Positions 1-33,521 of a stretch of 33,521 bases of DNA are shown piece after piece. The translations under genes were made by a program, and so were the position numbers. This DNA comes from Sphaerobacteraceae bacterium. GTDB lineage: Bacteria; Chloroflexota; Chloroflexia; Thermomicrobiales; Thermomicrobiaceae. The notes beneath the pieces were generated by a model. That model was not told the DNA's origin, made no database searches, and worked only from the letters and a program-made list of their open reading frames with translations. Location: assembly GCA_007695115.1 (NCBI GenBank), contig REEK01000066.1, forward strand, positions 1-33,521, given 5' to 3'. The number at the start of each line of letters is the position of its first letter. Position 1 is the stretch's first letter.

Positions 1-54
1 GCATTAGGCACGCCGCCAGCGTTGTTCCTGAGCCAGGATCAAACTCTCCATCAA
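1..54 (-). rRNA. rrs: 16S ribosomal RNA, 5' end (partial)
   Basis: The reverse complement contains AGAGTTTGATCCTGGCTCAG, the universal bacterial 16S 5' sequence (E. coli positions 8-27), followed by the usual GCTGGCGGCGTGCCTAA. The AGAG motif begins at base 47, so the mature 5' end is near base 54 by alignment to E. coli numbering. The rest of the gene lies outside the window to the left. The exact mature end cannot be read from sequence alone. Confidence 0.97.
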
Positions 55-212
55 GACTGGTTGCACCATTTACGGTGCGTTTCTTATCCTGGTTCATACG
101 ACCATCATGCGAATCACTTCGCACTCAAGCCATCTGGTCACGCTCCAATTGTCAAGGTGCTGGGGCAATGCGTCTCTGCGCTCTTGTTCTGCCCCTCAAA
201 AGCGCGACACTC

Positions 213-241
213 ACTATAACGCTTCCGAAATCCCTTGTCAA
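213..241 (-). promoter_or_regulatory. rRNA operon promoter, proximal
   Basis: On the minus strand a perfect -35 box TTGACA (236-241) is followed after exactly 17 bases by TATAGT (213-218), one mismatch from the consensus -10. Transcription would start near 206 and give a leader of about 150 nt before the 16S 5' end. Assignment to the rRNA operon rests on direction and strength. Confidence 0.8.
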
Positions 242-336
242 GATCTCAGTGCGCTTTCCGTTCCGCTCCGTACGTTCGCATTGGAGCGGGAGTTGTCACG
301 CGTTTTGTGTGCCGCTTCTCTTTCGCGGCGACGACC

Positions 337-366
337 AGTCTAGCACAGCCGATTTTCCGTTGCCAA
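337..366 (-). promoter_or_regulatory. rRNA operon promoter, distal
   Basis: A second minus-strand sigma-70-like promoter lies upstream of the first: TTGGCA (361-366), 18-base spacer, TAGACT (337-342). Tandem promoters are common for rRNA operons. No gene other than the rRNA lies downstream on this strand. Confidence 0.55.
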
Positions 367-394
367 CCCAATTTTCAAATTTCGTTCACATTCC

Positions 395-423
395 TTGACC
401 CATGGCCTGCAAACCCCAATAAT
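395..423 (+). promoter_or_regulatory. Promoter for the amidase gene
   Basis: TTGACC (395-400), 17-base spacer, AATAAT (418-423) on the plus strand. Each box has one mismatch to the sigma-70 consensus. It is placed about 65 bases ahead of the ATG at 490 and is divergent from the rRNA promoters. Bases 55-489 hold no convincing gene; apart from the promoters listed here I see nothing else in them. Confidence 0.6.
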
Positions 424-489
424 CGCGGCACGAACACGAACAACGTACATTGCGATATCTTGTCGCGAGTTCCCAGGAGAGGATCGACC

Positions 490-1239
490 ATGAAGCCTGT
501 AATTGGATTGACCCCAACGCCTTCCACCGACAAGCTGGGCCACGGAACATTTCGCCGGTATGTTCTGGCGAACAACTACACTGAAGGAGTGGAAGAGTCC
601 GGCGGACTTCCCTTCATTCTTCCGCCACAAGGCGGAGACCCGAACGAGATCCTTGATCGAATCGATGGCCTGCTCTTCAGCGGTGGCGGAGATATCAACC
701 CGATGGAGTACCGCGAAACCAACGTCCACGCTGGCGGCATCGACGAGCAGCGAGATAGCTTCGAACTCGCACTATTCAAGGCTGCTCTCGAACGCGACAT
801 CCCCATTCTCTGCATTTGCCGGGGAATTCAGGTCGCCAATGTTGCCCTCGGAGGCACGCTCTACCAGGACATCGCCGCCGAATTCAGCGATCAGATCGAG
901 CATCGTCAGCATGAGGCAGGCTACAGCCCGCCAGACAAATCGCATGGGGTGAGTGTGGAACCTGATTCCCGGCTGCACGAGGTCTACGGATCCACAGAAA
1001 TCGAGACAAACTCGTTCCATCACCAGGCGCTGAAGGATGTCTCCCCTGAACTCGTGGTGATCGGACGCGCACCCGACGGCACCATCGAGGCCGTCGATCG
1101 TCCAGCCAGCACCTGGTTTCTTGGCGTACAGTGGCATCCAGAGATGATGTTCCGCGAACATTCGGAACATCTGAAACCATTCCAGTCGCTGGTCGAGGCC
1201 ACGCATGCTTCAATTCGTCGAGCGCGCGCCACCGTCTAG
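490..1239 (+). CDS. Gamma-glutamyl-gamma-aminobutyrate hydrolase family protein (PuuD-like class I amidotransferase)
   Basis: The 249-residue product begins MKPVIGLTP and has the class I glutamine-amidotransferase fold of the peptidase C26/PuuD family. The nucleophile elbow CICRGIQ carries the catalytic Cys, and the C-terminal QWHPE supplies the catalytic His and Glu. GLLFSGGGDINP is the usual glycine-rich oxyanion loop. Family members hydrolyse gamma-glutamyl amide bonds, as in putrescine degradation, and act in the cytoplasm. The exact substrate here is unknown because no other putrescine genes are nearby. The frame stays open upstream to 235, but the ATG at 490 is preceded by AGGAGAG at good spacing and matches the family N-terminus. 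The next gene starts 41 bases later, so the two are probably co-transcribed. Confidence 0.88.
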   Translation: MKPVIGLTPTPSTDKLGHGTFRRYVLANNYTEGVEESGGLPFILPPQGGDPNEILDRIDGLLFSGGGDINPMEYRETNVHAGGIDEQRDSFELALFKAALERDIPILCICRGIQVANVALGGTLYQDIAAEFSDQIEHRQHEAGYSPPDKSHGVSVEPDSRLHEVYGSTEIETNSFHHQALKDVSPELVVIGRAPDGTIEAVDRPASTWFLGVQWHPEMMFREHSEHLKPFQSLVEATHASIRRARATV

Positions 1240-1280
1240 ACTGACCAGACACGAAATGCACGAGACCTGATGGAGGACTC

Positions 1281-2228
1281 ATGATCGGCCCTGTACCACT
1301 CGTATTCTCAGAACTACTCCCGGGAGATCGCGTTGCAGGGCTCGCCTGCCTCTGGACGGCAGAACTCCGCCGGACGCGGCAAGGCAAACCGTTTCTCAGG
1401 ATGGAGTTGCGGGATGAAACCTCGTCCATCCTGCCAGCTATTCTCTGGGATGCAGATCCGGACCAGGTGTATGAGTGCCCCACAGTGGTGCTCATCGAAG
1501 GTGACGCCAGTGAATACAACGGGAGTCCACAGATCAGAGTGAACACCCTGCGCCTGACGAAGGAAGACGTAGGCGCCTACCTTCCCGGCACCTATCGGCC
1601 ACGCGAGGAGCTCATCGACGAATTCACGGGCCTCGTTGAAATGATCGAGGATGAGGACCTTCGCGGCCTGGTGAACCACGTGCTCGAAGCCAGTCCCGGG
1701 TTCTGGAGCGCGCCGGCCGCGATCCGGTTTCACGGTGCCTACCGCGGTGGTCTGCTCGAGCACACCCTGCACGTCATGCGGATCTGTCTGAGCTCCGCGG
1801 ATATCTACGGAGGCCGGGTCAACCGTGATCTTCTCCTCGCCACGGCCGCGCTGCATGACATCGGCAAAGCCGATGCTTACGATGGCCCGGAAAGCCGCCA
1901 GCCGCTCGAGGATGAGCGACTGCTCGGTCATATCGTCCGGGGGGTGATGCTCGTCGAGCGTGTTGCCCGAGATATCGAGTATGCCGGCGATATCCCGCTG
2001 TCGGACGTGTTGCATCCGATAATCAGCCATCACGGAGAACTGGAGTATGGCGCGCCGGTAACCCCGGGAACCCCAGAAGGGTTGATCCTCAGCGGTGCCG
2101 ATACGCTGGACGCCTCCACGACCGGGTACTTCGATCTCTGGCGCGACAAAGTCGACGGCGAGAGCTGGACCTACTCGAACCAGAGTCGGGGTTGGGTCCG
2201 GAAACCGAACACCTACGATCAGGGTTAG
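1281..2228 (+). CDS. OB-fold/HD-domain phosphohydrolase, YhaM-like 3'-5' exoribonuclease family
   Basis: The 315-residue protein has an N-terminal OB-like nucleic-acid-binding region (about residues 10-95, with GKPFLRMELRD) and an HD domain (about 140-280). The HD motif is visible as GGLLEHTLHVMR, then ALHDIGKADAY and later ISHHGELEYG, which supply the metal-binding His and Asp residues. This order and length match YhaM/CBF1-type 3'-5' exoribonucleases of Firmicutes and relatives, which degrade short RNA and single-stranded DNA. The ATG at 1281 follows GGAGG with 5-base spacing. The gene ends one base before the convergent thioesterase gene, leaving no room for a separate terminator. Nuclease activity is inferred from domain architecture only. 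Confidence 0.85.
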   Translation: MIGPVPLVFSELLPGDRVAGLACLWTAELRRTRQGKPFLRMELRDETSSILPAILWDADPDQVYECPTVVLIEGDASEYNGSPQIRVNTLRLTKEDVGAYLPGTYRPREELIDEFTGLVEMIEDEDLRGLVNHVLEASPGFWSAPAAIRFHGAYRGGLLEHTLHVMRICLSSADIYGGRVNRDLLLATAALHDIGKADAYDGPESRQPLEDERLLGHIVRGVMLVERVARDIEYAGDIPLSDVLHPIISHHGELEYGAPVTPGTPEGLILSGADTLDASTTGYFDLWRDKVDGESWTYSNQSRGWVRKPNTYDQG

Positions 2229-2229
2229 C

Positions 2230-2694
2230 TCAATCGGACTCGCCGATGAGATAGGTCTCTTCCCATTCGCGTTGCTGTTTCTCGGACACGCGAATGAAGA
2301 GTCCTGTCGACGTTGCCAGCACCTGACCGTCGCCATCTCGGATTTCGCCGCTGGTCTCGACCGCTCGCCCGCGATCGTTGGTGACGCTTCCAGTCACCGT
2401 GACCGGCTCACCCGACGGTACCGGTTTCCGGAAATCGACTGAAATCCGTGCGGTCACCGCCAGTCGACCGGAATCGATCACTGCCCAGCTCATCGCCTCA
2501 TCGAGCATGGTCGAGACGATTCCGCCGTGCGTCATACGGGTATACCCCTCGTGCTCAGGTCTTGGCGTGAACGTGGCAACGACCTCGCCATCTCCACGAT
2601 AGAACGCCAGGTGCAGCCCCATGTCATTCTGCACACCGCACCCGAAGCAGCCGTGATCTGTGGTCTTGTTCACCCGGTCCTGTTGATCCTTCAT
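2230..2694 (-). CDS. PaaI-family hotdog thioesterase
   Basis: The roughly 154-residue product is a single hotdog fold of the PaaI/4HBT family, which hydrolyses acyl-CoA thioesters. The signature is THGGIVSTMLDEAMSWAV, with the Asp/Glu of the DEA motif on the central helix. The N-terminus has HGCFGCG, a Cys pair common in a PaaI subgroup whose role is unclear to me. The frame extends to a TTG at 2733, but the ATG at 2694 is better and gives the expected length. The substrate cannot be inferred; the fatty-acid oxidation genes are 9 kb or more away. It converges on the HD-domain gene and diverges from the MoeB gene. Confidence 0.85.
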   Translation of the reverse strand: MKDQQDRVNKTTDHGCFGCGVQNDMGLHLAFYRGDGEVVATFTPRPEHEGYTRMTHGGIVSTMLDEAMSWAVIDSGRLAVTARISVDFRKPVPSGEPVTVTGSVTNDRGRAVETSGEIRDGDGQVLATSTGLFIRVSEKQQREWEETYLIGESD

Positions 2695-2793
2695 CCTTTG
2701 CAACGACTCCCCTCGCTCGGCTAGACAACGCAAATCCCGAGACCAGAAACCGATTCGGCATCATACAGATCGGTAATCTTGCGATTCGCGGAA

Positions 2794-2822
2794 TTGAGGA
2801 CGCATCCAGCGTGTTGTAGGAT
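2794..2822 (+). promoter_or_regulatory. Promoter for the rhodanese-MoeB gene
   Basis: TTGAGG (2794-2799), 17-base spacer, TAGGAT (2817-2822) on the plus strand, 38 bases before the ATG at 2861. It lies in the 166-base gap between divergent genes and is the only good sigma-70-like match in that direction. Confidence 0.6.
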
Positions 2823-2860
2823 TTCTAGACTGTCGACGATTCAATGTCCGGAGCTAGCAC

Positions 2861-4051
2861 ATGGCACGCAAGTACGATCAATTGTTTGAAACGGTACGTC
2901 AGAACGTTGAAGAAGTCGACGTTAAGGCGTTGAAATCCGCTGTCGACCAGACGGGCAAGACGCCCGTAGTAGTTGATGTCAGGGAGCGTGACGAGTGGGA
3001 ACAGGGCCACGTACCTGGCGCCCGTTTCATTCCTCGCGGGTTTCTGGAAATGCGTATTGAAGAGCAGGTTCCGGATAAAGAGCAGCCGGTGTACCTCTAC
3101 TGCGCTGGTGGAGTACGCTCGATCTTCGCGGCACAGGCTCTCCAGCAACTGGGCTACGAGAATGCGATCTCGGTATCAGGTGGATTCGGCGCCTGGAAAG
3201 ATGCCGGATACCAGTTCGACATCCCACGGCAGTGGAGCCCCGATCAGCGACAACGCTACAGTCGCCACTTTCTGATCCCGGAAGTCGGCGAGGCTGGCCA
3301 GGCCAAATTGCTGGATGCGAAGGTCCTGATGATCGGCGCTGGCGGACTTGGCTCTCCGGCAGCTCTGTATCTCGCCGCGGCTGGCGTCGGCAAACTCGGG
3401 ATCGTCGATTCCGATGAGGTCGATCTTAGCAACCTGCAGCGGCAGATCGTTCATACGACCGCCCGGGTTGGTGAGCCGAAGACCGAATCTGCCCGTGCGT
3501 TTGTCAACGATCTGAACCCCGATGTCGAAGTGGTTGGCATTCAGGAGCGATTGAACGCCAGCAACGTTCTCGACCTGGTTGCTGAATACGACATCGTCGT
3601 CAACGGAGCCGACAATTTCGCCACGCGATACCTGTTGAACGATGCATGCGTCATTCTCAACAAGCCGATCGTGGATGGCAGCATCTTCCGGTTCGAAGGT
3701 CAAGTTACCGTCTATGCGCCGGGTGAAGGACCGTGCTACCGATGCATGTTCCCCGAACCGCCGCCTGCCGATCTGGCACCTACCTGAGACGCTGCTGGTG
3801 TCCTGGGCGTGCTCCCAGGCGTTATTGGAGTTCTGCAGGCAACCGAGGCCATCAAGTTGATCCTTGGTCAGGGTGAACCGCTGATCGGACGACTCTTGAC
3901 GTTCGACGCACTTGAGTCTACGTTCCGCAAGCTGAAAATCGGACGCGATCCGGAGTGCCCGGCCTGTGGCGAACATGCCACACTGGATGCGAGCAAGGTG
4001 CAGGACATGGATTATCAGATATCCTGCGCGCTTCCGATTGCCGGCGACTAG
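2861..4051 (+). CDS. Rhodanese-MoeB/ThiF E1-like enzyme with in-frame UGA, probable selenoprotein (Sec309)
   Basis: Read through one UGA this is a 396-residue protein. Residues 20-125 are a rhodanese domain with active-site loop CAGGVRS (Cys81). Residues 130-396 are a MoeB/ThiF adenylating domain with RYSRHFLIPEVG, the ATP loop GAGGLGSPAALYL (159 on), DSDEVDLSNLQRQ, and the zinc pairs CYRC (292/295) and CPAC (366/369). Such enzymes adenylate MoaD/ThiS-like carriers and thiolate them using a rhodanese persulfide. Codon 309 (3785-3787) is TGA, at the Cys of the conserved family motif [S/T]-C-x-x-x-GVLGVLPG; the frame then continues DAAGVLGVLPGVIG to a normal TAG. A SECIS-like hairpin follows directly. 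The rhodanese domain is N-terminal, whereas MoeZ and Uba4/MOCS3 carry it at the C-terminus. The ATG follows CGGAG. The alternatives are a nonsense mutation or a sequencing error, but both halves look fully constrained. Confidence 0.85.
3785..3819 (+). promoter_or_regulatory. Candidate bacterial SECIS element (UGA + hairpin)
   Basis: The UGA occupies 3785-3787. A perfect 6-bp stem, CCTGGG (3802-3807) with CCCAGG (3814-3819), closes a 6-nt loop CGTGCT (3808-3813). The loop starts 20 nt after the UGA and has G as its second base. This fits the general bacterial SECIS description: loop 16-37 nt downstream, 3-14 nt long, G among its first two bases. The hairpin lies inside coding sequence, as in formate dehydrogenase genes. 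Function is inferred. Confidence 0.7.
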
Positions 4052-4079
4052 AAGCCTCTGATTATGCAGAGAGATAAGA

Positions 4080-4110
4080 AACCGGGGGTGGTCGATGACC
4101 ACCCCCGGTT
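4080..4110. terminator. Bidirectional hairpin terminator between convergent genes
   Basis: A perfect 14-bp stem (4080-4093 with 4097-4110) closes a 3-nt GAT loop. It sits between the stop codons of the MoeB gene (4051) and the MoaD-like gene (4141), which converge. The T-tracts on either side are short, so termination strength is uncertain. Confidence 0.75.
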
Positions 4111-4140
4111 CTGCTCGCCTCAGCCGTCTTGCGTCCCCAC

Positions 4141-4425
4141 TCAGACGGACGCACCACCAGCCACGGCCGGGATGATTCCTACTTCGTCGCCATCCTTGAC
4201 CGGGGTATCCGGTCCCTCCAGCGCACGAACATCATCCCCATTGACGAAAACGTTGACGAACCGTCGGATACGACCATCAGGCTCACAGATTCGCTCTTTA
4301 ATGCCTGGGAACTTTGCGTCAACCTCAGTCAGAACCTCGCCAACCGTCGACGCTTCTACCTCGATCGACGACTGATCCTCGGTGTATTGCCGCAACTGTG
4401 CGGGAATTATTACGTTCACTGCCAT
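4141..4425 (-). CDS. MoaD/ThiS-family ubiquitin-like sulfur carrier with capped C-terminus
   Basis: The 94-residue protein has the beta-grasp pattern of MoaD/ThiS/CysO: MAVNVIIPAQLRQY at the start, FVNGDDVRALEGPDTPVKDGDEVGIIPAVAGG at the end (cited as the C-terminal half-motif, 32 residues, of which NGDDVR and DGDEVGIIP are the key parts). These carriers are adenylated and thiolated at a terminal Gly-Gly by a MoeB/ThiF partner. Here Gly-Gly is followed by Ala-Ser-Val, so the tail must be removed before activation; known cases use a JAMM-type peptidase (QbsD, Mec+), and none is in this window. The ATG at 4425 follows AGGGGC. The likely partner is the convergent MoeB gene. Whether it serves molybdopterin, cysteine or tRNA thiolation cannot be told. 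Confidence 0.85.
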   Translation of the reverse strand: MAVNVIIPAQLRQYTEDQSSIEVEASTVGEVLTEVDAKFPGIKERICEPDGRIRRFVNVFVNGDDVRALEGPDTPVKDGDEVGIIPAVAGGASV

Positions 4426-4500
4426 TGCTTGCCCCTATCAACCAGTTTGATCAGATCGACCTGTCAGTCAACAATTGCCCCGAACCAGAAGCAATTCTCC

Positions 4501-4528
4501 AGTCTATCCCGTAGCTACAAACTGTCAA
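4501..4528 (-). promoter_or_regulatory. Promoter for the MoaD-like gene
   Basis: On the minus strand TTGACA (4523-4528), 16-base spacer, TAGACT (4501-4506). It is about 75 bases upstream of the ATG at 4425, in the 295-base gap between this gene and the divergent kinase gene. Confidence 0.55.
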
Positions 4529-4598
4529 CCAGCTTCACGCACTGTCTATTCCGGCGGCTCAGTCAAGTCCAGCAAGGAATTAGCTCCAACGGGCCTAT

Positions 4599-4617
4599 TA
4601 TCGCTGACTCAGTGATA
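4599..4617. promoter_or_regulatory. 19-bp near-perfect palindrome, possible operator
   Basis: TATCGCTGACTCAGTGATA is an inverted repeat with 9-base arms around a central C and a single mismatched pair. A loop of one base makes an RNA hairpin unlikely, so a dimeric DNA-binding protein site is the natural reading. It lies about 100 bp upstream of the kinase GTG and upstream of the MoaD-gene promoter. The regulator is unknown. Confidence 0.4.
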
Positions 4618-4720
4618 GTACGATTGTCAGCGCGACACGGGACGCTCGCCTGCGTTCGCCTGTCCGATATCCAATCGTCCTGGTGTCGACAATAACCATG
4701 CCGTCAGGAGGCTCCAGTCC

Positions 4721-6604
4721 GTGCAAACGAGGACGCTGAACGACCGCTATCGCCTTGACGAAGTCGTCGGCGAAGGCGGAATGGCGGTGGTTTACCGCGG
4801 GTATGATCTCGTACTGAATCGCGACGTCGCGGTCAAATTGCTGCGCGATCAGTATGGTTCAGACGAAAACTTCCTCGCTCGCTTCGATCGCGAGGCGCAA
4901 TCTGCTGCGCGGCTTTCCCACCCCAACATCGTCAATGTCTATGACGTTGGAGAGGACAACAATGTCCGCTACATCGTCATGGAAAATATCGAGGGACCCA
5001 ACCTCAAGGAGCTGATACGCAGGCAGGGACCATTTACGGTAGACGGCGCGGCGTTCATTATTCGCCAGATCGCCAACGGGCTCGATTTCGCCCACGCCCG
5101 AGATCTGGTTCATCGGGATATCAAACCCCAGAACATCCTGGTCGATAACAACGGCAACGTAAAGGTCGTGGACTTTGGTATTGCCAAAGGAATCAGCGAC
5201 AGCAATCTGACCGAGGCCGGCACCGGCATGGGCACCGTGCACTATGTTTCGCCGGAACAGGCCCGTGGCGAGCAGGCCACTCCATCTTCAGACGTGTACT
5301 CGACCGGCGTCGTGCTCTACGAGATGCTCACCAAGACAATCCCGTTTGACGCTGACTCGCCCGTTGGTGTGGCAATGCAGCACGTCAACGCCGTGCCACC
5401 GCCACCGTCAGAGATCAACCCGCAACTCCCAAAAGAAATTGACGAATTCATCGAGATTGCGCTCGCCAAGACACCGGAAGAGCGCTTTCAGAGTGCGGGG
5501 GAGATGGCATCAGCGCTAGAGGCACTGAGTCGCGGTGAAGGGATTCAATCAACCGGCGCAACACGGATGATGGCTGCTGGTGGTGCCGCGGCAACTGCCG
5601 TCGCCCCCTCAGCCGCTGCAGGTAGAGGCGCCCGGCGTCGACCGCCCGGACGCAACCGCGGCAACAACAAACGCATGGGGAACTTCCGCGACGATGTCGG
5701 CTGTGTCACCTGGCTCATCGGTTCAGCGATTCTGATCGGACTGATCGGTCTGGTCATCCTTGCGTTCCGGCTCGGCGATTTCGGTCTGTTCGAGCAACCA
5801 GCAAATGAAACGGCCTCGCTGACACCCACCGCGACGGCGGAACCCTCTCCCTCGCCAACACCCGAACTGACTGCAACTCCGGAGCCTACGCCCGAAGCGA
5901 CGGAGACCCCTGAACCATCTCCGACTCCAGAACCTGATACGGTCGCCGTTCCGCAGTTCGTAGGGGGGACCCTTGAACAGGCACAGCGAATCGCCGGTGA
6001 CCTGGAACTCGAGGTCGAAGAAGTATTCAGTGATTCAGTCGATTCAGGAATCATCGCATCTCAGGATCCGGAACCGGGTACGGAAGTCGATCCCGATGCG
6101 ACGGTCGTGGTTCGGGTTAGCCAGGGAGCCGAAACCGTCAGCGTTCCAGATCTCGCCAATGCGTCTCGGAGCGAGGCGCAAAACCAGTTGGGGAATCTCC
6201 CTGTCAATGTCGAAGAGCGATGGGAACCGAGTCAAAACATTGCAGAAGGCGTTGTCCTGCGCGTCGAGCCAACCGGACAGGTTGCTCGCGGATCGACTGT
6301 GACGGTGACCATCAGCATGGGAGACGTAGTCCGCGTCCCGAACGTCTTCCGGCAGCCAGTTGGAGAGGCGATCTCGCAGCTGGAATCAGCTGGACTTCAG
6401 GTCGGATCCGCAAGTCCGCAATCATGCGAGTTCATCCAGAACCAGAACCCCAATTTCAACTGTGAGGACTTCCCGGACGGCCATGTCGTCTCCGGCACGC
6501 TCGAATGGGAAAACTGGGTAAACCGGGGAGCGTCGATCGATATTGCCTACTACGACGCCAGTGCCGGAACCAGTAGTGCTGACGATGACGATGACGACGA
6601 TTAG
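4721..6604 (+). CDS. pknB: PknB-type serine/threonine protein kinase with three PASTA repeats
   Basis: The 627-residue transmembrane kinase has a kinase domain at about 10-270 (GEGGMAVVYRG, Lys39 in AVKLL, HRDIKPQN at 131, DFG at 151, GTVHYVSPEQ at 171), an Ala/Arg-rich juxtamembrane stretch, one membrane helix at about 329-350, a Pro/Thr/Glu-rich linker (366-405) and three PASTA domains (407-467, 472-533, 536-612). Such kinases sense muropeptides or lipid II and control cell wall growth and division. The third PASTA holds Cys569 and Cys581 in an insertion, which could form a disulfide outside the membrane. The protein ends in seven Asp residues. The GTG start follows AGGAGG. No PP2C phosphatase or FtsW/RodA gene, often its neighbours, is present here. 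Confidence 0.95.
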   Translation: MQTRTLNDRYRLDEVVGEGGMAVVYRGYDLVLNRDVAVKLLRDQYGSDENFLARFDREAQSAARLSHPNIVNVYDVGEDNNVRYIVMENIEGPNLKELIRRQGPFTVDGAAFIIRQIANGLDFAHARDLVHRDIKPQNILVDNNGNVKVVDFGIAKGISDSNLTEAGTGMGTVHYVSPEQARGEQATPSSDVYSTGVVLYEMLTKTIPFDADSPVGVAMQHVNAVPPPPSEINPQLPKEIDEFIEIALAKTPEERFQSAGEMASALEALSRGEGIQSTGATRMMAAGGAAATAVAPSAAAGRGARRRPPGRNRGNNKRMGNFRDDVGCVTWLIGSAILIGLIGLVILAFRLGDFGLFEQPANETASLTPTATAEPSPSPTPELTATPEPTPEATETPEPSPTPEPDTVAVPQFVGGTLEQAQRIAGDLELEVEEVFSDSVDSGIIASQDPEPGTEVDPDATVVVRVSQGAETVSVPDLANASRSEAQNQLGNLPVNVEERWEPSQNIAEGVVLRVEPTGQVARGSTVTVTISMGDVVRVPNVFRQPVGEAISQLESAGLQVGSASPQSCEFIQNQNPNFNCEDFPDGHVVSGTLEWENWVNRGASIDIAYYDASAGTSSADDDDDDD

Positions 6605-6613
6605 TGCCACAAT

Positions 6614-6641
6614 GATCCCATGCCAGAACTGCCATGGGATC
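6614..6641 (+). promoter_or_regulatory. Hairpin enclosing the start codon of the ComEC-like gene
   Basis: GATCCCATG (6614-6622) pairs perfectly with CATGGGATC (6633-6641) across a 10-nt loop. The ATG at 6620 is inside the stem and no Shine-Dalgarno is visible before it. Ribosomes leaving the kinase stop at 6604 could open it, so translational coupling is plausible. Confidence 0.45.
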
Positions 6642-7501
6642 GATCGATATCCTCGCTGAGAACGTCAAGCCAGAGCCTCTGGCGATGGCTGAAACCTTAT
6701 GCCTCTAGCATCCTGATTGTCGCGGGAGCGACCATACTCGGCGTGAGCCTGGCGATCAGTGCCAAATTCATCGAACCTGGCGATCGCGTCGTGGTCGGCA
6801 ATACTGCCGGTACGCTCACCGTTCTGATCGAGAGCAATCAGCAGCGCTTGATGATCGGCGCTGGCCCCTCGAGATCCCACGCAGCCGATCTGATCGGCCG
6901 GTCCACCCGTCCATGGGATCGAACCGTCGATCTCCTGATTCTTCCGGGATGGGATGATCACCACGTCGCGGGAGCAATCGGCCTCATCGAACGCCGCTCA
7001 ATCGACAGCATCGCCGTCCTTGGAGTTCCGGGAAATGAGCCAGTCTGGACACTTCTGGAACGAGCCTCCTCCGACTTCGACGTTCCGCTGAGGTATGTCG
7101 ATCATCCCTCGTCGCTGGATCTCGACTCTGGCACTTCGTTGTTGATGTCGGAACTGGACGGCGATCGGGATGGGGCGTGGGTTCGATTCGACTATCAGGG
7201 CATGGCGGTAGACATTATCGATAGCGCCGAAACCGCTCGGGCGCGGCCTGATCCTCGAGCTGCCGATCCGCTAGATGACCATGTCGTGATCTCAACCCGG
7301 AGAGTCGCGTTGCCGGATGCCAGCAGTCCATCAGTTGGGATCGTGGCCCAGCCTCATTGGCACTTCGAATTCACCGAACTCGATGCACAGTTTCTGGCTC
7401 CAATCGATCGCAATGATCGACTGACGATCGCGATCGACACTGAACGGTTCCGAATTCACCAGGATGAACTGGAACCTGGAATGCGATCGGCAGACCCCTA
7501 G
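6620..7501 (+). CDS. Membrane-anchored, degenerate ComEC-like metallo-beta-lactamase-fold protein
   Basis: The 293-residue protein has a short cytoplasmic N-terminus, one membrane helix at about residues 29-48 (SILIVAGATILGVSLAIS) and an outside domain. The domain resembles the C-terminal beta-lactamase-fold part of ComEC/Rec2: WDRTVDLLILPGWDDHHVAG aligns with the family pattern D-L-hydrophobic-T-H-P-D-A-D-H-I-G-G. The first metal His is Gly and the second Asp is His, so a normal two-metal site is unlikely. It may be a binding protein rather than an enzyme. It follows the kinase gene by 15 bases and probably shares its mRNA; a role in envelope biology is inferred from that position. The last four bases overlap the convergent CvpA-like gene. 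Confidence 0.65.
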   Translation: MPELPWDRSISSLRTSSQSLWRWLKPYASSILIVAGATILGVSLAISAKFIEPGDRVVVGNTAGTLTVLIESNQQRLMIGAGPSRSHAADLIGRSTRPWDRTVDLLILPGWDDHHVAGAIGLIERRSIDSIAVLGVPGNEPVWTLLERASSDFDVPLRYVDHPSSLDLDSGTSLLMSELDGDRDGAWVRFDYQGMAVDIIDSAETARARPDPRAADPLDDHVVISTRRVALPDASSPSVGIVAQPHWHFEFTELDAQFLAPIDRNDRLTIAIDTERFRIHQDELEPGMRSADP

Positions 7502-8823
7502 ATGGGCCCACCGCATTTCGGGCAGTAGCCCTCAGCGCCACTGACATTCGCCTGACAGTGCGGGCACTGTGGGATCGGGAACTCATCCGTTCCCGTTCGC
7601 ACCACGCGCTCGACTGGTGGTCGATAGCCGAAGACACCCGGTGGTTCGCTGCTCTGCGGCGACTGGGTTGGAGGTTGAACCGACTGCGTTCCGAAAACCG
7701 GACCCTCTGCCACTGGCTCAGGCTCAGGTTCAGGTTTAGGTTCAGGTTCAGGCCGAGGAGGCTCTGGTGGAGGCTGCGGTCCGAACTGAGGCCGGTGCGG
7801 CTGCGTCTCATCGACACTCGCCGGTTCAGCAGTTCGGCTCGATTCCTCGGGCCGAGGCGCTGCCGGAGGAGCTTCGCGGGGTTTCGCAGGCGATGGTGCT
7901 GGAGTTTGCTGTTGTTGCTGCTCAGAACTATCTGAATCCGGAGACGGAGTCTGCAGAGGTGGCGGAGTCACCGGGGCCGGGGCGGGTTGCGGAGATTGCT
8001 GCTGCTGTTGCGGATAGTGCACCCGCGGCTGTGGTGGTGCTGATGGCTGCGCCGGCTGCGTCTCTGCCCCATGGAGAGATGAGTCCTCACGCCCGACACT
8101 CTGGATCGGGCGAGTCTCTTCCGCTGGCGCTGGACGAGAAGCCGCCGCTCGTGGATCCGAAGGCTGCTTTCTCGCAAACGGCGACCGCTTCTGATCGATC
8201 TGCATCGTGCGCTGCGCATACGGCTCCGGATAGGCATCTTCTTCATATAGTTCGTACTCTTCATCTTCCTCATCGAAGAACTCTTCATCCTCGACATCTG
8301 GACCGAACAGGGCTAGCACCAGTGATATGGGCACAAAGATCGCCGCGGCGACAAGCAGAATCCAGCCCGTTCCATCGGACAGGAATGGAGCGATCACCGC
8401 GCTATCGAGAAACCCGGCCTCATCCGAAGAAAGGAGATAGACGCGAATATCGCGCAACGCAAAACTCAGCAGCAAGGCTCCATTGGCACCAGCAATCAGT
8501 GCTCCGAGCGTGCGCGCCATCCAGCCCGCAGGCGGAATCGGCAGTGCAGCCCCAGAACTGTAACCAAGCAGAAACGTAGCACTGATAAGACTGAGCATGG
8601 CAATCATGAACGCGCCGCCAGACTCATGCAGGCGAGTCACCGCTGCCAGCTCGACGCCCCAGGTCTCGCCCCAGAATCGTCCCAGTGCCGCACCGAACAG
8701 AATGCCCAGGGTGACAAAGGCTTCCCGGTAGGCACCTCTCCAGAACCCAATCGGCACGAACAGCGCGATCAGGATGACTAGCAGAACATCCAGCAGAATA
8801 TAAACATCCACGATACGGGCCAC
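7498..8823 (-). CDS. CvpA-like multi-pass membrane protein with Pro-rich tail and C-terminal zinc ribbon
   Basis: The 441-residue protein starts with about 180 residues of hydrophobic helices resembling the CvpA family (LLDVLLVILIALFVPIGFWRG then a second helix). Then come an Asp/Glu-rich patch (FDEEDEEYELYEED), about 200 residues of low-complexity Pro/Gln/Glu sequence, and a C-terminal zinc ribbon with CPHC (420/423) and CPKC (434/437). CvpA proteins relate to envelope or colicin V secretion in E. coli, but biochemistry is poorly known. The long disordered linker would place the zinc ribbon well away from the membrane. The start is GTG with a weak GAGAAA signal, so the exact start is less sure. 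The 3' end overlaps the convergent ComEC-like gene by four bases. Confidence 0.7.
   Translation of the reverse strand: MARIVDVYILLDVLLVILIALFVPIGFWRGAYREAFVTLGILFGAALGRFWGETWGVELAAVTRLHESGGAFMIAMLSLISATFLLGYSSGAALPIPPAGWMARTLGALIAGANGALLLSFALRDIRVYLLSSDEAGFLDSAVIAPFLSDGTGWILLVAAAIFVPISLVLALFGPDVEDEEFFDEEDEEYELYEEDAYPEPYAQRTMQIDQKRSPFARKQPSDPRAAASRPAPAEETRPIQSVGREDSSLHGAETQPAQPSAPPQPRVHYPQQQQQSPQPAPAPVTPPPLQTPSPDSDSSEQQQQQTPAPSPAKPREAPPAAPRPEESSRTAEPASVDETQPHRPQFGPQPPPEPPRPEPEPKPEPEPEPVAEGPVFGTQSVQPPTQSPQSSEPPGVFGYRPPVERVVRTGTDEFPIPQCPHCQANVSGAEGYCPKCGGPI
7715..7756. repeat. Hexanucleotide tandem repeat coding Pro-Glu/Pro-Lys dipeptides
   Basis: About seven imperfect copies of GGTTCA/GGCTCA run head to tail. 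On the minus strand they encode the Pro-Glu and Pro-Lys dipeptides of the CvpA-like protein. The run can change length by slippage without shifting frame. Confidence 0.8.
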
Positions 8824-8972
8824 TTTCTCAGGCGATTCAGTCTGGCGTTCTTGTTAGCTACGGGGTTGAACGTACAGCCAAGATTCGACTGAGATTCTAG
8901 CATGCTGATACCGGTTCTGGCGGAATGAGCGGCACAATGCCTGTGTTATGATTGGCCAGATGAGTGGGCTGA

Positions 8973-8995
8973 CGCAACGACACTGTACTGTTGCG
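8973..8995. repeat. Inverted repeat upstream of the PHP-AlbA_2 gene
   Basis: CGCAAC (8973-8978) and GTTGCG (8990-8995) flank 11 bases in the 224-base gap between divergent genes. It could be an operator or a leader hairpin. A TATGAT -10-like sequence occurs at 8947-8952, but I find no -35 at the right distance. Nothing else stands out in the gap. Confidence 0.3.
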
Positions 8996-9047
8996 CAACT
9001 CTTGGACGGAAATTGACAATTCAGAAAGGGGGTAAGTCGTACCACCC

Positions 9048-10865
9048 TTGGTTAGAAGTAAACGTTCTCGCAAGCGTTCAAGTCAATCACAGGAGCACCA
9101 GCGGGAAGAACTCGTCTGGCGTAAGGTTGACCTTCACCTGCACACGCCCGCATCGGCTGATTATCAGCAACCGGAAACGACGTTCCTCGATATTCTTCGA
9201 CGCGCCGAAGAGCGCGAGCTGGATATCATTGCTTTCACGGATCACAACTCGGTTGCTGGGTACGCTCGCATGTGGCGGATCATCGAGGATCTCGAGCTTC
9301 TCGAGCACCTCGAGCGTATCAACGACAGCGAAGCGCATGAACTGGCCGAGTATCGCAGGCTGCTGAACAAGATCCTGGTTCTGCCGGGGTTCGAGTTCAC
9401 GGCAACCTTCGGATTCCACATTCTGGGGCTTTTCCCCCCGGAAACATCGATTCGAAAGCTGGAATACGTACTCCTGGCATTGAATGTCCCCGAAGACAAG
9501 CTGGACATCGGCTCGAGTGAGGTTGGTGCAACCACTGACGTCCTGCGATGCTATGAGGTCCTGCGAGAAAACGGGGCAATTGTCATCGGAGCCCACGTCA
9601 ATTCCACCCACGGTATTGCTATGCAAGGCTTCCCATTCGGCAAGCAAACCAAGATGGATTACACCCAGGATCCCAACCTCCATGCACTGGAGGCCACAGA
9701 CCTGGAAAACCCTGGACGGCGCACAACATTGCGCTTCTTCAGCGGAACCAAAGCCGAGTACCCACGACGAATGCACTGCATTCAGGGTTCGGACGCCCAT
9801 CGGTTGACAAAAGATCCCGACCGGGAGACCAATCTCGGCGTCGGCGATCGCCCAACGGAGATGGCTCTCGCACAGCCCTCCTTCGAAGCAATTCGTGAGC
9901 TCCTCGAGAGCTCCAGCTTCGACCACATCCGGCCAGCACGGCCAGCAACCATTGGCGCCGAATTCATCCGGGAAGCACGCAAGCAGGGTGATACCGTCAG
10001 TCAGTCGTTCCATGAGCGTCTGGCAACGCGACGAACCAAATCGAACTCGGTTCTCAAAGACATCACCGCACTGGCCAACACCGATGGCGGAACGCTGTTT
10101 ATCGGCCTCAAGGCGGCCGAGGATGCGCCAATCGCCGGTGTTTCCAAACCGGATAACACCCTCGAACGACTCGCAGAGGACGTGCAGAATTACATTTCGC
10201 CGTCCCTGGATATCAGTGCAGATTCGTTCGAGATCGATGGTAAGTCAGTGATCGTGATGTCGATTCCGGAAGGCTCCGAGAAGCCATACACCCTTGGCAG
10301 CGGCGAGATTTATGTTCGCCGAGGCGACAAGACTTCGATCGCCAGTCGGGATGACATCGTCGAGATGGTGCTCTCGTCAACAATGGACACCGATGATTCT
10401 TCGTCATCGCAATCGCAGAAGTCCAGCTCATCTGCTGGATCTTCCGCTGCGAACACGCAAGGATCCAACGGCCGGAAACCGGATATTCCAAAAGATAATG
10501 TCCCCCGGCCCGGCACAGGTGTTGAGCTCATCGAAACCGACAAGCGAGACGGTGAGACGTTTTACACCGTCTACGACCTGCGTAATGAAAAAGTCGTGCC
10601 AAACGTGACCCGCTCATCGTCACGTAGCCTCTGGCGCTATGCCATTACTCAAGAAGAGGACACCACCTTCAATCCGAAGAAAGTCGAGTGGAACGGCAAA
10701 TTCGGAGTGATTGGTCGACGTAAGCAAGGGAATGTTCACCGGTTCGATCTGGTCTATTCGGAGAATGACAAACACCATATCTTTTATGGTGTTACGCTCA
10801 AAGGACTCAGTAAAGACTGGAATCAGGTGATTCAAAACTCTTCCTTCGCTCCTGGCGACTCCTAG
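9048..10865 (+). CDS. PHP-domain phosphoesterase fused to an AlbA_2 (Schlafen-type) domain
   Basis: The 605-residue protein opens with a basic stretch ([12 protein letters not shown]). A PHP metallophosphoesterase domain (about 26-295) follows: DLHLH (28-32), FTDH (63-66), Glu116, His183 and SDAH (248-251) give the expected metal ligands. Residues 315-443 resemble AlbA_2/Slfn: [19 protein letters not shown] and [16 protein letters not shown] Ser-rich linker (444-485) and an unrecognised C-terminal domain (490-600) follow. PHP domains hydrolyse phosphoesters; AlbA_2 domains are linked to nucleic acid binding or NTP use, so a nucleic-acid role is inferred. The start is TTG because a stop codon lies in frame just upstream; AAGGGGG is rather far (about 15 bases). 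A terminator follows, so it stands alone. Confidence 0.82.
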
Positions 10866-10898
10866 TCGCACCTGAACGCAATTGCGAGAGAATACCCG

Positions 10899-10926
10899 AC
10901 AGGGCCGGCTATTTGGTCGGCCCTGT
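10899..10926 (+). terminator. Rho-independent terminator after the PHP-AlbA_2 gene
   Basis: ACAGGGCCG (10899-10907) pairs with CGGCCCTGT (10918-10926) across a 10-nt loop, followed by TGTTTGTC. It starts 34 bases after the stop codon. Confidence 0.75.
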
Positions 10927-10969
10927 TGTTTGTCTGACGAACAACCGGAATAAGCAGAGGAGGCAGCCG

Positions 10970-11479
10970 ATGCACGAAACAGCGGATGATATCAGGAGCC
11001 TGCAGATGTTGATTGATGAATCGGTCGAGCTGGCCGGTCCATTTCTCAGGCACTCGTTCGACATGCCAGCGTTATCCCTGTCCGCCGGCCAGATCATCCG
11101 GCGGCTAGAAGGATCAGTAACCCTGGCACTCGGCACGGTGACCAGCGACGGCCGGCCCCGTGTTGCTCCGGTTATTGCCCTGTTCTACCGGGGTCAGTTC
11201 TTCATCCCGACCGTTCGCACCGCACTCAGAACGCGGCACGTTCAGAACAACGCTGAAGTCAGCCTGTCGCTCTACGAGGGCAACGACTTCGCGATCATCG
11301 TCCATGGACAGGCGGTCGTGATCGACTCCGAGCACCAGGTCTTCGATAGTCTCGTCAACCTTCAGATCGAAGTCGGGGCAGGTGACGTCCGCACCTGGGG
11401 TGATGCAGTCTTCATTAAGGTGGACGCCGAGCGACTCTATTCTTTCGCCCGCTTTCCGGATCAGTTTCCGGCATCCTGA
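10970..11479 (+). CDS. Pyridoxamine 5'-phosphate oxidase-like (split-barrel flavin/F420-binding) protein
   Basis: The 169-residue product has a helical N-terminus of about 40 residues and then the split beta-barrel: GSVTLALGTVTSDGRPRVAPVIALFYRGQFFIPT, whose key parts are the TSDGRPRVAP turn and the following strand, then RHVQNNAEVSLSLYEGNDF. Family members bind FMN, F420 or haem and act as oxidases, reductases or scavengers; the ligand cannot be chosen from sequence. The frame extends to 10913, but the ATG at 10970 follows a strong GAGGAGG and the upstream part overlaps the terminator hairpin. It is monocistronic on this strand and overlaps the convergent hydrolase gene by 19 bases. Confidence 0.8.
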   Translation: MHETADDIRSLQMLIDESVELAGPFLRHSFDMPALSLSAGQIIRRLEGSVTLALGTVTSDGRPRVAPVIALFYRGQFFIPTVRTALRTRHVQNNAEVSLSLYEGNDFAIIVHGQAVVIDSEHQVFDSLVNLQIEVGAGDVRTWGDAVFIKVDAERLYSFARFPDQFPAS

Positions 11480-12036
11480 CTGATCGCCGCGATCACATCG
11501 GACGAGGTCACCACCGTGGCGAACTCACCATGAATACTCGTCAACGCTACCTGATGAATGACATCGCCAGAGATCAACTCGCCGTCGGGTGAGACACGGT
11601 CGTAGGCACCGGTTGCGTCCGAAACCACGTAGGTATCGAATCCGAGGTCACCGGCAATCCGCGCGGTCGTTTCCACGCAATGGTTAGTAACGAATCCCAT
11701 AATGACGACAGTGTCCACTCCCTCAGCCCGCAATCGAGCCTCGAGATCGGTGCCAACAAAGGCGCAGTTCGCCTGCTTTTCGATGAGGATCTCACCGTCC
11801 AGAGGACGCGCGAACGGCTGGATCTCATTGCCCGGGTTAGATGAGTGGAAGACCGAATCCGGTCGGATCGAGTTGTGCTTGACGTGAATCAGGGGCCGAC
11901 CAGCGTTGCGCCACGTTGATAGCACATGCTCGAGTCGTGATTCAGCGTCCGGATTGTTACGTGGTCCACGTGAGCGGTCTACCATTCCCTGCTGAACGTC
12001 GATGATCAACAGGGTGGTGGTGTCTGGAAGTTTCAC
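11461..12036 (-). CDS. Isochorismatase-family cysteine hydrolase
   Basis: The 191-residue product has the isochorismatase-like fold with its triad visible: Asp in LLIIDVQQGM, Lys in IEKQANCAF and Cys in GFVTNHCVETTAR. The cis-peptide region GFVTNH is typical. Relatives include nicotinamidases, N-carbamoylsarcosine amidases and other amidohydrolases; no feature here picks one. The frame is open to 12126, but GTG at 12036 has AAAGGAG eight bases before it and gives the standard length. It lies 43 bases after fixC on the same strand and may be transcribed with the electron-transfer genes, though a functional link is not evident. Confidence 0.85.
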   Translation of the reverse strand: MKLPDTTTLLIIDVQQGMVDRSRGPRNNPDAESRLEHVLSTWRNAGRPLIHVKHNSIRPDSVFHSSNPGNEIQPFARPLDGEILIEKQANCAFVGTDLEARLRAEGVDTVVIMGFVTNHCVETTARIAGDLGFDTYVVSDATGAYDRVSPDGELISGDVIHQVALTSIHGEFATVVTSSDVIAAISQDAGN

Positions 12037-12079
12037 TGGTCGGCTCCTTTGACGATAAGTGAAACGCGTCTGTCTGTGT

Positions 12080-13381
12080 CTAGCCGAAAAAGGCGCGCAA
12101 TCCGTTGATCGCATCATCCAGTGCACGCCGTGGCGGCATCTGGCTGAGGATCATGTTCATCATCTTCTTCTGCTTGTCCTTCTTCGGAACACTATCGACG
12201 GTCAGGTATTCCCGAGCGACGTTGGTCAGCAACTCGGGAACCTCATTGAACAGATGCGGCCGCTGGTGCGCAAAGTCGGTCAGGTTCCGGATCTTGTGCA
12301 GATCCTTGAGTACAAAACTGTCCGAGAGCAACTCGCGGTATCTGCTCAACTGAGCCGCTGAGAAGTCGCCGGCTTCCTTGGCTTCAATGATCGTCTGGGC
12401 TGCCAGTTTGCCGGAAATCATCGCAAAGTTGGAACCCTCACGATTGAGCGGATTGACCAGCCCGGCCGCATCACCAACCAGCAACGCGCCATCAGCATAG
12501 AGCGTTGGCAGCGTTTTCCAGCCGCCTTCGGGAATCAGATGCGCCGTGTACTCGATCGTCTCTCCACCCTCGATCAGTGGAGCAATTGACGGATGAGCTT
12601 TGAAGTCGTTGAGAATGTCGTTGGTGTTCAGGCCGCTGTCGATCAGATCCTGCAGCATCGCTCCGGTCCCGATGGAGATCGTCTCATCGTTGGTATAGAT
12701 GAACCCGTAGCCGAGGAGCCCGGCCGTGGACTGGCCGAAGATCTCCATCGCTACCCCGACCCCATCACGAACGTTGAAGCGCTCGTTGATCTGCTCCCGG
12801 CTGAGTCGGATTAGTTCTTTCGAAATCAGCGCCTGATCCTTCGGTGACCAGCCATCGTGCAGCCCTGCCTTCTGCGCCAGGAGCGAATTGGCGCCATCAG
12901 CAATTACCACGACATCGGCGTGGAGGTCACCCTCGTCACCGCCTGTGTTCACTCCGTCGATCCGGCCGTCCCGCCAGATAAGGTCGCCCACAACCATCTG
13001 CGGGATCACGAAAGCGCCTTCTTCCTCCGCTTTCCCCGCAAACCACTGATCCCAGTCCCCTCGCATCACCGTGTAGGCGTTGTGCGGTTCCTGCGCGAAC
13101 TGCTCGGTACGAAACACGCCGCCGATGGAGTCAGTCTCCGTCAGCATCATGAATCGTTGTTCGATCATCGCACGTTCCAGGGGTGCTTCGTTCCAGAACT
13201 CGGGAATGAGTTGCTCAGTCGGCTGGCGGTAAATGATCCCGCCCATGACATTCTTCGATCCGGGATAGGCGCCGCGCTCGATCACGACAACCTCCAGACC
13301 CGCACGGGCCAACTCAAGTGCCGCCGCCGCGCCAGCAGGTCCTGCCCCGACCACAATTACGTCTACGCGCTCATCCTGCAT
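12080..13381 (-). CDS. fixC: FixC-like electron-transfer flavoprotein:quinone oxidoreductase
   Basis: The 433-residue flavoprotein has the N-terminal FAD motif VIVVGAGPAGAAAALELARAG, the substrate-side motif PGSKNVMGG typical of FixC/ETF-QO, and the C-terminal FAD loop GDAAGLVNPLNREG. FixC passes electrons from the EtfAB/FixAB flavoprotein to the quinone pool, usually together with the 4Fe-4S protein FixX. The protein ends at RAFFG without a ferredoxin domain, and no fixX-sized frame is found beside it. ATG at 13381 (AGGGG upstream) is preferred over TTG at 13414. It is 52 bases after etfA. An alternative name would be a geranylgeranyl-reductase-family protein, but context favours FixC. Confidence 0.88.
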   Translation of the reverse strand: MQDERVDVIVVGAGPAGAAAALELARAGLEVVVIERGAYPGSKNVMGGIIYRQPTEQLIPEFWNEAPLERAMIEQRFMMLTETDSIGGVFRTEQFAQEPHNAYTVMRGDWDQWFAGKAEEEGAFVIPQMVVGDLIWRDGRIDGVNTGGDEGDLHADVVVIADGANSLLAQKAGLHDGWSPKDQALISKELIRLSREQINERFNVRDGVGVAMEIFGQSTAGLLGYGFIYTNDETISIGTGAMLQDLIDSGLNTNDILNDFKAHPSIAPLIEGGETIEYTAHLIPEGGWKTLPTLYADGALLVGDAAGLVNPLNREGSNFAMISGKLAAQTIIEAKEAGDFSAAQLSRYRELLSDSFVLKDLHKIRNLTDFAHQRPHLFNEVPELLTNVAREYLTVDSVPKKDKQKKMMNMILSQMPPRRALDDAINGLRAFFG

Positions 13382-13433
13382 CTCATCCCCTGTCAGTAGT
13401 CCAACCGGCCCCAACTAGCTCCAGATCCGGATG

Positions 13434-14429
13434 CTAGCCGTTCTTTCGGGCGCGAATCTGCTCGGTGAGCTTGGGAACGATCTCCTCGAGGTCGCCAACC
13501 AGCCCGAAGTCCGCCATCTTGAAGATCGGCGCTGCCGGGTCTCGGTTGATCGCCACAATCGTGTCCGACCCAACCATGCCCACCGTATGCTGCACCGCTC
13601 CGGACACACCAACGCCAACGTACAGCTTCGGAGCGATTTTCTGACCGGTCTGTCCCACTTGTTCGTAGTGAGGACGCCAGCCAAGGTCGGTGACGGCGCG
13701 AGTTGCACCAGCAGCACCACCCATCGCCTCGGCCAGATCCTGAACGAGCTTGTAGTTCTCCTCGGAACCGAGTCCACGGCCACCGATAATCACCACATCA
13801 GCCGACGTCAAATCAGCAGCCTGGCCAGCTGAGGATTCCAGGCCGGTGATCGACACCCGGATATCACCCTCGTTGATCGTCACCTCCAGCGGTTCCGGCG
13901 TCACGTCTCGAGCGCTATCGGCCACGGGTGCCTTGAACGCACCGGTGTGCAGCGTGGCGACGACAGTTCGATCGAGTGCCGCACGGACCTTCGTCATCAT
14001 CTTGTTGCCATAGACCGGCCGGGAAGCCACCAGCTCTTCGCCTTCGATATTTAGCGTCGAGCAGTCCGGCAAATGAGCCAGCTCATGCTTGCCGGCAATG
14101 AATCCGGCAATATCCCGCCCAGCGGTGGTTCCTGCAAGCAGCAGAACGCCCGGACTGGTCTTCTCGATCGCCGCATCCAGCGCCGCCGCGTAGCCGTCAA
14201 CCGTAATCAGCGAAAGTTCCGGTGCGTCGGCTATCAGCACCCGGTCAGCACCTGACTGACCGACGGTCCCGGCAGCATCTGTCACTCCGCTGCCGATTAC
14301 CAGGGCGATCAATTCCCGTCCGGACTGTTCCGCCAGCGCGGCGCCCGCGGTGAGCGCTTCATATGATGTCCCACGAACGGTTCCCTCGTGAGATTCAAGT
14401 GCAATCAGAATTGGTGTCGCTTCAGCCAA
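13434..14429 (-). CDS. etfA: Electron transfer flavoprotein, alpha subunit (EtfA/FixB)
   Basis: The 331-residue protein has the N-terminal alpha/beta domain and the C-terminal FAD-binding domain, with VVIIGGRGLGSEENY, then GQTGQKIAPKLYVGVGVSGAVQH and INRDPAAPIFKMADFGLVGD. Together with EtfB it carries electrons from acyl-CoA dehydrogenase to FixC. The start is TTG at 14429 with GAGAGGA before it; no ATG or GTG fits better. The gene is 32 bases after etfB. Whether this pair is of the simple or the bifurcating kind cannot be decided by reading; the fixABC gene order is compatible with bifurcation but a FixX partner is missing. Confidence 0.95.
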   Translation of the reverse strand: MAEATPILIALESHEGTVRGTSYEALTAGAALAEQSGRELIALVIGSGVTDAAGTVGQSGADRVLIADAPELSLITVDGYAAALDAAIEKTSPGVLLLAGTTAGRDIAGFIAGKHELAHLPDCSTLNIEGEELVASRPVYGNKMMTKVRAALDRTVVATLHTGAFKAPVADSARDVTPEPLEVTINEGDIRVSITGLESSAGQAADLTSADVVIIGGRGLGSEENYKLVQDLAEAMGGAAGATRAVTDLGWRPHYEQVGQTGQKIAPKLYVGVGVSGAVQHTVGMVGSDTIVAINRDPAAPIFKMADFGLVGDLEEIVPKLTEQIRARKNG

Positions 14430-14461
14430 TGGATGGTCCTCTCTGGCTCGATCACGCCGGC

Positions 14462-15229
14462 CTAAATCAGTTTCTTCTCTGCGAGGAAGTTCACCAGTTG
14501 CTCGACAGCCTGGTCCGTGTCTTCCTCTTCCACGATGATCCCCTGAGCTTCCTGTTCTTCGATGAAGAGGTCACCCCAGGAGACGACCGAATCGCCACTT
14601 CCACCGTCGATCCCGAGATCGGCTCCCGTCTTGACGTCCGTCGTCTTCTTCCGGGATGCCATGATCCCTTTAAGCGATGGGGAGCGTGGATCCGGCAGTC
14701 CACTAAGGGCGCAGAGAATCACCGGAGGCGTGACCTCCAGCGACTGATGTCCGTCTTCGATCTCACGCTTCAACTGAAGCGCTCCACCGGTGTACTGGAG
14801 ATCAATGAGGTTGCTGACGACAGGAAGGTTCATCATCGCCGCCAGGCGTGGTCCGATATCTCCGGTGGCAGTGTCGCTTGCCTCCTGACCAACGAACAGC
14901 AGGTCAAACCCTTCTTGCTCAAGAAACGTCTTGAGGATTCGAGAGGTAACCAGACTGTCACCACCGATCAACGATGGATCATCGAGCACCACCGCCCGAT
15001 CTGCGCCCATTGCCAGACACCGGTTGACCGGATCGCGTCCGCTGCCCATTGATGCCACGACAATCTCGACATCGTTGCCGGCCTCGCGAAGGGCAACCGC
15101 CGCTTCCATCCCGTACAGGTCGTACTCATTGGCGACCGTTGGGGTGCCAGGTTGAAGCTGACCCGTTCGCGTGTCGAGCCTGATCGCGTTCGGATCAGGG
15201 ACTTCCTTCACCAGTACAACGATTTTCAC
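14462..15229 (-). CDS. etfB: Electron transfer flavoprotein, beta subunit (EtfB/FixA)
   Basis: The 255-residue protein starts MKIVVLVKEVPDP and contains NEYDLYGMEAAVALREAG, the nucleotide-binding stretch MGADRAVVLDD and LLFVGQEASDTATGDIGP, all typical of EtfB/FixA. It dimerises with EtfA and binds AMP or a second FAD. The start is GTG at 15229 with GGAGG six bases away. It heads a tight etfB-etfA-fixC set and lies about 60 bases downstream of the enoyl-CoA hydratase gene, so all four are probably one transcript with the acyl-CoA dehydrogenase gene further upstream. Confidence 0.95.
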   Translation of the reverse strand: MKIVVLVKEVPDPNAIRLDTRTGQLQPGTPTVANEYDLYGMEAAVALREAGNDVEIVVASMGSGRDPVNRCLAMGADRAVVLDDPSLIGGDSLVTSRILKTFLEQEGFDLLFVGQEASDTATGDIGPRLAAMMNLPVVSNLIDLQYTGGALQLKREIEDGHQSLEVTPPVILCALSGLPDPRSPSLKGIMASRKKTTDVKTGADLGIDGGSGDSVVSWGDLFIEEQEAQGIIVEEEDTDQAVEQLVNFLAEKKLI

Positions 15230-15290
15230 GCGCTACCTCCGTGTTTATCGACAGTTCTCAACGTTCTTCATCGAGATCGTCCCGAATGAA

Positions 15291-16076
15291 TCAGGAATCG
15301 CTTGCCGCGGAACGAGCAAAGCTTGGCTTGCGGCGCTCGAGGAACGCTTCCATTCCCTCACTTTGCTCATCGCCATTGAACGCCGCGGCGAACAGTTTCG
15401 ACTCGTGGATCGTTCCAGACGAGAGCGAAGTCTCCATCGTGCGGTTGATCAGTTTCTTGCTGGCTGCCAGAGCCTCTGGGCCGTTTTCCATGAAGGTGAA
15501 GGCCATCTTGCGGGCCTGGTCCATCAGTTCATCTGCGGGATAGACGGCGTTGACGAGACCAATATCGAGCGCTTCGGCCGTCTCGATGTGCCGGCCACTG
15601 AAGATGATCTCTTTCGCACGGCCAATACCGACAATACGCGGCAAACGCTGGGTTCCGCCCCATCCTGGCGGAATTCCGAGGCCCACCTCCGGCTGCCCGA
15701 GCTTCACCCCGTCAGCGGCCAGTCGAACATCACAGGCGAGCGCAAGCTCACAGCCCCCGCCGAGGGCAAATCCGTTGATCACGCCGATCACTGGCTGTGG
15801 CATCTGCTCGATCGCATCACACATCTTGTTGCCACGGCGAGAGAACGCCACTGCGCCGTCGTGATCCTTCTCGCTCATCTCCTGAACATCCGCGCCAGCC
15901 ACGAACGCCTTTCCGGTTCCGGTAATGATGACCGCGCGCACGTCCTTATCGTCGCTCATCTCCTTGACCAGGTCAGTCAGTCCGAGAATCATCTCGGTGG
16001 TAAACGCGTTGAGCGCATCCGGCCGATTGATCGTAATGGTTGCAATACCGTCTTCTTTCTGGACCTCGAACGCCAT
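15291..16076 (-). CDS. Enoyl-CoA hydratase/isomerase (crotonase) family protein
   Basis: The 261-residue protein is a standard crotonase. The oxyanion-hole and first catalytic region is INGFALGGGCELALACD with its Glu, and the second is QPEVGLGIPPGWGGTQRLPR with the other Glu. Both acids being present supports hydration of trans-2-enoyl-CoA to 3-hydroxyacyl-CoA in beta-oxidation. The start region MAFEVQKEDGIATITINRP is typical, and ATG at 16076 follows AGGGGGAG. It sits between the carbonic anhydrase-like gene and etfB. Short- or medium-chain preference is not readable. Confidence 0.93.
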   Translation of the reverse strand: MAFEVQKEDGIATITINRPDALNAFTTEMILGLTDLVKEMSDDKDVRAVIITGTGKAFVAGADVQEMSEKDHDGAVAFSRRGNKMCDAIEQMPQPVIGVINGFALGGGCELALACDVRLAADGVKLGQPEVGLGIPPGWGGTQRLPRIVGIGRAKEIIFSGRHIETAEALDIGLVNAVYPADELMDQARKMAFTFMENGPEALAASKKLINRTMETSLSSGTIHESKLFAAAFNGDEQSEGMEAFLERRKPSFARSAASDS

Positions 16077-16112
16077 ATTCCGGCTCCCCCTTCACCCGAC
16101 ACCAGTGTCCGG

Positions 16113-16634
16113 TTATTTCGACATCAACCCGCGAAAACTCTGTCCTCGTGCGGAATACCGCGCAGCCTGCTGTATCAGGCCTTCCTGCTCTTCGGCGGTC
16201 ACTTCACGCCGGACCCGGGCGGGCATCCCGATTGCCAGCGAGGCATCCGGAATTTCCATCCGTTCCGACACCAGCGCTCCGGCTCCTATGATACTTCCGC
16301 GTCCGATGGTGGTGTACGACATGACAATCGCCCCCATGCCGATCAATGAACCATCACCGATCCGTGTGCCATGAATGATCGCCCGGTGGCCCACCGTCAC
16401 ATCATCACCCAGAATCGTCGGTGAATCGAAATCGAGATGCACCATCGTGTGTTCCTGGAGATTGGTTCGTTCGCCGATCCGGATCGGGCCAATGTCACCT
16501 CGAAGGACACACCCGAACCAGACGCTGGACCCAGAGCCGATCTCCACATCGCCAATGATCACTGCGTCCGGTGCGATAAACGCATCGTCAGCGATTTTCG
16601 GATACTTCCCCTCGAACTCATAGATCAGCGCCAC
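16113..16634 (-). CDS. Gamma-carbonic anhydrase-like left-handed beta-helix protein (YrdA/PaaY/CaiE type)
   Basis: The 173-residue protein has hexapeptide repeats of a left-handed beta helix (VIIGDVEIGSGSSVWFGCVLRGD). The metal-binding His pattern is seen in LQEHTMVHLDF and VGHRAIIHG. Close relatives are PaaY and CaiE thioesterase-like proteins and YrdA; some hydrolyse CoA thioesters, others hydrate CO2. Its position between an acyl-CoA dehydrogenase and an enoyl-CoA hydratase gene favours a CoA-linked role, which is inference. The frame is open to 16871, but GTG at 16634 follows GGGAGGGA and matches the family start. Confidence 0.87.
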   Translation of the reverse strand: MALIYEFEGKYPKIADDAFIAPDAVIIGDVEIGSGSSVWFGCVLRGDIGPIRIGERTNLQEHTMVHLDFDSPTILGDDVTVGHRAIIHGTRIGDGSLIGMGAIVMSYTTIGRGSIIGAGALVSERMEIPDASLAIGMPARVRREVTAEEQEGLIQQAARYSARGQSFRGLMSK

Positions 16635-16682
16635 TGGACAATCCCTCCCGACAACAATCACCGTGCAAGCGGTGACTTTACA

Positions 16683-16716
16683 CGAACGGCCAGGACACCG
16701 GATGCCTGGCCGTTCG
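16683..16716 (-). terminator. Intercistronic hairpin downstream of the acyl-CoA dehydrogenase gene
   Basis: CGAACGGCCAGG (16683-16694) pairs with CCTGGCCGTTCG (16705-16716), 12 bp with a 10-nt loop, 24 bases after the dehydrogenase stop. There is no U-tract on the minus strand, so partial termination or mRNA 3'-end protection is as likely as full termination. Confidence 0.5.
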
Positions 16717-16740
16717 ATCATTCCCTCATGGATCGAGGAT

Positions 16741-17955
16741 CTAGTCTGCGGTTGCGGTCTGCGTCTCCCAGGCCTGTGCCGGAGGCTGCGGACACCGCAG
16801 CGGGCGATCGGCCCGGTAGCCGAGCGCGTAATCTGCCTGCAACAACTGGTGAATCTCGCGGGTACCTTCATAGATCACGGCGCCACGCGAGTTCCGCATA
16901 TAACGCTCGACCGGGTATTCACCGGAGAATCCGTAGGCTCCGTGAATCTGGATCGCATCATTGGCGGCGTTGAACGCCTGGTCACAGGAAACCCACTTCG
17001 CAAGTGATGTCTCCCGCGTGTTTCGTTCACCACGGTTCTTGAGTTCTGCTGCCTGCATGACCAGCAGTCTGGAGGTCTCATACCCGGCAACCATCTTCGA
17101 AACCATCTGCTTGACGAGCTGGAACTGCCCGATCTCCTGGCCGAACGCCTCGCGCTCGTGGCAGTAGCTCCGGCTGGCGTCCAGGCTGGCGCGGATCAGG
17201 CCAACGGCTCCAGCGGCCACGGTAAAGCGGCCCTGATCGATCGCACTCATGGCGATCTTGAAGCCTTCGCCCTCTTCGCCGATCATGTTCTCGGCAGGGA
17301 CCCGGACGTTGTTGAACGCAATCCAGCCAGTATCGCCAGCGCGAACGCCGAGCTTGGCGTGGAACGAACCGGTGGTGAGACCTTCCATTCCGCGCTCGAG
17401 CACAAACGCGGCCAGTCCGCGATGCTTCTGCTCTGGATCGAGCGTAGCAAACACCAGCATGTGATCAGCGGTGTTGGCCAGCGAGATCCATGCCTTTTCA
17501 CCATTCAGTACATAGTGATCGCCATCTTTGACGGCGCGCGTCTGGATGTTTCCGGCGTCAGAACCTGCGCCTGGCTCGGTCAGTCCAAAGGTGCCAAGTT
17601 TGGTGCCTTCGGCCTGCGGACGAAGCCACTTCTCCTTCTGCTCCTCGGTGGCCCACTGGTGCAGTGTCAGACTGTTGAGGCCAACGTGAACGCTCATGAC
17701 GACGCGCAGGAACGTATCGACGGCTTCCATCTCTTCGCAGGCGAGCGCAAAGCTCACGTAATCGAACCCGCCACCACCGTAGCGCTCCGGAATCGGAATA
17801 CCGAGAATACCCTGCTCGCCCATCTTGTAGAGCACTTCCGGGTGAAACTCACTCTTCTGATCCCATTCCTGAATATGTGGCGCAACTTCACGCTCAGCAA
17901 ACTCGCGAACCATATCGCGAACCTGGCGCTGTTCCTCGTTTAGCCGAAAATCCAT
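16741..17955 (-). CDS. Acyl-CoA dehydrogenase
   Basis: The 404-residue flavoenzyme has all three domains of the family: N-terminal helices (MDFRLNEEQRQVRDMVREFAE), the central barrel with FGLTEPGAGSDAGN and GEKAWISLANTAD, and the C-terminal helices with QIHGAYGFSGEYPVERYMRN. The catalytic Glu is present in IYEGTREIHQ, the position used by short- and medium-chain enzymes. It oxidises acyl-CoA to enoyl-CoA and passes electrons to EtfAB, encoded downstream. ATG at 17955 follows GGGAGGA and is preferred over a further start at 17979. The last 25 residues (RPLRCPQPPAQAWETQTATAD) extend past the usual end and look disordered. Confidence 0.95.
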   Translation of the reverse strand: MDFRLNEEQRQVRDMVREFAEREVAPHIQEWDQKSEFHPEVLYKMGEQGILGIPIPERYGGGGFDYVSFALACEEMEAVDTFLRVVMSVHVGLNSLTLHQWATEEQKEKWLRPQAEGTKLGTFGLTEPGAGSDAGNIQTRAVKDGDHYVLNGEKAWISLANTADHMLVFATLDPEQKHRGLAAFVLERGMEGLTTGSFHAKLGVRAGDTGWIAFNNVRVPAENMIGEEGEGFKIAMSAIDQGRFTVAAGAVGLIRASLDASRSYCHEREAFGQEIGQFQLVKQMVSKMVAGYETSRLLVMQAAELKNRGERNTRETSLAKWVSCDQAFNAANDAIQIHGAYGFSGEYPVERYMRNSRGAVIYEGTREIHQLLQADYALGYRADRPLRCPQPPAQAWETQTATAD

Positions 17956-18031
17956 GCGGGTCCTCCCGTGTTCATTCAAGTCCGCAACGTACCGCCGGAG
18001 AGGTCTTTCCGGCCGCCCCGCTGCCGGCGGG

Positions 18032-18061
18032 AGTATAGGGCAGCCGCATCATTACGGTCAA
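18032..18061 (-). promoter_or_regulatory. Promoter for the acyl-CoA dehydrogenase/ETF gene set
   Basis: On the minus strand TTGACC (18056-18061), 18-base spacer, TATACT (18032-18037). It is 77 bases upstream of the dehydrogenase ATG. It would drive the dehydrogenase and, if the hairpin at 16683 is leaky, all genes to fixC. I see no clear regulator palindrome beside it. Confidence 0.65.
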
Positions 18062-18069
18062 TCATACCG

Positions 18070-18642
18070 TTATTCGTCACTACTTCGGGGAACATCCGCA
18101 GTGCGCGCTCCGCCGAAACACCAGCACTCTTCGAGTTCATCCAGTACCCGGTCGAGCAGTTCGTTGACGTCTCCAGGCTTCCCCGTCTCGATCTGAATAC
18201 TCGTCGCCGTCGGTAACGGCAGGTCATCGCGATCCAGATTCACGTTTATGCCGATACCAACAAGGATGTAGTGAACCTTCTGCCCTTCAATCGAGGATTG
18301 ACAGAGGATTCCGGCGATCTTCCGCCCTTCGACCATCAGGTCATTTGGAAGTTTTATGTCACATTGAACGCCGACCCATCGCTCGATCGCTCGTGAGACA
18401 GCATGGCCTACAAGCTCCGGAATATGTTCGAGCCGGTCCGGTGAGCAATCAGGTCGAGCGATCGCTGTCATCAGCAGCGAGGAGCCCGCCGGAGCGAGCC
18501 ACTGTCGCCCGTATTGTCCTCTTCCTGCCGTCTGCTCGCCAGCCACGATGACCACACCCGTGGGGGCACCCCGCCGGGCATGCTGACTCGCGTCATCCAT
18601 GGTAGAGCCAACGACTTCGTGTCGTTCGATGATCCAGTGCAC
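18070..18642 (-). CDS. birA: Biotin--[acetyl-CoA-carboxylase] ligase, catalytic-domain-only form
   Basis: The 190-residue protein is a biotin protein ligase catalytic domain: VVGSTMDDA, the biotinyl-AMP loop GRGQYGRQW (residues 40 on), KLPNDLMVEGRKIAGIL with the active Lys, and VGIGINVNL. It attaches biotin to the carboxylase carrier protein in the cytoplasm. It lacks the N-terminal DNA-binding domain of E. coli BirA, so it cannot repress biotin genes that way, and it is short at the C-terminus, lacking most of the SH3-like cap. The GTG start at 18642 directly abuts the TGA of the preceding gene (TGAGTG), so translation is probably coupled. Confidence 0.9.
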   Translation of the reverse strand: MHWIIERHEVVGSTMDDASQHARRGAPTGVVIVAGEQTAGRGQYGRQWLAPAGSSLLMTAIARPDCSPDRLEHIPELVGHAVSRAIERWVGVQCDIKLPNDLMVEGRKIAGILCQSSIEGQKVHYILVGIGINVNLDRDDLPLPTATSIQIETGKPGDVNELLDRVLDELEECWCFGGARTADVPRSSDE

Positions 18643-19938
18643 TCAGGACACCTGTATCGGGTTGCTGACCGTTGCTTCCGCGTTGTCGTCGATCAGCGTA
18701 ATGTGAACCGTGCGCACCCGTCGACGTTCGACGCGATCAACCGTAATCGTGATCGGTCCGGTATTCACCTGCTCACCCGGTTCGGGAATATGACCCAGCA
18801 CACGGGCAACCAGTCCACCGATCGTATCGCTGTCCGTTTCGGGAAGTGGCACACCCAGCAGATCCGATAGTTCGTCGACGTTCATGCCACCATCGACCGT
18901 TATGACGCCGTTCGAACCATATTCGAACTGTGGCAACTCTCGATCGTATTCATCCTGGATCTCGCCCACGATCTCCTCGATGATGTCCTCGATCGTCACC
19001 AGACCGGCGGTCCCGCCGTATTCATCAACCACTATTGCCAGATGAACCCGGGCTCGCTGGAGATCCTTGAGAAGATCGTCGACGCGTTTCGATTCCGGCA
19101 CGAACATCGCCGGGCGCATCAGTTCCGAGAGCGAAGCCGTGCCGACGTCGTCGTTCACATAGCGCAGCAGATCCTTGGCATAGACGATTCCGCGGACCTG
19201 ATCAATGGAATCCTCGAAAACAGGAATCCGGGAGTGTCCTGCACTTTGCGCCACACTGACAACGTCGCGGACCGATGTATCCAGGGCCACAGCCACCACG
19301 TCTGGTCTCGGCACCATGATCTCCCGGGCGAACGCTTCCTCAAGACTGAGGATGCCCGAGATCATTTCGTGCTCGTCATGCGGAATCTCACGTCGTTCAC
19401 CGGAATCAGTATCCGTGGCTGGTGAGGAATCAGCGGCCTGCCATCCGTTCGAGGCTGTCTCATCATGCGTCTGGGATGTCCGCTCAACAGCAGCTGAGGC
19501 TCCGCTGTAGAGAATGAGGAACGGTCCCATCAGAACCGAAATCACATTCCCGATCCGCTGAATGATCGGAGCATCGGACAGATGATAGCGATCTACCACC
19601 GCTTCAGGAATCAACCGACCGATCAACACGACGACGAGCATGATCGCCGGCAACACGGCTATAAGCCATGCCAGCGACAGAACTCGTACTGTCAGGTGAG
19701 CTACCGCCGCGCCAATGACCAGCACCGCGACGAGCGTAGCGGCATCAACAGCCGAGCGAAGTTCCCCGTGTTGATCGACTCCACGATCGGAACCTCCACC
19801 GCTGGAACCACTCTCGACAATCTCACGAATAGTCAATCGGTGGCGCTTTTGCAGGCTTGCATCTACGATGCCTGCTGACACAAGCAGCAGGAACGCGAGG
19901 GTCAGGATGATTACTTCGATCCAGGTCTCGACACTCAT
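18643..19938 (-). CDS. CNNM/HlyC-CorC-type membrane protein with CBS pair
   Basis: The 431-residue protein has an N-terminal membrane region with about four hydrophobic stretches (IEVIILTLAFLLLVSAGIV, then TLVAVLVIGAAVAHLTVRVL and others), a variable hydrophilic insert, a CBS-domain pair (EIMVPRPDVVAVALDTSV through VDEYGGTAGLVTIEDIIEEIVG) and the C-terminal CorC_HlyC domain (TDSDTIGGLVARVLGHIPEPG). Relatives are implicated in Mg2+/Co2+ efflux and the CBS pair binds adenine nucleotides. The membrane part is only loosely DUF21-like. ATG at 19938 follows AGGAGGG. It sits 95 bases after prs and may belong to the glmU-prs transcript. Being tied to birA by a TGA/GTG junction has no obvious metabolic reason. 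Confidence 0.82.
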   Translation of the reverse strand: MSVETWIEVIILTLAFLLLVSAGIVDASLQKRHRLTIREIVESGSSGGGSDRGVDQHGELRSAVDAATLVAVLVIGAAVAHLTVRVLSLAWLIAVLPAIMLVVVLIGRLIPEAVVDRYHLSDAPIIQRIGNVISVLMGPFLILYSGASAAVERTSQTHDETASNGWQAADSSPATDTDSGERREIPHDEHEMISGILSLEEAFAREIMVPRPDVVAVALDTSVRDVVSVAQSAGHSRIPVFEDSIDQVRGIVYAKDLLRYVNDDVGTASLSELMRPAMFVPESKRVDDLLKDLQRARVHLAIVVDEYGGTAGLVTIEDIIEEIVGEIQDEYDRELPQFEYGSNGVITVDGGMNVDELSDLLGVPLPETDSDTIGGLVARVLGHIPEPGEQVNTGPITITVDRVERRRVRTVHITLIDDNAEATVSNPIQVS

Positions 19939-20033
19939 GATTCGTGCCCTCCTGGACCGCAAGCAGGGTCAGGGTCGGAATCGTCGCTTGTTTCTTGCGT
20001 CATCGAATGATTCGCTCCTCGATTCAAACAGGA

Positions 20034-20969
20034 TCAGGTAAACAGTGCGCTGATGCTCAGGTCTTTGTGGATTCGCATGATCGCCTCAGCGAGCAGCGGC
20101 GCCACACTCAGTTGGTCGATTTTCTCCGGTGCATCATCCCGGAGCGGAATGGTATCAGTCACATAGACCTTTTCAATGTTCGACTTCCCGATAAGGTCTA
20201 GCGCATCTCCAGCAAAGATCCCGTGTACCGCTGCGGCCCGGACGCTCTTCGCTCCGCGCGAGAGCAGTAGATCGGCCGCCTTGGAGAGCGTTCCGCCTCC
20301 GGCAATCATGTCATCCACGATAACGGCGTTCTTGCCTTCGACATCGCCAACCATCTCGATGACTTCGGTCTGCTCCGGCTTCGGGTGCTGCTTGGAGATA
20401 ATCGCCAGCGACCCGCCGGCCCGCTTCCGGAATTCGTCAGCACGACCCACACCACCAGAATCGGGACTGACCACTACCAGGTCTTCGAGTCCCAGACGCC
20501 GGAAATGTGAGGCGAGGATCGGTGTAGCCCGGAGATGATCGACCGGAATGTCAAAGAATCCCTCGATGGCTGGCGCGTGGAGATCGAGCGTCAGAATCCG
20601 ATCCGCCCCGGCCGTTACCAGAAGGTTCGCCACCAGTTTGGCGCTGATTGGCTCACGCCCCGTTGTCTTCTTCTCCTGCCGGGCATATGCGTAGTACGGA
20701 ATTACCGCCGTTACCCGAGCTGCCGATGCGCGCCTGACTGCATCGAGGATGATCAGCATCTCCATCAGGTTATGGTTGACCGGATCACACATCGCCTGAA
20801 TGACAAAAACGTCCGAGCCCCGGACATTCTCATCAAGCTTCACCTGAGTCTCGCCGTTGCCAAAATTACTGACCACCGCTCGTCCCAGCGGCGCTTCCAG
20901 CACTCCCATAATGGCTTCCGAGAGAGCCGGGTTTGCATTTCCGGCAAAAACCTGGAGCCGTCCATCCAT
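20034..20969 (-). CDS. prs: Ribose-phosphate pyrophosphokinase (PRPP synthetase)
   Basis: The 311-residue protein makes PRPP from ribose 5-phosphate and ATP for nucleotide, histidine and tryptophan synthesis. Signatures are FGNGETQVKLDENVRG, the flexible-loop region YYAYARQEKK, the metal site LTLDLHAPAIEGFF and the PRPP-binding loop VIVDDMIAGGGTLSKAA. Length is normal. The start is either ATG at 20969 or GTG at 20972; the ATG is chosen, and the two codons overlap the TGA of glmU, which implies coupled translation. The glmU-prs order is well known from Bacillus and many other bacteria. Confidence 0.97.
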   Translation of the reverse strand: MDGRLQVFAGNANPALSEAIMGVLEAPLGRAVVSNFGNGETQVKLDENVRGSDVFVIQAMCDPVNHNLMEMLIILDAVRRASAARVTAVIPYYAYARQEKKTTGREPISAKLVANLLVTAGADRILTLDLHAPAIEGFFDIPVDHLRATPILASHFRRLGLEDLVVVSPDSGGVGRADEFRKRAGGSLAIISKQHPKPEQTEVIEMVGDVEGKNAVIVDDMIAGGGTLSKAADLLLSRGAKSVRAAAVHGIFAGDALDLIGKSNIEKVYVTDTIPLRDDAPEKIDQLSVAPLLAEAIMRIHKDLSISALFT

Positions 20970-22384
20970 CACGCCTCAGACGTCCCTTCCCCGTCCACGT
21001 GAGCGCGCCTGTCGTGACCCCGCTTACTCCGTGCCGGGACCCCGACGACCGTCTCACCCGAACCCACATCCCGATTGACAACACTCCCCGCGCCGGTAAT
21101 CGCCCGTTCACCAACCGAGACCGGCGCAACCAGCATCGTATCGCTCCCGATAAAGCTATGGTTCCCGATTATCGTGCGATGCTTTTCACGTCCATCATAG
21201 TTGCAGGTCACCGTTCCCGCACCGATGTTGACATCTTCACCGATCGTCGCATCGCCGAGGTAGCTGAAGTGCCCCACCCGGCTCGATCGGCCAAGGCTAC
21301 TGTTCTTCACTTCGGCAAAGTTCCCGATATGCACGTCGTCCGCCAGTTCCGCGCCTGCCCGCAAGTGAGCAAATGGCCCGACATGAACCCGATCACCGAC
21401 CCTGGCGTATTCCAGATGCGACGCGTCGATCTGACAATCATTCCCGATCACGCTATCCGTGATAACGCTCTTCGGCCCGATCGTCGCCCCCTCGCCGATC
21501 GTCGTCTCGCCTCTGATAATCGTAAATGGCTCGATCCGGCTATCCATTCCGATCTGAACCGAATCATCGATGAACGTGGACGCTGGATCAGCGATCGTGA
21601 CCCCACCACGCATCAGCCGGTCGAGAATACGCTTCTTCAGAATCTGCTCAGCCCGGGCGAGTTCGACACGATCGTTCACGCCATAGGCCACCGATGGATC
21701 AGTCTGAACAGCAACGACGGCCACGGACATCGAATCATCCTTCGCGGCCATCTCCACCAGCGATGTCAGGTAGTACTCGCCGTTTGCAGCCCGCGGAATC
21801 TGCGATAAATGGCGCTCCATCCAGGCACGCTCGTAGCATGAGATGCCGGAGTAGATCTCCACCGGGCCATCATATTTCCGGGAATCATCCCGGGCTTCCA
21901 CAATTCCGACAATCTGTCCCGCGCTTCGGCGGACACGACCGTATGCGGCCGGATCATCCAGAATTGTCGTCAGCAGGGTAATCAGCGCGCCAGAATCGAG
22001 AATGGTCTCAGTGAGAGATTCGATCGCCGAACGCTCCAGCAACGGATGATCGCCGAAGAGCACCGCAACGTGGGTGATGTCGTCGCTGAGTTGATCGAAG
22101 GCACAGGCGGCCGCGTGCCCGGTGCCCAGTTGCTCATCCTGCCAGGCCACCGCTACCCCTTCGGGAAGAGAGCCGGCAATCTCAGCCTTTGCAGGGCTAA
22201 GCACTACGATTCGCTGGGAGACCACCGGGAGGTCTGCCGCACGCAAAACGTAATCCAGCATCGGTTTGCCGGACAATGGCTGCAGTTCTTTCGGGGTACG
22301 AGATTTCATTCGCGTGCCGAGGCCGGCCGCGAGAATAATCACTGCGATGTTCGAGCTGGAGCCGTTAGGGTCGTCTGTCGACAC
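20969..22384 (-). CDS. glmU: Bifunctional N-acetylglucosamine-1-phosphate uridyltransferase/glucosamine-1-phosphate acetyltransferase
   Basis: The 471-residue protein carries out the last two steps to UDP-GlcNAc for peptidoglycan. The N-terminal Rossmann domain begins VIILAAGLGTRMKSRTPKEL and has GTGHAAACA and LFGDHPLL. From about residue 255 a left-handed beta-helix carries the acetyltransferase with RAGAELADDVHIGNFAEVKNS and GAGTVTCNYDG (key residues His/Tyr/Asn). The tail SKRGHDRRAHVDGEG is long and basic. In the uridyltransferase motif the usual Asp of FGD is kept. The start is GTG at 22384. It lies 51 bases downstream of a tRNA-Gln gene and overlaps prs. Confidence 0.96.
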   Translation of the reverse strand: MSTDDPNGSSSNIAVIILAAGLGTRMKSRTPKELQPLSGKPMLDYVLRAADLPVVSQRIVVLSPAKAEIAGSLPEGVAVAWQDEQLGTGHAAACAFDQLSDDITHVAVLFGDHPLLERSAIESLTETILDSGALITLLTTILDDPAAYGRVRRSAGQIVGIVEARDDSRKYDGPVEIYSGISCYERAWMERHLSQIPRAANGEYYLTSLVEMAAKDDSMSVAVVAVQTDPSVAYGVNDRVELARAEQILKKRILDRLMRGGVTIADPASTFIDDSVQIGMDSRIEPFTIIRGETTIGEGATIGPKSVITDSVIGNDCQIDASHLEYARVGDRVHVGPFAHLRAGAELADDVHIGNFAEVKNSSLGRSSRVGHFSYLGDATIGEDVNIGAGTVTCNYDGREKHRTIIGNHSFIGSDTMLVAPVSVGERAITGAGSVVNRDVGSGETVVGVPARSKRGHDRRAHVDGEGTSEA

Positions 22385-22435
22385 AGTTCCCTGGCGTTAC
22401 TGATGAGCGTCGCCTGCTCACGATTCGCAGTCCGG

Positions 22436-22506
22436 CTGGCGGGCCAGGATTCGAACCTGGAACAAAGGCTCCAAAGGCCCTTGTGATACCCTTTCACCAC
22501 CCGCCA
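22436..22506 (-). tRNA. tRNA-Gln (anticodon UUG)
   Basis: The minus strand folds into a full cloverleaf of 71 nt. The acceptor is TGGCGGG/CCCGCCA, the D stem GTGA/TCAC, the anticodon stem AGGGC/GCCTT with loop CTTTGGA, and the T arm CCAGG-TTCGAAT-CCTGG. Anticodon TTG is at 22472-22474. The U1-A72 pair and G73 are features of bacterial tRNA-Gln. The 3' CCA is not encoded (the next bases are CCG), so it must be added after transcription. Confidence 0.95.
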
Positions 22507-22527
22507 TCGGTGATTTGCGCAACGTGA

Positions 22528-22557
22528 ATCCTACCGAGTTTCAGCTTACCCTGTCAA
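22528..22557 (-). promoter_or_regulatory. Promoter for tRNA-Gln and possibly glmU-prs
   Basis: TTGACA (22552-22557), 18-base spacer, TAGGAT (22528-22533) on the minus strand. Transcription would begin about 15 bases before the tRNA. No terminator is seen between the tRNA and glmU, so the same promoter may serve both. Confidence 0.7.
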
Positions 22558-22633
22558 CCGGGATCGCGCCGGGACTGCTCTCCGGAGCCGCGGTTGCGCC
22601 ACCAACCCCGAAGAGCGCGAACGTATCGGTGGT

Positions 22634-23767
22634 CTACAGCTCGGACAGCAAGCCGGTCAGCAACGCGGTTCGTTCTACCAGTCCGGAGACCTTGATGTGC
22701 TCGGAATCGGCGTGGCCACCATTTCCGGTGCAACCCAGACCGTCGATCGTGGTTGCTCCGACAGCCGCCGTGAAGTTGCCATCACTGGCCCCACCGGTCG
22801 AGGCCTCCTGCAAATCGAGTCCCAGCTTCTGACCAATCGCATGCGCCTGCTGGAATGCGGCGGCGATTGCCTCGGTTCGCTCCATCGGTGGGCGATTCAG
22901 ATCGCCTTCCACCGTCACCGACGCACCCGGCACCGACGCCCGGCATCCCCGGATCGCTTCAACGGTGCGTTCGGCCTCGTCCATCGTCACAGCTCGCAGA
23001 TCGACGAGTGCATCAGCCTCAGCCGCGACTACGTTTCGACGGGTGCCGCCTGAGATCACCCCGACATTCACCGTGGTGCCCAGATCGTAATCGGTCAGCG
23101 AATGCAGGTACTGGATCTGATTGGCGAGCTCCTGGATGGCGCTCACCCCGGCCTTTGGATCTGCACCAGCGTGAGAAGCCTTACCCGTCACCTTCACGGT
23201 GAACATGCCGACGCCTTTGCGGGCGGTCTTCAGAGCTCCATGTGGCGGGACCGGTGGCTCCAGGCAGAGCACCAGATCGCTCTCCTTAGCCAGTTCTTCG
23301 ATCACAGGACGAGAGGCAGGGCTGCCCATCTCTTCTTCCGTGTTGATCAGCCATTTGATGGGCCGGTGATCCAGGTTCTGTTCCTGAATCGCCCGCATCG
23401 CCTCCAGCATCATTGCAACGCTGGCCTTCATGTCGAAAATGCCCGGTCCGCGAGCAATGTCACCGTCGATGGACCATGGCAGCCGCTCGATCGTGCCGAC
23501 TGGCCACACGGTATCGATGTGCGTCATTACCAGAATCTGCCCCGATTTCGAGCCATTGCCCGGCCAGGAGGCAATCGTCAAATCGCCCCACTCGGACTGG
23601 TCGCGACTCTCGATGCTCGCGCCGAGCTTCTCACACTCCGAACGCAGATACTGCACCAGTTTGTCGATTGCAGCTTTGTCCGTACTGGGTGATTCCATCC
23701 GGACGATCGTCTCCAGCGACGCCAGCAGTGCGTCCTGACGCTTCGCCACATCCTCGATCGTGATCAT
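22634..23767 (-). CDS. M20-family metallopeptidase (ArgE/DapE/carboxypeptidase G2-like)
   Basis: The 377-residue enzyme has the two-zinc M20 site: VMTHIDTVWPVG (His, Asp), GPGIFDMKAS (bridging Asp), NTEEEMGS (catalytic Glu pair), LCLEPPVP (Glu) and the C-terminal GNGGHADSEH (His). The dimerisation insert contains VTGKASHAGADPKAG, as in carboxypeptidase G2 and similar glutamate-releasing peptidases, and this subgroup is the nearest match I recognise. No signal peptide is visible, so it is probably cytoplasmic. ATG at 23767 follows AAGGGA; the frame is open to 23845 but that part overlaps the NYN gene. It lies 31 bases after the NYN-domain gene on the same strand. Confidence 0.9.
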   Translation of the reverse strand: MITIEDVAKRQDALLASLETIVRMESPSTDKAAIDKLVQYLRSECEKLGASIESRDQSEWGDLTIASWPGNGSKSGQILVMTHIDTVWPVGTIERLPWSIDGDIARGPGIFDMKASVAMMLEAMRAIQEQNLDHRPIKWLINTEEEMGSPASRPVIEELAKESDLVLCLEPPVPPHGALKTARKGVGMFTVKVTGKASHAGADPKAGVSAIQELANQIQYLHSLTDYDLGTTVNVGVISGGTRRNVVAAEADALVDLRAVTMDEAERTVEAIRGCRASVPGASVTVEGDLNRPPMERTEAIAAAFQQAHAIGQKLGLDLQEASTGGASDGNFTAAVGATTIDGLGCTGNGGHADSEHIKVSGLVERTALLTGLLSEL

Positions 23768-23798
23768 TCTGGTCCCTTCCCTGGCAACCGAATCCGGT

Positions 23799-24365
23799 CT
23801 ACTTTCCAAAGGCCTTTTGAATATCATGATCTGGCGGTCCGCCATTGCCCCGCTCCAGAGCGAAGAGTTTCAGGCTCGCCTCCAGATCGATGTATCGATC
23901 GGCAATCTCCATTAGCTCGATGGCAGTATATCTTGGGGTCGATGCGATCTCCACCCGCAAACCGAGACGCTGGGCCCGATCGACAAGATAGGTGAAATCG
24001 CCATCACCACTGACCACTACCGCCACGTCGATATACTGCACCTGAGTCAGCAGATCGACAGCCAGCTCCATGTCGAGGTCACCTTTGGTGGTGCCGTCAC
24101 TAAACCGCTTGAGTGGTTTGGTGATAACCCGGAACCCGTTTCGTCTCAGCCAGGTGAGAAACGGGATCGCTCCAGCATCTTCAGGGGCAACAGCCATATA
24201 GGCGTACGCTCGATGAAGCCGGCGACCATTCAGCAAAAAATCGAGGAGTCTTGTGTAATCGATACGGATACCAAGATCGCGAGCCGCAAAATAGAGATTT
24301 GACATATCAAAAAAAACAGCGACTTTATCAAACTGTTCGGGTCTCAGTTGAACATCATCTGCCAT
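23799..24365 (-). CDS. NYN-domain (LabA/DUF88-like) putative ribonuclease
   Basis: The 188-residue protein is a single PIN-like NYN domain. The acidic residues expected at the metal site are present: Asp20 in VAVFFDMSNLYFA, Asp96/Asp98 in KGDLDMELAVDLL and Asp121/Asp123 in VVSGDGDFTYLV. Relatives include LabA, VapC-like nucleases and eukaryotic MARF1; RNA cleavage is inferred, and no target is evident. The ATG at 24365 follows a T-run and has no good Shine-Dalgarno close by. It sits between a small coiled protein gene (38 bases upstream) and the M20 peptidase gene, and all three are probably one transcript. Confidence 0.88.
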   Translation of the reverse strand: MADDVQLRPEQFDKVAVFFDMSNLYFAARDLGIRIDYTRLLDFLLNGRRLHRAYAYMAVAPEDAGAIPFLTWLRRNGFRVITKPLKRFSDGTTKGDLDMELAVDLLTQVQYIDVAVVVSGDGDFTYLVDRAQRLGLRVEIASTPRYTAIELMEIADRYIDLEASLKLFALERGNGGPPDHDIQKAFGK

Positions 24366-24403
24366 AAAAACTATTCGCGCTTTCTCTATTGCGAACTGGC
24401 CAT

Positions 24404-24775
24404 TCAGGTCTCGCTGGAGGTGTCGTCACCCGCCTTTTCACGATCTTCTTTTTCCTTCAGTTGCTTGTAAAACTTTCGAGACTTCGGCATCGGCTTCGCT
24501 TCTTCTTCGGCTCTTCGTTCAGCAAACTCGGCGGATGCAGACTCCAGTTGTTCCTCAAGAACGGCCAGATCGTCGTATACGCCTACATTCTGATTCGCAA
24601 CCGGTGTGCGCATGAGTCGTCTTACCAGATCGGTTACTGATTTGACTTGCGCACGATCCGCGCCGGGCGTCGACGCCGTCTTCTGAATGGTGCCAACGAG
24701 TTGCAGTGTCTCCGGGCGTGCGCCGTTCTCCTGAAGTCGCTCACGAACCCGTTCGAGTGCGTTGAGGATATTCAT
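24404..24775 (-). CDS. Small charged, helical protein of unknown function
   Basis: I do not recognise this 123-residue protein. It starts MNILNALERVRERLQENGA and looks largely helical, with a coiled-coil-like stretch (DDLAVLEEQLESASAEFAERRAEEEA) and a Lys/Glu-rich tail ending DDTSSET. There is no signal peptide or membrane segment. ATG at 24775 follows AAGGAG with nine-base spacing, and the codon use matches its neighbours, which supports a real gene. It precedes the NYN-domain gene by 38 bases, so it may work with that putative nuclease, but this is only context. Confidence 0.65.
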   Translation of the reverse strand: MNILNALERVRERLQENGARPETLQLVGTIQKTASTPGADRAQVKSVTDLVRRLMRTPVANQNVGVYDDLAVLEEQLESASAEFAERRAEEEAKPMPKSRKFYKQLKEKEDREKAGDDTSSET

Positions 24776-24971
24776 AATTCGCGCTCCTTCTCAGCTGTCG
24801 GGCCCAGCTATACGCCTGTCCTGCTGCCAGTATTACGGATGCCCAACCGCTTGACAACCGGATTATCGACAGTCCGGTCAATTTGTGAACACCTCGAGGC
24901 CAGCGACTCTGGTTTAATCCCATTCGATGATCACTGCAGCAATCATGCGCCGACAGGCAGGAAGTATCAGC

Positions 24972-26009
24972 ATGAGCTCCTTTTCCGATGACCAGGCCAA
25001 GCGAGTCGACCTCTCGGATCGCTTCCTCGGAACGCTCCTCGGTTCGGCAATCGGCGACGCATTTGGCATGCCGGTGGAAGCGTCGTCCGCGGAGCAGATT
25101 CGAGACCGGTTTGGCTGGATCGAGTCGTATCTGCCCCGAACTGATAGTCAGGGCAACGAGCTCGAGGCTGCCGGTGAGATGACCGACGACACCGAGATGA
25201 TGCTCTGCCACGTCGAGAGTCTCGTTTCCACCGGTGGGCTGGTTGATCCAGAGAACACCGGTATGCGATTTCTGCGGCTGCTCAATTCCGAATCACGCCG
25301 ATTCATGGGTCGCACCACGATCGAGTCGCTCGAACGCGCCGACCAGACCGGCGAGTTTCAGGATGGGCTCGGTGGAGAACGCCGGGCAGGCAACGGTGTC
25401 GCCATGCGCGTCGCACCGATCGGGTTGATCCATAGTGTCGGCCGTTTCAATCACGAGGTCTTCGTTCGAGAGGTGATGCGTGCCGGGCTAATCACCCACT
25501 CCAACCCGGAGGCGCTCAATGGCGCGGTGGCGATCGCCTATGGTGTCCGATTGCAAGTCACCGGTGAGGTTCCACCGGATGTGCTTGGCGACGAGATCTG
25601 CTCTTTTATCGATGAAGACACCGTCTCCCGAAAGATCCGGGAGGCCGCGCATCTGGCTGCACGAGAGGGACTTCGGCTCGATGACAACGATGCGCATCTC
25701 GAACACCTGGCAAGCATCGGAACGTCCGGCTACGTTGCTGAGTCCGTGGCCGCCGCCGTCTATTGCGCCATCGTCGCCCGTCAGGACCTTCGCAAGGGAA
25801 TCGAACTGGCCACCAACGCCGGCGGCGATACCGACACCATTGCGGCGATGGCTGGCGCGCTGATCGGCGCTCACGCAGGAGCTTCGTCGTTCCCGCTCGA
25901 TCTGGTCGAGGGTCTGGCTGGACGAGCCTACATCCTTGTGGCCGGGCCGGGTCTCTACGAAACCGCCATGCAGCGGGCTGGTCTCTATGTCCGGCTCCAC
26001 CAGCGATAG
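24972..26009 (+). CDS. ADP-ribosylglycohydrolase (DraG-like) family protein
   Basis: The 345-residue protein has the all-helical ADP-ribosylglycohydrolase fold. The dimagnesium site is seen in GSAIGDAFGMPVEA, the family hallmark GEMTDDTEMM and the C-terminal NAGGDTDTIAAMAGALIGA. It removes ADP-ribose from proteins or small molecules; DraG-type targets include dinitrogenase reductase, but no nif genes or ADP-ribosyltransferase are nearby. The ATG at 24972 follows GGCAGGAAG and gives the expected N-terminus; the open frame back to 24927 adds nothing family-like. It is followed after 25 bases by a HAD hydrolase gene. The gap 24776-24971 to the divergent gene holds no promoter I would defend. Confidence 0.92.
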   Translation: MSSFSDDQAKRVDLSDRFLGTLLGSAIGDAFGMPVEASSAEQIRDRFGWIESYLPRTDSQGNELEAAGEMTDDTEMMLCHVESLVSTGGLVDPENTGMRFLRLLNSESRRFMGRTTIESLERADQTGEFQDGLGGERRAGNGVAMRVAPIGLIHSVGRFNHEVFVREVMRAGLITHSNPEALNGAVAIAYGVRLQVTGEVPPDVLGDEICSFIDEDTVSRKIREAAHLAAREGLRLDDNDAHLEHLASIGTSGYVAESVAAAVYCAIVARQDLRKGIELATNAGGDTDTIAAMAGALIGAHAGASSFPLDLVEGLAGRAYILVAGPGLYETAMQRAGLYVRLHQR

Positions 26010-26034
26010 TTCAGCAGTTAGACCAGGAGGTCAT

Positions 26035-26700
26035 GTGCAGGGAATTCAGTTCGACGCCGTCGTGTTCGATTTCGATGGCCTTCTGGCAGACAGTGAACCG
26101 CTTCAGATCCGGGCCTGGCAGGAATTTCTTGCCAGATGGAACTGTCAGCTCTCCAACGAGTTGATCAACGAGATGTTCGGGCTGCGAGTCCGGGACTCCG
26201 CCAAGGTTGTCCAGCAGCGACTCGATCTGCCGATCACTGCCGACGAGGTAATGCACGGCCGCGACGAGATCTTCCTCGAGCTCGTGGCAACGGAGCTTCC
26301 CATGATGAAGGGCTCCAGGGAGATCGTGACCTGGCTCCGCGACGAGACAAGGTTGAGAGTGGCGCTGGCAACGTCCGGGCATCGGCGCTATATCTCGGCT
26401 GCGCTGGGCGTCGCGAACCTGGAAGACGCGTTCGAAGTAATCGTCACTGGCGATGACGTCCAGAACGGCAAGCCCCATCCGGAGATCTATCAAGCCGCAG
26501 CTGACAAGCTCAACATCGACGCCAGTCGATGTATCGCGCTGGAAGATGCCCCTCACGGGATCAGATCAGCCATCGATGCAGGAATGTATTGCCTGGCGAT
26601 CCCCAACGAGATGACCGAGTCGATCCCCGGCCATGACGTGGCCACTGCTATTCTGCCGGACCTCATTGCCGCCCGCGAGTGGATCGCAGAACGGATGTGA
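26035..26700 (+). CDS. HAD-superfamily hydrolase, beta-phosphoglucomutase/phosphatase-like subfamily
   Basis: The 221-residue protein has HAD motif I DFDGLLADSEP (nucleophile and acid Asp), a helical cap inserted after it, motif II in ALATSGHRRY, motif III in GKPHPEIY and motif IV in ALEDAPHGIRSA. The DFDG(L/V)(L/I)xDSE form and cap type match beta-phosphoglucomutases and small-sugar phosphatases such as YcjU/GPP. The substrate is not readable. The start is GTG at 26035, because the ATG two bases before is in another frame; AGGAGG is present at 26025. It is co-directional with and 25 bases behind the ADP-ribosylglycohydrolase gene. Confidence 0.9.
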   Translation: MQGIQFDAVVFDFDGLLADSEPLQIRAWQEFLARWNCQLSNELINEMFGLRVRDSAKVVQQRLDLPITADEVMHGRDEIFLELVATELPMMKGSREIVTWLRDETRLRVALATSGHRRYISAALGVANLEDAFEVIVTGDDVQNGKPHPEIYQAAADKLNIDASRCIALEDAPHGIRSAIDAGMYCLAIPNEMTESIPGHDVATAILPDLIAAREWIAERM

Positions 26701-26780
26701 TCCAGAGCTCGGGAGCATTATCCGCAGTGCAGAGCCACAACACTGCAACGAACATCTGTGTACGTACACCAGGATCAAGG

Positions 26781-27446
26781 TCAGGTCGCATCTATCGTCA
26801 GGAGTCGTCGTAGTTGCTCTTCCTGGGCTCGCCGGGTAACCACGATCAGTTCATCGCCTGGTTCGATGACTGTCTGACCACTGGGAATGATCAATTCGCC
26901 GCGACGTAGCATCGCCGTTATGATCACATCTCGCGGAAAGCGGATATGCTGAATCTCATGGTTCACGACTTCCGATTTCGGAGAGACCTTCACCTCGACG
27001 ATCGCAAGCTCTTCATGTTTCAGGGCCAGCAAGTGGACGAACGGAAGCTCTGGAATCTGCTGCTCGATCATGTTCATGATCACATTGGTATTGCTGACGG
27101 TTGCATCGATGCCGAGGGTCCGGAACATCTGCTCATTTTTCGGGTTGTTGACCCGGGCAATCGTTCGCTTGACCTCAAACCGCTCTTTGGCAACCTGACA
27201 GATCACCAGATTGTCTTCGTCTTCGCCCGTGACCGCAATGACTACATCGGCTCTGGCCGCGCCCGCCTCCTGGAGCGTTGAAGCCTCGGCTGAGTCACCC
27301 TGCATGATGGCAGCGCCAAACTGCTCCATGTAGATGTCACACTTCGCAGGGTTTTTCTCGATGAGAAGAACCTCGTACCCCTCGGTGATGAGCGTCTTGG
27401 TGAGGTAGAATCCGACCTTTCCACCACCGGCCACGATAATGTACAT
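26781..27446 (-). CDS. TrkA-family K+ channel/transporter regulatory protein with RCK-N and RCK-C domains
   Basis: The 221-residue protein has an NAD-binding RCK_N domain (IVAGGGKVGFYLTKTLITEGYEVLLIEKNP, key motif GGGKVG, and the second acidic strand) and an RCK_C domain from about residue 140 (LAIVEVKVSPKSEV through EPGDELIVVTRR). Such subunits gate Trk/Ktr potassium uptake or related transporters in response to nucleotides. No membrane subunit (TrkH/KtrB) is in the window. ATG at 27446 follows GAAGAAGG at a rather long distance. It ends the usp-trkA-trkA set on the minus strand, 41 bases after the shorter TrkA gene. Confidence 0.9.
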   Translation of the reverse strand: MYIIVAGGGKVGFYLTKTLITEGYEVLLIEKNPAKCDIYMEQFGAAIMQGDSAEASTLQEAGAARADVVIAVTGEDEDNLVICQVAKERFEVKRTIARVNNPKNEQMFRTLGIDATVSNTNVIMNMIEQQIPELPFVHLLALKHEELAIVEVKVSPKSEVVNHEIQHIRFPRDVIITAMLRRGELIIPSGQTVIEPGDELIVVTRRAQEEQLRRLLTIDAT

Positions 27447-27487
27447 AGTCTGGAAAGCCTTCTTCCGTTGCGCGGAGTCTACGCCCG

Positions 27488-27916
27488 CTAGAGTCCCGTC
27501 ATATCGCTGGAGAGATTGAAGTCTGGCAGCTCGCGCTCGATGACATCGGCAACCAGACGAGTCGGGCAGATCACGGTGAGTCCAAGAGATTGATACGTTT
27601 CGGCCCGCGCTGGATCGTAAACGCGCAACAGAACGTTCTCGACGTGGAACACTTTCTGTGCAATCTGAGCAGCCATGATATTGGTGTTGTCGTTGTCAGT
27701 GACCGCAATGAAGGTGTCGACCGTTTCCACACCAGCAGATCGTTGCACATCCTCATCGATTCCGGTTCCCAGCACGATCACCGCGTTGAGATCACCGGGA
27801 AGGCGACTGAACGAGCGTGGGTCCTTGTCGATGATGGCTACCTCATGCCCGGCGGCGGACGCATCCATCGCCAGTCTGGCGCCAAGTCGACCGCATCCCA
27901 GTATGAGAATTCGCAT
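27488..27916 (-). CDS. TrkA N-terminal (RCK_N-only) protein
   Basis: The 142-residue protein is a single RCK_N domain: MRILILGCGRLGARLA with the glycine motif, the acidic end of the second strand in AIIDKDPRSF, and DTFIAVTDNDNTNIMAAQIA. It lacks the RCK_C domain carried by the next gene. A pair of one RCK_N-only and one full TrkA protein could form a mixed gating ring. The ATG overlaps the TGA of the UspA gene by one base (TGATG), so translation is coupled. Confidence 0.9.
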   Translation of the reverse strand: MRILILGCGRLGARLAMDASAAGHEVAIIDKDPRSFSRLPGDLNAVIVLGTGIDEDVQRSAGVETVDTFIAVTDNDNTNIMAAQIAQKVFHVENVLLRVYDPARAETYQSLGLTVICPTRLVADVIERELPDFNLSSDMTGL

Positions 27917-28365
27917 CAGAGGTTTCCATCCAGTGTAGTCGGCCGGACCAGCATAACGGTGCAGGGAGCGTGATCGAGAATGAACGGTACGGTTTCCCCC
28001 TGGGTCAGCGATCCGCGACGCCTCCTGTTTGCCGATGCCAGAACGATTGCTTCCGCACCTCGTTCGATCGATTCATCGACAATCGCCGATGACGCCATTC
28101 GGGCCTGGAGCAGCTCGGTGGCAATCTTCCGCCACTTCACTCCCTTGATGGATTCGGCAAATCGCCGGGCTTCCTGCAATACAGACTCCCCATCTTCGAT
28201 CTCGCACGGAAGATCGGAGTCCAGTGAAAGCCGCTGGGGGACCTCCACCACATAGACAAGGGTCAGGTCGGTCCCGCCTTTGTGATCGGCGATTGACGCC
28301 GCGAGGTCGATTGCATAATGATCAAGCGCACCGCCATGAACGGGCACCAGAATGCGACGATACAC
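27916..28365 (-). CDS. Universal stress protein (UspA) family
   Basis: The 149-residue protein has the UspA fold: YRRILVPVHGGALDHYAIDLA at the N-terminus, a central TLVYVVEVP strand and the C-terminal ATP-binding-like GAEAIVLASANRRRRGSLTQGETVPFILDHAPCTVMLVR, where the usual G-2x-G-9x-G-[ST] pattern is altered to an Arg-rich loop. ATP binding is therefore doubtful. The frame runs back to 28620, but GTG at 28365 with GGGAGG eight bases before it fits the family. It leads the two TrkA genes with a one-base overlap, suggesting regulation of ion transport. Confidence 0.87.
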   Translation of the reverse strand: MYRRILVPVHGGALDHYAIDLAASIADHKGGTDLTLVYVVEVPQRLSLDSDLPCEIEDGESVLQEARRFAESIKGVKWRKIATELLQARMASSAIVDESIERGAEAIVLASANRRRRGSLTQGETVPFILDHAPCTVMLVRPTTLDGNL

Positions 28366-28440
28366 GATTGAGTGCCTCCCTGAAGCGCCGCCCCGGGCGC
28401 ATCGGTAATGAAGGTTCGCATGCGCATACATGCGGCGACT

Positions 28441-28469
28441 AGTATGCCGCTCTTGAAGATGAGTAGCAA
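28441..28469 (-). promoter_or_regulatory. Possible promoter for usp-trkA-trkA
   Basis: On the minus strand TTGCTA (28464-28469), 17-base spacer, CATACT (28441-28446), 76 bases upstream of the UspA GTG. The leader between holds an inverted repeat CGCATG/CATGCG (28417-28434). Both boxes are imperfect. Confidence 0.4.
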
Positions 28470-28484
28470 CATCAGACAGTCCCG

Positions 28485-29222
28485 CTAGACACCCATCGAC
28501 AATCGCAGAATAAGCGACTCGGGGAGGCCTTCTTCTCGGAGTTGCTGTTGGGTCAGCTTGATGTCGTAGGGTATTCGCCGGAACGTCACGGTCATTTGCT
28601 CGGTATCGAAGATCGCGCACCCGGCTCGCGGATCACCATCGCGCGGCTGGCCCACCGATCCAGGGTTGATGATGATGCGCTCCTCACCGACATCGATGAC
28701 CTGACCGTCACTCGGCTGTTTCGGCTGGATATTGCTCTTTGCCGACTCTTCGGTGATGTAGAGCTGGATGTGAGTATGGCCCAGAAAACAGATCCGGGTG
28801 TCGTAGAAGCCGAAGTTGATCGCCGCAATACGCGCGTTGTACACGTATTCCCACACGGGGTGCTGCGGGCTGCCATGTACGACGGTCCAGTCATCCTCGA
28901 TCATCCGGTTCGGCAGGGACTCCAGATAGTTCAGATGCCCCACGCCGAGCTTCATCGTGGTCCAGTAGCTGGCGTATTTTGCCACCGGGTTGAAGTCTTC
29001 GAGATCGAGTCGACCGATCGCAGCCCAGTCATGATTTCCAATAATGCTGACATTCGGGGCGATCTCACGGACCAGATCGACGCACTCACAAGGTTTGGGG
29101 CCGTATCCCACAACGTCACCGAGTGACCAGATGTCGTCGAATTCAATGTCCTGGGTAGCCTTGAGGACCGTTTCCAGTGCGACCAGGTTTGCGTGGACGT
29201 CCGAAATTATCAGGATCTTCAT
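28485..29222 (-). CDS. Metallophosphoesterase (YfcE/MJ0936-like)
   Basis: The 245-residue protein is a calcineurin-like phosphoesterase with the full set of metal ligands: IISDVHANLVAL (Asp, His), WSLGDVVGYGP (Asp), IGNHDWA (Asn, His), VVHGSP (His) and LGHTHIQL (His, His). The GDVVGYGPxPxE form is typical of a widespread phosphodiesterase subgroup of unknown substrate. INPGSVGQPRDGDPRA is another hallmark of it. No signal peptide is present. The gene lies between mnmG (40 bases upstream on the same strand) and the usp-trkA set, and could be read from the mnmG promoter. Confidence 0.92.
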   Translation of the reverse strand: MKILIISDVHANLVALETVLKATQDIEFDDIWSLGDVVGYGPKPCECVDLVREIAPNVSIIGNHDWAAIGRLDLEDFNPVAKYASYWTTMKLGVGHLNYLESLPNRMIEDDWTVVHGSPQHPVWEYVYNARIAAINFGFYDTRICFLGHTHIQLYITEESAKSNIQPKQPSDGQVIDVGEERIIINPGSVGQPRDGDPRAGCAIFDTEQMTVTFRRIPYDIKLTQQQLREEGLPESLILRLSMGV

Positions 29223-29262
29223 TCACCCACCGACAATATCCTGGTCGCGTCTGATCCGGCCG

Positions 29263-31257
29263 CTAAACGGCCGACTTTTCTCCAGAGCGTTCCAGATAAA
29301 CCATCAACACCGCAACGTCGCCCGGTGTCACGCCTGCAATTCGGCTCGCCTGACCCAGCGTAGCCGGGCGCAATCGATCAAGCTTATCGCGAGCTTCGTT
29401 CCGCAAACTCGTCAACGAACGGAAATCGACGTCGGACGGAATGCGTCGATCCTCGAGTTTTCTGGCCCGCTCTACCATCGCGATCTCTTTCTCGATGTAG
29501 GCAGCGTAGCGAGCTTCGATCTCTGTTCGCTCCGCCATGTGGGCCGGAAGAGACCAGTCCTCGATCTCATCGATCACGATACCGTGCTGGTTGAATGCGC
29601 TGGCGAGCTGGTGATAGGTGACATCGGTTCGTCGAAGGTAATCGAGTGCCGTGACACTCCGGGTAACTGGCGGCAATTCGGCCGATTCCAGCAATTCACC
29701 GGTGCGTTTGTTCGGTGACAGATGATGCTTCTGAAGTGCCTGCAGTCGTTGCTCGATCGTGGAGATCTCATCCTGAACCTGACTGAGCCGTTCGTCGCTG
29801 ATCAGACCGTAGCGGTACCCAACTTCAGTCAGCCGGGTCTCGGCGTTGTCCGAGCGAAGCAGAAGACGATACTCTGCCCGGGACGTCAACATACGGTATG
29901 GCTCAATGAAGTCCTGCGTGGTGAGATCGTCGATCATGACGCCGATATACGATTGATCACGACGCAGAATCAGCGGCTCACCGCCCGTTGCGTGAGCGGC
30001 GGCATTGATCCCGGCAACGAGTCCCTGTCCGGCAGCCTCTTCGTACCCTGAGGTTCCGCAGACCTGACCCGCCAGGAATAGTCCACCTACCTTCTTCGAC
30101 TCCATGGTCACGTTGAGTTCAGAAGCATCGATCGCATCGTATTCGACCGCATATCCGTATCGGGTGATCGAGACGTTCTCGAGACCGGGGATGGTTCGAA
30201 GGAAGGCATCCTGAACGTCCTGAGGGAGACTGGTATTGGCCCCCTGCAGATAGAGTTCAGTGGTCCGCCAGCCTTCCGGCTCCAGAAACAGACCGTGTGC
30301 GGTCTTGTCAGGAAATCTGACGACCTTGTCCTCGATCGACGGGCAATACCGCGGTCCAGTGCTCTGAATCGCTCCGTTATACATCGGCGCCCGGTCGATG
30401 TTTGCGGCGATAATCGCGTGTGCTTCCGGGTTCGTCTCCACCAGATAGCACGGCATCTGATTGCGCCAGCCATCGAGCGACAATCCGGGGTACATCGGCA
30501 ACGGTGGCAATTCGATCCGCTGCAACCGGCCATGCAAGCCATCGTGGCTGAACCAGAGCGGACGGTCGCTTCCATGTTGCTGCTGCATCTTGCTGAAATC
30601 GACCGATCGGGCATCAATCCGGGGCGGAGTACCGGTCTTCAACCGACGCAGGTTCATCCCGACCTCTGTCAGCGATGAAGACAGTTCCGTAGCCGCGACA
30701 TCTCCAGCCCGTCCACCACTCGCCGACCACGTACCGGCGATCATGCTCCCGCGCAAGAATGTTCCGGCCGTGACGACAACAGCGCCAGCCAGATAGCGGT
30801 TTCCATGTTCAGTGGTGATTGCCGAGACTCTGACCCCGTTCGCATGTTTCACCGGTTCCAGAACGACGTCAGTCACCAGTTCCTGACGAACGGTCAGATT
30901 GTCCTGCGTCTCCAGCGCTTCCTTCATGGAAAGCTGATAGAGCGCCTTATCGGCCTGGGCTCGCAGAGACTGGACTGCTGGCCCCTTGCTGGTGTTCAGC
31001 AAACGGATCTGCAACGCGGTCCGGTCGATCGCCCGGCCCATCTCGCCACCCAGCGCATCGACATCACGAACCAGGTGGCCTTTCGCCGGTCCACCGATAG
31101 ATGGATTACACGGCATGAAACCGATGCGATCCAGGTTCGGCGTCACGATCAGCGTCTTGCAGCCCGCACGGGCAGCCGCCAGCGCAGCCTCGCATCCCGC
31201 GTGGCCAGCTCCGATTACGATAACTTCGAATGTCTCGGTTCGTTCATTCACATTCAT
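29263..31257 (-). CDS. mnmG: tRNA uridine-5-carboxymethylaminomethyl modification enzyme MnmG (GidA)
   Basis: The 664-residue flavoprotein, with MnmE, makes the cmnm5U/nm5U modification at tRNA wobble U34. The N-terminal FAD motif is VIVIGAGHAGCEAALAAARAG, followed by the family block NPSIGGPAKGHLVRDVDALGGEMG (key GGPAKG) and LRAQADK; the second half has GLFLAGQVCGTSGYEEAAGQG and a helical C-terminus for tRNA binding. It is slightly longer than the usual 620-650. The frame is open to 31407, but MNVNERTETFEV at 31257 is the natural start. There is no Shine-Dalgarno; a promoter lies so close that the mRNA may have almost no leader. Confidence 0.95.
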   Translation of the reverse strand: MNVNERTETFEVIVIGAGHAGCEAALAAARAGCKTLIVTPNLDRIGFMPCNPSIGGPAKGHLVRDVDALGGEMGRAIDRTALQIRLLNTSKGPAVQSLRAQADKALYQLSMKEALETQDNLTVRQELVTDVVLEPVKHANGVRVSAITTEHGNRYLAGAVVVTAGTFLRGSMIAGTWSASGGRAGDVAATELSSSLTEVGMNLRRLKTGTPPRIDARSVDFSKMQQQHGSDRPLWFSHDGLHGRLQRIELPPLPMYPGLSLDGWRNQMPCYLVETNPEAHAIIAANIDRAPMYNGAIQSTGPRYCPSIEDKVVRFPDKTAHGLFLEPEGWRTTELYLQGANTSLPQDVQDAFLRTIPGLENVSITRYGYAVEYDAIDASELNVTMESKKVGGLFLAGQVCGTSGYEEAAGQGLVAGINAAAHATGGEPLILRRDQSYIGVMIDDLTTQDFIEPYRMLTSRAEYRLLLRSDNAETRLTEVGYRYGLISDERLSQVQDEISTIEQRLQALQKHHLSPNKRTGELLESAELPPVTRSVTALDYLRRTDVTYHQLASAFNQHGIVIDEIEDWSLPAHMAERTEIEARYAAYIEKEIAMVERARKLEDRRIPSDVDFRSLTSLRNEARDKLDRLRPATLGQASRIAGVTPGDVAVLMVYLERSGEKSAV

Positions 31258-31268
31258 AACAACTGTCA

Positions 31269-31297
31269 AGTATAGGCCTCGCTGCCGGGCAGCACAA
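31269..31297 (-). promoter_or_regulatory. Promoter for mnmG with very short leader
   Basis: On the minus strand TTGTGC (31292-31297), 17-base spacer, TATACT (31269-31274). The -10 ends 11 bases before the A of the mnmG ATG, so transcription would start about four to six bases before the ATG or at it. This fits the missing Shine-Dalgarno. Confidence 0.55.
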
Positions 31298-31488
31298 CCG
31301 GAGAAACGAGGCAGCAATCGATCCAGACCTCGCTCTGTAGTAGGCTCAGCGGCACAGACTTTGCAGGAAATAGAGTGATAACCGGGGCAAGAAACGCCTT
31401 TGCACAACCCGGTTTAATGTTATTACTGATGAATACGACGAGATTCACCACACGCTGGTGCAGAATCCGAATAACTATTGGAGGCGAA

Positions 31489-32388
31489 ATGGCAAGTCAG
31501 GTCGAAAAAACCGGAATGACTCCGGAGCAGAAATTTGGGCTGGCCGTTGGTGCCGGATTCGCACTGGCCGGTCTTGCGGTTTCCGTTTTCCGCAAGAAAC
31601 AGCAGAAGACCCCGGTTCAGCAGACGGCTGACAAGATTCTGGAGAACCCTTCGCTGAAGGCGCTTTACAGTGCGGCGAAAGATTCGCTGGACGAAGCCAA
31701 GGGCAAGGTCGATCCCAAGACGATTGAAGCCGCGAAGGATCAGATTGCCCGACAGCGTGTCGAGATCCCGGCGAAGTGGCAGTCTGATATTGAGCCGGCA
31801 GCTCGCGATATGGCCAGCCGTGCGCTCGCAGCCGTTGAACAGATTCGCAGCGAAGGCTCGGACAAGGGCCGCGAACTCGGCAAGCGATGGGAAAAAGACT
31901 TCGCACCGGCAGCGAAATCGTTCGCCGACGAAGCGCTCCAGGAAGCTGACGAGATTCTGACGGCAGCACGGAAGAAGGCCGTAGAGATCTCCGATACAGC
32001 ACGCAAGGACTACCTCACACAGCTCGGCCCTATGGCGTCGTCCGCTTCGGCAGCCATCGCCGAGGCCGTATCCGATGGCTCTGACAAGGTGTCCAAGTCA
32101 GTCAAGAACATCGACGTCCCCGATGTCTCGATGCCGAAGGGTGCCAGCAAGCCGAACATCCTGAAGCGCACCGGTCAGGGCGCAAAGGACGTCACCAGCC
32201 AGGTGCTGATGATCGGCTTCTGGGGTGCGGCGCTCGGTACCGTGGTCTACTACGGAATTCTCGATGAAGAGAAGCGCACCCGAGTGCGGAACTTCTTCAC
32301 CGATACCTGGGAGCAGGTCACCGAGTTGATCGAAGATTTCCAGGACGATGACATCTTCGACGACGAAGAGACCTCAGAGCGCTTCTAG
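31489..32388 (+). CDS. Helical membrane-anchored protein, YtxH-like, function unknown
   Basis: The 299-residue protein starts MASQVEKTGMTPEQKFG with a hydrophobic helix at about 14-31 (LAVGAGFALAGLAVSVF) followed by RKK. A long polar region, rich in Ala/Glu/Lys/Asp and with helical apolipophorin- or LEA-like character (residues about 40-225), follows. Near the C-terminus is a second hydrophobic segment at about 241-257 (VLMIGFWGAALGTVVYYG), followed by YtxH-like charged sequence ending in an acidic patch (DFQDDDIFDDEE). I do not know its function; YtxH-like proteins are stress-linked in Bacillus. ATG at 31489 follows GGAGG with standard spacing; the open frame back to 31375 lies over the mnmG promoter region. 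A terminator follows the gene. Confidence 0.72.
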   Translation: MASQVEKTGMTPEQKFGLAVGAGFALAGLAVSVFRKKQQKTPVQQTADKILENPSLKALYSAAKDSLDEAKGKVDPKTIEAAKDQIARQRVEIPAKWQSDIEPAARDMASRALAAVEQIRSEGSDKGRELGKRWEKDFAPAAKSFADEALQEADEILTAARKKAVEISDTARKDYLTQLGPMASSASAAIAEAVSDGSDKVSKSVKNIDVPDVSMPKGASKPNILKRTGQGAKDVTSQVLMIGFWGAALGTVVYYGILDEEKRTRVRNFFTDTWEQVTELIEDFQDDDIFDDEETSERF

Positions 32389-32412
32389 TCTGTTCCATTA
32401 CACGCTCATTCA

Positions 32413-32440
32413 GCCCGGGTTGGAACGTACCAACCCGGGC
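32413..32440 (+). terminator. Rho-independent terminator after the YtxH-like gene
   Basis: GCCCGGGTTGG (32413-32423) pairs perfectly with CCAACCCGGGC (32430-32440) across a 6-nt loop, followed by ATTTCC. It begins 24 bases after the stop codon. Confidence 0.8.
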
Positions 32441-32468
32441 ATTTCCGTGCGTCTTGAGTGATGCAATC

Positions 32469-32497
32469 TTGGCTCGCCCCATTACTACTGTTATGAT
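32469..32497 (+). promoter_or_regulatory. Promoter for the luciferase-like/FAD-oxidase fusion gene
   Basis: TTGGCT (32469-32474), 17-base spacer, TATGAT (32492-32497) on the plus strand, 66 bases before the ATG at 32564. It follows the terminator of the preceding gene, so the fusion gene has its own transcript. Confidence 0.65.
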
Positions 32498-32563
32498 AGT
32501 AATGAGTTAGTGCAACAACCCAGTCAACTTCGACGCCGAGCACGCAAAGGGATACTCGCACAC

Positions 32564-33521
32564 ATGACTGAATTCACGGCACTCCGCACAGGCCTGTCAT
32601 TTCCCGCATCAGATGTGTCAGCATTGAGTCCGAACTCAGCTGACCTGGACCTGGTCAGTCTCGACCAGACGACAGAACAGAACCACAATGCTGACCCGTG
32701 GACGCTCGCCAACTGGCTGGCCGCGACAACAACCGGGGTCGAGATCATGATCCCGATTCCTTCAGACCAGCTCCAGTACCCGGCGGTCCTGGCTAGAGCC
32801 GCAATCAGCAGTGATCTTCTGTCGGGCGGTCGCGTTGCCCTGAACATGGGATCGGGAACAGAGTCAGCCGATCAACTCGCCGCAGCCATCCAAATTCTCC
32901 GAGAGATGATGAACGTGGCTAATCGGCGTCCCCTAGAGACCTCCGGCAGCTTCTACCGAGTGGAAGGAGCGCAGCGGGGTCCGATTCCAACTCGCGACAT
33001 CCCGATCTGGATCACCGGAGCTACGCCGGAATTGCTCCAACTGACTGGTCAGCTGGCTGACGGCTGGACAACGCCATATCCGGACATGCCTGCCCGGGAC
33101 CTGATCATCGCCAGCGAATTCATCGATGCCGTCGCCATCGAGTCTGACCGTGATCCGGAAGAGATCCAACGCTCGATGATCATCAGTGAAAAACAACTGG
33201 ATGGGTCGATCGATGATCTCACGGACGCGCTGATCCGGGCCCGCATCGGCACGATCCTGCTTCAATCCGCCGATGAGCACCAGATCGATACCTTCCTGAA
33301 CCAGATCGCGCCGGAACTGCGCTCCCGGTTGGAATCCGCAGACCCGGACCGAAGTTCGACCCGTCGGGTTCGTCGCGCTGAAGTCCGGAAAAAGCGAATT
33401 CCTGGCATCGACTACGACGGTGTTCCTGAGTCCTTAAAGAACGCCGTCATCGAACCAGGTGACGTTGCGTACCCGCGAGTTCGGTCGACCTACATACGCG
33501 GCGGGGCTCCGGGAATCGTGC
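32564..33521 (+). CDS. Luciferase-like monooxygenase domain fused to a FAD-linked oxidase domain (partial, runs off the right edge)
   Basis: The frame is open from ATG 32564 to the window end (319 codons). Residues about 55-250 match the flavin/F420-dependent luciferase-like (LLM) family: YPAVLARAAISSDLLSGGRVALNMGSG, GSFYRVEGAQRGPIP and IPIWITGATPELLQLTGQLADGW. The first barrel strands are shortened relative to normal LLM enzymes. After a basic linker (RRVRRAEVRKKR), the sequence VIEPGDVAYPRVRSTYIRGGAPGIV matches the beginning of berberine-bridge/FAD_binding_4 oxidases. The rest lies beyond the window. An AAAGGGA lies 11 bases before the ATG. The substrate is unknown. Domain order is read directly; the oxidase assignment rests on about 30 residues. 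Confidence 0.75.
   Translation, partial: MTEFTALRTGLSFPASDVSALSPNSADLDLVSLDQTTEQNHNADPWTLANWLAATTTGVEIMIPIPSDQLQYPAVLARAAISSDLLSGGRVALNMGSGTESADQLAAAIQILREMMNVANRRPLETSGSFYRVEGAQRGPIPTRDIPIWITGATPELLQLTGQLADGWTTPYPDMPARDLIIASEFIDAVAIESDRDPEEIQRSMIISEKQLDGSIDDLTDALIRARIGTILLQSADEHQIDTFLNQIAPELRSRLESADPDRSSTRRVRRAEVRKKRIPGIDYDGVPESLKNAVIEPGDVAYPRVRSTYIRGGAPGIV

Follow-up and report, generated by a model that had tools for sequence, protein, structure and literature searches.

The last gene of a contig from a Sphaerobacteraceae bacterium raises the question of what a luciferase-like monooxygenase (LLM) does when it is joined in one chain to a FAD-linked oxidase. The window is the whole stretch of DNA analyzed, 33,521 nucleotides of contig REEK01000066.1 (assembly GCA_007695115.1). 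A preliminary description of its final gene had proposed an LLM domain with a shortened front end, a basic linker, and the start of a berberine-bridge-like FAD domain, and had left open whether the chain performs a two-step oxidation or carries an inactive LLM used for binding. The fusion itself, the conserved flavin-attachment His of its relatives, the loss of motifs in the window, purifying selection, and the intact LLM adjacent to the fusion in relatives are all read from sequence. Our preferred reading, plausible if not quite probable, is a His-linked FAD oxidase whose noncatalytic, LuxB-like LLM barrel tethers a separate and intact LLM.

The Fusion Gene and Its Relatives

Translation of positions 32564-33520 gave 319 aa with no stop (Table 1). 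An alternative GTG start at 32510 is likewise open; compared with the start of the homologue G005, ATG 32564 lies ~6 codons inside and GTG 32510 ~12 codons outside (hand count). The contig (G000:C18) terminates at 33521 and limits the FAD domain in the window to its first ~39 aa, so the domain was read in relatives instead. The remaining FAD domain was not found at high identity on other contigs of the window's genome (best match 37%), and the missing part was therefore probably lost to a gap in the assembly. The open reading frame directly before the fusion gene (31375-32388) is charge-rich, and hydrophobic stretches occur both close to its beginning and further on toward its end. After it comes a self-complementary, terminator-like stretch at 32413-32440 (matched on both strands).

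Table 1. Layout of the fusion gene at the end of the window
Feature	Position	Strand	Basis or remark
LLM-FAD oxidase fusion gene, 5' part (319 codons)	32564..33521	+	open at contig end
Degenerate luciferase-like (β/α)8 barrel, aa 7-259	32582..33340	+	PF00296; model with eight strands
Lost QDH motif site, here DQT, aa 34-36	32663..32671	+	alignment with fused and stand-alone LLMs
Helix α3, aa 73-90; best-kept stretch in degenerate fused LLMs	32780..32833	+	conservation comparison
GSGT (aa 96-99), remnant of the GAGxFW...MGG active-site loop	32849..32860	+	~16 aa shorter than in G005
Basic linker, aa 259-280	33338..33403	+	sequence; mostly low model confidence
FAD-linked oxidase domain, first 39 aa (GIDYDGVPE...)	33404..33521	+	95% identity to L033 over 38 aa

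A Thermomicrobiaceae metagenome-assembled genome of the same genus (G002, locus L033) carries a homologue with 90% identity over 172 aa (window aa 148-319). There, the chain continues, the 575-aa reading frame matching both FAD_binding_4 (108 bits) and BBE (23.9 bits against a cut-off of 20.6), and a stand-alone LLM follows the fusion. With PF00296 in the window and the FAD domain completed in this relative and in full-length homologues, the proposed fusion, its berberine-bridge-like character, and the predicted downstream continuation were all borne out. The basic linker is also present (aa 259-280), with pLDDT below 50 at aa 264-278 in the structure model. The shortened front end stood only in part: with ATG 32564 as the start, ~6 aa are missing at the N terminus and 2 aa in α1 relative to G005, but the effect is small; the front is mainly divergent, and larger deletions lie further in, at the β4-α4 and β7-α7 loops.

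All six full-length fusions scanned (L034, L005, L035, L036, L043, and L013) contained PF00296 and FAD_binding_4 above cut-off; BBE exceeded its cut-off in four and fell just below it in L035 and L013. Ktedonospora, Kineosporia, six Herbidospora, two Nocardiopsis, and Nonomuraea carry full-length fusions, as do further genomes from the order to which the window belongs; the carriers span two phyla, Chloroflexota and Actinomycetota. Within the class, the search returned 18 of 158 genomes, to which the window's own genome was added separately (hand count), its fragment falling below the E limit of the search; contig ends cut five of these 19 fusions (G000, G002, G010, G021, and G047). Across the phylum, 9 of 400 sampled genomes matched at E ≤ 1e-110; two of these matches are FAD-only forms and one is an LLM-only form. 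Chance or a frameshift artefact as the source of the fusion is ruled out by its recurrence in 19 genomes of the class, in Actinomycetota, in a Ktedonobacterium, and in Nonomuraea. Candidate LLM fusions at the opposite end (L069, L070, and L071) turned out to be long open frames in which a single Pfam domain was recognized.

Several loci show other arrangements. On a plasmid of Streptomyces sp. NBC_00316 (L122:4580-7936), the LLM and the FAD oxidase are encoded separately by genes that share four bases, followed by a flavodoxin-fold, FMN reductase-like gene and accompanied by a divergent HxlR regulator; this pair is possibly an unfused form of the same system. A divergent HxlR regulator was also found at L034. 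In G470 (L109:5627-6748), an intact LLM is present and the FAD domain is cut off just after its start, with no FAD remainder found within the 12 kb read. In Nonomuraea gerenzanensis (L123), an intact LLM precedes the fusion; the 11.85-Mb record is labeled "plasmid I", has ten annotated features, and looks like a chromosome. No conserved neighborhood or biosynthetic cluster emerged, as no family recurs among 20 neighboring genes from 11 loci (called as longest open frames; eight gave no Pfam family). Among the papers listed by searches of open-access PMC, none was seen to concern an LLM-FAD oxidase fusion.

The FAD-Linked Half

The gene product is predicted to be a berberine-bridge/EncM-type oxidase with covalently bound FAD and an N-terminal luciferase-like barrel. 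Among PDB entries, the FAD domain matches EncM best in sequence (207 bits), and EncM is also the best fold match of the Ktedonospora FAD model (Z 36.8, 420 residues, rmsd 2.7); after EncM, the domain is nearest to McrA, berberine-bridge enzyme (BBE)-like enzymes, and 6-HDNO. The preliminary description had pointed to His and Cys flavin attachment as a check on the full domain, and only the former appeared. The 8-α-histidyl attachment His is present in 34/34 family rows (fragment G021 left out), the window's own His position lying beyond the contig end, and the 6-S-cysteinyl Cys of the bicovalent BBE subgroup occurs in 0/34.

The position of EncM Thr139 (O2 pocket/N5-oxide) is Val in all 34 rows. 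Six of the 10 FAD paralogues used as outgroup share this Val, which is therefore not special to the fusion. Oxidase activity of EncM T139V is reported in an excerpt of PMC7662398, and this, together with Val at the gate, favors an O2-using oxidase over an N5-oxide oxygenase; the FAD half is more likely an ordinary oxidase of the former kind. It would oxidize a small organic molecule by hydride abstraction and, as the gate Val suggests, be reoxidized by O2.

The LLM Half

PF00296 (Bac_luciferase) matches window aa 37-204 (73.9 bits, cut-off 27.9), and the predicted structure of the window LLM is a full barrel with eight strands (pLDDT 75.5). Its best fold matches are Mer, SfnG, and FGD (Z 25.7-24.2), with 238 residues aligned to 8qpl (Z 25.7, rmsd 2.1). 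Within this barrel, the window copy has DQT for QDH, a GSGT remnant for the GAGxFW/MGG loop, and deletions of ~16 aa at the β4-α4 loop (hand count against G005) and ~11 aa at β7-α7. As aligned, the window LLM lacks the motifs expected of a catalytically competent member of its subfamily, and it would no longer be an enzyme.

The window is not alone in this. QDH and MGG are lost in 11 of 30 fused LLMs, the window included, and QDH is kept in the other 19. An alignment of 29 fused LLMs separated 19 with QDH and a G(A/S)G loop from ten with neither QDH nor MGG (the window, G001, G031, Ktedonospora, and six Herbidospora), with Nonomuraea as the eleventh. The GAGxxW loop is lost in nine of the ten; Ktedonospora keeps GAGTLW and GPSAQW. 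Departures among the 19 QDH keepers are Kineosporia, which has no GPxxxW loop, and G028, with LGVPR for MGG. QDH is present in all 22 neighboring stand-alone LLMs scoring above 150 bits, a set that omits L059:14201-14959 and L061:379-1407 (68 and 74 bits).

These counts bear on the two-step option of the preliminary description, in which a still-catalytic fused LLM would pass its product to the oxidase within one chain. It draws on the 19 of 29 fused LLMs that retain QDH together with a G(A/S)G loop, if not all of the motifs, and on 6 of 16 readable intact fusions that have no other LLM alongside. For the window, it is improbable, given a copy without QDH and without most of the GAGxFW/MGG and β7-α7 loops. 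Two chemistries in one chain may nonetheless hold for those 19. The second option, an inactive LLM used for binding, fits the window copy better because its active-site motifs are lost while the fold and purifying selection remain.

An Intact LLM Beside Degenerate Fusions

An intact (QDH) stand-alone LLM adjoins the fusion in 11/11 degenerate cases with readable surroundings, so that an unequal LLM pair, one inactive and one active, is encoded together in every one of these relatives. G002 was counted among the 11 from the visible C-terminal part of its LLM; the window is unreadable in this respect and was excluded. The 19 intact fusions comprise seven beside an LLM of the same subfamily, three beside another LLM, six without an LLM, and three left unclassified (G021 and G045, which lie at contig ends, and G470, whose FAD domain is cut off). 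The difference in adjacency between degenerate (11/11) and intact (10/16) fusions gave a Fisher p of 0.054, or 0.016 when the three beside another LLM were omitted. Only three independent pairs fell on supported branches, so the phylogeny neither supports nor refutes a link between degeneration and the neighboring gene.

An active site lost, a fold kept, and an intact copy next door in relatives suggest that the fused half may be a docking partner. In the proposed mechanism, it would pair through its kept helix α3 with the separately encoded intact LLM, much as LuxB pairs with LuxA. Such pairing would keep the active site of an LLM that uses FMN or F420 close to the oxidase, so that the two could act in succession on a single substrate. 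Where relatives have no extra LLM gene, the fused LLM, which keeps its active site, would do the same job in one chain.

The history of the decay was read from trees of the two halves. The LLM tree groups ten degenerate LLMs (99/97), with the window and G031 as long branches. A single origin is contradicted by the FAD tree, which rejects one degenerate clade for both ten forms (p-AU 0.0048) and eleven (1.3e-5). It also rejects a clade of Ktedonospora, G001, and G002 (p-AU 0.0186) but does not reject the grouping of Herbidospora with G031 (p-AU 0.41). Starred branches force at least one change or at least three, depending on which of two analyses is taken; G021 was left out of the eleven-form FAD tree and of the tree used for independent pairs. 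We attribute the grouping in the LLM tree to long-branch attraction, although recombination or transfer is also possible. Because the FAD tree does not unite the degenerate forms, decay probably happened more than once.

Repeated decay, as implied by the rejection at p-AU 1.3e-5, also suits a different account, in which the fused LLM is an evolutionary leftover: a second LLM gene took over, and the fused copy decays and aids only the folding or solubility of the oxidase. Outright deletion points the same way. The FAD oxidase of G403 (L107:4382-5884) is preceded by an LLM relic of only ~15 aa, with a more distant LLM alongside, and that of G355 (L108:4709-6091) retains the linker only, its LLM domain deleted; no LLM of the same subfamily was found in G355 at E ≤ 1e-60. 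The domain is therefore dispensable in these two genomes.

Selection and Conservation in the Fused LLM

Substitution rates speak on both sides of the leftover account. In its favor, the fused LLM of G001 and G002 has diverged faster (dN 0.56 over 133 codons) than the FAD domain (0.16) or the stand-alone LLM (0.26). Against it, purifying selection persists: dN/dS between the window and G002 is 0.185 over 108 LLM codons (0.082 over 39 FAD codons), and the fused LLM gives 0.18-0.35 in 15 Herbidospora pairs. Nor is the LLM dN between the window and G002 higher than that of the FAD start, the two being about equal (0.051 and 0.049). By these codon comparisons, the remaining LLM domain is under purifying selection.

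Conservation within the domain is uneven. Degenerate LLMs retain 0.80 of the intact consensus at helix α3 (five-lineage mean), and with Nonomuraea added, the α3 window stands at 0.81 against a mean of 0.42; the preservation of one helix above the rest also argues against a mere leftover. The α3 value was reached in any window by 11 of 5000 conservation-matched column shuffles, a test that flatters α3 because it ignores the linkage of neighboring columns. The second best-kept window is IDEAARAAGRDPREI (0.75), and the best window of the individual lineage is at α3 in four of six, lying elsewhere in G031 and Herbidospora daliensis. The divergent neighbors G007, G018, G019, and G403 were included in the motif alignment and left out of the conservation consensus. 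Helix α3 is, we assume, part of the luciferase/LLM dimer interface. An excerpt of PMC4631483 reports conservation of the LLM dimer throughout the superfamily, whereas the MsuD passages of PMC8234197 assign dimerization to the barrel core and a pair of insertion segments. We consider the leftover account unlikely in itself, and it ranks close behind the LuxB-like partner.

The least conserved parts are the pocket loops, where degenerate LLMs keep 0.05 (β4-α4), 0.20 (β3-α3), and 0.24 (β2-α2) of the intact consensus (five-lineage means). They matter for a further possibility, that the altered barrel is a sensory or substrate-binding domain that controls the oxidase through binding of the substrate or of free flavin. 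A kept fold under selection with strongly altered pocket loops would suit such a domain, but the loops that line the pocket keep the least of the consensus (β4-α4 and β3-α3 above all), and we regard this explanation as the most improbable of those considered.

FMN or F420

The preliminary description had allowed flavin or F420 chemistry and named F420 biosynthesis genes as a check, which did not support F420 use. The window LLM falls below the NCBIfam cut-offs of F420 subfamilies (TIGR03560, 63.4 of 231.4; TIGR03619, 62.0 of 166.9). In the window's genome (98.5% complete assembly), CofD and CofE exceed their cut-offs, but for FO synthase, CofG gave no match and CofH only 20 bits, which makes F420 use doubtful. 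CofD was discarded as a marker of F420, as it also matches 10 of the 14 genomes used as controls, among them E. coli. Over cut-off among 24 carrier genomes are CofE in 20, CofG in 5, and CofH in 4; 16 of the 24, including G000, have CofE over cut-off without CofG. Apparent synthesis of the F420 tail without a recognizable FO synthase suggests FO uptake or another FO-making enzyme. The safer guess is that the intact LLMs of the window's genus use FMN, unless FO is taken up from outside or comes from an unrecognized enzyme.

Comparison with Known Systems

The LLM and FAD oxidase families are each known; what is unusual is a conserved chain that joins both in two phyla and in which the LLM has probably decayed more than once. 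Unfused pair, intact fusion, fusion with a decayed LLM plus a separate LLM, and fusion with the LLM deleted form a natural series in which one can test how a fused enzyme becomes a binding module.

EncM, the flavin-N5-oxide enzyme of enterocin synthesis (VAO/PCMH fold), shares with the fusion its FAD-domain match and the position of the His-attached FAD. It differs in that the matched EncM chains have no LLM, in the replacement of its Thr139 by Val throughout the family, and in its context, as no polyketide genes were seen among the 20 fusion neighbors scanned (8 without a Pfam family). Berberine-bridge-like oxidases (6-HDNO, GOOX, and Phl p 4) share FAD_binding_4 and BBE, whereas the fusion has an N-terminal LLM and no 6-S-cysteinyl Cys. 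Structure entry titles describe Phl p 4 I153V as an oxidase variant, a likeness to the gate Val of the fusion family, whose position we take to correspond to residue 153. Mer, FGD, SfnG, and RutA, as F420- or FMN-dependent LLMs, have PF00296 and the barrel in common with the window LLM, which differs by the absence of motifs kept in intact homologues and by its scores below the F420 subfamily cut-offs.

The closest parallel to the proposed partner is LuxA/LuxB. Luciferase α and β are described in excerpted text of PMC8508739 as homologous barrels, probably derived by duplication, with the active site in α. A catalytic and a noncatalytic LLM side by side recall the gene pairs of the degenerate relatives; the difference is that here the inactive LLM is fused to a FAD oxidase and the pairing is only proposed. 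It is conceivable, though we think it unlikely, that LuxB-like arms arose repeatedly outside bioluminescence, recruiting an active LLM to a covalent-FAD oxidase as a modular two-flavin assembly.
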